Source: Effusibacillus pohliae DSM 22757 (GTDB taxonomy: Bacteria > Bacillota > Bacilli > Tumebacillales > Effusibacillaceae). Taken from it: 64,000 bases of DNA. Numbering within the stretch: position 1 is the stretch's first letter; each line of letters opens with the position of its first letter. The notes beneath the pieces were generated by a model. That model had not been told where the DNA came from. It worked only from the letters and a program-made list of their open reading frames with translations, and made no database searches. A program made the translations under genes and the position numbers. This document shows positions 1 through 64,000 of the stretch, one piece after another. The DNA is taken from the NCBI RefSeq assembly GCF_000376225.1, contig NZ_AQXL01000129.1:1-64000 (forward strand). Reading direction: 5' to 3'.

Positions 1-210
1 TGGAAGCGAGTGCGAACACGCTATCGGGAACTACGGGCACTGGGTGTGCCGGAATTTGCGGTTCACATCATGGCCAACTCCCGTTGCGGGGCATGGGAAA
101 TGGCCCGCAACCTAAACAATGCCCTTGATACTTCCTATTGGGAAGCACAAGGGCTGAAAAGTTTGCTTGTACGTTATCTGGAACTTCGTCAACCTTTTGG
201 AACCGCCTAG
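1..210 (+). CDS. Group II intron reverse transcriptase/maturase, C-terminal end (partial)
   Basis: The frame is open from the first base and ends at TAG 208-210, so only about 69 C-terminal residues are present. The motifs WKRVRTRYRELRALG, ANSRCGAW and the closing LKSLLVRYLELRQ are typical of the end of group II intron-encoded maturases, which splice the intron and copy it into new DNA sites. Intron RNA domains V and VI follow directly, as expected for an intron-encoded protein in domain IV. The reverse transcriptase domain lies outside the window, so activity cannot be judged. Confidence 0.85.
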   Translation, partial: WKRVRTRYRELRALGVPEFAVHIMANSRCGAWEMARNLNNALDTSYWEAQGLKSLLVRYLELRQPFGTA

Positions 211-271
211 TGCGGACCCGCATGCTAGGTGGTGTGAGAGGACGGGGGTTAGCCGCCCCCTCCTACTCGAT
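196..271 (+). mobile_element. Group II intron 3' end (domains V and VI)
   Basis: Just after the maturase stop, ACCGCCTAG pairs with CTAGGTGGT to form the domain V hairpin with the catalytic CGC region. A GGGGG/CCCCC stem follows, then CCTACTCGAT, which looks like domain VI with its bulged branch-point A and the usual AY 3' end. The intron should end at about 271. The following 114 bases lead into a terC start codon, so the intron sits in a leader region rather than inside a reading frame. Confidence 0.75.
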
Positions 272-385
272 TTGCGGCCCGCTGCCACAACGAAGGGGGC
301 GGGTCTGGAAGGGGAACCCGTCCGAGGCGGGCGCAGCAGCTAGAGCAGTACCGAAAGAAAAATGGGAAAAGAGAGAGTGGGAGAC

Positions 386-484
386 ATGGAATGGTTTTCG
401 CTGGAAGTGTGGTCGGCGTTGCTGGCGATCATCATGATCGACCTGGTGCTGGCCGGGGACAATGCCATCGTGATCGGGCTGGCG
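386..484 (+). pseudogene. TerC-family membrane protein, first 33 codons only
   Basis: The ATG at 386 follows GGGAGAC. The 33 codons encode the conserved start of TerC/YjbE-type integral membrane proteins, including IDLVLAGDNAIVIG, whose acidic residues belong to the family's metal-binding signature. Homologues are over 200 residues long. Here the similarity stops abruptly after an alanine codon at 484, and what follows resembles a group II intron 5' end. No remaining part of terC is found before cydA. The frame itself reads to a stop at 568 with unrelated residues. The protein is almost certainly non-functional unless the missing DNA lies elsewhere. Confidence 0.7.
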
Positions 485-570
485 GTGCGCAGACCAGCCA
501 TGCTGGCGGGTACAAGCCAGTGCTGCCAAGAGGGGAGGGCTCCTGCGACCGCCGGTTCAAAGAATTGACA
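485..570 (+). mobile_element. Group II intron 5' end fragment inside terC
   Basis: The sequence begins GTGCGCAGACC exactly at the point where the TerC reading frame loses similarity. GTGCG at the 5' boundary is the conserved start of bacterial group II introns, and the next bases (GCTGGCGGGTACAAGCCAG) resemble the start of domain I. No reverse transcriptase or domain V follows, so only a remnant is present. Its right end is uncertain, because the cydA upstream region takes over by about 570-600. Confidence 0.5.
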
Positions 571-674
571 TAAAACCGCCACCGAACCGTCAAAGTCTGG
601 CGCGGCAAACCGTCTCTCTCCGTCCTCCGGTTGGATTATCATAAAATAGAAACCGTCAAAGGAGGGTGGAGAGC

Positions 675-2009
675 ATGCTGGATACATTCATGCAAAGCCG
701 AATGCTAACCGGATTGACGCTGGGGTTTCATATCATTTTCGCGACGATCGGCGTCGGCGTGCCAGTCATGATCCTGATCGCCGAATGGATGGGCTTGCGC
801 CGCAACGATCCGCACTATACGCTGCTGGCAAGACGCTGGGCGCGCGGGTTCACCGTAACGGTGGCGGTCGGAGTGGTGACCGGCACGTGCATCGGGCTGC
901 AACTGTCGCTGCTCTGGCCGAGCTTTATGCAGGTGGCTGGACAGGTCATCTCGCTGCCGCTGTTCCTGGAGACGTTCGCCTTTTTCTTTGAGGCGATTTT
1001 TCTCGGCATCTATCTCTATACGTGGGACCGCTTCCAAAACCGGCTGTATCACTGGCTGTTGCTGATTCCCGTGGTGATCGGGTCGTCCGCGTCGGCGTTT
1101 TTCATCACCACGGTCAACGCGTTTATGAATACACCGCAAGGATTCACGCTTGAAAATGGGGTGATCACGTCGATAGAGCCGCTGCAGGCGATGTTCAATC
1201 CGGCAACCCCGACCAAGGTGGCGCACGTTCTCTCCTCTGCGTACTTGACTTCCGCCTTCATTCTGGCCGCGATTACCGCCTGGTCAATCCTGCGCGGCAA
1301 GCGCGGCGACTATTACCGGAAAGCGCTGCGGCTGACGGTGGCGTGGAGTTTTGTGTTTGCCGTGGCGACGGCGGTGATCGGGGACCTGTCCGGCAAATTC
1401 CTGGCAGAGTACCAACCGGAAAAATTGGCCGCTGCCGAATGGCATTTTGTCACAGAGCGCAACGCCGATCTGATCATCGGCGGCGTGTTGGACCCGGTCA
1501 CGCATGAGGTGAAGGGAGGGCTGGTCATCCCCGGGGCGCTCAGCTTTCTGGCACACAGCGATTTCAACGCGGAAGTGAAGGGGTTGAACGAGTTCCCGCA
1601 AGACTTGTGGCCGCCTCTGTACGTGCACTATTTCTTTGATCTGATGGTCGGCATTGGGGTGTATTTGACGATTGTGTCGCTCCTCTTCCTGGTGATCCGC
1701 CGCTGGCGGCCGCAGCACGAGTGGAACCCCTGGTTGCTTCGCCTGATTGTGCTGGGCGGACTGCTCGCCATGCTGGCGATCGAGTTCGGCTGGGTGTTCA
1801 CGGAAATCGGCCGGCAGCCCTGGATTTTGCGCGGGTATATGCGAACGGCGCACGGTGTGACCACCGCCTCCAACGTGGACAAGATGCTGCTTTTGTTCTC
1901 GTTGTTGTACCTGGTACTCGGCATCGTCTGCAGTTACGTACTGGTTCGCATGTTCCGCAAAAATCCGCCTGAATTGGAAATGCAACAGCGGGGCATTCCG
2001 CACCGCTGA
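675..2009 (+). CDS. cydA: Cytochrome bd-type quinol oxidase subunit I
   Basis: The 444-residue protein is subunit I of cytochrome bd, the membrane terminal oxidase that uses quinol to reduce oxygen. It carries the haems. His19 in FHIIFA is the conserved haem ligand near the N-terminus, and GWVFTEIGRQPW near residue 375 is the family signature. The length and the short Q-loop fit the Bacillota form. The ATG at 675 lies 9 bases after AAAGGAGG; a GTG at 666 in the same frame is too close to that site. cydB follows after 27 bases. The upstream region overlaps the terC/intron remnant, so the promoter may be rearranged. A possible -10 TAAAAT lies at 642. Confidence 0.95.
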   Translation: MLDTFMQSRMLTGLTLGFHIIFATIGVGVPVMILIAEWMGLRRNDPHYTLLARRWARGFTVTVAVGVVTGTCIGLQLSLLWPSFMQVAGQVISLPLFLETFAFFFEAIFLGIYLYTWDRFQNRLYHWLLLIPVVIGSSASAFFITTVNAFMNTPQGFTLENGVITSIEPLQAMFNPATPTKVAHVLSSAYLTSAFILAAITAWSILRGKRGDYYRKALRLTVAWSFVFAVATAVIGDLSGKFLAEYQPEKLAAAEWHFVTERNADLIIGGVLDPVTHEVKGGLVIPGALSFLAHSDFNAEVKGLNEFPQDLWPPLYVHYFFDLMVGIGVYLTIVSLLFLVIRRWRPQHEWNPWLLRLIVLGGLLAMLAIEFGWVFTEIGRQPWILRGYMRTAHGVTTASNVDKMLLLFSLLYLVLGIVCSYVLVRMFRKNPPELEMQQRGIPHR

Positions 2010-2036
2010 CCGGTCGCTGGAAGGGAGTGAGGTCAG

Positions 2037-3047
2037 ATGTCGATTGAACTGGTTGGAATCACCGTCCTCTGGATTTTTCTGTACGGCTATCTGATTGTCG
2101 CCTCGATCGATTTCGGGGCCGGGTTTTTCTCCTATTACGGCAGGATCACGGGCAAGGGCGAGATCATCAACGCCGTGATCAACCGTTACCTGTCGCCCGT
2201 CTGGGAAGTGACGAACGTGTTCCTGATTTTCTTTATCGTCGGGATGGTCGGATTTTTTCCGGACACGGCCTACTATTACGGGACCGCCTTGCTGGTACCG
2301 GGCAGCATCGCCTTGATCCTGCTGGCGATTCGCGGCTCGTTCTACGCGTTTCACCAATACGGACAGAAAAAGAGCCATGTGTCCCATTTTCTGTATGGAG
2401 CGACCGGGCTGTTGATTCCGGCTTCACTGGCGACGATTCTGACGATCTCGGAAGGCGGATTTATCGTCAAGCAAGGTGATCAGGTGCACTTGCTGATGGA
2501 CCGCCTGTTCGCCAGCCCCTACTCTTGGTCGGTGGTGTTTCTGGCGCTGGTCAGCGTGTTGTTCATCAGCGCCAGTTTTCTCACCTACTATGCGCATAAA
2601 GCGGAAGACCGCGAGGCGGAGGAACTGCTGCGGATCTGGGCGCTGTTCTGGAGTTTCCCGACGATTTTTGCCAGCTTTCTGGTGTTCGTGTCGCTTCGGA
2701 ACCACAACCTGGACCATTTTAACGCGATGCTGGACCACAGTTGGCTGTTTACGCTGTCGCTGGCCTGCTTCCTGCTGGCCGTCGGGTTGATCCTGCGGCG
2801 AAAATCATACGGGCTGGCGTTCGTGCTGGTCATGCTGCAGTTTGCCAGCGCCTTTTTCGGCTACGGAAAATCGCATCTGCCGTACCTGCTCTATCCGTAC
2901 GTGACGATCCATTCCGGCGTCACCAATCCGGTGATGGGGAAAGCGCTGATCTGGTCGTTTATCGGCGGTTTGTGCCTGCTGGTGCCGTCCTTGTATCTGC
3001 TGCTGCGTCTGTTCCTGTTCGATGCGAAGTATGTGAAGGGAAAATAG
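2037..3047 (+). CDS. cydB: Cytochrome bd-type quinol oxidase subunit II
   Basis: The 336-residue polytopic membrane protein is subunit II of the bd oxidase, the partner needed to hold haem d/b595 and complete the complex. The N-terminus with FLYGYLIVASIDFGAG matches the CydB family, and about eight hydrophobic segments can be seen. It follows cydA with GGGAGTGAGG as the ribosome site and is clearly cotranscribed. No cydC/cydD exporter genes follow; the operon ends at a terminator at about 3205-3233. Confidence 0.93.
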   Translation: MSIELVGITVLWIFLYGYLIVASIDFGAGFFSYYGRITGKGEIINAVINRYLSPVWEVTNVFLIFFIVGMVGFFPDTAYYYGTALLVPGSIALILLAIRGSFYAFHQYGQKKSHVSHFLYGATGLLIPASLATILTISEGGFIVKQGDQVHLLMDRLFASPYSWSVVFLALVSVLFISASFLTYYAHKAEDREAEELLRIWALFWSFPTIFASFLVFVSLRNHNLDHFNAMLDHSWLFTLSLACFLLAVGLILRRKSYGLAFVLVMLQFASAFFGYGKSHLPYLLYPYVTIHSGVTNPVMGKALIWSFIGGLCLLVPSLYLLLRLFLFDAKYVKGK

Positions 3048-3204
3048 GGGCTGCGCTGTCTCGCGGACGAAAAAGCGGTTGACGTTGATGGTTATGAGGC
3101 CGCCAAGGGCTGAAAGAAGAATTGAACCAGGAAATGTTTTGGGACGTCGAACGTACATGTAGACATTTGACCGTTTTGCCTGGCGGTAAGGTTCACTAAA
3201 TAAG

Positions 3205-3233
3205 AAGGGAGCGGCATGTTGTCGCTCTCTTTT
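3205..3233 (+). terminator. Rho-independent terminator after cydAB
   Basis: GAGCGGCA (3209-3216) pairs with TGTCGCTC (3220-3227) around a TGT loop. Further A/G-T/C pairs extend the stem outwards into CTCTTTT. Confidence 0.7.
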
Positions 3234-3461
3234 ACGTTCGTTGCGTTTGCACGTACGTTCGTACGTTCGCGGAACTGAGGAAACGAAAAGCGACCCGCCT
3301 AAGGCGGCTCGCATATCACCAGTATTACGCTCACCAAAATGGCACCTTTGATCGGATTTTTAAGGACCAACAAACTTTTGGAGAGTTGTAAACTTCAAAT
3401 GGCTCGCTCAAGTATGCACTTGTGGGTCGGTTTGCGCCAATGATATGATCGCAACAGGAGT
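3234..3461. other. Non-coding stretch with ACGTTCG repeats and a minus-strand terminator
   Basis: No gene can be supported here. ACGTTCG occurs at 3234, 3255 and 3263. GCGACCCGCC (3290-3299) and GGCGGCTCGC (3303-3312) form a 10-bp stem around TAA, with a T-rich run on the minus strand (3281-3289). This is a good terminator for minus-strand transcription, yet no minus-strand gene lies just to its right, so the gene it served may have been lost. Confidence 0.5.
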
Positions 3462-3830
3462 ATGCAGAAACCGGGAGGGGATGCGGACGTGCGAACGAAT
3501 ACGGGCACAGGTGGGGGCGCGGGACCGGGTGGGCCCGGCTTCCAGGCGTTTCGGACAAAATCGGATTCGCCCTATGCGGAAAGAGCGCGGATGATTGCCA
3601 GGTACGTGGAGCGCGTGGCGGAACGGGCGCCGGAGCCGGATGCGGTGGTTGACACGATCATGCAAGCCGTGCGCTCCCCCTACCCGAATTTGCGCTATCC
3701 GGTGGGGAAGGGCGTGAAACAACAAATTTGGCTGAAACGGGTGCTGCCCTGGCACTGGATCGAGCGGACCTTGCGAAACAATTCCGGTTTTTGCATGCAG
3801 CGAAGGAGGAAGACTGATGGGGCTGTTTGA
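3462..3830 (+). pseudogene. Short-chain dehydrogenase/reductase, C-terminal remnant
   Basis: From about residue 30 the frame reads like the end of an SDR oxidoreductase: SDSPYAERARMIARYVERVA, then VVDTIMQAVRSP, LRYPVGKGVKQQ and a closing LPWHWIERTLR. The nucleotide-binding Gly-rich motif and the Tyr-x3-Lys active site that should precede this are absent, so about two thirds of the gene is missing. The first 25 or so residues (Gly-rich) look like non-coding sequence in frame. The frame runs 14 bases into the VOC gene, suggesting the two were once coupled. Confidence 0.6.
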
Positions 3831-4188
3831 ACGGATCGATACCGTGATCGTGCGGGTGAAAAATATCCGGAAAGCCCGCAAGTGGTACGAGGAGGTGCTG
3901 GAATTGACCCCGCTCTATGTGGGGGAGGACGATCACAGGATCGTGATTTTCAAGGTGGGCGAAGAAACGCCGCTGACGCTCTATGAGCTGCATTCGGACG
4001 AAGTGATGCCGGCCCGGCGGTTTGCCACCGCCTATCCGATTTTCTTCACATCCGATATCGAGGGAACCTATGAGAAACTGAAAAGCCGCGGTGTCGAAGT
4101 AGAGGAGTTGCAGGACGACGGAACGGTCAGGTTCTTCGGGTTCCGAGATCCGGACGGGAACCGGCTGGAAGTTTGCTGCTGGGAATAG
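3817..4188 (+). CDS. VOC-family (glyoxalase/bleomycin resistance fold) protein
   Basis: A 123-residue single-unit vicinal oxygen chelate protein. It shows the paired beta-alpha-beta modules of the fold: an opening [22 protein letters not shown] and a closing [15 protein letters not shown], where the final Glu is a usual metal ligand. Members bind a divalent metal and act as isomerases, dioxygenases or drug-binding proteins; the substrate here cannot be named. The AAGGAGGAAGACTG before the ATG fixes the start. It overlaps the SDR remnant and is followed after 89 bases by phnC. Confidence 0.85.
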
Positions 4189-4277
4189 AATGGCAGAAAA
4201 GAGGAAAACGGGTACGATTTGTCGAAGCAATCTGTCAAACAAGCGGCAATGAAAAATTAAAAAAGGTTGGTTCCGGC

Positions 4278-5051
4278 ATGATTGAATTCAGACAGGTTTC
4301 GAAAGTGTACCCAAATGGAACGGTCGGTTTGAGAGACATCAATCTGACGATTCACAGAGGGGAATTTGTCGTGATCGTCGGCTTGTCCGGCGCAGGAAAA
4401 TCGACTTTGCTGCGTTCGATTAACCGGCTGCACGACATCACGCACGGGGAGATATGGATCGACGGCCAATCGATCACCGCCGCAACCGGTAAACAGCTGC
4501 GGCGGATGCGCCGGGATATCGGGATGATTTTTCAGAATTTCAATCTGGTGAAGCGCTCGTCCGTGATCCGCAACGTGTTGTCCGGCCGCGTCGCGTACCA
4601 TTCGACCTTGCGGACGATGCTCGGTCTGTTCCCGAAGGAAGATGTGGAAATCGCCTTGCGGGCTCTGGAGCGGGTCAACATCCGGGAAAAAGCTTACGTG
4701 CGCGCCGATCAACTGTCCGGCGGGCAGCAGCAGCGGGTGTCGATCGCCCGTGCATTGGCACAGGAGCCGAAAATTATCCTGGCGGATGAGCCGGTCGCAT
4801 CGCTCGATCCGTTGACCACCAGGCAGGTGATGGACGACCTGAAACGGATCAACCGGGAGTTGGGCATCACGACGGTGGTGAACCTGCACTTCGTCGATTT
4901 GGCGCGGGAATACGCCACGCGGATTATCGGCCTGCGGGCGGGACAGGTGGTGTTCGACGGCCCGGTGGAGGCGGCGACCGATGACGTGTTTGCCGAGATT
5001 TACGGCCGTCCGATCAAACAGGACGAGCTGTTGGGAGTGGACGCCGAATGA
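4278..5051 (+). CDS. phnC: Phosphonate ABC transporter, ATP-binding protein
   Basis: A 257-residue ABC ATPase that powers phosphonate (or phosphite) uptake. It has Walker A GLSGAGKS (residues 35-42), the signature [15 protein letters not shown], and Walker [12 protein letters not shown]. The region between Walker A and the signature ([20 protein letters not shown]) is characteristic of PhnC. An in-frame extension upstream to 4173 lacks a ribosome site and similarity, so ATG 4278 is used although its own site is weak. The stop overlaps the start of phnE (ATGA). Confidence 0.93.
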
Positions 5052-5827
5052 GCCGCGACACCTTCACACCTCCGCCCAAAACGAAATCGGTGCTGACGGC
5101 GGTTCTCCTGTTGTTGCTGCTGTGGGGGAGCGCCTACAAAACGGACGCGACGATTGCGCAGCTGATTCAGGGATTTCCGGAGATGGGCAATCTGTTGCTC
5201 GACATGTGGCCGCCCGACTGGTCGTACATCAGCGTCATCTGGCAGCCGATGCTGGAAACCATCCAAATGGCGGTCGTCGGCAGCACGGCAGGCGCTTTGC
5301 TGGCGATTCCGGTGGCGCTGTTGGCCGCCCGCAACGTGACGAAAAGCCCGCTGTTGTATTATCCCGCCCGTTTTCTTTTGAATTTGGTGCGGACGATTCC
5401 CGATTTGCTGTTCGCCTCGATTTTTGTGGCGATTTTTGGCCTCGGCCCGTTTGCCGGGGTGCTGGCGCTGGCGTTTTTCTCGTTCGGGATGATCGCCAAA
5501 CTGGCATACGAATCGGTTGAAGCGATCGATCCCGGTCCGCTGGAAGCGATGACTTCGGTTGGCGCCAACAAACTGCAATGGATTCATTTCGGCGTGGTGC
5601 CGCAGGTGACCGCCCAGTTCATGTCGTTTTTTCTGTACACGTTTGAAGTCAATGTGCGGGCGGCGGCGGTGCTCGGGCTGGTGGGCGCCGGCGGGATCGG
5701 ATTGCTGCTCGACCGTTCTCTCAACCAACTGCGCTACGACCGGGCGTCGATGATCATTCTGTTGACCTTGGCGGCCGTTTTGCTGATCGATACTATCAGT
5801 ACGAAAATCCGGGAGAAGCTGCTATGA
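5048..5827 (+). CDS. phnE: Phosphonate ABC transporter permease (first of two)
   Basis: A 259-residue inner-membrane permease with an N-terminal transmembrane helix and a core of about five more. The EAA loop reads [20 protein letters not shown], followed by GAGGIG. PhnE forms the channel driven by PhnC and fed by PhnD. Start and stop overlap phnC and the next permease by ATGA, so the three are translationally coupled. Two different PhnE proteins in a row suggest a heterodimeric channel, common in Bacillota. Confidence 0.92.
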
Positions 5828-6621
5828 GAAACGAAGTGTTGAAAAAACCGCTGAAAGTTCGAATCCGTGTGTGGCTGGTTGCGCTGCTTGTATTGGCCAT
5901 CTACGCCTGGTCGCTCTCCGGCATCCCGTTCACCGGCTTGAAAGAAACGGCCGGGGATGTCACCGTGTCGATTTTGCAAGGGCTGTTGCATCCTGACTGG
6001 TCGTACGTGTATATCCCGGAAGGGGAAGATTTGCTGCGCGGATTGCTGGATACGCTGGCGATTTCGGTGCTGGGCACATTTATCTCGGCGATTTTGTGTG
6101 TCCCGTTCGCGTTTGTGGCGGCCAACAATATGAACCGGTTGAAGATCGTGACCGGCCTTGGCAAATTTTTTCTGAGTGTGGTGCGCACCTTTCCGGAAAT
6201 TGTGATGGCCATCCTGTTCATCAAAGCGGTCGGTCCGGGTGCTTATGCCGGGGTGCTGGCGCTTGGCATCCATTCGATCGGCATGCTGGGAAAACTGTTT
6301 TCGGAAGTGATCGAAAACATGGATCTCGGCCCGACGGAAGCGTTGGCCGCCTGCGGTGCCAGCCGGCTGCAGACGCTCTGGTTTGCGGTGATTCCGCAGG
6401 TGCTGCCGGAATTTTTCTCGTTGAGTCTCTACCGGTTCGAAATAAACGTCCGTTCCGCGACGATCCTCGGGATCATCGGGGCGGGCGGCATCGGAACGCC
6501 GCTGATCTTCGCTTTGGAAGCAAGAAGCTGGGACCGGGTGGTGATTATCCTGCTAGGGATTATTGTGATGGTCTCGCTGATCGACCTGATTTCCGGCTAT
6601 ATCCGCAAAAAACTGGTGTAG
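5824..6621 (+). CDS. phnE: Phosphonate ABC transporter permease (second of two)
   Basis: A 265-residue paralogue of the preceding permease, with EAA loop ENMDLGPTEALAACGASRLQ and the same GAGGIG motif. It is probably the second half of the transport channel. It is the last gene of the plus-strand operon. The expected binding protein phnD is not downstream but on the opposite strand about 1 kb away, behind an unrelated deacetylase gene. No C-P lyase genes are in the window, so the transporter may import phosphonates or phosphite for use elsewhere. Confidence 0.92.
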   Translation: MRNEVLKKPLKVRIRVWLVALLVLAIYAWSLSGIPFTGLKETAGDVTVSILQGLLHPDWSYVYIPEGEDLLRGLLDTLAISVLGTFISAILCVPFAFVAANNMNRLKIVTGLGKFFLSVVRTFPEIVMAILFIKAVGPGAYAGVLALGIHSIGMLGKLFSEVIENMDLGPTEALAACGASRLQTLWFAVIPQVLPEFFSLSLYRFEINVRSATILGIIGAGGIGTPLIFALEARSWDRVVIILLGIIVMVSLIDLISGYIRKKLV

Positions 6622-6672
6622 GCGGATTCGTTTATTCTTCTTGAACTTAGACCCTCGGCTCTTATTGACTTG

Positions 6673-7533
6673 TTAACGAGTGTTGGTACTTTTGGCAGTC
6701 GTATATTTTTGTATCTTTTCAAGCAGTTGTTCAACAGTTAGGCCATCTGCCGAAATACGATACACGAGTTTCTGATTGCGGTCATTGATACCTTCATTTG
6801 TGGTTAGGAATACCTTCATGCCAAGCTGGTTGCAGACTTCAAGAATGGTATCGTTATATACACCACCCGGAAAGCACAAAACCCGGTGAGGTTGATGTCC
6901 AAGTTCTTCTTCGAGTCTCTTTTCCGCCAAGGCAAGATCATCATATATTCTTTGCCGGTATTCTTCCTGTGTTTCCAGACGATTTTTTTCCGGAAGAAAA
7001 ATTGGGCTGGCAAAGGTTGTGCTGTGATTAATAAATTCGTGAGAGTCATAAGTGTGATTGTAAAACTCTATTCCGTTCTTCTTCATTTCTCTCATTTGAT
7101 CCCAGGTTAGATGGGGGATTTTTTTCGGGTCAAAGTGATCTGTTGATCCGACAATGACATAATTAGATGCCGAAAGACCGCGTTTCTTCAACTCAGGGTA
7201 AACATATGTGTAAAAACTTTCATACCCATCATCAAATGTCAAAACGACCGCATTTTCGGGGATGCTCTGTTCTCCTTTCACGAAAGACAAATAATCACTC
7301 ATGCGAATAAAGTGAAAACCTTGTTCTCGCATCGTATCAAGATGACGGGTAAGATTCTCAAGCGTAATAGAAGATCCTCTTTGCTCTGGATCAATATGGT
7401 GATACATCAATACAATCACTTGATCTTGATAGTAAACTCGTTTGATAGATCTTGTTTCAATTGCATCTGAGGAACAACTGGTGGAAAAGATTGAAACAAA
7501 AAGCAATGGTACGAAAAAAGTAAAACGGTTCAT
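6673..7533 (-). CDS. Polysaccharide deacetylase family lipoprotein
   Basis: A 286-residue protein with a lipoprotein signal peptide (hydrophobic stretch, then STSC) and a NodB-type deacetylase domain. VVLTFDDGY (about residue 96) holds the metal-binding/catalytic Asp pair, and YNHTYDSHEF matches the zinc-binding His motif, with FPGG near residue 220. These enzymes remove acetyl groups from cell-wall or exopolysaccharide sugars; the IcaB/PgaB-like arrangement is possible. Its base composition is clearly more AT-rich than its neighbours, and it splits phnCEE from phnD. Copies of ACCCTCGG lie at 6651 and 7570 on either side, pointing to insertion. Confidence 0.85.
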   Translation of the reverse strand: MNRFTFFVPLLFVSIFSTSCSSDAIETRSIKRVYYQDQVIVLMYHHIDPEQRGSSITLENLTRHLDTMREQGFHFIRMSDYLSFVKGEQSIPENAVVLTFDDGYESFYTYVYPELKKRGLSASNYVIVGSTDHFDPKKIPHLTWDQMREMKKNGIEFYNHTYDSHEFINHSTTFASPIFLPEKNRLETQEEYRQRIYDDLALAEKRLEEELGHQPHRVLCFPGGVYNDTILEVCNQLGMKVFLTTNEGINDRNQKLVYRISADGLTVEQLLEKIQKYTTAKSTNTR

Positions 7534-7569
7534 TTTGTTCCCTCCGGATCACCTGATAATACGAAGATA

Positions 7570-7590
7570 ACCCTCGGATAGTCCGAGGGT
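7570..7590 (-). terminator. Hairpin after phnD
   Basis: ACCCTCGGA and TCCGAGGGT form a perfect 9-bp stem around TAG, 28 bases beyond the phnD stop. The tail on the minus strand is TATCTT, so termination may be only moderate. Confidence 0.55.
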
Positions 7591-7617
7591 CGCCTTGTTT
7601 CATCCAATCATCCAACT

Positions 7618-8565
7618 TTATTTTTTCTGGCCGACCAGTTTGGCGTATTCGCGCACGATGTCGAACTTCTTGTCGTCCGACGGGACATAGCCCTGATGGG
7701 TGTAGATGTCCTGGATCACTTTCTTGCCTTCCGGATCCTTGGCGATCTCGATAAACGCTTGTTGGAGTTTCTTCCGGAATTCCTGGTCCATGTCGCTGCG
7801 CACCGAGATCGTGTCGTTCGGGATCGGCTGCGTGAACATCAGAACCCGCGTTTTCTGCACGGCGTCCGGCACATCTTTCATCTGTGCCCGGATGTCCTGG
7901 AACACGGCCGCCGCATCCACTTGACCGTTCAGTACGGCCAGCACCGCTTTGTCATGCCCTTTCACCGTCACGCTGCCGGGCAAATCTTTATCCGGATCGA
8001 TCCCCGCTTTTTTCAGTTCGGCTGCCGGCCAAACGTAACCGGCCGAGGAAGTGACGTCCTGCCATGCCATTTTCTTGCCTTTCAGGTCCTGGATCGTCTT
8101 GATGGGCGAATCGGCTTTGACGATAATCATCGACTTGTAAAAATCTACTAATTGGTCGGTCGGTTTGCCTGTTGCATCGTCGACGCCGAAGCGCTGTGCC
8201 TGCAGCAGCACGTCTGCCGCTTTCTTTTCGTCATGCGCCAGCACGTACGCGTTGGGAGGCAGGAATCCGACATCCACCTTCTTCGAAGCCATCGCTTCAA
8301 TAATCGTATTGTAGTTGGTGGAAACGCTGACTTTAACCGGAATGCCCAGTTTGTCACCGAGCAATTTTTCCAGCGGTTTCGCTTTTGCTTCCAGCTTTTC
8401 TGCATTTTGCGAAGGAACGAATTGGACATTCAATTCTTTCGGAACATACCCTTTGCCGGCTCCGCCCTGCCCCGTGGGCGGCGCGTTGTCCTTGCCGCCG
8501 CAACCTGCGAGCAGGACGCCTGACAATAGGATCGAAAAACCTGTTGCCACTGCTTTTTTTAACAT
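7618..8565 (-). CDS. phnD: Phosphate/phosphite/phosphonate ABC transporter substrate-binding lipoprotein
   Basis: The 315-residue protein begins with a lipoprotein signal (MLKKAVATGF, then LLAGCGG), which would anchor it on the outer face of the membrane. The body is a PhnD-type binding protein: LNVQFVPSQNAEKL, then VDVGFLPPNAYV, SMIIVKADSPI, and ASSAGY-like TSSAGYVWPA that contacts the phosphonate group. It would deliver ligand to PhnE/PhnC, although it lies on the opposite strand and is transcribed separately. Its promoter region carries a PhoP-box-like repeat, consistent with induction by phosphate starvation. Confidence 0.92.
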   Translation of the reverse strand: MLKKAVATGFSILLSGVLLAGCGGKDNAPPTGQGGAGKGYVPKELNVQFVPSQNAEKLEAKAKPLEKLLGDKLGIPVKVSVSTNYNTIIEAMASKKVDVGFLPPNAYVLAHDEKKAADVLLQAQRFGVDDATGKPTDQLVDFYKSMIIVKADSPIKTIQDLKGKKMAWQDVTSSAGYVWPAAELKKAGIDPDKDLPGSVTVKGHDKAVLAVLNGQVDAAAVFQDIRAQMKDVPDAVQKTRVLMFTQPIPNDTISVRSDMDQEFRKKLQQAFIEIAKDPEGKKVIQDIYTHQGYVPSDDKKFDIVREYAKLVGQKK

Positions 8566-8604
8566 GACAAGTAACCCCCATAATGTGGTATGCGCTCCAA
8601 GATT

Positions 8605-8649
8605 ACTATAACATATACTTCCGACGCTTTCATGTTAATGCCATGTAAA
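8605..8649 (-). promoter_or_regulatory. phnD promoter with PhoP-box-like direct repeat
   Basis: Read on the minus strand, TTTACA (8649-8644) and TTAACA (8638-8633) are spaced by 5 bases, giving an 11-bp period. That is the arrangement of PhoP boxes in Bacillus (TTHAYA repeats). A -10-like TATAGT lies at 8610-8605, so the repeat would sit at about -40 to -58, the place used by PhoP to activate. Only two repeat units are clear. Confidence 0.5.
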
Positions 8650-8700
8650 TTTTTTCACAGCTGCTGGCCCGATTTTTTAAGGGTGGAATGGTGGGGTCGG

Positions 8701-8729
8701 TTGTGTTTCCAAAACGGTGTTGCTATAGT
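8701..8729 (+). promoter_or_regulatory. SigmaA-type promoter for the 5'-nucleotidase gene
   Basis: TTGTGT (8701-8706) and TATAGT (8724-8729) are 17 bases apart and lie just upstream of the ribosome site of the gene at 8761. Confidence 0.5.
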
Positions 8730-8760
8730 GAAAGACAGATGAAGTACGGGAGGAAGCTGC

Positions 8761-10344
8761 ATGAGCGCGTCGAATCGAAATCGGACGACGCTTGCCATTC
8801 TCGAGACAAGCGACGTACACGGCCACGTTCTGCCGATTCACTATGCCAACAACCAGCCGTATGAGGTGGGACTGGCGAAAATCGCCACACTGATTGACAG
8901 AGAACGTCAAATCAATCCGAATGTGATTTTGATCGACAACGGGGATTTGATCCAGGGAACGCCGCTCACGTATTACCATGCCCGGATCGACAATCGGCCG
9001 CCCGATCCCATGGTCCAGGTGCTCAACCATCTGTCGTATGACGCGGCCGTTTTGGGCAACCACGAATTTAACTACGGGCAAGACGCGCTCGGCAAAGCGA
9101 TCCGGGAATCGAACTTTCCCTGGCTGTCCGCCAATCTTGTGAAAAGCGGATCGGATGAACCGTTTTTCGGTCAGCCGTATCTGCTGAAAAAATTGCCCGG
9201 TGGCATCACCGCCGCCATTTTGGGGCTCACCACGCACTATATCCCGAATTGGGAGAACCCCCATCATATCGCTGGCATGGAATTTCTCGACGCAGTGGAA
9301 ACGGCCAAGCGCTGGGTGCCGATTTTGCGGGAACGGGCCGATCTGGTGATCGTGTCGTACCACGGCGGCTTTGAGCGGGATTTGGAAACGGGGGAGCCGA
9401 CGGAAAAGTTGACCGGAGAAAACCAGGGCTATCAGCTTTGCATGGAAGTGCCGGGAATCGATGTCCTGCTGACCGGACATCAGCACCGATCGATCACTGG
9501 CACCGTCAATGGCGTGGTGGTTGTGCAGCCAAGCTACCAGGGGCGGGCATTGGGTAAGGTTTCGGTTGAATTGGAGCAGCAGGCAGGCCGCTGGGTGGTG
9601 GCTGCCAAAAGTGCGGAGCTTCTATCGGCGGAAAACGTCGAGCCGGATGCGGAAGTCGTCGAACTGGTGCGGCCTTACGAAGAGAAGACGCAAATCTGGC
9701 TGGATCAGCCGATCGGCAAAATCAAAGGCGACATGCTTGTACACGACCCGATGGAAATCCGTACCAAAGACAATCCGTTGATCGAATTCATCAACAGAGT
9801 GCAGATGGCTTACGGGCAAGTCGACATTTCGAACACCGCCCTGTTTGACAATGAGGCGCCTGGCTTCAAGCCGGATGTGACGATGCGCGACATCGTGGCG
9901 AATTACATTTACCCGAACACCCTGCGCGTGCTGCGGGTGACCGGGCAGGATATCAAAGATGCTCTGGAGCAAAGCGCGTCTTATTTTGCCCCATACGACG
10001 GCGGGCCGATCACCGTCAATCCGCGGTTCACGACCCCGAAGCCGCAGCATTACAACTACGATATGTGGGAAGGGATCGAGTACCGGATCAATATTTCTCG
10101 TCCGGTCGGTGAACGGGTGGTGATGCTCAGGTACAAGGGGCAGCCGGTCAAGCCGGACGAATATTACGAAGTGGTGATGAACAACTACCGAGCGGGCGGC
10201 GGCGGCAACTATTTCATGTTCCAGGGCAAAGAGGTGGTGCGCGACATTCCGACCGACGTGTCGGAACTGATCGCCAGTTACATTTTGGAACGGGGAACGA
10301 TCGAGGCGACGTGCGATCACAATTGGGAAGTGGTGCACGATTGA
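8761..10344 (+). CDS. Bifunctional metallophosphatase/5'-nucleotidase (2',3'-cyclic nucleotide phosphodiesterase type)
   Basis: A 527-residue two-domain protein. The N-terminal calcineurin-like domain has TSDVHGHV, DNGDLIQG, LGNHEFNYG and GHQHRS, which hold the two-metal site. The C-terminal part (from about residue 320) is the 5'-nucleotidase domain that binds the base, with the closing NNYRAGGGGNYFMF. Such enzymes release phosphate from nucleotides and cyclic nucleotides. No signal peptide or wall anchor is seen, so it may act in the cytoplasm, unlike UshA or YfkN. It is divergent from phnD, and a phosphorus-scavenging link is inferred. Confidence 0.9.
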   Translation: MSASNRNRTTLAILETSDVHGHVLPIHYANNQPYEVGLAKIATLIDRERQINPNVILIDNGDLIQGTPLTYYHARIDNRPPDPMVQVLNHLSYDAAVLGNHEFNYGQDALGKAIRESNFPWLSANLVKSGSDEPFFGQPYLLKKLPGGITAAILGLTTHYIPNWENPHHIAGMEFLDAVETAKRWVPILRERADLVIVSYHGGFERDLETGEPTEKLTGENQGYQLCMEVPGIDVLLTGHQHRSITGTVNGVVVVQPSYQGRALGKVSVELEQQAGRWVVAAKSAELLSAENVEPDAEVVELVRPYEEKTQIWLDQPIGKIKGDMLVHDPMEIRTKDNPLIEFINRVQMAYGQVDISNTALFDNEAPGFKPDVTMRDIVANYIYPNTLRVLRVTGQDIKDALEQSASYFAPYDGGPITVNPRFTTPKPQHYNYDMWEGIEYRINISRPVGERVVMLRYKGQPVKPDEYYEVVMNNYRAGGGGNYFMFQGKEVVRDIPTDVSELIASYILERGTIEATCDHNWEVVHD

Positions 10345-10371
10345 GCGGAGGAAAGCAGGGGAGCCGGCAGA

Positions 10372-10641
10372 ATGGATCGAGCCAATTCAGAGGCGGTGCC
10401 GGCCGTTTTCCGGGATCGGGGACATTTTAGGCAAAAGGCGGGACAAACGATGGCGGAAACAGGCTTTGTATTGACGTACAAACTGGCGGATGACACCCCC
10501 GTCGCGGCCGAATTTGACAGCGAAAACGACCGCGACGGCTGCGATATGTCGCTGGGCATGTACCAGGCGAATCTGGGTCCGGTCACGCAAGATGTGTGGG
10601 AGCGGTATGTGGCGCGGTTCAACGGTAGGCTGCTCGGGTGA
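10372..10641 (+). CDS. Small uncharacterised protein
   Basis: I do not recognise this 89-residue frame. It starts 28 bases after the nucleotidase stop, with AGGGGAG 8 bases before the ATG. A second in-frame ATG at 10450 would give 63 residues and may be the true start, because the region after it (VLTYKLADDTPVAAEFD, MSLGMYQANLG) looks more protein-like. No membrane segment, Cys or known motif is visible. It is probably cotranscribed with the nucleotidase. Confidence 0.5.
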   Translation: MDRANSEAVPAVFRDRGHFRQKAGQTMAETGFVLTYKLADDTPVAAEFDSENDRDGCDMSLGMYQANLGPVTQDVWERYVARFNGRLLG

Positions 10642-10668
10642 GCGGTGAGCAGTGTGGGGTGCTTTCGT

Positions 10669-10697
10669 ATAGGGCGTCTTTTGTTGACGAACCCTAT
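10669..10697. terminator. Hairpin between the small gene and the HDO gene
   Basis: ATAGGG-CGTC pairs with GACG-(AA)-CCCTAT around a T-rich loop. No T-run follows, so it may be an mRNA end or processing structure rather than a strong terminator. Confidence 0.35.
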
Positions 10698-10804
10698 TTC
10701 GGAAGCGCCTCCCTGTTTTTCTGCGGCAAGTTTTGAGAGATGGAGACTTGACGTTTTGGCTACTGGGTTTTTGAATAGAAGAGGGAGAAAGGAGAGAGCC
10801 GAAC

Positions 10805-11521
10805 ATGGAAACACCTGGTTTTCGTACATATGAAGAGGTCGAACAGGCCGTCATGCAGAAGGTGAGGGAGCGCATTATCGAGGGACGGTTCCTCACTGCT
10901 TTACTAAAAGGGGAGTTCAGCGAGGCGCAAATTCGGGAATTCGCCCTGCAATACAGCTACTACAGCCGCAACTTCCCCCGCATCCTGGGAGCGGCGATCG
11001 CGGCGATGGAGCCGATTGACAAGTGGTGGGTGCCGATCGCTGACAATCTGTGGGACGAAGCGGGCCGCGGCAACCCGAAAGGGTATCATTCCCGGCTGTA
11101 CCGCTCATTTTTGGAATCGGCCGCGCCGGATGTCAAAATCAGCGATGAGCATGTACCGGACTATCCGGTCGCTCCCGCCCCGAAACAGGCGGTGGAGACA
11201 TTCCTGCACTTCCTGCAAACGGCCACTCCGTTGGAAGCGATGGCGGCTGTGGGGCTTGGGTCCGAATTGTTTGCCGGCGAAGTGATGGGGCTGATCGGCA
11301 AGGGGCTACGGCATCCGAACTACAATCAGACGCGCAGATTGAACGTCGCTTTCTGGGTGGTGCATGCGGATGACCACGAACCGCGCCATTATCAACTTTG
11401 CAAGGATATTTTGGTGCAGTATCAAGACCCTCAGGATCTGCAGACGATGTACCGGGCGGGCGTGACGATCGCCATGTCGGAAGCCGACTTTTATGACGGG
11501 ATTTACGATTCGATCGTATAA
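10805..11521 (+). CDS. Haem-oxygenase-like diiron (HDO/TenA-PqqC fold) protein
   Basis: A 238-residue all-helical protein with the metal-ligand pattern of haem-oxygenase-like diiron enzymes: WDEAGRGNPKGYHSRLY (Glu85, His95), GSELFAGE (Glu154) and WVVHADDHEPRH (His187, an Asp, His191/His195). This superfamily includes UndA, BesC, SznF and CADD, which use two irons and oxygen to cleave or hydroxylate small molecules. The substrate here cannot be predicted. GAAAGGAGAGAGCCGAAC precedes the ATG. A CotF-type coat gene follows after 58 bases, hinting at expression during sporulation, but a functional link is only inferred. Confidence 0.7.
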   Translation: METPGFRTYEEVEQAVMQKVRERIIEGRFLTALLKGEFSEAQIREFALQYSYYSRNFPRILGAAIAAMEPIDKWWVPIADNLWDEAGRGNPKGYHSRLYRSFLESAAPDVKISDEHVPDYPVAPAPKQAVETFLHFLQTATPLEAMAAVGLGSELFAGEVMGLIGKGLRHPNYNQTRRLNVAFWVVHADDHEPRHYQLCKDILVQYQDPQDLQTMYRAGVTIAMSEADFYDGIYDSIV

Positions 11522-11579
11522 TCGCTCTCATTTACGGGCACTCTAGCACTGGAAAGATCCAGCAAAGGAGTGTATCGAA

Positions 11580-12209
11580 ATGCCGTTTGGGGCACATGAA
11601 ACGATGGAAGTGCACGAGATCCTGTCGGAGCACAAGTGCATGATCGAGCATTTTTCGGTGTATGAACAGCAGTGCCAGGACCCGACGCTGCGGGACATGC
11701 TGCATCGCCACATCCAGTCGGCGATTCAGGGATACAATCAACTGGTCGCCTACACGCATGATTATACGACCGCTCAGGCAAAAATGATGCCAATGCATAC
11801 GGTACACCAATACGATATCCGCTACGGGCTGCGCAATCCGCAACCGACCGCGCCGCAAACGGGGGCAGCGCAGATGAACGACCAATCGATCGCAACGGCC
11901 GTGCTGATCGCCCACAAAAACTCGGCGAAAAACCGGATGGCGGCCGCATTGGAATGCGCGGATCCGAACGTGCGGCAAATGTTGGTCAACGGGTCCGTCA
12001 CATGTGCACAGGAAGCGTATGAGGTGTTCAACTACATGAACCATCGCGGCTGGTATCAAGTTCCGACGATGAACGATCACACCGCCAAGACGATGCTTCA
12101 CCACTACCAGCCGATTCCGCAGGCGATGGCGGGTGGCGGGCAGCCGGCAGGTGAAGCCGCTTGGGCAGGGCAGGATCAGGCGGGCTCTCTGTACGCTGCG
12201 AAAATGTGA
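11580..12209 (+). CDS. CotF-family spore coat protein
   Basis: A 209-residue ferritin-like four-helix protein of the CotF family. The N-terminal half has MEVHEILSEHKCMIEHFSVY and a run of helices with His and Glu. The second half contains SIATAVLIAHKNSAKNRMAAALECADPNVRQML, typical of these coat proteins (second helical pair), and VFNYMNHRGWYQVP near the end. A Gly/Ala/Gln-rich tail closes it. CotF proteins are part of the inner spore coat in Bacillus. AAAGGAGTGTATCGAA precedes the ATG, and a strong terminator follows. Confidence 0.85.
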   Translation: MPFGAHETMEVHEILSEHKCMIEHFSVYEQQCQDPTLRDMLHRHIQSAIQGYNQLVAYTHDYTTAQAKMMPMHTVHQYDIRYGLRNPQPTAPQTGAAQMNDQSIATAVLIAHKNSAKNRMAAALECADPNVRQMLVNGSVTCAQEAYEVFNYMNHRGWYQVPTMNDHTAKTMLHHYQPIPQAMAGGGQPAGEAAWAGQDQAGSLYAAKM

Positions 12210-12225
12210 ACCGGCAATCGAGATC

Positions 12226-12252
12226 AAGATGGGGCGAGAGCCCCATCTTTTG
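12226..12252 (+). terminator. Rho-independent terminator after the CotF gene
   Basis: AAGATGGGGC (12226-12235) and GCCCCATCTT (12240-12249) form a perfect 10-bp stem with a GAGA tetraloop, followed by TT. Confidence 0.85.
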
Positions 12253-12426
12253 GTATGTGGGGACAAAAAGATCCGTTGTTCCCGATACTGGCCCCGACCA
12301 CGGGCGGGAGATTTCCGGGAAAACCGGTTTCGATGGAAAGAACAGCAAAGACACGCTATAATGGAGGAAAATGCGGCAACCTCGGTCCGCAACCGAACCG
12401 GGGTTCCGTTGCGATTGGTTGCAAGC

Positions 12427-12622
12427 TTACGGGACGATCCGTTTCCTGAACGGCAGAGTGATGCACCAAATCCCCGCGATCCCGATCAGCGTGTAGACGA
12501 TCCGACTCAATGCGGCTTACGGCCCTCCGAACCGATTGGCAACCAGATCGAATGGAAACAGGCCAACCAGCAAGTCATTCACAGCTCCGATGATAGCCAA
12601 GCGTGAACGCATTCTTATTCAC
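12427..12622 (-). pseudogene. DUF378 small membrane protein, broken
   Basis: Translating the minus strand gives LAIIGAVNDLLVGLFPFDLVA, then an in-frame TAA at 12519-12517, then AALSRIVYTLIGIAGIWCI. Together these match the whole DUF378 (YuzA-like) two-helix membrane protein. A good ribosome site (GGAGGAGGG, at 12640-12631) precedes GTG 12622, but that start is one base out of frame with the DUF378 frame. The gene therefore seems to carry both a frameshift near codon 8 and a stop in the middle. No other gene is seen in 12253-12876. A Sec readthrough is unlikely because the stop is TAA. Confidence 0.65.
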
Positions 12623-12816
12623 GAGTTGCTCCCTCCTCCGTTATGTTTCAGTCTGCCCATCGCCAGATATGGTTGCACATCCGCGTGGAGCGCGGCCGGA
12701 CCGTTCGAGCCGGGGATGCAAACAGGATTCGGCTGACTTTGCCTGGTTGCATATTGCTGCATTCCGATGAAAAGTTTTTAGTTTCTAATTAATTTTTAAA
12801 CTTTTTTATAGGTTTC

Positions 12817-12825
12817 TGATATAAT
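12817..12825 (+). promoter_or_regulatory. Extended -10 promoter for the GAF-GGDEF gene
   Basis: TG-A-TATAAT at 12817-12825 is an extended -10 box in an AT-rich tract about 50 bases before the start codon. The -35 region (TTAAAC) is poor, as is common with extended -10 promoters. Confidence 0.5.
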
Positions 12826-12876
12826 GGTACCAGTTGCGACAGATTCGATGAGTGGGGGCCAAATGAGGGAATTCGC

Positions 12877-14790
12877 ATGCTGAAACAGGTTGAATTACGC
12901 ATCGCCAATCTTTTGTTTCGCATCTTGACACAAACGAAACCTGTCGAGCGTCTTCTGCACAAGGTGATGCAACTGGGCGTACCGGTTTTGCAGGCGGAAG
13001 GGGCTTGTTTGTTCGTGGCCGAAAAATGGACCTGTCAGCTTGTTCTCCATTCGAATTCCATCATCGGCACCCATCGGCAAGCGCCTGTTTCCAGCCGGGA
13101 ACTGGCGGAGCTGTGCAATCAGCGCGATTCGTTCTGGGTCGAGCAGGACGGAAACCTGTATATCCCGCTCTATGCCGGTGGGATGCTGCAAGCGGTGCTC
13201 TGTTTTCTCGGGGTATCCGCCGTCCTGCAAGGGAAAACGGTGGCGGTCGCCAATCGGTTGGTCAAACAGTTGGCCGATCTGTACGAATCCAGAAAAATCC
13301 TGCAGGACAAAGACCAGTATCATGCGGCGCTGGTTGACATTTCACAGGCGATTACACAGACTTCCAGTTTCGATGATGTCATCACGCGGGCGATGCGAAT
13401 GGCTTCCGAAGCGGCAGGCGCGGCTTGCGGCATCATGCTGCTGAGCAAGGACGAGCAGTCGCTGGTTCCGGTCTATACATACACGATCAAGCGTTCCGAC
13501 TGCAAGCCGATTTCCTTCCCGCCGCCGCACGGGTTGGACCAAACTTCGTATCTGGCGATTCAACGGCGGAAAGTGATGTTGGTGCGAGACGCGCTGACCG
13601 ATCCTTTCTCTGATCACGAATTTTGCCGACAACATGGAATTGAAAGCTACATGGCGTTGCCATTGGTGATCTTCGACCGCCCGATCGGCGTGCTGTTTGT
13701 CAATTACCGGTACAAGCGTTGTTTTACGGAACTGGAGATCGGCTTTTTCCGGGAGTTGGGGTATCAGATCAGCCATGTCATCCACACGCTGCAGACCCGG
13801 CTTGAGATGCTTGAGACGAAGCATATGCAGGACCGGCTGATCGAGATGATGCGGGAGATGACCAACCGCATCCGGTTGCGCGACGTGCTGCATGACATGG
13901 TGCTGAAAACCTATTTTCTGCTCGACAAGAAAGTCGGAGTTTCGGTTTGGCTGGTGGATGCAGCGCGGGACTGCATCCGCTTGTCCGCCTGGAAAGGCAT
14001 CAAACTGCGGCAGCGTGGCAAAAAGCGGACGGAGTTCTCGCTGTTGGAGGTGGGGAACACGGCCCGGCTGCAGGATCGCTATCTGGAAGTGGAAGGACGG
14101 TCGGAGATGGGCCAATTTTTCCTGCGGGCAGGTGTCGCGCGGTCGCTCGGGACGCCGCTGATGGCGGAAAATGATCTGATCGGCATCCTGTTTCTGCATG
14201 GGCCGTCCGGGCATGAGTGGACCGACCGGGAAAAAGTGACGCTGTCGACGATCGGCATCCACGCCGGGCCGATCATTCGCAACGGCCAGTATATTCAGCT
14301 GCTGGAAAAAGAATCGAAGCTGGACGGCCTGACCAAGGTATACAACCGTCAGCATTTTGAAAAAACGTACCGGGAGTACAGCGCGAAACATGTCGCCCAA
14401 CAGAAACCGTTCTCCGTACTGATGGTCGACATCGACAATTTTAAGCAGATCAACGACCAATACGGCCACACGGCCGGCGATCAGGTGATGCGGCTGGTCG
14501 CCGCCACCTTGCTGCAAGTCACCCGCGGGGCGGATAAAGTGTTCCGCTACGGCGGCGAAGAATTCTGTATCCTGTTGCCGTTCACGGGGAAAAAGCAGGC
14601 GGAACAGGTGGCGGAACGGATCCGCGCTTCAATCGAACGATCGGAGATCGACCCGCCCGTTACGGTCTCAATCGGGGTCGCCGCCTTCCCGGAGAACTCC
14701 GACGATCCGAAGCAGGTGCTGGAGCTGGCCGACCTCGCCTTGTATGAAGCGAAAAGCAAAGGCAAAAACCGGGTGATCGGTGCGGTGTAA
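12877..14790 (+). CDS. GAF-domain diguanylate cyclase
   Basis: A 637-residue cytosolic protein. There are about three GAF-like sensory segments (roughly residues 20-150, 165-310 and 330-475) and a C-terminal GGDEF domain (about 485-637). The catalytic motif is RYGGEEF near residue 558, an active variant, and RGAD five residues upstream is the canonical product-inhibition (I) site. It should make cyclic di-GMP from GTP, controlled by ligand or redox sensing in the GAF domains. No membrane segment is visible. GAGGGAATTCGC precedes the ATG. The gene stands alone; a decayed region follows. Confidence 0.9.
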
Positions 14791-14830
14791 AAAGCGGGAT
14801 GCCGAAACGGTACCCTGTTTTTTTTTTTTT

Positions 14831-15250
14831 GCGGTTGCGGGAGCTGACCCGGCAACTGGGGATGGTTTTGATTTTTGACGAAGTGAAAACGGGCTTTCGC
14901 GTCGCTCTGGGCGGGGCGCAAGCGTTTTATGGGGTTCAGCCGGATTTGACCGCATTGGGGAAAGCGGTGGGAGGCGGGTTTTCGATCGATATCGTCGGCG
15001 GGAAGCGCGACATTCTGGAAATGTGTTCCCCGTTTCACTCCAACCGGAAAGAGGATGTGGTGTTTCACAGCGGAACGTGCAACGGGAACCCGATTTCTCT
15101 TGTGGCCGGTGCCGACCCCCAACGTCCTGACGGGAATGCGATAGTGATCGGCGAGTGTTTCGATCCCGTTTCGCAATTCGGTCGTTCTCGCGACAATACT
15201 GTCAAATTTTCCGAGCTGGGTCAGGTAGCGAATGGTCGCCAAACGGCTGG
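14831..15250 (+). pseudogene. Class III (GSA-type) aminotransferase remnant with an internal inversion
   Basis: On the plus strand, 14831-15107 encodes [45 protein letters not shown] and [11 protein letters not shown]. This is the central part of a glutamate-1-semialdehyde-type PLP aminotransferase, including the Lys that binds PLP. Right after VAG the plus-strand frame loses similarity. The minus strand of 15248-15105 then encodes [18 protein letters not shown] and [16 protein letters not shown], which is exactly the segment that should come next. So about 145 bp has been flipped. The N-terminal third and C-terminus are missing. The gene is dead. Confidence 0.6.
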
Positions 15251-15329
15251 CATCTGGGTGAGATCGGCGGTTGTCGGATTCCGGGCTCTGTCGTATACTT
15301 GTCGTCAAGGTGAATAGGCAGTTTGAGAG

Positions 15330-15610
15330 GCCCGGACCGCAGCAGCGTTTCGCTTGGGTTGTTTTTGGCGTGGATCATTGCCGTCACTGATTATCCGTTC
15401 TCCCCTCTGGCCGAATGTGCGGATAAAGTGTTCTATACGCCTACGGGAATCGCTTCCCACATGGATTCATTCGTGGCGCCGCTGTCTTTGTTGACGGGGT
15501 TGATTCGGGCGATGGCCAACCGGATTCCGGAGCAAGCGCTGGATACCCTCGAGGAATTGGAAGAGGTTTGGAGCGGGCTGGGAATCTATCTTGAATCGGA
15601 TAGAAGTTGA
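15330..15610 (+). pseudogene. RpiR/MurR-family regulator, C-terminal SIS-domain remnant
   Basis: The frame encodes IIAVTDYPFSPLAECADKV, then PTGIASHMDSFVAPLSLL and LDTLEELEEVWSGLGIY. This is the end of the sugar-isomerase (SIS) domain of RpiR-type transcription regulators and ends at a natural-looking stop. The N-terminal helix-turn-helix and the first half of the SIS domain are missing. It lies directly after the rearranged aminotransferase remnant; both may come from one lost locus. The 69 bases to dynA hold only its ribosome site. Confidence 0.6.
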
Positions 15611-15678
15611 TACGCGAATGGTGGTTCATCCGCTGGATGTCCCTTCGAAGTTACAGGTTGCATATGGGAGATTGATCT

Positions 15679-18600
15679 ATGGGAGTTCAACATCTGGGAG
15701 ACAAGCTGAAACAGTTGGAAACCGTTTTCGCGCAAGCGGGCGACCGGGAAAACGCGCGTAAGCTGCGGCAGTTGGCCGACAAATACGAGCAGGACAGGTT
15801 TGTCATTGCGTTCTGCGGCCATTTTTCGGCCGGCAAATCGAGCATGATCAACCGGCTGTTGGGGAGTCGGGTGCTTCCGTCCAGCCCGATTCCGACCAGC
15901 GCAAATGTCGTGACGATCGAAAACGGCCCATCCCGGGCGCGCGTATGGCGGCGGGACGGGTCTTATTTTGACGTGCCGTTGGCCGATTTGTCGAAACTGC
16001 AGGAATACGCGGCGGATGGGGAAGTGATTGAAACGATCCGGGTTCAGCACCCGGCCGGTTTTTTGCCGGATCGTGTGCAACTGATGGATACGCCGGGGAT
16101 CGATTCGACCGACGATGCACATCGAGTGGCGACCGAAAGCGCGCTGCATCTGGCCGACATCGTATTGTATGTGATGGATTACAACCATGTTCTGTCGGAA
16201 GTCAACTTCAGGTTTACGAAAACCCTGAAAGACAGCGGCAAGCCGGTCTGGTTGGTGGTCAATCAGATCGACAAGCATAACGAGTTGGAACTGCCGTTTT
16301 ACGTGTACCAGCGGAGTGTAGGAGAGTCGTTTGCCGCTTGGGGAATTGAACCGGACGGGATTTTTTTCACCACATTAAAGGACAGCGGGCATCCGTACAA
16401 CCAATTGGGGGCGCTGCAGGATGCGCTTCGCAGCTTGCTGGGGCATAGGGAGCCCTTGCACCGCCGGAGCATCGTGCAATCCGCCCTGCAGTTGATCGAG
16501 GATCATGTGCAATTGGAGTCGGCAAAAAAAGAGCCGGAAAAGCAAGGGTATCTGGCGGTGCTGGCAGAGGCGGAGGCTGCGGGGATCGAGGCCGGGATCG
16601 ATGCGTTGCGGGAACGCGTGGTGCAGTTGAACAAACAGGCGGCACAATCCGAATCGGTCGCGGCGGAACTGAAAGCCGAGATGGAGCGGGAACTTCAGAC
16701 ATTGATTGAAAATGCCATTCTGACGCCCTACCAGACGACCGAATTGGCCGGCCGCTATCTGGAAAGCCGGAAACCGGGATTCCGCGTCGGGCTGTTGTTT
16801 GCCGGCAGCAAAACCGAATCGGAACGGCAGCGGCGGCTGCAGGAGCTGCATACCGATTTTATGGGGAAAGTATCCGCGAATTTGGATTGGCATGTTAAGG
16901 ATCTGCTGGTGAAGATTCCGGAACGGTACGGGATTCGGGATGAACAGTACGCCAACTCGGTGTACGGACTGCAGCTGGAGATCACGCAGCAGATGCTGGC
17001 CGGATGGGTAAAAGAGGGCGCGTTGGCATCCCGCGAATACATGTACCAGTATGCGAAGGACCTGGCGGCAGAAGTGAAGAGCATGTACCGCCGGGCTGCC
17101 GCCGATTGTATCGAGCGGGCGGCCAAGCTGGCGGAAGCGGATGCTTCCGAGCGGGCACGGGAACTGAAAAATAAGCTGGAAGCGGCAACCCGATACTTGC
17201 GGGCTGCCGAAGGACTGGAGCAACTGAAGCGGCGACAGGCTGAATATCGGAGCGCATTGCGGCTGCTGCTGGAGGAAGAGCGGCGGGCAGCCGTAACCGC
17301 AGCGGCATCCGCTCATCCGGTGGCAGTGGCGGCGGTCAAAGCTGGGCCGGGGCCGATGCATCCGATTGCTTCGGAGGCGCTCCAAACCGCCACGCACCAG
17401 GTGGCTGAACCGGCAGCACAGCTTGCGGCGGCTGTCGAGGCTGGGATGGAACAGCAACCAGGAAATTTTAAAGCGTCGCTGGTGCAGGCGGCGGCCAAAC
17501 TGCGGCAAGCGGCTGGCGAGACTGCAACCATTCCGGGGTTGCAAACGATCGCCGCCCACATGTTGGCGCGGGCCGAACGGCTCGAAAGGAGCCTGTTTAC
17601 GGTTGCCCTGTTTGGAGCGTTTTCAGCGGGCAAGTCGTCGTTTGCCAATGCGATGATGGGCGATCTCGTGCTGCCGGTGTCGCCCAATCCGACGACGGCC
17701 ACGATCAACAAAATTCTGCCGCCGACCGTCGACTGGCCGCACGGCAGCGTCCGCGTAAAAATCAAGTCTCTGTCTGACATTGCGGCCGATATCAAAGGAT
17801 CGTTGCAGTTGCTGGGACATCAAATCGTGCTGCCGGAACCGCAGGGGGACGCACTGGAGGATGACGTGGAGGATGACGGCCAACCGTTTTTTGCCGAGGC
17901 GCTGCAGCGAATTTCTGCATTGGATCCGGTGGGGGTGCCGCCTCAGGCAAAGCCGCATGTTTCCTTCCTGAAAGCGGTCGAGCAGGGGTGGAGCGGCATC
18001 CGGGACCGCTTGGGACAAGAACTTCGTGTCGACATGCAGCAGTTCCGGGATTTTGTCGCCCGGGAAGAAAAAGCTTGCTTTGTCGAATGGATCGAGCTGT
18101 ACTATGATTGCCCGCTGACAAGGAACGGGATTTTGTTGATCGACACGCCCGGCGCCGATTCGATCAACGCCCGGCATACGAAGGTCGCGTTTGAGTATAT
18201 CAAAAATGCGGATGCGATTCTGTTTGTTACCTATTACAATCATGCGTTCTCGAACGCCGACCGCGAGTTCCTGATCCAGTTGGGCCGGGTGAAAGACGCG
18301 TTTGAGATGGACAAAATGTTCTTTCTGGTCAACGCGGCCGACCTGGCAGCAGACGAGGAGGAACTGGCGGGCGTCGTCTCCCATGTCCGGAACAATCTGA
18401 TCGCCTGCGGAATCTCCATGCCGCGGATTTACCCGGTCTCAAGCCAACTGGCATTGCTGGCCCGGCTGGCGGAAAAAGGGGCGTTGCCACCGTCTGCCGA
18501 CCGTTTTTATCGGAAACTGACGGGGACGCCGGAAGGGGCATCGCTGCCGCAACCGGCAGAGGCGGTGGAGCGTTCCGGCATCCGGTCGTTTGAGACGGAT

Positions 18601-19482
18601 TTTGCCGCTTTTACGATCGAGGAATTAACCGCGGTCGCGGTGCAGGCAGCGGAGGCCGATATCCGCCGGGCCGCGGCAGGGCTTAGGGAATTCATCGATA
18701 CGGCGCAAGCGGATGCATCGGTGCGGCTGGAAAAACGCGAAGCGTTGCGGCAAGCGCTGCAGCAGGTGGAGCGGGCTGTTCAGGAGGTGCAAACCGAATC
18801 GGAAAGCCGGTCGATCGAACAGGAAATTGACGAACTGATTTATTATGTCAAGCAAAGGGTGTTCTTGTGTTACTATGACGCATTTAACGAGCGGTTCAGT
18901 TCGTCCGTGCTGCGGGACGATGCGAAAGACGTGAAACAACTGCTGGCCGGCTGTTTGGAGGAATTGATTCGCTTTTTGGCGTTCGATTTGGGGCAGGAAA
19001 TGCGGGCGACTGCCGTCCGTGTCGAAAATCAGGTCAATCGCGCTGGCGGGCGGATTTTTGACCAACTGGCCGAAACGGTGCAGAAACACATGCCCGGGTG
19101 TCAACTGCAACCCTACCGGAAGCGCTCGTTCCCGGTACCCGAATTCCCGGACACTCTGCCGGGTGCAGAGTTGAACCGGTTTGCCGGTGCGCTGTCGCTC
19201 TACAAAAACGCGAAAGATTTCTTTGAGCGGGACCAAAAAACAAAGATGCGGGGCGAGATCGAGAAACTGCTGCAGGAGCCGGTGGCAGCCTACCTGGCGG
19301 AAGCAGAGCGTATCTTGAAGACCGTTTACCTGGATGCGTTCCGGCAAGTGGTCGGGGAGTTGCGGCAGGATGTGACCAAGGAAACGAACGAATTTGCGGC
19401 AGGGTTGCTGGCCGCTTTGTCAATGCAAATGGACATCGAAGCGATGCAGCGGGCGGAACAACGTTTGCATCATTTGCTGTAG
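15679..19482 (+). CDS. dynA: Tandem dynamin-family GTPase
   Basis: A 1267-residue protein with two dynamin-like halves, as in Bacillus DynA (YpbR, 1193 residues). Half one: P-loop GHFSAGKSS (residues 47-55), DTPGID (about 137) and NQID (about 195). Half two: FGAFSAGKSS (about 645), DTPGAD (about 820) and VNAAD. Long helical stalk regions follow each GTPase domain. DynA binds membranes, tethers and fuses them, and helps cells survive pore-forming stress or phage. The ATG follows GGGAG by 8 bases. It is a single-gene unit. Confidence 0.9.
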   Translation: MGVQHLGDKLKQLETVFAQAGDRENARKLRQLADKYEQDRFVIAFCGHFSAGKSSMINRLLGSRVLPSSPIPTSANVVTIENGPSRARVWRRDGSYFDVPLADLSKLQEYAADGEVIETIRVQHPAGFLPDRVQLMDTPGIDSTDDAHRVATESALHLADIVLYVMDYNHVLSEVNFRFTKTLKDSGKPVWLVVNQIDKHNELELPFYVYQRSVGESFAAWGIEPDGIFFTTLKDSGHPYNQLGALQDALRSLLGHREPLHRRSIVQSALQLIEDHVQLESAKKEPEKQGYLAVLAEAEAAGIEAGIDALRERVVQLNKQAAQSESVAAELKAEMERELQTLIENAILTPYQTTELAGRYLESRKPGFRVGLLFAGSKTESERQRRLQELHTDFMGKVSANLDWHVKDLLVKIPERYGIRDEQYANSVYGLQLEITQQMLAGWVKEGALASREYMYQYAKDLAAEVKSMYRRAAADCIERAAKLAEADASERARELKNKLEAATRYLRAAEGLEQLKRRQAEYRSALRLLLEEERRAAVTAAASAHPVAVAAVKAGPGPMHPIASEALQTATHQVAEPAAQLAAAVEAGMEQQPGNFKASLVQAAAKLRQAAGETATIPGLQTIAAHMLARAERLERSLFTVALFGAFSAGKSSFANAMMGDLVLPVSPNPTTATINKILPPTVDWPHGSVRVKIKSLSDIAADIKGSLQLLGHQIVLPEPQGDALEDDVEDDGQPFFAEALQRISALDPVGVPPQAKPHVSFLKAVEQGWSGIRDRLGQELRVDMQQFRDFVAREEKACFVEWIELYYDCPLTRNGILLIDTPGADSINARHTKVAFEYIKNADAILFVTYYNHAFSNADREFLIQLGRVKDAFEMDKMFFLVNAADLAADEEELAGVVSHVRNNLIACGISMPRIYPVSSQLALLARLAEKGALPPSADRFYRKLTGTPEGASLPQPAEAVERSGIRSFETDFAAFTIEELTAVAVQAAEADIRRAAAGLREFIDTAQADASVRLEKREALRQALQQVERAVQEVQTESESRSIEQEIDELIYYVKQRVFLCYYDAFNERFSSSVLRDDAKDVKQLLAGCLEELIRFLAFDLGQEMRATAVRVENQVNRAGGRIFDQLAETVQKHMPGCQLQPYRKRSFPVPEFPDTLPGAELNRFAGALSLYKNAKDFFERDQKTKMRGEIEKLLQEPVAAYLAEAERILKTVYLDAFRQVVGELRQDVTKETNEFAAGLLAALSMQMDIEAMQRAEQRLHHLL

Positions 19483-19507
19483 AGGAAAAGGCACCGAACG
19501 TGCAAAC

Positions 19508-19529
19508 AAGGCTTGGGGATCCAAGCCTT
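19508..19529 (-). terminator. Terminator after the truncated haemoglobin gene (possibly bidirectional)
   Basis: AAGGCTTGG and CCAAGCCTT form a perfect 9-bp stem around GGAT. On the minus strand the tail is TTGTTT. It lies between the convergent dynA and haemoglobin genes. Confidence 0.6.
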
Positions 19530-19536
19530 GGCCGGT

Positions 19537-19938
19537 TTAGGGGGTACCTTTTGGTTCATCGGTATTGATCATATGATGCGCGGTTTGTACCAGTCGCTGC
19601 CAGATATGCTCCCGAATCTCGCCCGTCAATCGGATGTCGTCCAGCGCTTGCTGCATGCAGGACAGCCATGCCTGCGCCCGTTTTGGCGTAACCGGGAACG
19701 GCAGGTGGCGGGCCCGCAGCATCGGATGCCCAAACTCCTGCGAATACAAGGGAGGACCTCCCAGGAACTGCGTCAGAAACAGATATTGCTTGCGCTCGGT
19801 TTCTTCCCAATTCCCCGGAAAAATCGGGGCCAGGTCCGGATGTTTCCTGACGCGGGCGTAGAACGCTTTGACCAATTTGCGAATCGTGGGTTCGCCGCCG
19901 ATCAACTCGTACGGACTGACGTTTGCATCGTAATTCAT
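19537..19938 (-). CDS. Group II truncated haemoglobin
   Basis: A 133-residue globin of the 2-over-2 type, like YjbI/GlbO. YELIGGEPTIRKLVKAFYARV begins the fold, LGGPPLYSQEFGHPMLRARHLPF holds the proximal haem His region, and AWLSCMQQALDD fits helix G with its Trp. These proteins bind oxygen or nitric oxide and protect against NO and peroxide. AAAAGGAGCTTCTC precedes the ATG. It is divergent from pepF; in Bacillus subtilis the pepF and yjbI homologues are also neighbours, which supports both calls. Confidence 0.92.
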   Translation of the reverse strand: MNYDANVSPYELIGGEPTIRKLVKAFYARVRKHPDLAPIFPGNWEETERKQYLFLTQFLGGPPLYSQEFGHPMLRARHLPFPVTPKRAQAWLSCMQQALDDIRLTGEIREHIWQRLVQTAHHMINTDEPKGTP

Positions 19939-20088
19939 GAGAAGCTCCTTTTCTCCTGTTGTGCTATGTTCATTTCAACATATCGGGAGTGGAATTTCAA
20001 CAGCGGCTGACCGGAGCGAAAGCAACAAGTTCTGTACGAGCGGCCGCCGTCATACAATTAGAGACCGGCATGGTGTCGTTTGTTTTGG

Positions 20089-20094
20089 TATAAT
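20089..20094 (+). promoter_or_regulatory. Probable -10 box for pepF
   Basis: TATAAT at 20089 lies about 50 bases before the pepF start in the divergent region. The -35 hexamer is not clear. Confidence 0.4.
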
Positions 20095-20145
20095 TGGAAA
20101 AACTGTGTATGATATGCAAGCAACTTGTCAAGGAGGATGGTACAG

Positions 20146-21969
20146 ATGTCAGCCGCACCCGCTGCACGCATGTTGCCAAAGCGAAATGAAATACCGGATG
20201 AGATGAAGTGGAAACTGGAGGACATGTATGCCACCACAGAGCAGTGGGAACAGGATTTTCAGGAAGTCAGGAACCTGATCGTCAAGATTCAGGGGTTTGC
20301 GGGCAAACTGGCGGAATCGGCACACAATCTGCTCGATTGTCTGAAGGTGCAGGACCAACTGGCGGAAAAAATGGGCAGGCTGTACGCATACGCCCGCATG
20401 CGGCGCGATGAGGACAACACGAACGCTACATACCAGGCGCTGACCGATCGGGCCGCCACGCTCAGCGTGCAGGCATCCAGTGCGACGGCGTTTGTCACTC
20501 CGGAGATTTTGTCCATTCCGCCGGAAACGCTTGAACAATTTATGGCGGAAGAACCGGAATTGCAGTTGTATCAGTTTGCGTTGCAGGAAATTTTGCGGAC
20601 GAAGGAACATGTGCTGTCTCCCGCCGAGGAACAACTGCTCGCTGCGGTTGGCGAACTGGCGCATGCGCCGGGGACGATTTTCGGCATGTTAAACAATGCG
20701 GACATCAAGTTCCCGACCATTCGCGATGAGAATGGGGAAGAGGTGGAACTTACCAAGGGACGATACATTCAGTTTCTGGAAAGCAAAGACCGGCGGGTGC
20801 GAAAAGACGCGTTTGAGGCGCTCTACGCCACTTACCGCCAGCAGAAAAACACGCTGGCCGCGATTCTCAACGCGAGCGTCAAGAAAGACGTATTCTACGC
20901 AAAAGTCCGCAAATACGAATCGGCTCGGCATGCGGCGATGGACGCAGACAACATTCCGGTCGAAGTGTATGACAACCTGATTCGGACGGTTCGCGAATAC
21001 TTGCCCGAGATGTACCGGTATGTCAGACTGCGCAAAAAATTGCTGGGTGTCGACGAACTGCACATGTACGATCTGTTTGCGCCGATCGTGCCGGATGTCG
21101 AGTTCAAGATCTCCTATGAGGAAGCGAAGCGGATCGTTGCCAAAGGGTTGGAACCGCTTGGCGAGGAATACGGGAGCATTTTGCAGGAAGGGTTCAATTC
21201 CCGCTGGATCGATGTGCACGAGAATCAGGGCAAAACCAGCGGAGCCTATTCCTGGGGGCCTTATGGCACGCATCCGTTTGTCTTGCTAAACTGGCAGGAC
21301 AATATGAACAACATGTTTACGCTTGCACACGAGATGGGGCATGCGATCCATTCCTATTTCACGAACACCACCCAGCCGTTTACGTATTCGGACTATACGA
21401 TTTTTGTCGCGGAAGTGGCCTCCACCTGCAACGAGGCGCTGGTGCTTGAGCACCTGCTGCGGACCACGAGCGACCCGCGGGAACGGATGTATTTGATCAA
21501 TCATCAATTGGAAGCGTTCAGGGGTACCGTATTCCGGCAAACGATGTTTGCCGAATTCGAGAAAATGACGCATGAAAAAGTGGAAGCGGGCGAGCCGCTG
21601 ACACCGGAACTGCTGTGCCAGATGTATCGCGAACTGAATCTCGACTATTATGGCCCGGACATGGTGGTGGACGAGGAAATCGACATGGAGTGGGCACGGA
21701 TCCCGCATTTCTATAACGCGTTCTATGTGTACAAGTACGCTACCGGGTTCTCCGCCGCCACCGCCTTGTCCCAGCAGATTTTGCGGGAAGGAAAACCGGC
21801 GGTCGACCGTTACATCCGGTTCCTGAAAAGCGGCAGCTCGGATTATTCGATCAACCTGCTGAAGGCGGCGGGCGTCGATATGACTTCCCCGCAGCCGATC
21901 CGCGATGCGCTCGATGTGTTCAAGAAACTGCTGGATGAGATGGAGCAACTGGCAGAACAGGTTCGATAG
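20146..21969 (+). CDS. pepF: Oligoendopeptidase F
   Basis: A 607-residue cytosolic M3B metallopeptidase that degrades short peptides. The zinc site is LAHEMGHAIHSYF (about residue 394), with the third ligand Glu in VAEVASTCNEALV. An N-terminal helical domain and the closing YATGFSAATALSQQI match PepF throughout, at the usual length. AAGGAGG ends 9 bases before ATG 20146; an in-frame extension to 20125 has no such site. A terminator follows. Confidence 0.95.
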   Translation: MSAAPAARMLPKRNEIPDEMKWKLEDMYATTEQWEQDFQEVRNLIVKIQGFAGKLAESAHNLLDCLKVQDQLAEKMGRLYAYARMRRDEDNTNATYQALTDRAATLSVQASSATAFVTPEILSIPPETLEQFMAEEPELQLYQFALQEILRTKEHVLSPAEEQLLAAVGELAHAPGTIFGMLNNADIKFPTIRDENGEEVELTKGRYIQFLESKDRRVRKDAFEALYATYRQQKNTLAAILNASVKKDVFYAKVRKYESARHAAMDADNIPVEVYDNLIRTVREYLPEMYRYVRLRKKLLGVDELHMYDLFAPIVPDVEFKISYEEAKRIVAKGLEPLGEEYGSILQEGFNSRWIDVHENQGKTSGAYSWGPYGTHPFVLLNWQDNMNNMFTLAHEMGHAIHSYFTNTTQPFTYSDYTIFVAEVASTCNEALVLEHLLRTTSDPRERMYLINHQLEAFRGTVFRQTMFAEFEKMTHEKVEAGEPLTPELLCQMYRELNLDYYGPDMVVDEEIDMEWARIPHFYNAFYVYKYATGFSAATALSQQILREGKPAVDRYIRFLKSGSSDYSINLLKAAGVDMTSPQPIRDALDVFKKLLDEMEQLAEQVR

Positions 21970-21985
21970 GCGGATACCAGATGTC

Positions 21986-22010
21986 AGCCTCTCCGACCCG
22001 GAGAGGCTTT
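21986..22010 (+). terminator. Terminator after pepF
   Basis: AGCCTCTCC and GGAGAGGCT form a stem around GACCC, followed by TTGTT. Confidence 0.7.
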
Positions 22011-22228
22011 GTTCGTCAGGCGGGACGATTTTATGGGGGAGGTTCGGGTGTGGAAGCAAAAAATTTATTGTATCTTACAAGGTTCGACAAGATTCGTACT
22101 GAAATGCTAGTAGTATTGTCGTAGAGATTGTCCCGCGAAAAATGTAATTAAATCCGCGGTGATCTTGGTTTTTGAAGTGGGGGATTTTTCACATCGTAGG
22201 GGGATGTGCAGAGAGGAGGTGCGGAAAC
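22011..22228. other. Upstream region of the small peptide gene
   Basis: AT-rich in its first half. A short hairpin, CACATC/GATGTG (about 22188-22210), lies just before the ribosome site. I see no gene here; it probably holds the promoter of the small peptide gene and possibly of the following DUF5317 and GGDEF/HD-GYP genes. Confidence 0.35.
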
Positions 22229-22321
22229 ATGAAAAAAGCGATCGCTTTTGCCGTTGTGGCAACCATGTTTGCATTGAGTGCAGGAGCTATCTATACTGTT
22301 GGTTGGGGTGCTAAGTTCTAA
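22229..22321 (+). CDS. 30-residue hydrophobic peptide with signal-like N-terminus
   Basis: A frame of 30 codons with an excellent ribosome site (GAGAGGAGGTGCGGAAAC). The peptide starts MKKAIAFAVVATMFALSAG and ends with Trp-Gly-Ala-Lys-Phe. The two Lys followed by 17 hydrophobic residues look like a signal or membrane-insertion segment. It could be a small membrane protein or a secreted signal precursor. It lies 65 bases ahead of DUF5317 and a membrane-bound cyclic-di-GMP gene, and may be in the same transcript. I do not recognise a family. Confidence 0.5.
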   Translation: MKKAIAFAVVATMFALSAGAIYTVGWGAKF

Positions 22322-22386
22322 ATTATTAATAATATGGATGTCAAAGCCGGGGCCACCCGGCCATTTCTATGTTGGGGAGTGCAAAC

Positions 22387-22962
22387 ATGTTAATAGATGG
22401 TTTTGTTATCGGAATCATCGTGGCGGTATTCAGGGGCGGGAAATTGCGTGACCTGTTCGAGGCAAAACTGAAGCGGATCTGGCTGATCGTTTTTGCATTC
22501 TGCGTTCAATATGCTATTATAGTACTGAACCAATCATTTCTTCTGCCAGCCGTGATCATCAGCTACGGGGCGCTGCTGGCGTTCGCTTGTTTCAACCAGC
22601 GGCAGCCTGGCTTCCACTTCATCCTGGCGGGTATTGCCATGAATTTGCTGGTGATGGCGGCAAACGACGGCCGTATGCCGGTCGATGTGGGAATTGTCAG
22701 GCAGTATGCGCCGGACGGTGTTTCCGCTTTGCTGGCGGGCCAGTCCGGGAAGCATATCGCCATGTCGGAGCAGACGCATCTGAATTTGCTGGGGGACATT
22801 TTCTATCTGCATGCTCCGTATCCGCGCGAGGGGTTGGTCAGTTTGGGGGATATTGTGTTCAGCATCGGGGTATTTCTTTGGATCCAAAAGGTAATGGTCA
22901 GGAGGAGATCTCCCAAGCAAGGGAGTGTCGACCATGGTGTTTCACAGAACAATTTTGGATAA
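22387..22962 (+). CDS. DUF5317 membrane protein
   Basis: A 191-residue protein with about five transmembrane segments, matching DUF5317: an opening GFVIGIIVAVFRGGKL, the conserved NDGRMPV, and LGDIFYLHAPYP and SLGDIVFSIGVFLW near the end. Function unknown. GGGGAG lies 7 bases before ATG 22387; an ATG at 22369 has no such site. It overlaps the start of the GGDEF/HD-GYP gene by 29 bases, so the two are coupled. Homologues often neighbour cyclic-di-GMP or sporulation genes, but that is from memory. Confidence 0.75.
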   Translation: MLIDGFVIGIIVAVFRGGKLRDLFEAKLKRIWLIVFAFCVQYAIIVLNQSFLLPAVIISYGALLAFACFNQRQPGFHFILAGIAMNLLVMAANDGRMPVDVGIVRQYAPDGVSALLAGQSGKHIAMSEQTHLNLLGDIFYLHAPYPREGLVSLGDIVFSIGVFLWIQKVMVRRRSPKQGSVDHGVSQNNFG

Positions 22963-24757
22963 AAAACACATTCTGAATTTGTATGTGTTTTTGTGTGTTA
23001 CCTTATTTTCGGTTGTCTTTTATTTAAATTACAGACCAATCAGCACCTATGAATGGGTGGCGATCGTTACACTGGCTGGAATAGCAGCCGTCTTTGAGCT
23101 GCGAAGAATTATTCTTCCGACAGGAGACTGCTTATCATTATTTAGTCCTCTACTGTTTACTGCGGGAATATTATATGGAAAATTTCCTACATTGCTAATC
23201 GTATTGTTGATCGCAGTTGTTTTATTAATCAATCGTGTTCAAGACTGGAAGATTGTGTTATTTAATACCAGCCAAGTCGGTTTGTCAGCCTATATGGGGT
23301 TATTGGCATATGAAATGGCTGGCGGTATCGTTGGCAATTTCCATCTGGACAAATCGTTCACTTATTTATCGTTTATATTGGTGTTTTTTGTGACGAATGT
23401 GTCACTTGTAAGCTTTTACATGACATTGCGAAACGAATCACAACTTCTGGAGAATATTGCACGATTACTTCACAAGCAGTCCGTTCTGATCTATTTCACA
23501 TTTGTGTCTTTTGGCATCCTGATGACCATCGTCCTGCAGGCGGAGGGGCTTGGCGGCGTTATCCTGCTCAGCATTATCCTCCTCTTTCTCAGCATTACAT
23601 ACCGGCATTATTACGAAATGTATGATCATTTCCGTTTTCTGTCGATCAAGGATGAATTGACGGGGCTGTATAACCATCGCTATTTTCAGGAGAAGCTGAA
23701 TGAGATGGTCGCCAAAGGGGAGACGGTGTCCCTGTTACTGCTTGATCTTGATTATTTTAAGATCTACAATGACATGTACGGTCATCCGCAAGGGGACAAG
23801 CTGTTGCAGGAGATTTCCAAGGAGTTGGTGAAGGAGATTCCGGAGCATGGGGTGGTCTGCCGGTATGGCGGCGAGGAGTTTGCCGTTCTGCTGCCGGGGA
23901 CCGAGTCGGAGGAGGCGCTGGCGATCGCTGAGTCGATCCGGACGCGGATTGCGGGACATTCATTTTACGGCATGGAGCATATGCCGAAAAAACGAATCAC
24001 GGTGTCGGTCGGCGTTTCAACCTATCCCCGCATGGCCACCAGCAAGGAGAACCTGATCATGTTGGCCGACGAAGCGCTGTACAAAGTGAAATACACCAGC
24101 CGCAACAAGGTGCAGCTGTACTCTTCCCTGGTTGACGAGCTGAAGTCCCATTTTCAATTTGGCCAGGCAGAAACGGAACTGATCCAGATGATCAAGACGT
24201 TTCTGATGATTATCAACTCGAAGGACCGCTACACGTTCGGCCATACGGAGCGGGATATGGAATACGCGGAAGCGTTGGCCCGCAAAATCGGACTGCCGGA
24301 AGAGGAGATCAAATTTATCAGGTACGGTGCTTTGCTGCATGACATCGGCAAAGTGGAAGTGCCGACCGAAATTCTCAACAAAAAGACGCGGCTGACGGAC
24401 GAAGAATGGGAGATCATGAAAATGCACGTCATCTGGGGTGAAGAGATCGTCAAGCCGATTCGGGAACTGGCGCCTTGTCTGCCGATCATCCGCCATCATC
24501 ATGAACGGTATGACGGCAAAGGCTACCCGGATGGTCTGGCGGGCACCGACATTCCGTTGGCTGCCCGAATTTTGACGGTGGTGGACAGTTTCGACGCGAT
24601 GACCACCAACCGGCCGTATCAAAAGACAAAGACGATTCCGGAAGCGATCGAGGAACTGCGGCGGTGTTCCGGCACACAGTTCGATCCCGAATTGGTGGAA
24701 CCGTTTATCGAGGTGATAAAGGAATTGCGCACGGTACAGATGGAACAGGGCGCTTAA
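22934..24757 (+). CDS. Membrane-bound GGDEF/HD-GYP protein (cyclic-di-GMP synthesis and hydrolysis)
   Basis: A 607-residue protein. The first 230 or so residues hold about seven to eight transmembrane helices (a MASE-like sensor). Then comes a GGDEF domain with RYGGEEF (about residue 310), which should be catalytically active but lacks the RxxD inhibition site. Last is an HD-GYP phosphodiesterase domain with HDIGK (about 468) and HHHERYDGKGYP (about 520). One protein thus carries both the making and the breaking activity for cyclic di-GMP; which one dominates cannot be told. AAGGGAG precedes ATG 22934. The first part is AT-richer than the rest, suggesting a domain of different origin. Confidence 0.9.
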   Translation: MVFHRTILDKKHILNLYVFLCVTLFSVVFYLNYRPISTYEWVAIVTLAGIAAVFELRRIILPTGDCLSLFSPLLFTAGILYGKFPTLLIVLLIAVVLLINRVQDWKIVLFNTSQVGLSAYMGLLAYEMAGGIVGNFHLDKSFTYLSFILVFFVTNVSLVSFYMTLRNESQLLENIARLLHKQSVLIYFTFVSFGILMTIVLQAEGLGGVILLSIILLFLSITYRHYYEMYDHFRFLSIKDELTGLYNHRYFQEKLNEMVAKGETVSLLLLDLDYFKIYNDMYGHPQGDKLLQEISKELVKEIPEHGVVCRYGGEEFAVLLPGTESEEALAIAESIRTRIAGHSFYGMEHMPKKRITVSVGVSTYPRMATSKENLIMLADEALYKVKYTSRNKVQLYSSLVDELKSHFQFGQAETELIQMIKTFLMIINSKDRYTFGHTERDMEYAEALARKIGLPEEEIKFIRYGALLHDIGKVEVPTEILNKKTRLTDEEWEIMKMHVIWGEEIVKPIRELAPCLPIIRHHHERYDGKGYPDGLAGTDIPLAARILTVVDSFDAMTTNRPYQKTKTIPEAIEELRRCSGTQFDPELVEPFIEVIKELRTVQMEQGA

Positions 24758-24762
24758 TGATT

Positions 24763-24796
24763 CCCCCTTTGAATCGATTCAAGGGGGTTTTTTCTG
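24763..24796 (+). terminator. Terminator after the GGDEF/HD-GYP gene
   Basis: CCCCCTTTGAATC and GATTCAAGGGGG pair (one bulged T), followed by TTTTTT. Confidence 0.9.
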
Positions 24797-24887
24797 TCGA
24801 ATCGTGGTACAATGGAACAGGTTTTTTGTCCGCCTGGATGGACTGGCGGGCAATGGGAAAGCTGAATGGTAATGGCAGGTGAGCAGG

Positions 24888-25535
24888 ATGAGATTGCGCG
24901 GCAAGCAAAAAAAGCGGGCCCGCTTCTTTCGGATGCAGGATGAATTTGTGCAAGAACCTCAGCGGTACAAGGGGAAATGGAACGAGGCGTACTTCCGGCG
25001 AACGGCTCCGCTGCATGTGGAACTGGGAACGGGGCGTGGGCAATTTATCTCGACCCTTGCGTTTCTGAATCCGGACATCAACTACATCGGGATTGAAAAA
25101 TTCCCGGAAGTAATCATCCGGGCGCACGACAAGAAAGTGGAGCGGAATGTATCGAATCTGGCACTTGTCTGTTTTGATGTGACCGATATTCTGGAGATTT
25201 TCGGGGAGCGGGAAGTGGATCGCATTTACCTGAATTTCAGCGATCCGTGGCCGAAGAAAAAACATGCGGATCGCAGACTGACGTCCAAGCCGTTTCTCGA
25301 AAAATACCGGTACATTTTGCAGCCGGACGGAGAGATTCATTTCAAGACAGACAACCAAAAACTGTTTGAGTTCTCCCTGAATACATTTTGTGAAGCGGGC
25401 TGGCGGCTTCGCAACATTACGTTTGACCTGCACAACAGCGGGTTCGAAGGAAATGTGATGACCGAATATGAAGCGAAATACGCCGCACAAGGGCTCCCGA
25501 TTTACCGGTTGGAAGCCTTTTTAGACAAGCGGTAG
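24888..25535 (+). CDS. trmB: tRNA (guanine(46)-N7)-methyltransferase
   Basis: A 215-residue SAM-dependent enzyme that methylates G46 in the tRNA variable loop. The opening MRLRGKQKKRAR, the SAM-binding LHVELGTGRGQFI, YIGIEKFPEVI and the catalytic YLNFSDPWPKKKHADRRLT are all diagnostic. ATG 24888 matches the usual family start. A GTG nine bases upstream is an alternative; neither has a strong ribosome site. It stands alone and converges with the glnL-like gene. Confidence 0.93.
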   Translation: MRLRGKQKKRARFFRMQDEFVQEPQRYKGKWNEAYFRRTAPLHVELGTGRGQFISTLAFLNPDINYIGIEKFPEVIIRAHDKKVERNVSNLALVCFDVTDILEIFGEREVDRIYLNFSDPWPKKKHADRRLTSKPFLEKYRYILQPDGEIHFKTDNQKLFEFSLNTFCEAGWRLRNITFDLHNSGFEGNVMTEYEAKYAAQGLPIYRLEAFLDKR

Positions 25536-25548
25536 CCGCCCGTTCAAC

Positions 25549-26451
25549 TTATTGTTGCTTCACTTCCATATAAAAAGCGGCCAGAAATTTACGCACATTG
25601 ATTCGGCAGCGGGTGTTTTTTTCGCCGTTTTCAATTTCCTGCATGCGCAGGCGGACTTCCTGAAAATCAAACAGGCGCGGGGCAAAATGTTCAAAGATCG
25701 GATTGGCATAATCGGTCAAACCGATCGAAGCCAAATGGGAGAACGCCTGCAGGACCGTGCGGCGAATACGCTGCTCCATGGCGCGGGCCTCTTTTTGCAA
25801 CTCCTGTTCGTTTTGTGTTTGGGACATGCGCAGGACGGACAGGTATAACTCTTTTAACTGCGGAAGGTCGCGTAACGGACGGCCGTTTTGTTCTTCTTGC
25901 GACAACCATCGCATGATAAGCAGCAAATCGGGTGCCCCCGCTTCTCCCGCGATCCCCAATTGCAGCAAAAGATGGCGCACTTTTCTTTCCAAGGGGGGAG
26001 AGGGCTCCATCTGAGGGGGCTCCTGTGCTTTTTCATCCAACATCCGCAGCGACTGGCGGATGGAGTTGAGCGAACTCGCCAGGGACAAATGGTCTGCCAC
26101 CCTACGCAAGACGGCAAGCACTTCGAGGCGGTTCACCGGCTTGTGAATGAATGTGTCCACCCCCTGCAAATACGCTTCCCCCACCATCTCCTTGTTTTCC
26201 ACTTGGGATATCATGATAAACCTTCCCTCGAATCCCTCCTCCCGCAGCGTCTTGATTGTTTCGATCCCGTCACGCCCCGGCATCAGCAGGTCGATCAGCA
26301 CCACATCCACATGGTAAAGATGATCAATCGACACGTGCAGGCCATCCTGGGCTTGCCCGACGACTTCCCCGAGCCCGCTTTCCGCGATGATCCGCTCCAA
26401 CATTTTGCGCGTAACCGGATCGTCTTCGATCAGAAAAAAGCGCAACCGCAT
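25549..26451 (-). CDS. Response regulator, GlnL/YcbB family
   Basis: A 300-residue protein. Residues 1-120 form a receiver domain (FFLIEDDPVTRKML, phospho-acceptor Asp in VDVVLIDLLMPG, Lys in FIHKPVN). The rest resembles the YcbB output domain, with LNVRKFLAAFYME-like RINVRKFLAAFYMEV at the end. In Bacillus subtilis the GlnK/GlnL pair senses glutamine and switches on its use. It follows directly after the kinase stop (TAA, then ATG with no gap), at the end of the glutamine-transporter gene set. Confidence 0.8.
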   Translation of the reverse strand: MRLRFFLIEDDPVTRKMLERIIAESGLGEVVGQAQDGLHVSIDHLYHVDVVLIDLLMPGRDGIETIKTLREEGFEGRFIMISQVENKEMVGEAYLQGVDTFIHKPVNRLEVLAVLRRVADHLSLASSLNSIRQSLRMLDEKAQEPPQMEPSPPLERKVRHLLLQLGIAGEAGAPDLLLIMRWLSQEEQNGRPLRDLPQLKELYLSVLRMSQTQNEQELQKEARAMEQRIRRTVLQAFSHLASIGLTDYANPIFEHFAPRLFDFQEVRLRMQEIENGEKNTRCRINVRKFLAAFYMEVKQQ

Positions 26452-27726
26452 TTATTGAACCTCCTGCCTGATCAATTGCGTGGTTGGGATACGCACTTCA
26501 AAACAGGTGATGCCTTCCGGGTGATCACATAAGGTCATCGTTCCGTTCAAGGAACGAACAATTTCCAAAGCATGCGACAAACCGATGCCGGTGGACGGAT
26601 TCCCCGACAGATCGTATTTCGTTGTGTATCCGGGCTGAAAAATCCATTCCCGGTCTTCGGAAGCGATGCCTGGGCCTGTATCCAGCACGTGAAAGACAAG
26701 TTCCTCCCGTTCGAGAAAGCATCTCAATTCAATTCGCCCGCTGACCGGGATCGCCTCCACCGCATTGGCGACGAGATTGTTCAGCACGGAGAGCAACGCA
26801 TACACCTGATTGGTGAACAGATTGATCTCGCACTCCTGATAAAATGCAATCTGTTTTCCTATCATCTCGGCGTATTGCTTGTTGGCTCGTATGACCGATC
26901 CGCACAAATCACGAATCTTCAATCGAGGAACGAGTTCCTCCTGGTGGATGATTTTCGATAAGCCCGCAAGGATCCGTTGCGAATCTTTCTTCACCTCATG
27001 CACGTTCTGGGCAATTTGCAGGGCGAGGGCGGAGAGCGCCCCTTTGCTGTTAGAGTCGATCAGTTGTCTGTACAATTGGTAACTTTTGCGAGTGATTTCT
27101 TCCAGATGGCTCATCGATTTGGTGAGGTAGAGCGCTTCCTCATACAGATTCGAGTTGATCAGCATCAGCCGTTCCAATTCCTGTTGCCGGGCTTCGCCAA
27201 GGGCACGCACCTGGCGGATGGTGAAAATATTGTACAGGCCGACGACAAAGAAACTGCGCAAACAGCCAAACAACAGCAGAATGAAAAATGTCCGCCATGT
27301 AAAAGGATAGGTTTCTCCCACTGCCATCCGGACAGCGAGTTCCACAAAGTTGGAAGTCAGATCTGCGACAGTTCCGATCACTCCCATCCGAAACGGTTTT
27401 TCGGTTGACGCCCGAAGGTTGGTCGCGTGAATGATAACAGCAAAACAAAAATAATAGAAAGTGGACGGAAAGTGGATAAGAAAACTTTTTTCCCAGTGCA
27501 AATCTTCTGTCAAAAGATCGAGCGCGACACGGAACCAGACGATCGAAATGCCGATAAAAAATCCGGTCAAAAGGACCGGGACGGAACGAAACCAGACCAT
27601 CCCGAAGAAAAAGGCGGTGATACCGAGCGAAAAGCGAAATGAATCGCCGAACGGATTCACTTTCATTTCGCCCAAAAAAGCGGTCGCCAGCAGAATGCCG
27701 ATCAGGATTGAGACACGGTATCCCAT
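26452..27726 (-). CDS. Sensor histidine kinase, GlnK/YcbA-like
   Basis: A 424-residue membrane kinase with about five to six transmembrane helices in the first 180 residues and a coiled stretch. The phospho-acceptor region reads NVHEVKKDSQRI. The ATPase domain has LNNLVANAVEAI (N box), DTGPGI (G1) and GNPSTGIGLSHA (G2). It should phosphorylate the response regulator encoded just after it. GAAGGAG lies 7 bases before ATG 27726; a GTG at 27744 overlaps that site and is less likely. An inverted repeat separates it from glnP. Confidence 0.85.
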   Translation of the reverse strand: MGYRVSILIGILLATAFLGEMKVNPFGDSFRFSLGITAFFFGMVWFRSVPVLLTGFFIGISIVWFRVALDLLTEDLHWEKSFLIHFPSTFYYFCFAVIIHATNLRASTEKPFRMGVIGTVADLTSNFVELAVRMAVGETYPFTWRTFFILLLFGCLRSFFVVGLYNIFTIRQVRALGEARQQELERLMLINSNLYEEALYLTKSMSHLEEITRKSYQLYRQLIDSNSKGALSALALQIAQNVHEVKKDSQRILAGLSKIIHQEELVPRLKIRDLCGSVIRANKQYAEMIGKQIAFYQECEINLFTNQVYALLSVLNNLVANAVEAIPVSGRIELRCFLEREELVFHVLDTGPGIASEDREWIFQPGYTTKYDLSGNPSTGIGLSHALEIVRSLNGTMTLCDHPEGITCFEVRIPTTQLIRQEVQ

Positions 27727-27750
27727 CAATCGCTCCTTCTCCACATACGA

Positions 27751-27794
27751 AAGATCTCTTTCTTCTTCCTATAGTACTAGAAGAAAGAGATCTT
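27751..27794. repeat. 15-bp perfect inverted repeat between glnP and the kinase gene
   Basis: AAGATCTCTTTCTTC (27751-27765) and its exact complement (27780-27794) flank a 14-base spacer containing TAGTACTA. No T-run follows on the minus strand, so it may be an mRNA-processing hairpin, an attenuator or a regulator site splitting the operon. Confidence 0.7.
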
Positions 27795-27812
27795 GTCTTG
27801 TACCAGAGAATA

Positions 27813-28463
27813 CTAGATGCGTCTGATTTCCAACCGCCGGGCGATCAGCGACAAACCGTAATTGACGGTAAAGTACATCAAGGCGACCATCAGATAGATC
27901 GGAATCACATAATTAAAATTGTGCCCGTTGATAATCTGCGCATGGTTCATCAACTCAGGCAATCCGATGATCACAGCCAGAGACGTGTCTTTCAGCAAGG
28001 AGATAAATTGGCTGACGATCGGCGGGACCATCCGTCTCAATGCCTGCGGCAGGATGATGTGCCACATGGTTTGAAGATATGTCAGGCCGGATGATCGGGC
28101 CGCTTCGATTTGCCCTTTTTCGATCGAATGCAGTCCGCTGCGCACGATCTCCGAGATCATGGCCGATTCAAAAACGACCAATCCGACGATCGCCGATGGC
28201 AGTTTGTCGAGCTTCAGTCCGACGTCCGGCAGCCCGAAGTGGGTGACAAAAAGGATCAGCAGGAGCGGCAGGTTGCGGATCCCTTCCACCCAAACGCCCA
28301 GAAGTTGTGAAACAACCGGGATTTTCGCATAACGGAGGATGCCGATCATGATCGCGATGGCAAAACTGAGCACGATCGAAATCAGAGCGACCTGGAGAGT
28401 GACACCGAATCCTTCAAACAAGAACTTGATGTGATCTGCCGAATAAGCGCCCGCAAAGTCCAT
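27813..28463 (-). CDS. glnP: Amino acid (glutamine-type) ABC transporter permease, second
   Basis: A 216-residue inner-membrane permease of the polar amino acid family. The EAA loop region reads EKGQIEAARSSGLTYLQTMWHIILPQALRRMVPP. It would pair with the permease encoded just upstream. ATG 28463 follows GGGGTGACAAC and lies 4 bases after the first permease's stop, so translation is coupled; an in-frame upstream extension lies inside that gene. The transporter specificity (glutamine) is inferred from the linked GlnK/GlnL-type system. Confidence 0.88.
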   Translation of the reverse strand: MDFAGAYSADHIKFLFEGFGVTLQVALISIVLSFAIAIMIGILRYAKIPVVSQLLGVWVEGIRNLPLLLILFVTHFGLPDVGLKLDKLPSAIVGLVVFESAMISEIVRSGLHSIEKGQIEAARSSGLTYLQTMWHIILPQALRRMVPPIVSQFISLLKDTSLAVIIGLPELMNHAQIINGHNFNYVIPIYLMVALMYFTVNYGLSLIARRLEIRRI

Positions 28464-28467
28464 GTTG

Positions 28468-29127
28468 TCACCCCCTAGCGGTTCCGGCCAGTCGGCGCTC
28501 CAAATAGCGGACACCCCAACTGAGCGGTACGGTCAGCACGAGATAGAACATCGCAACGAACACATAGACGTCAAATGTCACAAATGTATCGGACGAGATC
28601 AGGTCTGCATAATACATGATATCCAATCCGGCGATCACCCCGAGTATGGACGAGTTCTTTACGAGATTGACAAACTGGTTGCCGATCGGGGGAATCACAA
28701 TTTTGATTGCTTGCGGCAAAATGATGTACCACATCGTTTGCAGATACGTCAGCCCGGATGATCGGGCCGCTTCGGTTTGCCCTTTCGGTATCGAGAGAAT
28801 CCCGGCCCGGATCGCCTCCGCGATAAAAGCGGCCGTATACACGGTGAGCGCCCAAGTGCCGGCGACGAACCCATCCAGCTTGATTCCCGCTGTCGGCAGG
28901 GCGATATAGAACAGGAAGGCGATCAGCAACAACGGAATGTTCCGGATGAATTCCACATAAGCGGTGCCCAGCCAATTCAGAGGGCGAACGGGTGCGATGC
29001 GGAATACGGCAATAATGGTGCCCAGAACAAAGCTGCCGACCAAAGCAATCAGACTGGCTTCCACCGTATTGGCAAAGCCTTGCAGATATTCATGCCAGTG
29101 TTCAACAAGTATCGAAAAACGAAGCAT
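28468..29127 (-). CDS. glnM: Amino acid (glutamine-type) ABC transporter permease, first
   Basis: A 219-residue permease closely related to the next gene, with PKGQTEAARSSGLTYLQTMWYIILPQAIKIVIPP as the EAA loop and about five hydrophobic helices. It would form a heterodimeric channel with glnP and take substrate from the binding protein encoded 81 bases upstream. A strong hairpin lies in that gap. Confidence 0.88.
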   Translation of the reverse strand: MLRFSILVEHWHEYLQGFANTVEASLIALVGSFVLGTIIAVFRIAPVRPLNWLGTAYVEFIRNIPLLLIAFLFYIALPTAGIKLDGFVAGTWALTVYTAAFIAEAIRAGILSIPKGQTEAARSSGLTYLQTMWYIILPQAIKIVIPPIGNQFVNLVKNSSILGVIAGLDIMYYADLISSDTFVTFDVYVFVAMFYLVLTVPLSWGVRYLERRLAGTARG

Positions 29128-29163
29128 CTTGCCGATCCAGCTCCTTTTCAGACCCTGGAAGCA

Positions 29164-29197
29164 AGCGGGATGAGCGGATTGTGTCGCTCATCCCGCT
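29164..29197 (-). terminator. Intra-operon hairpin after glnH
   Basis: A perfect 13-bp stem (AGCGGGATGAGCG and its complement) around an 8-base loop, just beyond the binding-protein stop. No T-run follows on the minus strand. Such hairpins commonly stabilise the binding-protein mRNA and reduce read-through into permease genes. Confidence 0.6.
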
Positions 29198-29208
29198 GCC
29201 TGCCAGGA

Positions 29209-30066
29209 TTATTGTTTCGGTTTTTCGCCGATCCATTTCTGATAGATCTTGTCATATTCGCCGGAGCTTTTTAATTCCTTCAGGAAATCGTTGATAAACT
29301 TGACGAATTCGGTGTCCCCTTTGCGAACGGCGATTCCGTAGGGCTCATCTGTGAAAGTTCCTTCCAGCACACGGTAATTCGGATCCTGCTTGGCCATCCC
29401 GTAGAGAAGCGCGTTGTCGGTCGTCAGGGCATCGCCTTGACCCGCTTTGAGCGCCGTGAACGCTTCCGCGTAGTTTTCATATTCCAGTACGGTTGCTTCC
29501 GGCGCCTTCTCCCGAATGTTTTTGGCGGAAGTGGAGCCTTTTGCGGTGAGCACCTTGATGCCTTTTTTGTTCACGTCTTGGAGGCTGTTGATCTTGCTGT
29601 CCTTTTTCACCAGCAAGGATTGTCCGGCCTTGAAATAGACATCGGAGAAATCGACTTCCTTCTTCCGTTCCTCGGTGATCGTCATCGTCGCGATAATCGC
29701 GTCGATATCCCCGTTTTGCAGCATCGGGATGCGGGTTTTGGAGGTGACTTCTTTCAATTCGATTTTGTTTTCGTCACCCAAAATTTTCTTTGCGAGAGCT
29801 TTGGCAATGTCCACATCAAACCCTTCGACCTTGCCGGTTGCCGGGTCTTTCAAGCCGAACAGGTTAAGGTCGTACTTGACGCCAGCGATGAACTTTCCAC
29901 GTTGCTTGATGGCGTCGAGCGTGCTGCTCTGCGCTTTCGGAGCTTCACCGGCCGGTTTCTTTTCTCCTTCTCCGCCCGGTTTGGAGCTGCTACCGCAACC
30001 TGCCATCGTTGCGACGGTCAGAGTGGCTGCCAGTCCAATCCCCATCACTTTTTTCCATACATTCAT
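29209..30066 (-). CDS. glnH: Amino acid (glutamine-type) ABC transporter substrate-binding lipoprotein
   Basis: A 285-residue protein with a lipoprotein signal peptide ending in MAGCGSS. Then comes the periplasmic-binding fold of the polar amino acid family: GKFIAGVKYDLNLFGL, GFDVDIAKALAKKI, ATMTITEERKKEVDFSD, and AYGIAV-like EPYGIAVRKGD. The family binds glutamine, glutamate or related amino acids on the cell surface. Residues after the signal are rich in Gly, Lys and Pro, a flexible tether. Confidence 0.9.
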   Translation of the reverse strand: MNVWKKVMGIGLAATLTVATMAGCGSSSKPGGEGEKKPAGEAPKAQSSTLDAIKQRGKFIAGVKYDLNLFGLKDPATGKVEGFDVDIAKALAKKILGDENKIELKEVTSKTRIPMLQNGDIDAIIATMTITEERKKEVDFSDVYFKAGQSLLVKKDSKINSLQDVNKKGIKVLTAKGSTSAKNIREKAPEATVLEYENYAEAFTALKAGQGDALTTDNALLYGMAKQDPNYRVLEGTFTDEPYGIAVRKGDTEFVKFINDFLKELKSSGEYDKIYQKWIGEKPKQ

Positions 30067-30094
30067 TTGACAATTCCCCTTTCCCAGATTTGGT

Positions 30095-30823
30095 TTAATG
30101 ATTTAAAATACGGCTGAGGAACAGGCGAGCCCGCTCTTCACGCGGATTCGCAAAAAACTCAGCCGGAGTTGCCTCCTCGATGATTTGTCCCTGGTCCATG
30201 AACACAATGCGATCCGCTACTTCGCGGGCGAATCCCATTTCGTGGGTGACCACGACCATCGTCATGCCCTCGCGGGCCAGTGTTTTCATGACATCCAGCA
30301 CTTCGCCGATCGTTTCCGGGTCAAGTGCCGACGTAGGTTCATCAAACAGCATGATTTTCGGTTTCATGGCCAGTCCGCGGGCGATCGCCACGCGCTGCTG
30401 CTGGCCGCCTGACAACTCGGACGGGTAGGCGTTCGCTTTATCGGGAATTCCGACTTTTTGCAGATAGTACATCGCGATGTCGTTGGCTTCTTTCTCAGAG
30501 AGCCCCAACACTTTCATGGGTGCCAGCGTAATGTTTTGCAGCACCGTTTTGTGCGGATACAGATTGAAGTGCTGGAACACCATGCCGATATCACGGCGAA
30601 GTTTGTTGATATCCGTTTTTTTGTCGTTTACTTTGATGTTGTTGACGATCAGTTCGCCGCTCGAAATCGTTTCCAGCCGGTTGATGCAGCGCACCAGAGT
30701 ACTCTTCCCGGAGCCGGACGGACCGATTACGACTACGACTTCACCTGCTTTGACGTGCAAATTGATGTCTTTGAGTACATGAAAATCACCATAATATTTG
30801 TTGACCTGATGAAAATGGATCAC
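30095..30823 (-). CDS. glnQ: Amino acid (glutamine-type) ABC transporter, ATP-binding protein
   Basis: A 242-residue ABC ATPase of the GlnQ type. Walker [19 protein letters not shown], signature [16 protein letters not shown], Walker [14 protein letters not shown] and the His switch VTHEMGFA are all present. It is the first gene of the six-gene minus-strand set glnQ-glnH-glnM-glnP-kinase-regulator. GGGGGGCTCTCGGTG precedes the ATG. Confidence 0.93.
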
Positions 30824-30848
30824 CGAGAGCCCCCCTGCGCAGAAACCT

Positions 30849-30921
30849 AGTATACATAAAAATGTGAATGTTTCTTGAACGGATTGTAAAGGAAGACCTA
30901 CAGAAATCTACTGGAATCTAC
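30849..30921 (-). promoter_or_regulatory. glnQ promoter region with three 10-bp-spaced repeats
   Basis: On the minus strand, GTAGATT, GTAGATT and GTAGGTC start exactly 10 bp apart (30921, 30911, 30901), one helix turn each. Downstream are a weak -35-like TTCAAG (30879-30874) and -10-like TATACT (30854-30849) with a 19-base spacer. The repeats would sit near -65, a usual place for an activator such as the GlnL-like regulator. They do not match the TTTTGT repeats I recall for GlnL of Bacillus subtilis, so the binding protein is unknown. Confidence 0.5.
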
Positions 30922-31099
30922 AAGAAAAAACGATCGATCACTAAAATTTTTATTCATTTTCATAATTTATGCAGCTTGCATTCAATTTTTTCTGGATTTC
31001 CGGCTTGATGGCAAATCGGTCCTTTCCGCACGCGGATAGATTTACTAAACAACGCGGTATAATGAAATGTGGACAGGTTCAGAATCAGAGGTGTCTCAG

Positions 31100-31354
31100 A
31101 TGAAGTTTGTCGATCAATTGTATGAGCTGTATAAAAACCAACTGACTGGCGACGAGGAAGATGTGGTGATCATCGTGTCGGGGATTTTGTCCGAGTTGAA
31201 CCGGGACGAACTGTTGGCACTGGTCAAAGACATGACGCACGATGAGCTGTACCAGATGATCGGGACGTATATGGTGGACAAACTGCGGGTGAAGCTGATT
31301 GAAAAAGGGGCCGGGCTCCCGGACTGGCCGGCTCCATCAGACCGGATTCATTAA
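31100..31354 (+). CDS. DUF6154-like small protein
   Basis: An 84-residue acidic, helical protein: MKFVDQLYELYKNQLTGDEED, then LSELNRDELLALVKDM and LYQMIGTYMVDKL. The pattern matches a small conserved Bacillota family (DUF6154 as I recall it) of unknown function. AGAGGTG precedes ATG 31100; the in-frame ATG at 31067 lacks a ribosome site. It is flanked by the glnQ promoter and a strong terminator. Confidence 0.65.
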   Translation: MKFVDQLYELYKNQLTGDEEDVVIIVSGILSELNRDELLALVKDMTHDELYQMIGTYMVDKLRVKLIEKGAGLPDWPAPSDRIH

Positions 31355-31374
31355 GGATTCATATGGACAGGGAT

Positions 31375-31409
31375 GCGGCATGCCTGGAGAGCCAGGCATG
31401 CCGCGTTTT
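31375..31409 (+). terminator. Strong terminator after the DUF6154-like gene
   Basis: GCGGCATGCCTGG and its exact complement form a 13-bp stem with an AGAG loop, followed by GTTTT. Confidence 0.85.
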
Positions 31410-31454
31410 CGAGGGCTGAAGGGTATTCGGGCAGGGGTGGTTGCGGAGTCTTGT

Positions 31455-33131
31455 TTACTTGTAGCTTACATCGAGCAAATAATCGCCCGATCCGCTGTAG
31501 GAATAGACTTTGACTGTATAGGTTCCGGTGACAGTCGGTTTGAAGGTAACCAGCTCCTGCCGTGTGGTTCCTTCCGATTGGCCGACCAGGGTACCGCTCG
31601 GGTCGTAGACATACAGGTCAAAATCGGGAGAACCGCCGAAGACACCGCTGGTCCAATTTTTGATGATCAGAGTGGTCGCCATCGGATACGCGGTCGATGT
31701 TACACTGAGCGAATAGGTCTTGGAGGCGCCGCTGCTCGAAAGCGTGCCGGCAAAATACGAGTGGTTCGGAACAACGGGTCCGGTTCCTGTGTAACCGCCT
31801 GCCGACTTGATCGCTTCGTACGCTTGCAAACGTCCGTATCCGTAATCGATGTCTTGGCCTGCCGGTCCCCAATCCTGGGCGGTGCCTGTGATTTTGGCTT
31901 TGAGATCGGCCGGGGTCAGGGAATAGTTGGCATCCAGCATCAGCGCGGCTACACCGGCGGTAAAGGGAGTCGCCATCGAAGTGCCGCTGTACGTGACGTA
32001 TTGGTTCGTCGAGTTGGCCTTGGGTGCCGTGATGTTATACCCGGGCGACATGATGTCCGGTTTGATCCGGTTGTCCTTGGTTGGCCCGCGGCTGGAGAAG
32101 TCGGTCACGAAAAATCCGTTCTCGCCTACATCGGCAAACGCCCCGACGGTTAAAGCGTCTCTTGCCGCACCGGGAGAACCGATCGTGTAGCGTGCCGGGC
32201 CGTCATTGCCGGCTGCCACCACCGGCAGGATACCGCTGGCAAATGCGTTGTTCACCGCCGTCGAAGTGGAATCTGTACCGTCGGAGCTGCCGCTGGTTCC
32301 GAGCGACAGGTTGATGATCCGGATGCCATAGGTGTCCTTGTTTTGGATCGCCCAGTTGATCCCTGCGTCGACCGTGCTCATCGTGCCGCTGCCTTGCGCG
32401 TTCAACACCTTGATGCCGACCATTGCGGCGCCTGGCGCAACTCCTTTGTACGCTGCGTTGCCTTCACCCGTTCCCGCGATAATCCCGGAGACGTGAGTAC
32501 CGTGACCGTTGTCGTCGTAGGGAGTCGTCCGGTTATTGACGAGGTCTTTCCAGCCGATGATCTTGCCGCCGTCCAGATCGACGTGGCTGCCGTCGATTCC
32601 GGTGTCGATGACGGCGACGACAACATCGTTTTTGCTGTAAGAGGTCGGATTGCCGTCGCGGTCGCCGTCCAGTCCAAAGTCAGCCGTTGCTTTATCCACC
32701 CCAAACCAGGCCCGGGCTGTATTCATCGTCATTTGCACCGGCATGTCGTATTCCACCTGTTCGACAAACGGCAATTGTTGCAGCACTTCGATTTGTTTCT
32801 TCGTCAGATCGGCGGCAAATCCGTGGAACGCCGCCTCGTACTTGAATTTCTTCGCGAACGCTCCGATTTTGCCTTCCAGATCTGCGTACGCCCGGTCATC
32901 AAATGACTGGTTGAACATGACGATCACCGGGAAACGGTCGTCCGGCTGCGCCGCAGCGAGCATTTCTTCCAGGTTGTCAAACAGCTTGTTTTGGTTGAGG
33001 TCGGCGATGACCGGAATTTTCTTGGCAGCGGCGGTCGGATTGGCCTTGGGTGAACCTTGCGCCGATACGGCCGTAACCGACGCGAGCACCAACAAGCCGG
33101 CGGTGAGACCGGATGCAAGCTTTTTCCTCAC
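31455..33131 (-). CDS. Secreted subtilisin-like serine protease (S8) with PPC domain
   Basis: A 558-residue secreted protease. A signal peptide (RKKLASGLTAGLLVLASVTA, cut after VSA) and an inhibitor-type propeptide (about residues 60-135) precede the catalytic domain. Its triad is Asp176 (VIDTGIDG), His210 (NGHGTHVSG) and Ser385 (SGTSMATP). The last 110 or so residues form a beta-rich PPC domain (FDLYVYDPSG, TGTYTVKVYSY). The start is probably GTG 33131, 9 bases after AAAGGAG; the ATG at 33140 touches that site. A clear promoter and a palindromic operator lie upstream. Confidence 0.9.
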   Translation of the reverse strand: MRKKLASGLTAGLLVLASVTAVSAQGSPKANPTAAAKKIPVIADLNQNKLFDNLEEMLAAAQPDDRFPVIVMFNQSFDDRAYADLEGKIGAFAKKFKYEAAFHGFAADLTKKQIEVLQQLPFVEQVEYDMPVQMTMNTARAWFGVDKATADFGLDGDRDGNPTSYSKNDVVVAVIDTGIDGSHVDLDGGKIIGWKDLVNNRTTPYDDNGHGTHVSGIIAGTGEGNAAYKGVAPGAAMVGIKVLNAQGSGTMSTVDAGINWAIQNKDTYGIRIINLSLGTSGSSDGTDSTSTAVNNAFASGILPVVAAGNDGPARYTIGSPGAARDALTVGAFADVGENGFFVTDFSSRGPTKDNRIKPDIMSPGYNITAPKANSTNQYVTYSGTSMATPFTAGVAALMLDANYSLTPADLKAKITGTAQDWGPAGQDIDYGYGRLQAYEAIKSAGGYTGTGPVVPNHSYFAGTLSSSGASKTYSLSVTSTAYPMATTLIIKNWTSGVFGGSPDFDLYVYDPSGTLVGQSEGTTRQELVTFKPTVTGTYTVKVYSYSGSGDYLLDVSYK

Positions 33132-33164
33132 GTTCCTCATCTCCTTTGAAGATAGTTAAAATAT

Positions 33165-33218
33165 TTCTATCGCGATAGAATATAATTTGATTATAGAAAC
33201 AGGAATGTTCCTTGACAA
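33165..33218 (-). promoter_or_regulatory. Protease promoter and 16-bp palindromic operator
   Basis: On the minus strand, TTGTCA (33218-33213) and TATAAT (33195-33190) are exactly 17 bases apart. Ten bases beyond the -10 lies the perfect palindrome TTCTATCGCGATAGAA (33180-33165), placed over the transcription start where a repressor would block polymerase. The spacer holds a smaller palindrome, GGAACATTCC. Confidence 0.7.
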
Positions 33219-33372
33219 TAGTTCTTTCAGACTATTTTATCTATTTTTTATTATAGAAACTTTGATGTTGTAACAGCGGTTGACTTAACAGCGGAGCAGC
33301 TTGAAGCAGGACGTTTGATCGGGTATAATGGATGACCTGAATTGTCTGAAAAAACGGTATGGGGGAATCAGC

Positions 33373-33702
33373 ATGGCGACGATTGACGATTTTCTGAAGT
33401 TGGATATTCGCGTCGGCACGGTCTTGCAAGCGGAACCGTTTCCGGAAGCCCGCGTGCCGGCCATCAAATTGCAGATCGACTTCGGGCCGCTCGGCATCAA
33501 GCGTTCCAGCGCCCAAATCACCAGGCGCTATGTGCCGGAACAACTGGTGGGGCGGCAGGTGGTGGCGGTCGTCAACTTTCCGCCCCGGCGGATTGCCGGA
33601 TTTGATTCGGAAGTCCTAGTTCTGGGGGGTGTGCCGGAAAAAGGAGATGTAATTTTGTTGAAGCCGGATGAAAACGTTCCGAACGGAACGCCGATCGCCT
33701 GA
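33373..33702 (+). CDS. csaA: CsaA-type tRNA-binding/export chaperone-like protein
   Basis: A 109-residue OB-fold protein with the CsaA signature: [38 protein letters not shown] and closing [20 protein letters not shown]. The Bacillus protein has chaperone-like and tRNA-binding properties. GGGGGAATCAGC precedes ATG 33373; the in-frame extension upstream lacks such a site. Confidence 0.92.
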
Positions 33703-33705
33703 CCG

Positions 33706-33783
33706 ATGTTCGATCCGACCATTTTTGACAATTTGAAAGTGGTGCTGGAAGGCGGGCAGAATGCTCGCCTTTTTTTGTCTTGA
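33706..33783 (+). pseudogene. Possible truncated gene start fused to a terminator
   Basis: Three bases after csaA, a frame opens with MFDPTIFDNLKVVLEG. This resembles the start of a conserved Bacillota protein that I cannot name, then runs into the csaA terminator and stops after 25 codons. It may be a deletion remnant rather than a small gene. Confidence 0.3.
33751..33777 (+). terminator. Terminator after csaA
   Basis: GGCGGGCA and TGCTCGCC pair (one G-T) around GAA, followed by eight T. Confidence 0.85.
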
Positions 33784-33799
33784 AATTGTAAAGGATAAA

Positions 33800-34050
33800 A
33801 CGTGCAGACTTCTCATAATTGTATAACAAAAGTGCCGCCGGAACCGCAGGAGGGATGGGGTGTGAAACCGCATCCGGCCGATTCAGCAAGGAGCGGGGGA
33901 TACGGAGCTGCGGGCTGTCTGATCCGGTGCGCCGCAACCAAACCGCAGATTTGCAAACCGTCCTGCAGCGATTGTCTGCAGGGCATCTTTTTTGTCGCAA
34001 CAGGAGTGGTTTTGCCGGCTGGCGAATTTTAGTGGGAAGTGAGGAATTTG
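33800..34050 (+). ncRNA. Structured leader RNA with attenuator ahead of the HD-GYP gene
   Basis: About 250 GC-rich bases with no plausible reading frame lie between the csaA terminator and the HD-GYP gene. Hairpins: GCCGG/CCGGC enclosing GGATG/CATCC (33832-33882); GGAT...AGC/GCT...ATCC (33899-33925); and TTTGCAAA. They end in a classical terminator, GTCCTGCAG/CTGCAGGGC plus TTTTTT (33960-33993), 70 bases before the start codon. GCAGG at 33846 could pair with the terminator's left arm as an antiterminator. This is the layout of a riboswitch, but it does not match the cyclic-di-GMP-I or -II, cobalamin, ydaO, TPP or Moco consensus as I know them. Confidence 0.55.
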
Positions 34051-34066
34051 GAGGGGAGCTTGCAAC

Positions 34067-35122
34067 ATGCGTTACGTACCGATCGATCTTGTCGAACCAG
34101 GAAATATCCTGGCTCGCAGCATTTATACAAGTGACGGTTTGGCGTTGTTGAACACAGGTGTGCAACTGACGGTTGGCATGTTGTCCACCTTGCGGCGATT
34201 GGGTGTGACCGCCGTCTATATCCGGGACGAACGGTTTTCCGATGTGGTGGCGGAGGAACTGGTGTCGGAACAGACCAGACGGCAGGCGTTGGCCTCCTTT
34301 TCCACCGCGGTTCAGTGCGTACAGACCGGTAAAACGATGTCTGCAAAAGCGATCTCGGACGTCACAACGAACATCGTTGACGAGATTCTGCGCAATCAAA
34401 AAGTACTGGTGCATCTGAGTGATATCCGCACCAAAGACAACGCGATGTTTCTGCATGCGTTGAACGTCTGCACACTGTCGACCGTGATCGGGGCGCACCT
34501 TGGACTGCCGCGGGGGCAACTGCAGGAACTGGCGACCGGGGCGCTTTTGCATGACATCGGAAAGTGCGAGATTCCGGAACAGGAAAAGAAGCTTGAGGAC
34601 GCGGAGCTTCCACCAAGTCAAAAGGGCGATCAGCAGCACACCTGGCGCGGATACAAGCGTTTGCGGAAAATCAAGGAGTTCAGTATCACGATTCCGCATG
34701 TGGCGCTGCAGCATCACGAATCCGTGGATGGAACCGGGTATCCGCGCAAGCTGAAAGGGGAGGACATCCATCGCTACGCAAAAATCGTGGCAGTCGCGAA
34801 TTTTTTTGATAATCTTGTGTCCGGCAACGGACGGAACGGCAAGCCGCTGTTGCCGCATGAGGCGACCGAATTTTTGATGGGGTTTGCCGGAAAACGGTTC
34901 GATCTGGAAACGGTGATCGCATTTCTCAAGTGCATCGCGATTTACCCGAACGGTGTATCGGTGAAGCTGAGCACCGGCGAAGTCGGAGTGGTCGTCGGAC
35001 AACACGCCGGTCTGCCGGCGCGGCCAATCGTACGGGTGTTCGAAAAGAATTGGGACGAGCCTACCATACGGGAAATCGATCTGGCGAAAGAGACGACCGT
35101 ATTTATCACGCAGGTTCTGTGA
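34067..35122 (+). CDS. HD-GYP domain cyclic-di-GMP phosphodiesterase
   Basis: A 351-residue soluble protein. An N-terminal region (about 1-110) of the kind seen in HD-GYP proteins (LVEPGNILARSIYTSDG, LRRLGVTAVYI) precedes the HD-GYP domain, with HDIGK (about residue 162) and LQHHESVDGTGYP (about 214). The final 50 residues (PNGVSVKLSTGEVGVVVGQ) are a common C-terminal beta extension. It should hydrolyse cyclic di-GMP. GGAGGGGAGCTTGCAAC precedes the ATG. Expression is probably controlled by the leader terminator upstream. Confidence 0.9.
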   Translation: MRYVPIDLVEPGNILARSIYTSDGLALLNTGVQLTVGMLSTLRRLGVTAVYIRDERFSDVVAEELVSEQTRRQALASFSTAVQCVQTGKTMSAKAISDVTTNIVDEILRNQKVLVHLSDIRTKDNAMFLHALNVCTLSTVIGAHLGLPRGQLQELATGALLHDIGKCEIPEQEKKLEDAELPPSQKGDQQHTWRGYKRLRKIKEFSITIPHVALQHHESVDGTGYPRKLKGEDIHRYAKIVAVANFFDNLVSGNGRNGKPLLPHEATEFLMGFAGKRFDLETVIAFLKCIAIYPNGVSVKLSTGEVGVVVGQHAGLPARPIVRVFEKNWDEPTIREIDLAKETTVFITQVL

Positions 35123-35198
35123 CCGCCAAAAAGCGTGTCAAAAGCCCACTCTTCCGCATATAGAAGTCGAGAGAGGAACTTCAGGAGGGTGGAATGGT

Positions 35199-35807
35199 AT
35201 GCGGACCGTCAGTTTGCGCAACGGTGACTCTGTGACGATTCGTCGTTGGCAGGAACATGATATTCCGAAGTTGTACCAGTTGATGGAGGAAGTGGGCAGG
35301 GAAGGGCAGGCCATGTTGGGTGCCAGGCTGCCGTTCGGGATCGAGCAGCTGTATCAGCAGTTTTACTATACGGTGGCGAGCAACCACCTGACATTGGTGG
35401 CGGTCAAGCCAAATGGCGATATTTGCGGCTGGCTGCGTTGCGACCGGTCGATGGTGCCGTGGATGGGGCACAACGCGACGATCTGGATGGGGATCGCCGC
35501 CGCTGATCGGGGGCAGGGGCTGGGCGAACAGTTGCTGCAGGAGGCGTTTGCCTGGGCGGCCGAGCAAGGGATCGAGCGGCTGGAGCTGGGAGTGCGCGGC
35601 TCCAACAAACCGGCACTGGCGCTGTATAAAAAAATGGGGTTCCATGAAGAAGGGCGCAAGATGCGGGCGATCAAGACGGAAAAGGGATATGACGACGACA
35701 TCTGGATGGGAGTGTTTCTCAACAAGAAGGGGCAGCCGAAAAAATTGAAACAATCGGTTCCGACGAAAAAACGCAGTTCCAAAACGGGTTTGCTGCGTGG
35801 GAGATAA
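35199..35807 (+). CDS. GNAT-family N-acetyltransferase
   Basis: A 202-residue acetyltransferase. The acetyl-CoA binding motif reads GIAAADRGQGLGEQLLQEAF (Q/R-x-x-G-x-G/A form) and is followed by LELGVRGSNKPALALYKKMGF, diagnostic of GNAT enzymes. The last 25 residues are rich in Lys, Ser and Arg and form an unusual basic tail. The acceptor is unknown. AGGAGGGTGGAATGGT precedes the ATG. Confidence 0.88.
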   Translation: MRTVSLRNGDSVTIRRWQEHDIPKLYQLMEEVGREGQAMLGARLPFGIEQLYQQFYYTVASNHLTLVAVKPNGDICGWLRCDRSMVPWMGHNATIWMGIAAADRGQGLGEQLLQEAFAWAAEQGIERLELGVRGSNKPALALYKKMGFHEEGRKMRAIKTEKGYDDDIWMGVFLNKKGQPKKLKQSVPTKKRSSKTGLLRGR

Positions 35808-35814
35808 GACGGTC

Positions 35815-35876
35815 AAGCCGCCTGATGGTCGAGACGCCGGATTGCACGGTGTGCTCTCCATTCCGGCGGCTTTTGT
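35815..35876 (+). terminator. Terminator after the GNAT gene
   Basis: AAGCCGCC and GGCGGCTT pair across a 42-base loop that contains further short pairs, followed by TT and G. Confidence 0.55.
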
Positions 35877-35927
35877 CGTCCGTAGCGTTCGCGGGCGCCC
35901 GCACACTTTGGAAGAACAAAAACAGTA

Positions 35928-35944
35928 TTGATTAATTAAATCAA
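35928..35944. repeat. Short inverted repeat upstream of the 36005 gene
   Basis: TTGATT and AATCAA flank AATTA in an AT-rich stretch about 60 bases before the next start codon. Possible operator. Confidence 0.3.
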
Positions 35945-36004
35945 CATGATGTAACATGTAGTTAAGTAGATGGAAAATTCAGATGCATGTGGAGGCCTGA
36001 CAGG

Positions 36005-36502
36005 ATGAGCAGTCAACCGGGCAGCCAGGCTTATGAGATTGAGATCAAAACTGTGCGGATTACATTCGAAAAGAATCGCATCCGGGAACTGACTGCCAGG
36101 TGGGATCGGGATTTCGTCTGTCAAGTGCGGGCAGCGGACGATTGGATCGACCTGATTTTGCTGACGCCGGACAAGCCGCAACTGCTGTTGCGGGGCAGGC
36201 AGGGATGGAAGTCTGTCATCTTTTGTGCCGGCAAAGTGGTGGGCTGCCGGATGGACGAAGCGGGGCTGTTCGAACTGCTGGAGTGCATGTGCAGCATCCA
36301 GACGAATGCGAGCGACCTGCTGGGGCTGATCGTAAAAAAAGACGGCCGTCTTGCCAGGCCGCTGGTGATCCGAAACGGTGAGCTGTATGATGAGGGAAGA
36401 ATGATGGACATCCTGTGGAGCCATTTTGCCGCCACCCGCGTCAGGGAATCGAAGCGGATGCAGGAAATCTATTATTTTCTGCGGGACGTGCCGCGGCTTT
36501 AA
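36005..36502 (+). CDS. Uncharacterised protein of 165 residues
   Basis: I do not recognise a family. The protein alternates beta-like and helical segments (EIEIKTVRITFEKNRIREL, WIDLILLTPDKPQLLLRG, GWKSVIFCAGKVVGCRM) with two or three Cys, and has no membrane segment. A hydrophilic C-terminal helix (RVRESKRMQEIYYFLRD) closes it. GGAGG precedes ATG 36005 by 10 bases. Its stop overlaps that of the convergent HTH gene. Confidence 0.7.
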   Translation: MSSQPGSQAYEIEIKTVRITFEKNRIRELTARWDRDFVCQVRAADDWIDLILLTPDKPQLLLRGRQGWKSVIFCAGKVVGCRMDEAGLFELLECMCSIQTNASDLLGLIVKKDGRLARPLVIRNGELYDEGRMMDILWSHFAATRVRESKRMQEIYYFLRDVPRL

Positions 36503-36927
36503 TCGCGTTTTGCCTGCGGGTTGCGGGCGCGGTACGAGATCTTTTTTTCCTGCAGATACCTGAGCAAAATCGGCTCCGGAACGCGATACGTATCCCCGAA
36601 TTTTAACGCGGGAATTTCCCCTTTCGCTGCTTTCCGCAGAACGGTCGAATAGACCATCGGGCCGAGCTGTTCCGACAAAATGGCCTGCGCTTCATACAAA
36701 GTGAGAAACGGTGTGTCCAGATCGATTTCGAGCGGTTCCGCGGTTGTTTTGTGCAACGCCGCCACCTCGGACAAGACGTATCGGTTGAATTTTTTTACCT
36801 CCGGATGGTTCGCCGCATCCCGATGCAACATCCCCAACAGCGAGGAATAATCCACCCGAAACAGCTTGGAAAGCTGCTCGATCGTGCAGTAAATCGGGCT
36901 CAACTCGATCCCTCCAACGCGCTTCAT
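36499..36927 (-). CDS. Excisionase-like helix-turn-helix protein (second of a pair)
   Basis: A 142-residue protein with two winged-helix/excisionase-like segments. The N-terminal one is CTIEQLSKLFRVDYSSLLGML. The C-terminal one is TLYEAQAILSEQLG, then VLRKAAKGEIPALKFGDTYRVPEPILLRYL, the pattern of MerR/Xis-type DNA binders. It overlaps the preceding HTH gene by ATGA. Both may act together as a two-subunit DNA-binding factor. Target and role unknown. Confidence 0.65.
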   Translation of the reverse strand: MKRVGGIELSPIYCTIEQLSKLFRVDYSSLLGMLHRDAANHPEVKKFNRYVLSEVAALHKTTAEPLEIDLDTPFLTLYEAQAILSEQLGPMVYSTVLRKAAKGEIPALKFGDTYRVPEPILLRYLQEKKISYRARNPQAKRD

Positions 36928-37310
36928 GTCAATTCTTTCTGCAGAATCTCAAGCGGGATGTAATAAGTACCGCCCAGATTGTAGGCTTTGATTTGCCGGT
37001 TTTGAATCCATCGTTTTAGCGTGCGTTGTTCAATCGATATGCCGTATTGTTCAAGCATGGCAAGCGCTCCCTGGACTTTTGTGAACTGGCGTCTGATCGG
37101 CCGCTTGCGTGCAAGGTACAGGGACCATTCGGGGATTTCAAACTCCCAGCAGCGGTTGTTTGCCAGATAGGTTTCAAAATCGGCCGTCGAGATGGCGATT
37201 TTCCCTTCCTTTTTCGTGGAAGGAATTTCATTCGCCCGGATTTTCTGCCGGAGGGCCGCCTCGGTGATTCCCAGTACGGTTGCGAGTTCCACAACCGTGT
37301 AATATTCCAT
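36924..37310 (-). CDS. Excisionase-like helix-turn-helix protein (first of a pair)
   Basis: A 128-residue protein, also with two HTH segments: YTVVELATVLGITEAALRQKIRANEIP with a following beta wing, and SIEQRTLKRWIQNRQIKAYNLGGTYYIPLEIL. It resembles the next gene in layout, which suggests duplication. The second ATG (37310) follows AAGGGGGCAGACTGTG and is preferred. A large symmetric inverted repeat lies upstream and could be its binding site. Confidence 0.65.
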   Translation of the reverse strand: MEYYTVVELATVLGITEAALRQKIRANEIPSTKKEGKIAISTADFETYLANNRCWEFEIPEWSLYLARKRPIRRQFTKVQGALAMLEQYGISIEQRTLKRWIQNRQIKAYNLGGTYYIPLEILQKELT

Positions 37311-37415
37311 CACAGTCTGCCCCCTTGCTTAAACTATACGAATATAGAGCCATATTATTGTCCTATCTTGAGTATAAAAAAAGCGGATGGAAAGCACCAG
37401 AAAACACAACAAAAT

Positions 37416-37438
37416 AATATTGCATTTACGGCAATATT
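37416..37438. repeat. Inverted repeat upstream of the HTH pair
   Basis: AATATTGC and GCAATATT flank ATTTACG. An 8-bp perfect operator-like dyad about 110 bases upstream of the HTH start. Confidence 0.5.
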
Positions 37439-37474
37439 TATGTATAGTATTTGTACACGTCAGTTCACCCCGCC

Positions 37475-37529
37475 CGCGATCGACTGAACATTTGTCGTAC
37501 GTAGTACGATCCCGCCTCATTCGATCGCG
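37475..37529. repeat. Nested symmetric inverted repeat
   Basis: Outer arms CGCGATCGA (37475-37483) and TCGATCGCG (37521-37529) enclose inner arms TCGTAC (37495-37500) and GTACGA (37504-37509). Both gaps are exactly 11 bases, so all arms share one centre at 37502. Three more outer pairs (TGA/TCA at 37485-37487) form after one mismatch. It lies between the HTH pair and rlmD. Confidence 0.75.
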
Positions 37530-37771
37530 TGATTCCTCCCCGTTTTTCTTAGTCTCCTCACCACCGTCCTCCCCCCCGGCAGTGTGCTTCCGGATTCGCC
37601 TCCGCGCTGCCGGGGTCTCCCCTCGCAACGGGTGTTCCGGTTCATTGCAAACAAACAGTTGAACATTGGCGATTTCTTGGTGATACTAGGCTTACGTATG
37701 TCAGCTTGGGTCCGAACCAGTTGCGGATATGGCACGTAATGATGGGGACTTCGGAAAGGAAGGACGGCACC
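37530..37771. other. Upstream region of rlmD
   Basis: C-rich sequence with a 9-bp hairpin (CCCCGGCAG at 37574 and CTGCCGGGG at 37607, 24-base loop). No gene is supported; a frame from 37706 is only an upstream extension of rlmD. Confidence 0.4.
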
Positions 37772-39187
37772 ATGATGACTCTACAAACGAAAAAACGCTC
37801 AGGCAGACGCAGACAGATCCCAGGCTCGATTCGCCTGCGGCCCAGTGAAGTGGTGGCGATGGACGTGAACCGATTGGGGATCAACGGCGAGGGAATCGGC
37901 TATGTCGAGCGGCAGGTGGTGTTTGTTGACGGTGCCTTGCCGGGTGAAAAGGTGGTCGCCCGAATCACGGAGGTGGCAGCCAATTTTGCCCGGGCGAAGC
38001 TGCTGCGGATCGTGCGGCAGTCGAAGCAGCGGGTGAAGCCTCCGTGTCCCGTGTATGAACGGTGCGGCGGCTGCACGTTGCAACATCTTGATTATCAAGC
38101 CCAGTTGGAATGGAAGCGGGAGCTGGTGAGGGAGTCGTTCGCCCGCTATACAGGTTTGCAGGATTTGCCCATTCAACCGACGATCGGCATGGACCACCCT
38201 TGGGCGTACCGGAACAAAGCTCAGCTGCCGGTGACGATCGTTGGCGGCAGGGTGATGGCCGGCCTGTACGCACCCGGCACGCACAAGCTGGTGGACACCT
38301 CCGATTGCCCCATCCAGCATCCGACCACCAACGAGATTGTACGGGTGGTGCGCGATACGCTGGAGGAACTGAGCATACCGATTTACAACGAAAAAAAGCA
38401 TTCCGGCGTCGTGCGGACGATCGTGCCGCGGATCGGGTTTGAAACGGGAGAAGTCCAACTCACGCTCGTCACCCGCACGGAGGAACTGCCGAAAAAACGG
38501 GAGCTGATCGAGCGCTTGCGGCAGCGCCTGCCGGATTTGACGAGTATCATGCAGAATGTCAACCCGGCGAAAACGCCGTTGATCTTTGGTGAGAAAACGA
38601 TTCTGCTGTGGGGCAAACAGAAGATTGAGGAACGGTTGGGCAACGTACGGTTTGCGCTTTCGCCAAGGGCGTTTTTTCAACTGAATCCGGAACAAACCAC
38701 AAAGTTGTACAATCTGGTGGCGGAAGCGGCTGAACTGACCGGCAAGGAAGTTGTTGTGGACGCGTATTGCGGCGTGGGAACAATCGGCCTCTGGCTGGCG
38801 CCGCAGGCGAAAGAGGTGCTGGGGATCGATGCGATTCCGGAAGCGATCGCGGACGCCAGGGAAAATGCCGGACGGTCGGGAATCGGCAACGCCCGGTTCG
38901 TCGTTGGACAGGCGGAACAGGTGCTGGCTGATCTTGTAAAAAAAGGATACCGGCCGGATGTGGTAGTCGTCGATCCTCCCCGCACCGGCTGCGACGAGTC
39001 TCTGTTGCGGGCGCTGCTGCAAGCGTTGCCGAAGCGGATCGTGTACGTATCCTGCAACCCTGCGACTTTGGCGAAAGACTGCAGCATCCTGCTTGACAAA
39101 TACGAAATTCGCAATGTACAGCCGGTCGATATGTTTCCGCAAACGGCTCATGTCGAAAGTGTTACGAAACTGGAACTGCGTCCCTGA
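37772..39187 (+). CDS. rlmD: 23S rRNA (uracil(1939)-C(5))-methyltransferase, RlmD family
   Basis: A 471-residue RNA m5U methyltransferase. It has a TRAM RNA-binding domain (about residues 25-85), an iron-sulfur motif CPVYERCGGCTLQH, the SAM-binding VVDAYCGVGTIGLWLA, and the catalytic VDPPRTGCDESLL and YVSCNPATLAKD. The exact position modified could also be U747 (RlmCD family); Bacillota enzymes often do both. AGGAAGGACGGCACC precedes ATG 37772. Standing alone. Confidence 0.9.
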   Translation: MMTLQTKKRSGRRRQIPGSIRLRPSEVVAMDVNRLGINGEGIGYVERQVVFVDGALPGEKVVARITEVAANFARAKLLRIVRQSKQRVKPPCPVYERCGGCTLQHLDYQAQLEWKRELVRESFARYTGLQDLPIQPTIGMDHPWAYRNKAQLPVTIVGGRVMAGLYAPGTHKLVDTSDCPIQHPTTNEIVRVVRDTLEELSIPIYNEKKHSGVVRTIVPRIGFETGEVQLTLVTRTEELPKKRELIERLRQRLPDLTSIMQNVNPAKTPLIFGEKTILLWGKQKIEERLGNVRFALSPRAFFQLNPEQTTKLYNLVAEAAELTGKEVVVDAYCGVGTIGLWLAPQAKEVLGIDAIPEAIADARENAGRSGIGNARFVVGQAEQVLADLVKKGYRPDVVVVDPPRTGCDESLLRALLQALPKRIVYVSCNPATLAKDCSILLDKYEIRNVQPVDMFPQTAHVESVTKLELRP

Positions 39188-39378
39188 CCGATAAAATTTT
39201 TCCCGTTAGACAAAATTCGAAAGGAAAATCTTTCATACTGGCGAAGTAAGAATATCGTAGTCACTCGCATCTGGCCGCTTGGATAATCAGGCGGATTTGT
39301 GCAACCGGCCGGTTCATGGAACGCAATCTGCGGAATGGTTTTTTGCTGGCCGGTCGCCGTTTACAGCGAGGTGGATTC
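39188..39378. other. Upstream region of the EAL gene
   Basis: A 190-base intergenic region. GGCCGCTTGGATAATCAGGCGG could form a weak hairpin; no further feature is supported. Confidence 0.3.
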
Positions 39379-40143
39379 ATGCATCAGGGATCTGTTCCGG
39401 CAAATTTGAAACCGATGTTTTTGTTTCATATGCTCTACAATGAGTCGCTCGAGTTGGCAGCTCAACCGATCGTGAACCTCCGCACGGGAAGGGTGGAAGC
39501 GGTGGAAATTCTGAGCCGCGCACCCGGCGGAGTGTTGCGGCCGGACGAAATGTTCAGTCTTGCCCGCCAATATGGAGTTTTGGAACAACTGACGCTGTTG
39601 TCTTGCAGGAAGCTGACCCAGAAGATTCAGACGATCAAACCGTTTCTCGAAAAAGGACTATTTTTCAATATTGAAGCGGACGTTTCGAAACAGACGCTCG
39701 AGCAAACGGTAAGAATTTTCAAGTTTTCGTGCGAGGATACCGTCGTTCTGGAAGTCACCGAGCACATGCCGTCCGGTTTTGCCTGGCGGCATTTTACCGA
39801 CCAACTGGGCGTTGCAATCGCAATGGACGATCTCGGCCGGGGCAATTCCAACATGGTGGAACTGATGCGGATGCGGCCGCATTTTGTGAAAATCTGCATG
39901 GAACTCGTGCGCGATCTCCACAAATCCGGAGCGAAAAGCTTGATGATTGAGAATTTCAAGCAAATCGGGGATTTGTTCAACATGCAACTGATTGCGGAAG
40001 GGATTGAGCTGTTGGAGGATCTGCAGAAGCTGCGTGAGATCGGGATCGAATACGGGCAGGGCTATTATTTTTCCCGCCCTTGCCCGATCGATCAAGTGCC
40101 GGTGGATGAATGGAAAATCGGCTACCAAGCAATCATTAAATAA
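39379..40143 (+). CDS. EAL-domain protein (cyclic-di-GMP phosphodiesterase)
   Basis: A 254-residue stand-alone EAL domain. The EAL motif itself reads EIL (VEAVEILSR), keeping the metal-binding Glu. Other catalytic residues are present: Asn in NIEAD, Glu in LEVTEH, DDLGRGNS for DDFG, Lys in HFVKICME, Glu in IAEGIE, and QGYYFSRP. It may therefore be active with altered efficiency, or act as a receptor. GAGGTG precedes ATG 39379; an earlier ATG at 39316 lacks a ribosome site. Confidence 0.85.
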   Translation: MHQGSVPANLKPMFLFHMLYNESLELAAQPIVNLRTGRVEAVEILSRAPGGVLRPDEMFSLARQYGVLEQLTLLSCRKLTQKIQTIKPFLEKGLFFNIEADVSKQTLEQTVRIFKFSCEDTVVLEVTEHMPSGFAWRHFTDQLGVAIAMDDLGRGNSNMVELMRMRPHFVKICMELVRDLHKSGAKSLMIENFKQIGDLFNMQLIAEGIELLEDLQKLREIGIEYGQGYYFSRPCPIDQVPVDEWKIGYQAIIK

Positions 40144-40172
40144 TTATAAACAATACTTAAACATGTTAATTG

Positions 40173-40198
40173 CCCGCTTGCTGGCGGGTGTGCTATAC
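40173..40198 (+). promoter_or_regulatory. Promoter of the fumarase gene with a small dyad
   Basis: TATACT (40193-40198) is an apparent -10 box; TTGCCC about 18 bases upstream is a weak -35. CCCGC/GCGGG (40173-40188) forms a dyad between them. Confidence 0.45.
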
Positions 40199-40259
40199 TT
40201 GTAATGATATTGGGAGAGAAACAATGCGACACGGCACTGAGAGGGAAGTGGGGACAACG

Positions 40260-41789
<1,530 letters not shown>

Positions 41790-41814
41790 GCCAAGTGGGT
41801 GAAGGAGACCGGGA

Positions 41815-43095
41815 ATGCGCAAAGTCGGAACTCTCACAAGCGCTCTCACATTACTGGCTCTGGGAATTTTGCTGCTGCTTGACCAGGCGTTCGGCAAGCC
41901 GGTGTTTTCGCGGATCCTGCCGTTTTGGCCAGTCGTGATTCTGGGACTGGGAGCGGAACTCTTGTGGAGTCTGTACTGTGTGAAAAAACAACAGCTGGAT
42001 GAAGACATTCGCGTCGACGCCCGTAGCATCGCGTTGCTTTGTCTGGTGGGGATCTTCTCAATCGCGCTTTACTCGCAGCAGACGATGCTGGGAATGCAAG
42101 GCATGGTGCAAACGAGCCTGCTCAACGTGCGCGATGCGTTGACAGACAAAACGGTGGAGTTGCCCGATGCGAGGTTCGCGGCAAAAGATATGCAGCGGCT
42201 TGAGGTCTATAGCCGCACGGGCGCCGTCAAGGTAAGCCAATCGAACAGCGAATCGATCTTGATCAAGACGAAAGTGCATGTCCGAAACGCAAACGCCCAG
42301 CAGGCGAACGACGAGGCAAAAAAAGGCACTCCCCGCGTCACGCAAGGGGCGACGTTTCGGGTGGATGTGGATCCGTCGCTCGAAATGTCGTCGAAGATAA
42401 CGGGAGTTGATCTGGAAATTTTTGTGCCGGCAAAAATTGCCCTGCAGGTGCTGTCCCATAACGGAAATGTATCGGTCAAGGATCACGTCGGTGACGTGGT
42501 GGTCAGCACCGGATCGGGCGATGTGAATGTCAGCCAGATTAAAGGAAAGGCGACAATTGCCGATGATAACGGTCAAGTGACCGTCAACGGCGTCGAGGGA
42601 GACTTGGAAATCAAGACGAAAGCAGGCAGCCTGGAAGTGGATCAGGTGACAGGCAAGGCCGTTCTGGAAAATACATTCGGGCAGATTCGGGCGAGCCATA
42701 TCGGGGGATCGCTCAGCATCGTCTGTAAAAACGGGCGGGTGCAGATCGACTCGGTACAGGGTGATGTCGACGCCCGCGTCGAGAACGGTCCGATTCAAGC
42801 GTCCCATCTGAAAAAAGCGGTTACACTCAACTCCGGCACCGGGGGCATCACGGTCGAAAGCGAAGTGGGCGGCGCCTGGATGCTGAGTTCCGCTCGCGGC
42901 ATGGTATCGATCCGCGTACCCGAACAGTCGAATCTCGAGTTTGTCGGCGAGTCGAGCCGCGGCCTGGTGAAAGGCCCCACCAAGTCGGATTCTTCGCCCA
43001 ACGGATCGAAAGTTACGGAAAAAATGGGGAAAGGTACCTTCCCTGTATTTGTTCGAACGGAAGACGGGGCCATTACACTGAACGCCAACCTGTAA
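41815..43095 (+). CDS. DUF4097-type beta-repeat membrane protein with LiaF-like N-terminus
   Basis: A 426-residue protein. Two or three N-terminal transmembrane helices (TLTSALTLLALGILLLLDQAF, FWPVVILGLGAELLWSLY) resemble the LiaI/LiaF and DUF5668 type. From about residue 130 the chain is a parallel beta-helix-like DUF4097 repeat: GNVSVKDHVGDVVVSTGSGDVNVSQIKG and similar units. LiaF-type proteins help sense envelope stress. No two-component partner is nearby, so its role is unknown. AAGGAGACCGGGA precedes the ATG, 26 bases after fumarase; the two may share a transcript. Confidence 0.8.
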   Translation: MRKVGTLTSALTLLALGILLLLDQAFGKPVFSRILPFWPVVILGLGAELLWSLYCVKKQQLDEDIRVDARSIALLCLVGIFSIALYSQQTMLGMQGMVQTSLLNVRDALTDKTVELPDARFAAKDMQRLEVYSRTGAVKVSQSNSESILIKTKVHVRNANAQQANDEAKKGTPRVTQGATFRVDVDPSLEMSSKITGVDLEIFVPAKIALQVLSHNGNVSVKDHVGDVVVSTGSGDVNVSQIKGKATIADDNGQVTVNGVEGDLEIKTKAGSLEVDQVTGKAVLENTFGQIRASHIGGSLSIVCKNGRVQIDSVQGDVDARVENGPIQASHLKKAVTLNSGTGGITVESEVGGAWMLSSARGMVSIRVPEQSNLEFVGESSRGLVKGPTKSDSSPNGSKVTEKMGKGTFPVFVRTEDGAITLNANL

Positions 43096-43170
43096 GCAAT
43101 CAGGTAAGAACAGATTGGCCGTATTGCTAAATACTGCTAATGAAACGAGATTTGCGCGTAACAGATTGAC

Positions 43171-43206
43171 AAGAAGCACGGGAACTGCTCCCCGTGCTTC
43201 TTTTTG
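43171..43206. terminator. Bidirectional terminator
   Basis: AAGAAGCACGGG (43171-43182) and CCCGTGCTTCTT (43191-43202) pair around GAACTGCT, followed by TTT. It separates the convergent DUF4097 and 43217 genes. Confidence 0.85.
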
Positions 43207-43216
43207 TGTCCGGCGG

Positions 43217-43438
43217 TTACTGGATGGCATCCATAACCTCTTCTGCCATGTCGGAGAGTGCCTTGTCATTGACACCGCGGAGGTTGCCCATCGGGGTGGT
43301 CCGGCGCACCACCTCCCAGGTGGCAATGCCAACCGCAGCGCCAATCAGCATGGCTGTTGCTGTGTTCATCCCGCGGTTCCGACGTCCCGGCATCATCCGA
43401 TTGGCCATCGGAATCATGTTCGAGACCATTTCCCACAT
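43217..43438 (-). CDS. Small membrane protein, function unknown
   Basis: A 73-residue protein with a basic N-terminus (RMMPGRRNRG), one hydrophobic helix (TATAMLIGAAVGIATW) and an acidic C-terminal helix (VNDKALSDMAEEVMDAI). GAGGAGGTGCTGTGT precedes ATG 43438, which fixes the start. It looks like the small YtxH/DUF3918-like membrane proteins of Bacillota, but I cannot assign a family. Confidence 0.7.
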   Translation of the reverse strand: MWEMVSNMIPMANRMMPGRRNRGMNTATAMLIGAAVGIATWEVVRRTTPMGNLRGVNDKALSDMAEEVMDAIQ

Positions 43439-43603
43439 ACACAGCACCTCCTCATCAGTAGTGTGCTCGAATCAAGGAGATGCATGTCAGGAAATTAGCG
43501 GTTGAGTTTGCTCGCTGGAACATATTAGCACGGTAGTATAAAATAAAACTGTTCATGGAAGCAACGCACGATCAATCCAAAACCAAAGAGGGGAGCGAAC
43601 GCG

Positions 43604-44719
43604 ATGGTAGATCCACGACTGACAAAATTGGCGGATGTGCTGGTGAACTATTCGTGCAATGTGCAAAAAGGCGAACATGTGCTGATCGAAGCGTTCAACA
43701 TCGATACGCCGCTGGTGAATGAGCTGGTGAAAATGGTGCACCGGGCAGGAGGGTATCCGCATGTCAACCTGCGGGACTCCACGGTGATTCGCCGGTTGCT
43801 GATGGAAGGAACAGAAGAGCAAATCCGGACCTGGGCGGAATGCGACACGTTCCAGATGGAAAAAATGCAGGCTTACATCGCGGTCCGCGGCGCCCACAAC
43901 ATTTCGGAGTTGTCCGATGTTCCGGCTGACAAAATGAGAATGTACAATTCTCTCTATAATCATGTGGTACATAGTTCCACCCGGGTGAAAAAGACGAAAT
44001 GGGTGGTGCTTCGCTATCCCAATCCATCAATGGCGCAGCTGGCGGACATGAGCACCGAGGCGTTTCAAAAATTTTATTTCGATGTATGCACGCTCGACTA
44101 CGCCAAGATGTCAAGAGCGATGGACCCGCTGAAAGAACTGATGGACAACACCGACCGTGTGAAAATCGTCGGTCCCGGCACGGAGCTTACCTTCTCGATC
44201 AAAGGGATCGGCTCGAAAAAGTGCGACGGCGAGCACAACATTCCGGATGGAGAAGTGTATTCGGCGCCGGTGCGCGATTCGGTCAACGGCGTGATCACAT
44301 TCAACGTCCCGACTCCGTATCAGGGATTCACGTTTGAAAACGTGCGGCTCGAATTCAAAGACGGAAAAATCGTCAACGCGACCGCCAACGATACAGAGCG
44401 GATCAACAAAATTTTGGATACAGACGAAGGCGCCCGTTACATCGGCGAATTTTCGATCGGTTTCAATCCGTACATCCAAACGCCGATGAAAGACACTCTG
44501 TTTGACGAAAAAATCGACGGCTCCTTCCACTTCACTCCGGGGCAATGCTATGATGACGCTTATAATGGCAACCAATCGGCGATTCACTGGGATATGGTGT
44601 GCATTCAGCGTCCCGAATACGGCGGCGGCGAGATCTGGTTCGATGATCGCCTGATTCGCAAGGATGGCCGCTTCGTGGTGTCTGAATTGGAACCGCTCAA
44701 TCCGGAAAACCTGAAGTAG
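43604..44719 (+). CDS. M29-family aminopeptidase (AmpS/PepS type)
   Basis: A 371-residue thermophilic-type metallo-aminopeptidase that removes N-terminal amino acids from peptides. Family landmarks are [16 protein letters not shown], the [16 protein letters not shown] metal-site segment, [22 protein letters not shown] and [15 protein letters not shown] near the end. About 410 residues is usual, so it is complete or slightly short. GGGGAGCGAACGCG precedes the ATG. rocD follows after 35 bases, and the two may be one operon for peptide and amino acid use. Confidence 0.93.
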
Positions 44720-44754
44720 GACAGCAAGTGACAACCGAACGGAGGGATCGGCGC

Positions 44755-45945
44755 ATGCCATCTACCCGCGAAGTGATTGAGCAGACGGAACGTTACGGGG
44801 CTCACAATTATCATCCGCTACCGATCGTGATCTCAAAAGCAGAAGGTATCTGGGTGGAGGATCCGGAAGGAAACCGCTACATGGACATGTTGAGCGCCTA
44901 CTCCGCCCTCAACCAGGGGCATCGCCATCCGCGGATCATCCAGGCGCTGAAAGAGCAGGCGGACAAAGTCACGTTGACATCGCGCGCTTTCCACAACGAC
45001 CAACTGCATATTTTTTATGAAAAAGTGGCGCGGCTGACCGGCAAGCCGATGGTTCTGCCGATGAACAGCGGCGCGGAAGCGGTGGAGACGGCGATCAAGG
45101 CGGTTCGACGCTGGGCGTACGATGTGAAAAAAGTTCCGGACAACCAGGCTGAAATTATCGTCTGTGAAGGAAACTTCCACGGGCGCACGACCACTATCGT
45201 TTCTTTTTCGTCGGAGGAAGCATACCGTCGTGGATTCGGGCCGCTGACACCCGGTTTCAAAATCATTCCGTACGGCGACATCGAAGCGTTGAAACAGGCG
45301 ATTACCCCGAACACCGCTGCCTTTTTGCTGGAACCGATTCAGGGGGAAGCCGGGATCATCATTCCGCCGGAAGGCTATTTGCGGCAGGCGTACGAAATTT
45401 GCAAACAGCAGAGGGTGCTGTTTGTGGCGGACGAAATCCAAACCGGACTCGGCCGAACCGGCAAAATGTTCGCGTGCGATTGGGAAGACGTCAAACCGGA
45501 TATGTACATTCTGGGCAAGGCGCTGGGCGGGGGTGTGATGCCGATTTCCGCCGTGGCGGCCGACCGGGAGATCCTTGGAGTGTTTGATCCCGGTTCGCAT
45601 GGCTCCACTTTCGGTGGGAACCCGCTGGCATGCGCCGTGGCCAACGCGGCGATTGATGTGATCGTCGACGAGGATCTGGCTCGCAAATCGGCCGAACTGG
45701 GCGATTACTTCCTGAAACAATTGCAACAGATCCAAAATCCGAAGATCAAAGAGATCCGAGGCAGGGGATTGTTCATTGGCGTCGAGCTCCATACCAACGC
45801 GAGACCCTACTGTGAAAACTTGAAAGCGTTGGGGCTGCTCTGCAAAGAAACGCATGCAACGACCATTCGCTTCGCCCCTCCGTTGATCATTCGTAAGGAA
45901 GAACTCGACTGGGCATTTGAACGGATTCGGCAGGTTTTGTCCTGA
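44755..45945 (+). CDS. rocD: Ornithine-oxo-acid aminotransferase
   Basis: A 396-residue PLP enzyme that converts ornithine to glutamate semialdehyde, linking arginine breakdown to proline and glutamate. [51 protein letters not shown] and the PLP Lys in ILGKALGGG match RocD closely, including its length. ACGGAGGGATCGGCGC precedes ATG 44755. Together with the upstream aminopeptidase it suggests use of peptide-derived amino acids. Confidence 0.93.
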
Positions 45946-45967
45946 CCGGGAAGATTGGCCTTTTTCG

Positions 45968-46036
45968 AAAAAGCGCCTTTTGCCAGGGATGCGGCCGCTG
46001 CGTCAACCGCCGCTCTCCGGCTGCAGGGCGCTTTTT
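45968..46036. terminator. Terminator after rocD
   Basis: AAAAAGCGCC (45968-45977) and GGCGCTTTTT (46027-46036) pair at the ends of a 69-base segment that contains further GC-rich pairing. Confidence 0.65.
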
Positions 46037-46159
46037 GCATGGCGTCTTTCATGTGCGGATGGCAGAGCACGCGGCCACTCTCCCCTCGTTTTGTAACGCA
46101 AATGTAACTTTTCCGAAATTCGTGCGGCTTGTATACTGAAGCTGACAACGCCGCATGGG

Positions 46160-46291
46160 GTGGAAGCATTGGCACAATGGCACGCGTTTTGGGAGTCGTT
46201 TTTTTACTGGTTCCGCGTTTTAAAATGGCCTGTGATCGGGCTGGTCCTTGTGATCGGATTCGGGTGGTCGATGTGGAAACAGAAATCGTGA
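46160..46291 (+). CDS. 43-residue aromatic-rich membrane peptide
   Basis: Translating from GTG 46160 gives 43 residues: MEALAQWHAFWESFFYWFRV, then one hydrophobic helix (PVIGLVLVIGFGWSM) and a basic end. Six Trp and five Phe in 43 residues is unusual. The ribosome site is weak (GGGG right before GTG), and a -10-like TATACT lies at 46132. A different frame over the same bases looks random. It is a plausible but unproven small membrane protein. Confidence 0.35.
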   Translation: MEALAQWHAFWESFFYWFRVLKWPVIGLVLVIGFGWSMWKQKS

Positions 46292-46439
46292 AGCGGCCGA
46301 CCTCGCCGGAAAGCGTAAGTCGGAGGTTGCCAACCGTTGCCGGCTATTGGGACGCGATGGCCCGGTTCGGCATACAGTGTAGAGGGAAAGACACGATTCC
46401 CGGTCGACCGACGGGTCTGTTTTGACAGGAGGGTTGCTG

Positions 46440-46610
46440 ATGGACAGGTATTTTTTGCTGTTTCAATTGCCGGTTGTGCCGGAATCCGGCGAGTCCGTTT
46501 CGCCGGCCGACGGTGTGATGTTTCAGCTGTCACGGGTACAGGAACGGTTGGCGGAGCCCGATTCCGGGCCGGTTGCCATGCCGGGTGAAAGATACGGGCT
46601 GCGCTGGTAG
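46440..46610 (+). CDS. Small protein of 56 residues, function unknown
   Basis: ATG 46440 has a strong ribosome site (AGGAGGGTTGCTG). The peptide begins MDRYFLLFQLPVVPESGE and ends GERYGLRW, without a membrane segment. It lies between the small membrane peptide and mutY. No family recognised. Confidence 0.5.
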   Translation: MDRYFLLFQLPVVPESGESVSPADGVMFQLSRVQERLAEPDSGPVAMPGERYGLRW

Positions 46611-46624
46611 GTGAAGATGGCTAT

Positions 46625-46670
46625 GCAAGCCCCTGTTCTCCACATATAATGAGGGGAGAAAGGGGCTTGC
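46625..46670. repeat. Inverted repeat just before mutY
   Basis: GCAAGCCCCT (46625-46634) and AGGGGCTTGC (46661-46670) are perfect complements; inner TTCTCC/GGAGAA extend the stem after one bulge. The loop contains TATAAT. The right arm covers the ribosome-binding region and ends 3 bases before the mutY ATG. Confidence 0.75.
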
Positions 46671-46673
46671 TTT

Positions 46674-47753
46674 ATGGTGGATGTGAGTTACAGGGAAGCG
46701 GCCGAAGTCGGCAAGCGGCTGCTCGCGTGGTACAACGAGGCGAAACGCGACCTGCCGTGGCGCAGGACAAGCGATCCTTATAAAATCTGGGTATCGGAAG
46801 TGATGCTCCAGCAAACCCGTGTGGAGACGGTGATTCCCTATTGGAATCGGTTTATCGAACGGTTTCCGACGGTGGAGGCGCTGGCGGATGCACCGGAAGA
46901 GGAAGTATTGAAACTGTGGGAAGGACTCGGCTATTATTCGCGGGCACGCAACCTGCAGGCGGCTGTGCGCGAAGTGAAAGCGAAATATGGCGGCCGGGTG
47001 CCGGACAAGCAGGAGGAGATGTTGGCCCTCCCTGGCGTCGGGCGATATACATCTGGCGCGGTGCTGTCGATCGCCTACAATGTGCCGGTGCCAGCGGTGG
47101 ATGGCAATGTGTTTCGCGTGCTGTCGCGGATTTTCCTGATCGAAGATGATGTATCGAAGCCTGCTGCCCGCAAGAAGTTTGAAGCGCTGGCCGAGTTTCT
47201 GATTCCGCCGGGGGAGGCGTCCAATTTTAACCAGTCGTTGATGGAGTTGGGGGCGCGGGTGTGCATGCCGAAACATCCTCGATGCGAACGCTGCCCCGTG
47301 CACGACATGTGCCGCGCATACAAGGAAGGGGTGCAGGAAGATCTGCCGGTCAAAGGCAAGAAAAAGCCGCCTCGTCCGATTGACATCGCGACCGGGATCG
47401 TCTGGAATGCCGGCCGTGTGCTGATCACGCGCCGCCCGCCGCAAGGGCTGTTGGCGGGACTGTGGGAGTTTCCTGGCGGGGAGGTGGCCGGCGGCGAGTC
47501 GCATAAAGCGGCCCTTCAACGCATTTTCGCCGAAAAATGGAACCTGTCCGTCAGGGTACAGTCCCATTTTGCCAATGTGCAGCATACGTTTAGCCACATC
47601 CGCTGGAATTTGCAGGCTTATACATGTGAAGCGAACGGCGGGGCAGCTGCAGAAGCGGAAGATACGCGCTGGGTGCAGGTTTGGCAGTTGGCCGATTTTC
47701 CGATGCCGGTCGCCCATCAGAAGCTGGCGAAAGCGCTGGCCGGATTGGTCTAG
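46674..47753 (+). CDS. mutY: A/G-specific adenine DNA glycosylase
   Basis: A 359-residue repair enzyme that removes adenine mispaired with 8-oxoguanine. VSEVMLQQTRVETVI holds the catalytic Glu, ALPGVGRYTSGAV is the helix-hairpin-helix, the catalytic Asp is in VPAVDGNVFRVL, and CMPKHPRCERCPVHDMC binds the iron-sulfur cluster. The C-terminal Nudix-like domain (about 225-359) reads 8-oxoG. The ribosome site AGAAAGGGG lies within a strong hairpin, which may limit translation. The next gene starts 13 bases later. Confidence 0.95.
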   Translation: MVDVSYREAAEVGKRLLAWYNEAKRDLPWRRTSDPYKIWVSEVMLQQTRVETVIPYWNRFIERFPTVEALADAPEEEVLKLWEGLGYYSRARNLQAAVREVKAKYGGRVPDKQEEMLALPGVGRYTSGAVLSIAYNVPVPAVDGNVFRVLSRIFLIEDDVSKPAARKKFEALAEFLIPPGEASNFNQSLMELGARVCMPKHPRCERCPVHDMCRAYKEGVQEDLPVKGKKKPPRPIDIATGIVWNAGRVLITRRPPQGLLAGLWEFPGGEVAGGESHKAALQRIFAEKWNLSVRVQSHFANVQHTFSHIRWNLQAYTCEANGGAAAEAEDTRWVQVWQLADFPMPVAHQKLAKALAGLV

Positions 47754-47765
47754 GGAGGTTTTTGA

Positions 47766-48077
47766 ATGGGACAGGTTCGGGGATTTTTTGAATATAAAAT
47801 TTTGCCGGAAAAACGGGCGGCCTATCTGCGGTGGTCGCCGCAGTGGAAACAGCTGATGCGGGCGGCGGGGCTTGACGATTTCGCTGTGCTGGAAAGCAAT
47901 CAACGGCCGAACCAGTTTCTTGAGACGTTTACCGTCGAATCGATCGGCCAGTATGAGTCAATCGTGCAGGGGCTTACCCAACAAGCCGCCTATCGGGAGC
48001 TGCGGGCGCGTCTGGACGAGCTGCTGGAGGGCGGTCGCGAGCGCATGAAAATATGGTTTTTTACAGAAATGTGTTAA
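47766..48077 (+). CDS. Dimeric alpha/beta-barrel-like small protein
   Basis: A 103-residue protein (FFEYKILPEKRAAYLRW, ETFTVESIGQYESIV, ARLDELLEGG, closing IWFFTEMC). The size and strand-helix pattern suggest a ferredoxin-like monooxygenase/NIPSNAP fold, but no catalytic residues can be named. AGGGAGGTTTTTGA precedes the ATG. It follows mutY by 13 bases and precedes the selenoprotein candidate by 24 bases. Confidence 0.65.
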   Translation: MGQVRGFFEYKILPEKRAAYLRWSPQWKQLMRAAGLDDFAVLESNQRPNQFLETFTVESIGQYESIVQGLTQQAAYRELRARLDELLEGGRERMKIWFFTEMC

Positions 48078-48100
48078 AATAGACATACGGAGGAGATGGC

Positions 48101-48391
48101 ATGATTCAGATCAGCGACCTGGCGGTCGAGAAGATCAGGCAGATTCAACAGGAGCAGAATGAGGAGCACCTCTGCATCCGGATTAAGGTCGCTCCCGGAT
48201 GAGGCGGTTTTCGGTATTTGCTGGCTCTGGATGAGCCACAACCGCACGACCGGCAGTTTGAAGTGAAGGGGCTGCGGTTCGTCCTGGATCCGTTTGCCGC
48301 TTCCCACATCAGTCAGGTTGAGATCGAGTATGATGAATTCGAGGATGATTTTACGGTCCGCGTTCCGGATGGGCCGCAATCGTCCTGTTGA
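48101..48391 (+). CDS. HesB/IscA-like selenoprotein candidate 1 (Sec at codon 34, in-frame TGA)
   Basis: From ATG 48101 (ACGGAGGAGATGGC before it) the frame reads MIQISDLAVEKIRQIQQEQ, then LCIRIKVAPG, TGA at 48200-48202, GGFRYLLALDEPQ, and runs open for 62 more codons to TGA 48389, ending Ser-Ser-Cys. The whole is a 96-residue HesB/A-type protein. The TGA falls where the family has its conserved Cys (the GGCSGF-type motif), and the LALDEP motif marks the HesB-related (seleno)protein subgroup known from Bacillota. A SECIS-like stem-loop follows the TGA. The C-terminal CGC motif of true IscA is absent. Function unknown; redox or metal binding through Sec is inferred. A pseudogene is the alternative, made unlikely by a second case at 52057. 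Confidence 0.82.
48204..48245 (+). promoter_or_regulatory. Candidate SECIS element 1
   Basis: Directly after the TGA, GCGGTT pairs with AACCGC (48240-48245) and, inside, GGCTC pairs with GAGCC around the loop TGGAT. The loop starts 25 bases after the TGA and has G at its second position, as expected for bacterial SECIS elements recognised by SelB. Confidence 0.65.
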
Positions 48392-48405
48392 TTGGCGGAG
48401 GGCTT

Positions 48406-48786
48406 ATGTCTGCAGAACAAACGGTCAATTTTACAGTCCGAAAAATGGAACGGTGCGTATGCGCCAGTTTTGTCTACGGAGAGGATTCTTTCAACTCGCC
48501 GTACTTTACGGTGTATTTTATCGTCAATAACTCCGGCATCATCGCCGTGTATGACAAGTCGACGCCCTCTGGCACCGCGACCGCAGGCGGCGGCGAAGTG
48601 TATCTGGACCAGTTGAAAAGTGCCGGCATGGAATTGAAAAAAGGGCAGGACAAGTACGAAGTGCTGGCCTATATTTACGACGAATTGGGCCGGATCGGCG
48701 AGAAGTTGCAAAAGGAAGGGCGGCCGCTGCTCGATTCGGATATTTCCAAGCTGCTGACGAAGCTTGGTTCGCGGTTTAAAGCGTAG
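48406..48786 (+). CDS. Uncharacterised protein of 126 residues
   Basis: Not recognised. It opens with SAEQTVNFTVRKMERCVCASFVYG, contains a beta-rich middle (YFTVYFIVNNSGIIAVYDKS) and ends with a helical basic region (LLTKLGSRFKA). GGCGGAGGGCTT precedes ATG 48406, 14 bases after the selenoprotein stop, so the two are probably coexpressed. No membrane segment. Confidence 0.75.
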   Translation: MSAEQTVNFTVRKMERCVCASFVYGEDSFNSPYFTVYFIVNNSGIIAVYDKSTPSGTATAGGGEVYLDQLKSAGMELKKGQDKYEVLAYIYDELGRIGEKLQKEGRPLLDSDISKLLTKLGSRFKA

Positions 48787-48881
48787 GCAGGTTCCATGTA
48801 TGAACAGCAAAGTCCCCTGAAAGACCAGCATGAAATGTCAAGTACACCTGCAAGCTCTGAGAGCACCGAGGAGGAGATGTT

Positions 48882-49526
48882 ATGGATCGCACCTATACTT
48901 CCGGCGTTCGCGTAACGATGGGAGAGATTTTTCCGGCTTTGTTCTTTAGCTTGTTGTTCGCTACTGTCGGCTTGTATGTCGGGCAGTATGTACCGCGTGA
49001 GCTGTTTCTGCCGTTGATGGTGGTGGAGATCATCATGGTGTTTGCGGCAATGTTGATTCGCCGCAGGCGTGCAGTCGGATACGGATTCCTGTATGCGTTC
49101 ACGTTTATCTCGGGGGTGACGTTGTACCCGGCGATTTGGAATTATGTAAGCGAAATCGGTGCCCCGATGGTCCTTGCGGCGTTCGCCGTAACGGTGATCG
49201 CTTATGGCGGGGCGGCGTTGTATGCCTCGATCACCAAGGCGGATTTCAGCTTCCTCGTCGGATTTTTGTTTATGGGACTGCTCGCATTGCTCGGTATGGG
49301 AATCGTCGGTCTGTTCATCCCGTTCTCAAGCACAGCCAATTGGGTGTACACGCTGCTGGGCGTGCTGATTTTCATCGGCTATACGCTGTTCGATATTTCC
49401 CAGATTACGCGATTTGGCGTGGCCAGAGAAGATGTGCCGATCGTCGTGCTGAACCTGTATCTGAATTTTGTCAACCTGTTCCTGTTCATCCTCCGCTTGT
49501 TCGGATTGAACTTGCGGCGAGATTGA
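48882..49526 (+). CDS. Bax inhibitor-1 family membrane protein
   Basis: A 214-residue protein with seven hydrophobic segments. The C-terminal part carries the family's Asp pair region, YTLFDISQITR, followed by the hydrophobic VPIVVLNLYLNFVNLFLFILRLFG. Bacterial homologues such as YetJ conduct calcium in a pH-dependent way. GAGGAGGAGATGTT precedes the ATG. A terminator follows. Confidence 0.9.
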   Translation: MDRTYTSGVRVTMGEIFPALFFSLLFATVGLYVGQYVPRELFLPLMVVEIIMVFAAMLIRRRRAVGYGFLYAFTFISGVTLYPAIWNYVSEIGAPMVLAAFAVTVIAYGGAALYASITKADFSFLVGFLFMGLLALLGMGIVGLFIPFSSTANWVYTLLGVLIFIGYTLFDISQITRFGVAREDVPIVVLNLYLNFVNLFLFILRLFGLNLRRD

Positions 49527-49542
49527 GCGGCTGATTGTGTGC

Positions 49543-49578
49543 AAGCTGCGTTGCGGGCGCTGGCAACGCGGCTTTTTT
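49543..49578 (+). terminator. Terminator after the BI-1 gene
   Basis: AAGCTGCGTTGC (49543-49554) and GCAACGCGGCTT pair around GGGCGCTG, followed by TTTT. Confidence 0.85.
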
Positions 49579-49604
49579 GTGTAGGGAAATTGCCGGAAAA
49601 GCAG

Positions 49605-49640
49605 TGGAAATCATCGGGATGGGCGCGTAAAATAAAAGTA
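49605..49640 (+). promoter_or_regulatory. Promoter placing the GntR start at the transcript 5' end
   Basis: TAAAAT (49628-49633) is a -10 box six bases before the ATG, with a 17-base spacer to TGGAAA (4 of 6 matches to -35). Transcription would begin at about the A of the ATG. Confidence 0.4.
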
Positions 49641-50356
49641 TGAAACGGGATCAATCGAAGAACAGGGCCATTTACAAACAGATAGCGAGCGACATTCAGG
49701 CGATGATCGAGCAGGGGTATCTGCAGCCGGGGGACAAGCTTCCTTCGATGAAGGAACTGGCGAAACAGTTCGGCGTCAGCCGGCCGACGATCCGCGAGGC
49801 GCTGTCTTCCCTGCAAGCCAAGGGGCTTTTGGAGCTGCGGCAAGGCGACGGGACGTTTGTGTCGCAGGCCGATCTGCACCGGCATCTCTATGCGCCTTTG
49901 CAAGCCGCCTTGTTGATCGGACGCAGCGATCTGGCCAGTTTGCACGAGGTGCGGACGATTCTCGAGGTGGGCGCCAGCCGGTGGGCGGCGGCCAACCGGA
50001 CAGGCGAAGCGTATGAGGAGATTGCGGCTGCGCTGATGGAGTACGAATGGGCTTGCACGGAGCAAGATATCATCAGCGCGGACATCCGCTTTCATCAGGC
50101 GATCGCCGCTGCAACCGGCAATCCGGTGATCCAGAACCTGATGAACGCGTTGACGGAAGCGCTGGTGGATGTGATTCGGGCGACGCTTCCCGTGCTGCCT
50201 TATACGGAAGTGGCCGATTACTACAGGGAATGGACGGAGGCGATCCGGGAAGGACACCCGGAGCGGGCGTCCCGTGTTGCAGAGAAGTATCTGCAGAAAG
50301 TGGGAAACGCCATCAAAAAACCTGTTGGTTATTCAGCAGATGCTCCCGGCACATGA
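49640..50356 (+). CDS. GntR-family (FadR subfamily) transcription regulator
   Basis: A 238-residue regulator. The N-terminal winged helix reads IYKQIASDIQAMIEQGYLQPGDKLPS, then KQFGVSRPTIREALSSLQAKGLLEL. The C-terminal FCD domain contains LHEVRTILEVGASRWAA, the metal-binding FHQAIAAATGN and HPERASR. It probably binds a carboxylic acid effector. No ribosome site is visible, and the gene may be leaderless. Its end overlaps the convergent glycosyltransferase gene by 44 bases. Confidence 0.9.
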   Translation: MKRDQSKNRAIYKQIASDIQAMIEQGYLQPGDKLPSMKELAKQFGVSRPTIREALSSLQAKGLLELRQGDGTFVSQADLHRHLYAPLQAALLIGRSDLASLHEVRTILEVGASRWAAANRTGEAYEEIAAALMEYEWACTEQDIISADIRFHQAIAAATGNPVIQNLMNALTEALVDVIRATLPVLPYTEVADYYREWTEAIREGHPERASRVAEKYLQKVGNAIKKPVGYSADAPGT

Positions 50357-51350
50357 CGTCATTGTAGATTTGCTTGAACATCTCGATCTCACGGGTGGTC
50401 GAATAGCGTTCCTGCACCCAGCGTCGACCGGCGTTGGCGAGCCGTTGCCGCAATTGCGGATCTTCGATGTAGAGTGTGGCTTTTTCGATAAACTCGTCCT
50501 GATGGCTGAACAGGAAACCGTTTTCGCCGTCCCGGATCAAGTCGATGTTGCCCGGCACGCGGGAGGCAATCACCGGTTTGCCGAGCGACATTGCTTCCAA
50601 CAGCGCGTGTGACAGACCCTCCGACTTGGACGTGTTGAGCACCACATCGGACGACCTCAGCAGCGCGGGCATGTCGCCATGGTCGACTTCTCCCAGGTAG
50701 ATCGCCCAATCGGCCGCATCCATTCGCTTTTTAAATTCCGCAAACAGATCGGGGTCCATCGCCGGGCCCGCCACAGCGAACCGCACGGCCGGGTGGCATT
50801 CCTGTAATCTGCGCAGCGGCTCGTAGGCAGCCAGCGGATTTTTCACGGGGCGGATGCCGGCGGGCAGGAGAAACACAAAGTCGTCTGCTGCCAGTCCAAA
50901 ATCGGCTCGCTGCTTGCAGCTGCCTTGCGGCAGGTCGATGCCGAGGTGGACGACGAACGATTTCGGTTCGGCGACGGGCACCAGTTTTAGCAGCTCCCGG
51001 CGGGAAGACTCGGTCAACAGGATAATCCGCGACGCGTAATCGACGACGCTGTAGGTGGTGTCCCGTGTTTCCTCTTTTGTCATATACTCGTTGATGTCGG
51101 TGCCCGTGATCGTGAGAATCATGGGTTTTTTCATTTGTTTCACGGTCGGCAGTACGAAGCGGCCCGTTCGGAACGCGTTGAATGCATGGATGATGTCCGC
51201 CTGTTGAAAATCCTGCTGCCGCACATGGTCGAGCGGCCGGATTTCGACATGTATGCCATGGGGAGCGAGCCCCTTTTTGATTCGGTTCGAGTATGTCACA
51301 TTGCCGCCTGAACGCGGCTGGTTGGGCGGTAAGACGATCAGTACGTTCAT
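50313..51350 (-). CDS. Glycosyltransferase family 4 protein
   Basis: A 345-residue GT-B enzyme. The N-terminal part has LPPNQPRSGGNVTYSNRI, the acceptor side. The C-terminal donor half includes LLPAGIRPVKNP, and SEGLSHALLEAMSLGKPVIASRVPGN, the E-x7-E motif of GT4. It transfers a sugar from a nucleotide donor to an unknown acceptor. The C-terminus runs into the end of the GntR gene on the other strand. Confidence 0.88.
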   Translation of the reverse strand: MNVLIVLPPNQPRSGGNVTYSNRIKKGLAPHGIHVEIRPLDHVRQQDFQQADIIHAFNAFRTGRFVLPTVKQMKKPMILTITGTDINEYMTKEETRDTTYSVVDYASRIILLTESSRRELLKLVPVAEPKSFVVHLGIDLPQGSCKQRADFGLAADDFVFLLPAGIRPVKNPLAAYEPLRRLQECHPAVRFAVAGPAMDPDLFAEFKKRMDAADWAIYLGEVDHGDMPALLRSSDVVLNTSKSEGLSHALLEAMSLGKPVIASRVPGNIDLIRDGENGFLFSHQDEFIEKATLYIEDPQLRQRLANAGRRWVQERYSTTREIEMFKQIYNDVMCREHLLNNQQVF

Positions 51351-51433
51351 TTGGAAAGCCTTCTTTCATTCCAGGTTGATGGCAGCGAACCGCGATGTTA
51401 TGATGACAGAAGATCGGGACGGAGGTTGACACA

Positions 51434-51610
51434 ATGTCGAAACGAGCGAAAATCGCTTATTTTATCCTGACGCTGCTGGTGATGGGCAGCTTTGCGATGG
51501 TTGGCATTCTGTTTTCGGAAGCCATGTACGGGTACGGGGTTCTGTTTCTGCTGCTCGGCGTGCTGCTGGCAGGCGGCGGATTTTCCCTGAAAAAAAAGTT
51601 TATCAAGTAA
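51434..51610 (+). CDS. YlaF-like (DUF5325) small membrane protein
   Basis: A 58-residue protein with two transmembrane helices (IAYFILTLLVMGSFAMVGILF and LFLLLGVLLAGGGFSL) and a KKKFIK end, like the YlaF/DUF5325 family. Function unknown. GACGGAGGTTGACACA precedes ATG 51434. Confidence 0.75.
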   Translation: MSKRAKIAYFILTLLVMGSFAMVGILFSEAMYGYGVLFLLLGVLLAGGGFSLKKKFIK

Positions 51611-51693
51611 TCCGGCAGTCTGTCATATCGAGAATTGTCGGGCAACAGCTCCGCTTTGTCAAGCTTGAAAAAAGTAAGGTACATTACATAAAG

Positions 51694-51726
51694 AGGCGCC
51701 ACCGGCTGATGCGCCGTGTCGCGCCT
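51694..51726 (-). terminator. Possible terminator for the 51750 gene
   Basis: AGGCGC and GCGCCT enclose a GGC/GCC inner pair; on the minus strand the stem is followed by CTTTAT. Confidence 0.45.
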
Positions 51727-51749
51727 TGTCAGACTGTCAGATTTTCCGG

Positions 51750-51974
51750 TTAATCGGTGATGATGCCTGACGGGAGGTCATAGCTGCCGCCGTATTCAGG
51801 GAGACCGCCGCGGTTGCGGATCTCGCCTTCAATCCGGCGTAGCAGCCGGGCTCCCTCGTCACTTATAAAATCTTCCAAATCGGTCAGCGAATTTTTGAAA
51901 TAGGCGAGTTCTTCCCATGACCAACTCGATAGCGGGGCGTTTTGCAGTTCTTCCAGCCTGCGGCCTGCATACAT
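51750..51974 (-). CDS. Small uncharacterised protein (74 residues)
   Basis: A hydrophilic, helical protein: MYAGRRLEELQNAPLSSWSW, ELAYFKNSLTDLEDFI, then ARLLRRIEGEIRNRGG. CGGAGGTGTCGCAC precedes ATG 51974, which fixes the start inside a longer open frame. Family not recognised. It is divergent from the second selenoprotein candidate. Confidence 0.65.
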   Translation of the reverse strand: MYAGRRLEELQNAPLSSWSWEELAYFKNSLTDLEDFISDEGARLLRRIEGEIRNRGGLPEYGGSYDLPSGIITD

Positions 51975-52056
51975 GTGCGACACCTCCGACGCTTGCATGG
52001 TTTTGTGATAGCTTGGGGACATTCAGGGATAGTTTATACATTGCGGGGTGAGCCTT

Positions 52057-52365
52057 GTGATCACATTGACGGAACGGGCGCGGGAAAAATTGGCCGAGTG
52101 GACGAGCGACGAACAGCCGGACGTGTATATACGGCTGATGATGGTGATGGAAGGCGGCTGAGGGGCGACGATGACGTACGATCTTGCTCTGGACGAGCCG
52201 AGAAAGCAGGATGACGTGTATTCGTTCGGCAATGTGCACGTACTGGTGGACAAATCGTCGCAAGTTTATATGGAGGAAAATCTGACGATCGATTATGACG
52301 AGTCGATCGGAGCGTATCGGTTGAAAAGCCCGGAACGGGTGATACCGGGCGTGTTTTATGTGTAG
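52057..52365 (+). CDS. HesB/IscA-like selenoprotein candidate 2 (Sec at codon 35, in-frame TGA)
   Basis: From GTG 52057 (GGGGTGAG before it) the frame reads ITLTERAREKLAEW, then YIRLMMVMEGG, TGA at 52159-52161, GATMTYDLALDEPRKQDD, and stays open to TAG 52363. The result is a 102-residue HesB-like protein. The TGA is in the same place as in the 48101 gene, before the shared LALDEP motif. The protein contains no cysteine, so the Sec would be its only strong metal or redox ligand. A stem-loop of the same shape follows. Without Sec insertion only a 34-residue stub would be made. A frame opening at ATG 52171 would give just the C-terminal part and has no ribosome site. Confidence 0.82.
52182..52203 (+). 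promoter_or_regulatory. Candidate SECIS element 2
   Basis: GCTC (52186-52189) pairs with GAGC (52195-52198) around the loop TGGAC; after one bulged C, TCTT pairs with GAGA. The loop starts 28 bases after the TGA and again has G at its second position. Confidence 0.6.
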
Positions 52366-52375
52366 ACGAGGCGGA

Positions 52376-52406
52376 AAAACCCCCTGTGAAATGGAGACAC
52401 AGGGGG
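52376..52406 (-). terminator. Terminator after fabI
   Basis: CCCCCTGTG (52380-52388) and CACAGGGGG (52398-52406) pair; on the minus strand the stem is followed by TTTTT. Confidence 0.85.
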
Positions 52407-52442
52407 TACCGGTTCACAGCCCGGGGTACCGGTTCACAGCCC
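52403..52442. repeat. 20-bp perfect tandem duplication at the fabI stop
   Basis: GGGGTACCGGTTCACAGCCC occurs twice without a gap (52403-52422 and 52423-52442). The right copy contains the fabI stop codon and last codons; the left copy is non-coding and touches the terminator stem. Confidence 0.95.
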
Positions 52443-53204
52443 AAGGATGTTGTAGCCGGCGTCGACGTGGATGATCTCTCCCGTAATTCCGGACGAGAGG
52501 TCGGACATCAGGAACAGTGCGGTGTTGCCTACTTCCTCCTGGGTGACGCCGCGGCGCAGGGGCGCTTTTTCGGAGACAAGCTTCAGCATGGTGGAGAAAT
52601 CGCGGACGCCGCGTGCCGCCAACGTCATGATCGGGCCGGCGGAGATGGCGTTCACCCGAATGTTCTCCGGTCCCAGGTCGGCCGCCAGATAGCGCATCGA
52701 CATGTCGAGCGCCGCTTTTGCCACGCCCATCATGTTGTAGCCGGGCACGACCCGCTCGCCGCCGAGGTAGGTCATGGTGACGATTGAGCCGCCTTCTTTC
52801 ATCAGTTTGCGCGCCCGCTGCGTGACGGCCACCAGCGAGTAGGCGGAGATGTCCTGCGCGAGCGAGTAGCCCGCCCGCGACGTGTCGACAAACTTTCCTT
52901 CCAGATCCTCTTTTTGCGCGAATGCCAAAGAGTGAACCAGTCCGTGCAGGGTGCCGACTTCCCTTTCAAGCGCGGCGAAGACCGCATCGATCTCCTCGTC
53001 TTTTGTCACATCGCACGGCAGCACGATCGCGTCCGGAATGTCTTTTACCAGTTCCTTGATGCGGCGTTCCACCCGCTCGCCCTGGTAGGTGAACGCCAGT
53101 CGGGCGCCAGCGTTATGTAACGATTGTGCAATGCCCCAGGCGATGCTTCGTTCATTGGCAACGCCCATGACCAAGATCGTTTTTCCCTTCAGCAAGTTTT
53201 GCAT
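52434..53204 (-). CDS. fabI: Enoyl-ACP reductase (NADH), FabI
   Basis: A 256-residue reductase that performs the last step of each fatty acid elongation cycle. VMGVANERSIAWGIAQ binds NAD(H), the catalytic Tyr and Lys lie in PGYNMMGVAKAAL, and ISAGPIMTLAARGV matches FabI rather than other SDRs. It is the target of triclosan. A second enoyl reductase, fabL, lies 1.8 kb away. Confidence 0.95.
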   Translation of the reverse strand: MQNLLKGKTILVMGVANERSIAWGIAQSLHNAGARLAFTYQGERVERRIKELVKDIPDAIVLPCDVTKDEEIDAVFAALEREVGTLHGLVHSLAFAQKEDLEGKFVDTSRAGYSLAQDISAYSLVAVTQRARKLMKEGGSIVTMTYLGGERVVPGYNMMGVAKAALDMSMRYLAADLGPENIRVNAISAGPIMTLAARGVRDFSTMLKLVSEKAPLRRGVTQEEVGNTALFLMSDLSSGITGEIIHVDAGYNILGL

Positions 53205-53410
53205 GATTGTGATCCCCTTCCGAGTTTCCTTTTGGCATGCCTCTATATTTTACCAAAAGTTGTGTACAAGTTCGACTGTCCCGTCGGCGAATCACGAAAA
53301 AAGGCGCGACCCAAAGAGTCACGCCTCCGGTCTGCGAGTTGGACCGAACTTCCTGACATCTTGTGTCAGGCAAGCTTCGAGGATCACGCCTACGATATAC
53401 GCGATCCGAG
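53205..53410. other. Region between fabI and the phosphoesterase gene
   Basis: Holds a minus-strand terminator for the phosphoesterase gene (GGCGCGAC/GTCACGCC with one mismatch at 53303-53325, T-run at 53297-53302 on the minus strand) and a small hairpin, CCTGACA/TGTCAGG (53354-53372). The fabI promoter should lie near its left end but is not clear. Confidence 0.45.
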
Positions 53411-54292
53411 CTACAACGTCTCCCAAGCGGGCTGCAGCGATTCGCGGGCGGCGCTAGCAGAGCGCCGTCTTGCCGCAGCGCCGGTGCGCAGGGTATGCAC
53501 GGTGATCTCCGGGCGGGAGCGCAGGCGGACGTTCAGTCCGCTTTGTCCCAAACCTTCCGAGATATACAGCCGCTTGCCGTTAATCCGGTGCATGCCTTTC
53601 AGGATGTCCTGTTTCGGCAGTTCGCCAAATCCCATCACGCGATGCAAATAGGGAATCAGATTGAATTGCCCGCCGTGGAAGTGGCCGGACAGGATATAAT
53701 CAGCTTTGTGTTGGTCCCGCATAGCGAGAATCGTATTGGGATCGTGCGCCAGCACCAGATGGACCCCGTCTTCCGGCACATGCGCGTACGCTTTCTCAAG
53801 ATCGCTTTTGCCCAGACAGTGATCGTCGATCCCGATGATCGTCAGCTTGCTGCCAGCGATGTCGATCGTTCTCGATTCGTTGCGTAGCACATGGCAGCCG
53901 GTCTGCTCAATCGCCTGCTGGAACTCGTCAATCCGCTCGCCCAGGTAATGGTCATGGTTGCCAAACACCATATAAATCCCGTACTTCGGATTGATCCGCT
54001 TGATCGCTTTCAGATACTCCAGGCATTTTCCAATATTGTGGTAGCGATCCAGATAGTCGCCGGTCATGACGATCAGGTCCGGCTTGGCGGCCGCCACCAA
54101 ATCATGCAAACGATGCGGGGAGATCGACTGACGTTCCATATGCAGGTCGGACAGTTGCACGATTTTCAATTCGCTGATCCCGCTTTTTTCCGGAATCGCG
54201 AGGTCAACCTCTCGCAACACCGGACGAAATGTGTTCCAATAGGAATAGGCGAGCACGCAGGCGAGAGATCCCAGAATCAACCACCAGATCAA
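53411..54292 (-). CDS. Membrane-anchored metallophosphoesterase (YkuE-like)
   Basis: A 293-residue protein with one N-terminal transmembrane helix (MIWWLILGSLACVLAYSYW), followed by a calcineurin-like domain: QLSDLHM, MTGDYLD, VFGNHDHYLG, LAHDP and LSGHFHGGQF. These bind two metal ions. The relatives YkuE and LpxG act on lipids or phosphodiesters at the membrane; the substrate here is unknown. The C-terminal 30 residues are basic and Ala-rich, perhaps an extension. Confidence 0.88.
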   Translation of the reverse strand: MIWWLILGSLACVLAYSYWNTFRPVLREVDLAIPEKSGISELKIVQLSDLHMERQSISPHRLHDLVAAAKPDLIVMTGDYLDRYHNIGKCLEYLKAIKRINPKYGIYMVFGNHDHYLGERIDEFQQAIEQTGCHVLRNESRTIDIAGSKLTIIGIDDHCLGKSDLEKAYAHVPEDGVHLVLAHDPNTILAMRDQHKADYILSGHFHGGQFNLIPYLHRVMGFGELPKQDILKGMHRINGKRLYISEGLGQSGLNVRLRSRPEITVHTLRTGAAARRRSASAARESLQPAWETL

Positions 54293-54423
54293 GTCGATCC
54301 CTCCTTTCGTGGTTTAGTAAAAGGACGGCCCTTTTATGTCAACTATTTACTATGATACGAGATTGCTAGTCAAAAATCATCGGTCAGTATCTGGCAGAGA
54401 TGGATGGGGAAGGTGTTTGTCCG

Positions 54424-55714
<1,291 letters not shown>

Positions 55715-55796
55715 TCGCCCCGGCGGAACGCCTGCTATCAGTTGTATCTCGCGTGTGCCGGAAAACTGTACTGTCATTAGGCCGGGAGAGAGGAAA

Positions 55797-55855
55797 CAGG
55801 CATTCCCAAAACCGGGCACATTTTTTGCAACCGCCGGTTGGCTTTGGAATGCCTG
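55797..55855. terminator. Long imperfect hairpin between fabL and rsfA
   Basis: CAGGCATTCC and GGAATGCCTG are exact complements at the ends; inside, CCAAAACCGG partly pairs with CCGGTTGGCTTTGG. It separates convergent genes and probably terminates both. Confidence 0.6.
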
Positions 55856-55865
55856 CCTCGTTCGC

Positions 55866-56420
55866 TCACTTCTCCTCCGCTTCCAGCAGCTTGCGGGCGC
55901 GTTCCATGATCTTCAACAGCGTCTTTGAGTCTTCCGACAACAGGTCGGCCGCGCTGCCGGAAGACATTTCCCGGTCGCGCAGTTGCCGGTTTTCCGCTTG
56001 CAGTTGCTCCACTTCCTGCTGCAGCGAATGGATTTGCTCCTGCAGTTCGCGATTGCGGTCTAGCAACTCATAATAGAGCCGTTCGTGCTGTTTCAGCGCG
56101 CGGATAATCCCGTCGATCGAAGTGTCCTCGAGGTCCGGGCTCCAGGTCCGGCGCCGGGCAAAGTGGCCCTTCAACGTCGACAGGCTTTTCTTTTCCTGCT
56201 TGGCCTGTTTGATTTCGTCGGAGTAGTTGCGGCGCACCACTCCGTTCCATCTGTATCCGCAGGCGGCCGGCGTGCGGCCGAGCAGGTTGGCAGCTTCCAC
56301 AAACGCGTTCAGTTGCGTGCTGCCTTCCCGAATATGGCGCAACACGATCTCCGCCAGTTTGTTGTCGTCTTCGGGTGTCCAAGCGTCTGATCGCGTTGTC
56401 CAACGCTCAACTGTTTCCAC
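55866..56420 (-). CDS. rsfA: RsfA-family prespore transcription regulator
   Basis: A 184-residue protein. The N-terminal SANT/Myb-like DNA-binding segment (RSDAWTPEDDNKLAEIVLRHIREGSTQLNAF, ACGYRWNGVVRRNY) is diagnostic of RsfA, which tunes sigmaF-dependent genes in the forespore. The C-terminal half is a coiled coil (ELLDRNRELQEQIHSLQQEV). GGAGG lies 7 bases before GTG 56420; the longer frame starting at TTG 56435 overlaps that site. Confidence 0.88.
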   Translation of the reverse strand: METVERWTTRSDAWTPEDDNKLAEIVLRHIREGSTQLNAFVEAANLLGRTPAACGYRWNGVVRRNYSDEIKQAKQEKKSLSTLKGHFARRRTWSPDLEDTSIDGIIRALKQHERLYYELLDRNRELQEQIHSLQQEVEQLQAENRQLRDREMSSGSAADLLSEDSKTLLKIMERARKLLEAEEK

Positions 56421-56498
56421 TGAGTATCCCTCCAAAGTGCCTTTTATACTATCTTTATGTCCGTATATTGGAAGATTGATACATTATTTTCAGAAACC

Positions 56499-56624
56499 AT
56501 GCGCGCGCATGCGGGCGGGCTTTGCGCATGCATTTGGTTGCCCGGATGTTTCGCGAGCCGTGGCGGCTAGCCCGCTTGCACCGTGGCAAAAACGGGCTGC
56601 TGGCTGCTTGACGCATGCGCGCAT
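56499..56624. repeat. Alternating purine-pyrimidine palindromes (ATGCGCGC tracts)
   Basis: ATGCGCGCGCAT (56499-56510) and ATGCGCGCAT (56615-56624) are perfect palindromes within alternating CA/TG/GC tracts; GCGCATGCAT lies between them. They fill the region between rsfA and the Cof gene, where no gene is seen. Confidence 0.6.
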
Positions 56625-56671
56625 CAACGGTACATTGTTGCAAAAGCGGAAAACGGAGAGGAGCTGCTGCT

Positions 56672-57469
56672 ATGAGACGTCGCCTGGTGGCAATCGATCT
56701 GGATGGGACGGCGTTGACAAACGAGAAAAAAATTCTTCCCAGCACCAAGCAAATCATCCAGCAGGTGCGGGAACGCGGTCATGAGGTGGTGATCGCCACC
56801 GGCCGGCCGCCCCGCAGCAGTGTACACTACCATTGCGAGCTGGATTTGACCGCTCCGATGGTCAACTTTAACGGCGCCCTGATTCACGATCCCGTCCGTC
56901 CGGAACGGGATATTCATTTTCCGCTGGATCGCGAAGTGGTGCTGCAGATCGTGGAGGAATGCAAGCGATTTGCTGTGGAAAACGTAATGGTGGAGGTCAA
57001 GGACGCCTATTATGTGCAGCAAGTGGACGATTTCATGGAGTTGTTGGCGGACGGCGTACCGCCGCGCGGCGTCGGACCGATCGAGGCCTATCTGCTGGAA
57101 CACCCGACGAGCGTTTTGATTCGCACCAGCCCTGAAAAGATTGAACCCCTGCGGGAAACGTTAAACCGTACCTACAGCCGGTTGGTCGCCCACCGCTATT
57201 GGAGCACTCCCTACCATGTGATCGAAGTGGTGAAAGCGGGTGTGTCGAAAGCGACGGGACTCAAGATCTTGGCAGATACATTCGGATTTGAACGCGAGGA
57301 TGTGATCGCCTTTGGCGATGAGGAGAACGATATCGAGATGATCCGCTGGGCGGGTGTCGGAGTGGCGATGGGCAACGCCGATTCCCGCTTGAAAGAACTT
57401 GCCGACTGCATCACCGAGTCGAATGAAAACGACGGAATCGCCATATTGTTGAAAAAATTGCTTTTGTAA
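56672..57469 (+). CDS. Cof-type HAD phosphatase
   Basis: A 265-residue haloacid dehalogenase-fold phosphatase of the Cof/IIB type. VAIDLDGTALTN (catalytic Asp pair), IATGRPPRSS, KATGLKILADTFG (conserved Lys) and FGDEENDIEMI form the active site. Family members remove phosphate from small sugars, nucleotides or cofactors. CGGAGAGGAGCTGCTGCT precedes ATG 56672. Confidence 0.9.
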   Translation: MRRRLVAIDLDGTALTNEKKILPSTKQIIQQVRERGHEVVIATGRPPRSSVHYHCELDLTAPMVNFNGALIHDPVRPERDIHFPLDREVVLQIVEECKRFAVENVMVEVKDAYYVQQVDDFMELLADGVPPRGVGPIEAYLLEHPTSVLIRTSPEKIEPLRETLNRTYSRLVAHRYWSTPYHVIEVVKAGVSKATGLKILADTFGFEREDVIAFGDEENDIEMIRWAGVGVAMGNADSRLKELADCITESNENDGIAILLKKLLL

Positions 57470-57501
57470 TCTGCGCACGTTTGCGGAAAGGAGTGAGCTG
57501 G

Positions 57502-58179
57502 ATGCCGGAGTATTATTACACGATTGTCGGACGTTTGCTGCTCGCGCTGTTATTGGGCGGGATCGTTGGGTGGGAAAGGGAGTACCATAACAAGCAGGCC
57601 GGATTTAAAACGCACGTACTGGTTTGTCTCAGCAGTTGCCTGATCATGCTGATCTCGATCTATGGATTCGGCAATCTGGTCGACCACCCCAACGCGCGGT
57701 TTGACCCGGCCCGCCTGGCGGCGCAAGCGATATCGGGCATCGGGTTTCTCGCCGGCGGGGCGATTTTGGTGCGGCCCGATCTGGTCGTGTCCGGTTTGAC
57801 GACCGCCGCCACGTTGTGGATGGTGATGGCGATCGGGCTGGGGGTTGGAACCGGGTTTTATTTTGCCAGCATTCTCGCCACTGTGCTTGTCCTGTTCACA
57901 ACACTTGCCCTGCCGTATGTGGAGTATGGCATCATCCGGAAGACGAGCCGTTACAAGACGGTCTCCATCACGATGGCAGACCGCCCCGGACAACTGGGCC
58001 AGATCGCGTCGGTGCTGGGCAGTGAAGGATGCAACATCCGGCATGTCAATTTGCATGACGGAAAAGGGGAGTTGATTCGGGCCGAATTGACGATCAGCAT
58101 GCCGCCCGGACAGGACATGCTGGAGCTTACCGACCGCCTGCAGGCGGTTGACGGCGTATCCGATATCATGTGGGAGTAG
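57502..58179 (+). CDS. MgtC/SapB-family membrane protein with ACT domain
   Basis: A 225-residue protein. Four or five transmembrane helices at the N-terminus contain GGIVGWEREYHNKQAGFKTH and ISGIGFLAGGAIL, the MgtC signature. The last 80 residues form an ACT-like domain (VSITMADRPGQLGQIASVLGSEGCNI), often a small-molecule sensor. GGAAAGGAGTGAGCTGG precedes ATG 57502; an in-frame ATG at 57481 is too early for that site. Its end overlaps the convergent bioC by 14 bases. Confidence 0.9.
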   Translation: MPEYYYTIVGRLLLALLLGGIVGWEREYHNKQAGFKTHVLVCLSSCLIMLISIYGFGNLVDHPNARFDPARLAAQAISGIGFLAGGAILVRPDLVVSGLTTAATLWMVMAIGLGVGTGFYFASILATVLVLFTTLALPYVEYGIIRKTSRYKTVSITMADRPGQLGQIASVLGSEGCNIRHVNLHDGKGELIRAELTISMPPGQDMLELTDRLQAVDGVSDIMWE

Positions 58180-59023
58180 CAGCCGGGCCGATTTTTGCGA
58201 TCTGCACGAACAGGGTATGGTAAGTGGCGACGACCGAGCGGCCGTCCCGGTATCGCTGTTCATAGATCGCCAGCATGTCCTGGATCAGCCGGGGGCGGAT
58301 GCAATAGTCTCCGGCAGTGCTGTTGTTAGCGCCGATTTTTTTGACGGAAGTGAGGAAGTCGCGGACCGAATCGAATCTCTCCATTTCTGTACGTTCAAAG
58401 CAATCGATCCGATATTCGGCCCGATTGAGCGCATCGGTGACAACCCGTCGCAATTCCGGCAGACTGTAAAATGGCTGTCCGAGTGTATGCCGGTTCGATA
58501 CACCCTGTTTTGCTTGCGCCAATTGGAACGAGGCGTGCAGTTCCTGAAACGTGCGGTTGCCGAATGTGGAAAAGAGCAGCACGCCTTGCCGATTTAAAGC
58601 ATGAAACAAGCGTTGGACAGTGGCCGGCAGTTGGTTAAACCACTGAAACGTTGCGTTGGAAATAATCAGATCGTAAGTGCCGGTAAGCGGCATCTCTTCA
58701 ATGTCGCCGACAAGGAAGCGGACCGAATCGCCTGCGACCCGCGTCCTGGCCACCTCAATCATGCCGGGTGCCAGGTCGACCGCCGTGATCAGGGCGTTGG
58801 GGAAGCACTGCTGCAGTCGGCTGGTCAAAAAGCCGGTCCCGCAGCCGATTTCCAAAATGTGCAAGCGGCTCGCCGACTCGACCTTCGCCCGACAAGATTC
58901 AAACGCCAGCTCGAGCAGCGTCTGCGCCATGATTTTTTGCACGTTTGCATAGCGGTCGTATGTTTTCGCGTTTTGGCTGAACCGTTTTTGCAGCAGTTGT
59001 TTATCGATTTTCGCAGTCTCCAT
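58166..59023 (-). CDS. bioC: Malonyl-ACP O-methyltransferase
   Basis: A 285-residue SAM-dependent methyltransferase that caps malonyl-ACP as its methyl ester, so fatty acid synthesis can build the pimeloyl chain for biotin. RFSQNAKTYDRYANVQ is the typical BioC start, LEIGCGTGFLT binds SAM, and LIISNATFQWF matches motif IV. It overlaps the upstream bioH-like gene by 23 bases and is the last gene of the bioF-bioH-bioC operon. Confidence 0.92.
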   Translation of the reverse strand: METAKIDKQLLQKRFSQNAKTYDRYANVQKIMAQTLLELAFESCRAKVESASRLHILEIGCGTGFLTSRLQQCFPNALITAVDLAPGMIEVARTRVAGDSVRFLVGDIEEMPLTGTYDLIISNATFQWFNQLPATVQRLFHALNRQGVLLFSTFGNRTFQELHASFQLAQAKQGVSNRHTLGQPFYSLPELRRVVTDALNRAEYRIDCFERTEMERFDSVRDFLTSVKKIGANNSTAGDYCIRPRLIQDMLAIYEQRYRDGRSVVATYHTLFVQIAKIGPAATPT

Positions 59024-59759
59024 ATTTCACCATCTCCCGTATGGCTGAAAGACACCGTTCCGGTTGCGTGTAAAAAGGAACGTGCCCCGTGTCTGGCAAG
59101 ATCTCGACGCGAACCGGGCCGCTCACCCGGCTGGCGATGCGGCGGGAACCATCGACCGGACAGATTGGATCCGCCTCGCCGTGGATCAGCAATACCGCAC
59201 TGCGAATTTCCGGCAGCGAGTCTGCAGCATCTGCCTGCATCAGGTAATCCAGTCCGGCCGCCAACTGGTCGGTGGAAAACGCACGATTCGTTTCCTGCAG
59301 TTGTCCGATCAGGCGGCGGTCAAGTCCCCGCCGGATTTCCTCTCCGGAAAACATCGAATGGTAGAATGCATCCAGCGTTTGTTCCCGGTTCTCCAGCAGT
59401 TGGCGTTTCATCCGTTCCACCATCCGTTTCGGCCAACCGAGCTGCTGCTCCCCCCGATCATCACGGACAAACCGGCTGGTCGCACCAAACAAAACCAAAT
59501 GCTTCACCCGCTCCTGAAAAAGTGCCGCGGCCCGCAGTGCCGCCAAGCTCCCCAGCGACCACCCCATGATCGAAAAGCGGTCACCTGCATGGTCTGCCAA
59601 CAGCGACGCCACATACCGGTCAAATCCTGCGACATCATGGATATCGCGCCAATCGGCACAAACCGGCTGGAACCAGTTTTCCAAAGCGGGTAGCAGGGGC
59701 TGCCAAACGGCAGACGGCATTCCCCAACCGGGCAGCAGAAACAGCAGCGTGTGGTTCAT
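59001..59759 (-). CDS. bioH: Pimeloyl-ACP methyl ester carboxylesterase-like hydrolase
   Basis: A 252-residue alpha/beta hydrolase. FLLPGWGMPSAVW forms the oxyanion region, the nucleophile Ser68 is in MGWSLGSLAA, Asp is in IHGEADPICP and His in DTGHVPFY. Being between bioF and bioC, it very likely removes the methyl group from pimeloyl-ACP methyl ester (the BioH role), though sequence alone would not separate it from other esterases. Its start overlaps the bioF stop (ATGA). Confidence 0.8.
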   Translation of the reverse strand: MNHTLLFLLPGWGMPSAVWQPLLPALENWFQPVCADWRDIHDVAGFDRYVASLLADHAGDRFSIMGWSLGSLAALRAAALFQERVKHLVLFGATSRFVRDDRGEQQLGWPKRMVERMKRQLLENREQTLDAFYHSMFSGEEIRRGLDRRLIGQLQETNRAFSTDQLAAGLDYLMQADAADSLPEIRSAVLLIHGEADPICPVDGSRRIASRVSGPVRVEILPDTGHVPFYTQPERCLSAIREMVKYGDCENR

Positions 59760-60940
59760 CGAATCACTCCCAGTTCTCTGCCCACCAGGGCGATTTTTTC
59801 GACCGCTTCAGCCAAATCTTGACGCCGGTGAGTAGCCATCAGCGTGAACCGGATGCGGGCCTGATTGTCCGGAACGGTCGGCGGTCTCACCGCGATCGCC
59901 GCAACTCCCAACTGCTGCAGCTTTTGGCTGAACAACAGCGTTTTCTCGTTGGGGCCGATGACGATCGGGACGATCTGCGTGCTGCTGTTGCACAGATCGA
60001 AGCCCAACCGCGCGAGTTCTTCCCGGAAAAATCGGCTGTTCTCCTGCAAGGCCTGCCTGCGCTGCCAGTCCTCCTGCACCAGTTCGATCGCCTCAGCCGC
60101 GGAAGCCAAAACGGCCGGCGGCAATCCGGTGGTGAAGATGAAGCTGCGGGCTTTGTTGATCAGGTAATCGATCAACCAGCGGTCACCTGCCACATACGCG
60201 CCAAAGCATCCCAGCGCTTTGCTGAACGTTCCCATTTGCACATCCACCCGATCCTGCAATCCCAGGTGGTGCACATACCCCTCTCCGTACGGTCCGAACA
60301 CGCCGCTGGCGTGCGCTTCATCCACGATCAACAGGGCGCCGTACCGTTCCTTCAATGTGACCAAACCCGCAAGATCAGCCACATCCCCATCCATGCTGAA
60401 CACCGTGTCGCTGACGATCAGCTTCGGTTTGGATGGAGTAGTTTTTTTCAACAGCGATTCCAGATGATCGAGATCGTTGTGCCGGTAGCGTTGACACTCG
60501 GAGCGGCTGAGCCGGATCCCGTCGATGATGCTGGCATGGTTCAAACGGTCGCTGAAGATGATTGCATCCCGTCCCGCCAGGCTGGAAATGATGCCGATAT
60601 TCGCCGTATATCCGCTGTTGAAAATCAGCCCGGCCTCGCTCCCTTTCCACTTCACAAGCGATTCCTCCGCCCGGCGGTAAACGAGATGGTTGCCGACGAT
60701 CAGCCGTGACGCCGTCGCGCCGCACCCGTGTGTTTCGATTGCCGCACAGGCAGCTTTTTTCAGGCGTTCGTGTCCGGCCAGTCCCAAATAGTTGTTGGAG
60801 GCGAGGTTCAGCAGGCGTTTGCCGCCGATCTGCAACCACGGCTGCTCCGCTTCTTCGATCACCGCCAGCCCCCTATTTTGGGCGATTTGCCGCAACTGTT
60901 CCAGTTCCGACAGAAACTTTTGTTTGAGTTGGTTCTCCAT
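59756..60940 (-). CDS. bioF: 8-amino-7-oxononanoate synthase
   Basis: A 394-residue PLP enzyme that joins pimeloyl-ACP and alanine. NLASNNYLGLAGHERL, GCGATASRLIVGNH, VDEAHASGVFGPYGEG and the PLP Lys in GTFSKALGCFGAY are all typical. CAGGGAGATTCGGA precedes ATG 60940; the frame continues upstream to 60994 without a ribosome site. First gene of the minus-strand biotin operon, with a BirA-type site at its promoter. Confidence 0.95.
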   Translation of the reverse strand: MENQLKQKFLSELEQLRQIAQNRGLAVIEEAEQPWLQIGGKRLLNLASNNYLGLAGHERLKKAACAAIETHGCGATASRLIVGNHLVYRRAEESLVKWKGSEAGLIFNSGYTANIGIISSLAGRDAIIFSDRLNHASIIDGIRLSRSECQRYRHNDLDHLESLLKKTTPSKPKLIVSDTVFSMDGDVADLAGLVTLKERYGALLIVDEAHASGVFGPYGEGYVHHLGLQDRVDVQMGTFSKALGCFGAYVAGDRWLIDYLINKARSFIFTTGLPPAVLASAAEAIELVQEDWQRRQALQENSRFFREELARLGFDLCNSSTQIVPIVIGPNEKTLLFSQKLQQLGVAAIAVRPPTVPDNQARIRFTLMATHRRQDLAEAVEKIALVGRELGVIR

Positions 60941-60998
60941 TCCGAATCTCCCTGTATGCGTTTTTCTTTGTAATGATAGTACCTGATTTTGCATCTAA

Positions 60999-61028
60999 TG
61001 TTAACTGGATTGTTTTTATTGGTTTACA
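60999..61028 (-). promoter_or_regulatory. BirA-type operator at the bioF promoter
   Basis: TGTTAAC (60999-61005) and GTTTACA (61022-61028) are inverted half-sites 16 bases apart, close to the Bacillota biotin operator. TTAACA from the left half also serves as -35, 17 bases from TACTAT (-10), so a bound repressor would block polymerase. Confidence 0.65.
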
Positions 61029-61064
61029 AAATTCCGGACGGCTCGTCTTATTTTTTTTGCTTGC

Positions 61065-61125
61065 TTGACAAATTCAGCCAATGGTATCATTGGATTGTTA
61101 ACTCTATTTTTACATACTGTTAACT
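61065..61125 (+). promoter_or_regulatory. bioA promoter and BirA-type operator
   Basis: TTGACA (61065-61070) is a clear -35; the -10 may be TATCAT (61085), short at 14 bases, or be read with TTGCTT at 61061. TTGTTAAC (61095-61102) and CTGTTAAC (61117-61124) are GTTAAC half-sites with centres 22 bp apart, overlapping the start of transcription. Confidence 0.6.
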
Positions 61126-61149
61126 TTTCGCGGCTGCAGGAGGGGAGTT

Positions 61150-63212
<2,063 letters not shown>

Positions 63213-63233
63213 ATCATGCGGAGGGGATCGTAC

Positions 63234-64000
63234 ATGACACAGGGAATCGCACAAAAAATCGACTGGCAGGCGCTGGCGGATCGGGTGCTGCGGGGGGAGC
63301 CGGTGACGAAACGGGAGGCGCTCGCGATCGTCCAGGCGGACGATGATGAGGTGTTGGAGATTCTGCAGGCGGCGTTTCGAATCCGGAACCATTATTACGG
63401 AAAAAAAGTGAAACTGAACATGATCATCAACGCCAAAAGCGGTCTCTGCCCGGAAGATTGCGGCTATTGTTCGCAGTCGATCGTATCGGAGGCACCGATC
63501 GACAAATACGCCTGGCTGACGAAGGAAAAAATTCTGGAAGGCGCGCAGGAAGCGATTAACCGCAAGGCGGGCACCTACTGCATTGTCGCGTCCGGCAGGC
63601 GGCCCACCGACAAAGAAATCGACCATGTGGTGGCAGCGGTGAAAGAGATCCGCGCGACGACCAGCCTGAAAATCTGCTGCTGCCTCGGTTTTCTGAACGA
63701 GGAGCATGCGCGCAAGCTGGCGGAAGCGGGCGTCCACCGGTACAACCACAACCTCAACACAAGCGCCGCCAATTACAAAAATATTACCTCCACGCACACC
63801 TACGAGGACCGCGTGGATACGGTGCAAACGGTGAAAGAGTCGGGAATCTCGCCCTGCTCGGGGGCGATTTTTGGCATGGGCGAAACGGACGAAGAGGCGG
63901 TGGAGATCGCGTTTGCCCTGCGTGAGCTGGATGCCGATTCGATTCCCTGCAATTTTCTCAATCCGATTGACGGAACCCCGCTTGCTGGCCGGCGGGAACT
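63234..64000 (+). CDS. bioB: Biotin synthase (partial, runs off the window)
   Basis: The first 255 codons of a radical SAM enzyme that inserts sulfur into dethiobiotin. The cluster motif is GLCPEDCGYCSQS. AGTYCIVASGRRPTDKEI-like GTYCIVASGRRPT and YNHNLNTSAANYKNI match BioB, as does CSGAIFGMGETDEEAVEIAF. GCGGAGGGGATCGTAC precedes ATG 63234. The remainder lies beyond 64000. Confidence 0.95.
   Translation, partial: MTQGIAQKIDWQALADRVLRGEPVTKREALAIVQADDDEVLEILQAAFRIRNHYYGKKVKLNMIINAKSGLCPEDCGYCSQSIVSEAPIDKYAWLTKEKILEGAQEAINRKAGTYCIVASGRRPTDKEIDHVVAAVKEIRATTSLKICCCLGFLNEEHARKLAEAGVHRYNHNLNTSAANYKNITSTHTYEDRVDTVQTVKESGISPCSGAIFGMGETDEEAVEIAFALRELDADSIPCNFLNPIDGTPLAGRRE

What the first reader, a model, noticed from the sequence alone, without database searches (positions are those of the whole stretch)
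48101..48391. HesB-like selenoprotein hidden by an in-frame TGA
The frame has a good ribosome site, reads 33 codons of HesB/IscA-type sequence, meets TGA at 48200-48202, then continues 62 codons with unbroken family similarity (GGFRYLLALDEPQ). The TGA sits precisely where the family has its conserved Cys. HesB-related selenoproteins are an established but poorly understood group, and functional data are scarce. Standard gene calling would lose this gene.
Basis: partly seen in the sequence, partly recalled or inferred. Interest (0 to 1): 0.88.

Follow-up and report, generated by a model that had tools for sequence, protein, structure and literature searches.

The report
Selenium version of iron-sulfur carrier protein
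A small gene that standard annotation would cut in two codes for a protein shaped like the carriers that deliver iron-sulfur clusters, with selenocysteine predicted in place of the key cysteine; the same genome holds three more such genes, including its only ordinary cluster carrier.

Summary
48101-48388 is an IscA/HesB-fold frame whose TGA (48200-48202) sits on the family's first cysteine. The genome has selA, selB, selD and tRNA-Sec. Relatives keep the TGA (15 of 15 subfamily genes read), keep purifying selection downstream, and keep a hairpin 25 nt after the TGA with compensatory changes; Cys-ErpA genes lack it. In 121 genomes of the class, all 22 with listed TGA-bearing HesB genes are among the 40 with selA. 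The window holds a second such gene (52057-52365) and the genome two more: 4 of its 5 PF01521 proteins have TGA at that codon, among them its only ErpA/SufA-type carrier, which passes NCBI's ErpA cut-off. Selenium is thus a predicted part of core Fe-S delivery. The window gene falls well below the cut-offs of both curated HesB-selenoprotein models (TIGR01911, NF038090): a divergent subfamily with Sec34 plus one invariant C-terminal Cys. HesB selenoproteins as such are long known; the multiplicity and the Sec-ErpA are the new part. Sec insertion and function are untested; best guess is Fe or Fe-S binding through Sec34/Cys96, with selenol redox chemistry as close rival.

The parts
48089..48095 (+). 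ribosome-binding site GGAGGAG of the HesB-like gene
   Evidence: sequence; 5 nt before the ATG
48101..48391 (+). HesB/IscA-like selenoprotein gene (subfamily 'B'), 96 aa with Sec34, stop TGA at 48389-48391
   Evidence: relatives
48200..48202 (+). TGA codon read as selenocysteine, at the position of the first conserved Cys of A-type carriers
   Evidence: conserved in 15 of 15 subfamily genes
48222..48238 (+). bSECIS hairpin: stem 48222-48227 / 48233-48238 (6 bp), loop UGGAU 48228-48232, 25 nt after the UGA
   Evidence: covariation over the Sec genes; control
48386..48388 (+). codon of Cys96, the last residue, invariant in the subfamily; proposed partner of Sec34
52057..52365 (+). second HesB-like selenoprotein gene (subfamily 'C'), start GTG 52057 inferred, no C-terminal Cys
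   Evidence: 11 of 11 genes of the subfamily read, this one included, have TGA here
52159..52161 (+). TGA codon read as selenocysteine in the second gene
52186..52198 (+). weak bSECIS-like hairpin of the second gene: 4-bp stem, loop UGGAC, 28 nt after the UGA; not in the minimum-energy fold of this copy
46674..47753 (+). mutY, upstream neighbour kept in other genomes
48388..48786 (+). uncharacterised downstream neighbour (listed frame overlaps the gene's stop) kept beside it in several relatives

Best explanation
48101-48391 encodes a small A-type-carrier-fold selenoprotein. SelB with Sec-tRNA reads UGA 48200-48202 as selenocysteine, guided by the hairpin at 48222-48238; the second UGA (48389) ends translation. 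Sec takes the place of the first cluster-ligand Cys of IscA/ErpA, and the two Cys of the usual C-terminal CGC motif are reduced to one invariant terminal Cys. Shown by comparison: reading through UGA, its place, the hairpin, the machinery. Inferred: that the inserted residue is Sec and not Cys. Most likely mechanism, a guess (about 0.45): Sec34 and Cys96, across a dimer, bind iron or an Fe-S cluster for delivery to client proteins, the selenol giving faster ligand exchange or redox release. The genome's only ErpA-type carrier carries the same Cys-to-Sec change, which links the set to Fe-S delivery. The confidence below is for the selenoprotein part, not for the function.
For: Machinery in own genome: selA 629 bits, selD 417, selB 402 with a SelB winged-helix domain, tRNA-Sec 68.5 bits with TCA anticodon. 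selA in 14 of 14 genomes of the order. In 121 genomes of the class 22 show listed HesB matches with a TGA in the core; all 22 are among the 40 with selA (chance 1.5e-13; 13 of 13 outside the order, 6e-9; relatedness not corrected). Every TGA match fetched from the class scan (23, 1) has it at the same Cys column. Hairpin in 39 distinct Sec rows: 94.4% of cells paired, 4 of 6 pairs with changes on both sides, covariation 0.270 against 0.164 shuffled, 0 of 500; 10 Cys-ErpA rows 48.3% paired and no covariation. Spacing of 25 or 28 nt and the loop G fit the published bSECIS model (PMC13188914, passages). Fold search: IscA/SufA structures, probability 1.0. Sec-ErpA on C108 scores 130.5 bits against the ErpA cut-off of 117.
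Against: No protein evidence of Sec. The hairpin of the window gene is only modestly stronger than synonymous shuffles (z -1.45, p 0.08), and those of Sec-ErpA (z 0.26) and gene C (z -0.33) in this genome are not. The window gene lacks the CGC ligand pair of true carriers, and gene C has Sec as its only candidate ligand, so binding of an Fe-S cluster is not shown. The C-terminal residues of the model are of low confidence (pLDDT 46), so Sec34-Cys96 contact could not be judged. A disruption mutant of the M. maripaludis HesB-like selenoprotein still fixed nitrogen, function unclear (PMC11097638, passages).
Confidence: 0.9

Rival explanations
1. Same selenoprotein, but the function is selenol redox chemistry: Sec34 and the C-terminal Cys form a selenenyl-sulfide and act on peroxide, disulfides or persulfides, not on Fe-S clusters.
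For: Only two chalcogen residues (Sec and one terminal Cys) are invariant in subfamily B. Subfamily D lies just upstream of a TlpA-like thioredoxin gene and near rhodanese/metallo-beta-lactamase and TusA-like sulfur genes (the last two labels are read from the sequence, not from a call). Sec-ErpA lies next to a Sec peroxiredoxin frame.
Against: The fold is a carrier fold, not a thiol oxidoreductase; no CxxC or UxxC motif; the mutY neighbourhood of B is not a redox operon.
Confidence: 0.35
2. UGA is decoded as Cys or Trp by another tRNA, or Cys replaces Sec when selenium is short; the protein is a plain Cys (or Trp) carrier.
For: Recalled: UGA ambiguity is known in some bacteria. No protein data here.
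Against: Full Sec machinery in the genome, hairpin covariation and selA co-occurrence all point to SelB-dependent decoding; UGA serves as the stop of the same gene.
Confidence: 0.06
3. The TGA is a real stop: the gene is a pseudogene or makes a 33-residue fragment.
For: Subfamily C is broken in G002 and absent from its locus in G001, and G004 has a truncated extra copy, so such genes can decay.
Against: TGA, not TAA or TAG, at the same codon across several families of the class; pN<pS downstream in 109 of 109 pairs compared.
Confidence: 0.03

Closest known systems
HesB-like selenoproteins, TIGR01911 (tables of PMC13188914 and PMC9312934, passages)
   Same: PF01521 fold, Sec at the conserved Cys, short C-terminus
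   Different: window gene scores 29.1 bits against a cut-off of 66.35; PMC13188914 lists the motif as UxGP, here UGGF (UGGP in some orthologues)
NF038090 IscA_HesB_Se (NCBIfam)
   Same: a TGA-bearing HesB gene of another family of the class (G043) passes its cut-off (90.3 against 85)
   Different: window genes B (46.7) and C (49.1) and genome gene D (56.3) do not
A-type carriers ErpA/SufA/IscA
   Same: fold; Sec34 aligned with their first ligand Cys; the genome's own ErpA has the same swap
   Different: no C-terminal CGC pair in B, C and D
YneR-type HesB proteins (Cys; C131 in this genome; name recalled, and in the title of hit 9a4q)
   Same: short PF01521 domain
   Different: Cys, distinct GGCSTVQSGFS motif

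Membership tests
PF01521 Fe-S_biosyn | score over gathering cut-off | tested here: met
   35 against 26.3 bits
TIGR01911 HesB_rel_seleno | score over curated cut-off | tested here: not met
   29.1 against 66.35 bits
NF038090 IscA_HesB_Se | score over curated cut-off | tested here: not met
   46.7 against 85 bits
Selenoprotein | in-frame UGA at a Cys position with conserved downstream frame | tested here: met
Selenoprotein | bSECIS: loop of 3-9 nt with G in its first two positions, stem of 4 bp or more, 16-37 nt after UGA (PMC13188914) | tested here: met
   loop UGGAU, 6 bp, 25 nt; covariation; single-window hit not above chance
Selenoprotein | selA, selB, selC, selD in the genome | tested here: met
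Selenoprotein | selenium in the protein | not testable with these tools
   needs 75Se or mass spectrometry
A-type carrier sensu stricto (ErpA/SufA/IscA) | first ligand Cys plus C-terminal CGC pair (recalled) | tested here: not met
   B has Sec34 and one terminal Cys; C has Sec only; the genome's ErpA (C108) keeps CGC with Sec first
A-type carrier sensu stricto (ErpA/SufA/IscA) | binds and transfers Fe-S clusters | not testable with these tools
   biochemistry needed

The most novel reading that the evidence does not exclude
In this genus the housekeeping A-type carrier itself is a selenoprotein and works beside three further Sec-bearing carrier-fold paralogues, so that delivery of iron-sulfur clusters in a bacterium that grows in air depends on selenium and passes through Fe-Se-ligated intermediates.
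Probability: 0.3. Interest if true: 0.88.

Novelty: new variant of a known kind. Interest (0 to 1): 0.62.

Why it matters
HesB selenoproteins have been listed since 2005 without a function. A 2006 survey counted 11 with no Cys-to-Sec event, and the itemised selenoproteomes in the passages I saw name one per genome (PMC1794560). Here relatives of the window's genome, one of them the culturable strain skT53, carry three or four kinds, and a canonical ErpA exists as Sec (3 genomes) and as Cys (1 genome, plus a second copy in one Sec genome) within one genus: a ready Sec/Cys comparison that makes the role of selenium in this fold testable. It also warns that current annotation models miss these genes.

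Tried and rejected
Rfam gathering search and ARAGORN on the window found nothing. A genome-contig scan with the window protein gave one ordinary Cys carrier from a Nitrospiria MAG. Synonymous-codon shuffles of single hairpins were weak (11 of 49 Sec genes at p<=0.05, 0 of 11 Cys), so I relied on covariation. A chance scan showed that the hairpin motif alone is not diagnostic in this window. A tree of 12 ErpA-type proteins could not tell gain from loss of Sec. Rows dropped: the 3 Sec-ErpA genes (6-nt loop, other register) from the covariation count; gene L113 (G081); B and C of G006 and gene E from the selection test. The class list was cut by the tool, so 22 is a lower bound. 'BshA', 'ABM' and 'FadR' were my own labels; Pfam says only glycosyltransferase for the first and GntR/FCD for the last.

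Full report
WHAT IS THERE. The frame at 48101-48391 is as described: GGAGGAG, ATG, 33 codons, TGA at 48200-48202, 62 codons, stop TGA. Read through, it is a PF01521 protein (35 bits, cut-off 26.3). Position 34 falls on the Cys of the GCSGF motif in the best solved relative, 1nwb (E 6e-16). A single-sequence AlphaFold2 model (pLDDT 70.8, pTM 0.58) matches E. coli IscA and SufA and the cluster-bound IscA 1x0g at probability 1.0.

A SECOND ONE. 52171-52365 matched the C-terminal half of PF01521. Upstream in frame is another TGA (52159-52161), with the N-terminal half before it. I infer the start GTG 52057. This gene is not in the finding.

THE GENOME. PF01521 finds five proteins in the window's genome (3.36 Mb, 135 contigs, 99.85% complete). 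Read frame by frame, four have TGA at the Cys codon: B (48101), C (52057), D (contig C117) and A (contig C108). The fifth (C131) has Cys. A ends in CGCGSSF and scores 130.5 bits against the NCBI ErpA cut-off of 117; it is the only protein of that type found. The genome has selA (629 bits), selD (417 bits, with its own in-frame TGA), selB (402 bits, with SelB-wing_3) and tRNA-Sec (68.5 bits, TCA anticodon).

WHICH ORGANISM. The single contig of relative G001 is 3,454,394 bases, exactly the length given for Effusibacillus sp. skT53 (PMC8297450, abstract in the listing). The genus is therefore taken as Effusibacillus. The window's G+C of 54.8% is near the 55.1% given for E. pohliae (PMC8502169, passages); the species is not proven. 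The same table lists aerobic growth for the species of the genus, with anaerobic growth in some.

RELATIVES. In the order (14 genomes), 13 have at least one HesB frame with TGA at that codon (sequences); G005 had no PF01521 match. selA is in 14 of 14. Subfamily B: 15 of 15 genes read have TGA there and end in Cys (this count includes the close variant 'B2' of four genomes). Subfamily C: 11 of 11 read have TGA and no C-terminal Cys. D: 5 of 5 have TGA and a terminal Cys. A (ErpA): TGA in G000, G001 and G002; Cys in a second copy of G001, in G003 and in the other genomes of the order that have it. Eleven Cys-type matches from the class scan that I read are all ordinary carriers with the CGC motif, so no Cys form of B was seen among them.

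CO-OCCURRENCE. In 121 genomes of the class, the listed rows show TGA inside the HesB core in 22 (list cut by the tool); all 22 are among the 40 with selA. Chance is 1.5e-13; outside the own order it is 13 of 13 within 31 of 112, 6e-9. Relatedness is not corrected for. In 149 genomes of the phylum, TGA-bearing HesB matches are common, mostly one per genome: the kind is widespread and known.

RNA SIGNAL. In the Sec genes a hairpin with loop UGGAN lies 25 nt (28 nt in C) after UGA. Over 39 distinct rows, 94.4% of cells pair, and 4 of 6 pairs show changes on both sides (13 cells against 3.0 in shuffles, 0 of 500). Ten Cys-ErpA rows pair in 48.3% with no covariation. One change is telling. The stem pair G-C/A-U ties Ala/Thr before the loop to Pro/Ser after it: Thr occurs with Ser (5) or Leu (1) and never with Pro, while Ala goes with Pro (23), Ser (8) or Thr (2) (46 genes). 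The RNA seems to steer the protein. The Sec-ErpA genes use a different stem (GGCAC/GUGCC, 6-nt loop). The Cys-ErpA of G003 keeps that stem but for one mismatch, either a remnant or a preadaptation. Weak points: the single hairpin in this window is not above chance, and in gene C of this genome it is only 4 bp.

SELECTION. Downstream of the TGA pN<pS in 109 of 109 within-subfamily pairs (B 45, C 45, D 10, B2 6, A 3), at ratios like those upstream. Three genes of G006 were not in this test.

NEIGHBOURS. B lies between mutY (with a small frame between) and an uncharacterised gene, with a BI-1-like gene and a GntR/FCD regulator beyond; the order is largely kept in other genomes. C lies beside fabI. 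C is broken right after its Sec codon in G002 and missing in G001, so it is dispensable.

MECHANISM. Shown by comparison: UGA is read through at a Cys site, in genomes with the Sec machinery, ahead of a conserved hairpin. Inferred: the residue is Sec. Guess: Sec34 and Cys96 bind iron or a cluster in a dimer, as a slimmed A-type carrier (about 0.45), against selenol redox (about 0.35) or metal/persulfide binding (the rest). The strongest hint for Fe-S is that the genome's ErpA has the same swap. In E. coli these carriers are needed to mature IspG/H, and the same paper names Firmicutes among organisms with a single one (PMC2682760, passages).

NOVELTY. HesB selenoproteins are in print since at least 2005 (PMC1242214, passages), with 11 counted in 2006, 2 Sec-to-Cys events and no Cys-to-Sec (PMC1794560, passages); function unclear in 2024 (PMC11097638, passages). 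I found nothing on Sec in ErpA/SufA/IscA of bacteria or on selenoproteins of these bacilli in the listings of five searches of open papers, of which I opened only PMC2682760 and PMC11097638; subscription papers are not covered. I file it as a new variant of a known kind.

Noticed in passing
L128 about 6266-6740 (-), own genome contig C108: A peroxiredoxin (BCP/PrxQ-like, name from the motif) frame with in-frame TGA at the TPGCT cysteine lies directly upstream of the Sec-ErpA gene; in G004 and G006 the same neighbours are both Cys forms.
   Followed up: partly
L023, own genome contig C135: selD itself has an in-frame TGA (AGUGCKIG), next to selA.
   Followed up: yes
48388-48786: Uncharacterised 132-aa protein, no Pfam or NCBIfam match, kept beside the HesB gene in G002, G007, G009, G010, G011 and (partial, contig end) G003.
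   Followed up: partly
L127 4265-5977 (-), own genome contig C117: The D-type Sec HesB gene sits just upstream of a TlpA-like thioredoxin and near rhodanese-like, TusA-like and permease-like genes.
   Followed up: partly
L119 about 13906-14004 and L114 4407-5000: Gene C is broken after its Sec codon in G002 and replaced by short repeats in G001.
   Followed up: no
47766-48077: Small protein between mutY and the HesB gene with a weak match to the C-terminal part of MFS_3.
   Followed up: no
L006, own genome contig C123: selB lies on another contig than selA-selD, and tRNA-Sec on a third.
   Followed up: no

Follow-up and report, generated by a model that had tools for sequence, protein, structure and literature searches.

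A cysteine-free HesB/IscA-type protein of Effusibacillus pohliae that probably carries selenocysteine at the first ligand-cysteine position

The window analysed here, a 64,000-nucleotide stretch of the Effusibacillus pohliae genome, contains two genes of the HesB/IscA kind with an in-frame TGA codon. We refer to the gene at 52057 as m-type and to the gene at 48101 as b-type. The relevant features, in window coordinates, are:

48101..48391, + strand: predicted b-type HesB selenoprotein gene, with an in-frame TGA at 48200-48202, a C-terminal Cys codon, and a second TGA that is the true stop
48222..48238, + strand: SECIS candidate of the b-type gene, UGGCUC[UGGAU]GAGCCA, with the loop 26 nt after the UGA
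52045..52051, + strand: possible ribosome-binding stretch GGGGTGA, 5' of the GTG start, as read from the sequence
52057..52365, + strand: predicted m-type HesB-fold selenoprotein gene, with a GTG start at 52057 and a TAG stop at 52363-52365, encoding 102 amino acids including selenocysteine (Sec) 35
52159..52161, + strand: in-frame UGA, predicted to be Sec codon 35, at the first ligand-Cys position of IscA
52183..52202, + strand: SECIS candidate of the 52057 gene, CUUGCUC[UGGAC]GAGCCGAG, with four pairs, a bulged C, and three pairs

The 52057 frame is open except for its single TGA, and its product has no Cys at all and the motif LALDEP 3' of the TGA. Coordinates and translation thus bear out what an earlier sequence-only reading had described, including a chemistry that would have to be that of one selenol. 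The match to PF01521 (Fe-S_biosyn [HesB]) spans the TGA (residues 2-96, E 8e-15), and its 55.4 bits exceed the Pfam gathering score of 26.3 bits. When aligned with sequences of solved structures, residue 35, encoded by the TGA, falls on the first conserved ligand Cys of Escherichia coli IscA; the TGA of the 48101 gene stands at the equivalent aligned place, again as had been claimed. The C-terminal CxC tail is absent from the 52057 product and from every m-type member, and the earlier judgement that the protein fits a three-Cys scaffold poorly is upheld.

A search for related loci with the single 52057 protein as query found none; an alignment-based search succeeded and located the relatives. 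Eleven of fourteen genomes of the order, whose members include Tumebacillus, have an intact m-type gene, the window's own genome included. The TGA is at the identical codon in all eleven (Cys there in 0/11), and the common signature is EGGU[SG]A...LALDEP. The orthologues in the ten other genomes are 31-64% identical to the 52057 product and have no further stop within the frame. In the closest pairs, dN/dS after the TGA is 0.04 (G012/G013) or 0.09 (G008/G010, G004/G008, and G004/G010), synonymous sites being saturated or nearly so in wider pairs. The sequence-only reading had proposed Sec coding and had named relaxed selection downstream of the TGA as evidence to the contrary; we find purifying selection there and retention of the TGA in ten other genomes, both in support of the proposal.

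Gene order around the two genes is kept (mutY, b-type hesB, GntR, glycosyltransferase, small ORF, m-type hesB, and convergent fabI), and the gene neighbours, in the order and around the Cys-type and S-type relatives, gave no functional lead. The m-type gene is missing from its syntenic place in genome G001. Genome G002 (C85, L125 8902-9040) has a remnant conserved only to the TGA, after which follows unrelated, repeat-rich sequence with short repeats of the type AAAAATAGGACTGA; the SECIS hairpin is gone. The gene is therefore dispensable in the genus. These two cases are what can be said for regarding the TGA at 52159 as a real stop with a decaying frame behind it. They do not indicate m-type decay in the other eleven genomes, and the purifying selection after the TGA among these, together with the hairpin covariation described below, makes a pseudogene extremely improbable. 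A second, partial m-type copy in genome G007 (L119 6680-6875; G007:C1:2474692-2474871) comprises only the part after the TGA; the intact copy lies 19 kb from it, and the two are nearly identical.

The sequence-only reading had also considered that a lack of selenocysteine machinery would count against Sec. The E. pohliae genome (3.36 Mb, 99.85% complete) encodes SelB (402 bits), SelA (629), SelD (417), and tRNA-Sec (68.5), all above curated cut-offs. SelB is likewise above its cut-off in six relatives with TGA-bearing HesB genes; four genomes of the class have a Cys form as their best match, and of these, one has SelB above the cut-off and three do not. The selD gene (L138, G000:C135:60849-61778), which adjoins selA, itself has an in-frame TGA. 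Read-through of the UGA as a standard amino acid (Cys, Trp, or another) would explain the open frame, and nothing beyond that open frame speaks for it; with a full Sec machinery, a SECIS hairpin, and TGA serving as a normal stop in this genome, the stop of the 48101 gene itself included, we regard such read-through as very unlikely.

The SECIS candidate of the 52057 gene overlaps the LALDEP codons, its loop begins 29 nt past the UGA, and with the loop UGGAC we judge it to have the G in the first two loop positions that is typical of bacterial SECIS elements. In each of the 34 intact TGA-bearing HesB genes examined, which cover the m, b, b2, P, S, and A types, a potential loop starting TGGA begins 26 or 29 nt 3' of the UGA, in a hairpin of the type GGCUC[UGGAY]GAGCC whose stem (e.g. 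GGCTC/GAGCC) lies on the LALDEP codons. In these 34 genes, 5.82 of 7 stem pairs are Watson-Crick pairs, versus 3.00 under synonymous codon randomisation (local codon usage, 2000 draws, maximum 3.65). The m-type group alone has 5.82 pairs versus 3.13 expected (maximum 4.09). The bulged C in its stem keeps the 52057 hairpin by itself from being significant in this randomisation (p 0.32); single-sequence folding gives it a modest z of -1.1, and a longer stretch adopts a different fold. In the whole window, no RNA reached the Rfam gathering thresholds, and the case for a SECIS element thus rests on comparison.

That comparison includes covariation. Among 24 distinct sequences, 10 cells are changed on both sides of a pair, versus 2.9 in shuffles (0/500). 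One compensatory change, C-G to U-A, combines Ala to Val with Glu GAG to GAA and yields LVLDEP; another, G-C to A-U, combines Ala to Thr with Pro to Ser and yields LTLDES. The Cys homologues (n=18) have a mean of 2.2 pairs in the same register, and the hairpin is weak or absent in nearly all of them. One Cys-type A-carrier (L086, G007:C1:347508-347786) retains CTTGCGC[TGGAT]GTGCAAA, possibly a relic SECIS left after a change from Sec to Cys. The exact 13-mer GCTCTGGAYGAGC occurs twice in the 3.36-Mb genome, only in the 48101 and 52057 genes; since it is confined to these two genes and a conserved, covarying hairpin overlaps the codons, LALDEP would in part be an RNA signal. The LALDEP to which the sequence-only reading had pointed is indeed present in both genes, but the sharing reflects the SECIS hairpin as well as protein similarity. 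The genomic evidence makes it highly probable that 52057-52365 is a functional HesB/IscA (PF01521) selenoprotein gene with its UGA decoded as Sec. SelB and tRNA-Sec would decode the UGA at 52159, and insertion would be directed by the hairpin about 22-41 nt 3' of it, within the LALDEP codons.

The two genes had been described as paralogues. In a tree of 52 proteins, a branch with support 97/88 separates the b-type (with the A and P types) from the m-type, on whose side are also the S types and Cys relatives with the motif EGCGC; the tree requires six Sec/Cys changes, four of them forced by well supported branches, and its long branches leave details unsure. The genes are related, but being on opposite sides of the 97/88 branch they are old paralogues, members of different branches rather than close paralogues. 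A recent tandem duplication was considered and is rejected by the same branch, with the long-branch caveat.

The nearest Cys relatives occur outside the order, in other families of the class, and have the form EGCGCGAT...LNWD; the predicted m-type Sec replaces the second Cys of EGCGC. These relatives (L088, L090, L091, L094, and others) align with the m-type over the full length, share its C-terminal IxL end, and likewise lack a C-terminal CxC. They differ in having CGC versus GGU and mostly LNWD versus LALD, and in having no SECIS stem.

HesB-like selenoproteins have been known since surveys of 2005-2006 (PMC1794560, PMC1242214). A survey of 2007 did not recover the HesB family as a single cluster, its sequences being too short and diverged (PMC1914089), and Table 1 of a 2026 review gives the motif as UxGP (PMC13188914). 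Nothing relevant emerged from literature searches on selenoproteins of Effusibacillus or Tumebacillus. Like the members of TIGR01911 (HesB_rel_seleno), the 52057 product has a HesB/IscA-type domain with a predicted Sec at a conserved Cys; it differs in having EGGU[SG]A in place of UxGP and in lacking Cys, and it scores 17.3 bits, below the curated cut-off of 66.35. The best NCBIfam match is NF038090 (IscA_HesB_Se), over residues 1-82, at 49.1 bits; two other m-type members score 42-46 bits, and all three are below its cut-off of 85. As judged from these sequences, the m-type is a divergent, Cys-free subfamily of the known HesB-like selenoproteins that falls below both Sec-aware NCBIfam cut-offs. 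It adds to them a branch with a single predicted selenol, and because the curated models miss this branch, annotation may cut its genes short at the TGA.

Four of the five PF01521 genes in the E. pohliae genome have a TGA at the first Cys position. One of these further genes (L012, G000:C117:45722-45976) has the known UGGP motif. Only one classical A-type carrier was detected in the genome (L009, G000:C108:10857-11153), and its TGA stands at the first ligand Cys; it scores 130.5 bits with the ErpA model (cut-off 117) and has a C-terminal CGC and the hairpin GGCAC[UGGAUC]GUGCC. The same arrangement is present in G001 and G002 (L069 and L070). A Sec-containing ErpA would be notable, if true.

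The AlphaFold model of the 52057 product has a mean pLDDT of 92, lowest around the Sec loop, and matches IscA (Z 11.7), SufA (10.6), the YneR-PDH E1 complex (10.2), and DsrR (10.1). With the A-type carriers IscA, SufA, and ErpA the protein shares the fold, and its Sec would occupy the Cys35 position; they have three conserved Cys (the first and the C-terminal CxC), whereas it has none. Sec35 would be the sole chalcogenol, in the loop that bears the first ligand Cys of IscA. In an oligomer, each subunit could contribute its Sec35 as a single ligand or nucleophile to iron or another soft metal; alternatively, Sec35 could undergo exchange with a partner thiol or persulfide.

One possible, though not the probable, role is that of an iron or iron-sulfur carrier in which the Sec35 residues of two or four subunits ligate metal at the oligomer interface. 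The fold, the match of Sec35 to IscA Cys35, and the CGC at the Sec site in the nearest Cys relatives are consistent with such a carrier; the absence of Cys and of a C-terminal CxC, which leaves one selenol per subunit, argues against it and makes a classical three-ligand scaffold unlikely. By analogy, the protein might instead be a regulator that has no metal chemistry: it would bind a partner enzyme and tune it, and Sec35, on the loop that makes the contact, would act as a redox switch. DsrR and YneR/PdhI, which regulate other systems and have not been reported as selenoproteins, use the IscA fold outside Fe-S scaffolding, as the 52057 product might, and YneR/PdhI inhibits pyruvate dehydrogenase, in the published model by inserting the loop Tyr Y31 (PMC10090944). 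The Z scores to the YneR-PdhA model (10.2) and to DsrR (10.1) agree with a regulator, to which we give a similarly guarded credence; against it, the likelier YneR-like protein in this genome is the Cys gene L011 (our own identification, on a long branch), and the invariant Sec argues for selenol chemistry. A metal role may apply, although in DsrR and YneR/PdhI the fold acts without a cluster. Tentatively, we propose for the 52057 product a small metal or redox relay or a redox-sensitive regulator, the two options being about equal.

LALDEP appears to be a short motif of the protein that an RNA signal has shaped, with Ala/Val, Ala/Thr, and Pro/Ser changes that track base pairing. The m-type protein also offers a way to test what a single selenol can achieve in an IscA fold. 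It is conceivable, if short of probable, that this order has an IscA-fold lineage in which one Sec replaces the whole set of Cys ligands, a selenol-only metal or redox protein beside a Sec-using ErpA-type carrier; selenium chemistry would then be part of iron-sulfur assembly, or of the regulation of that assembly, in these bacteria.
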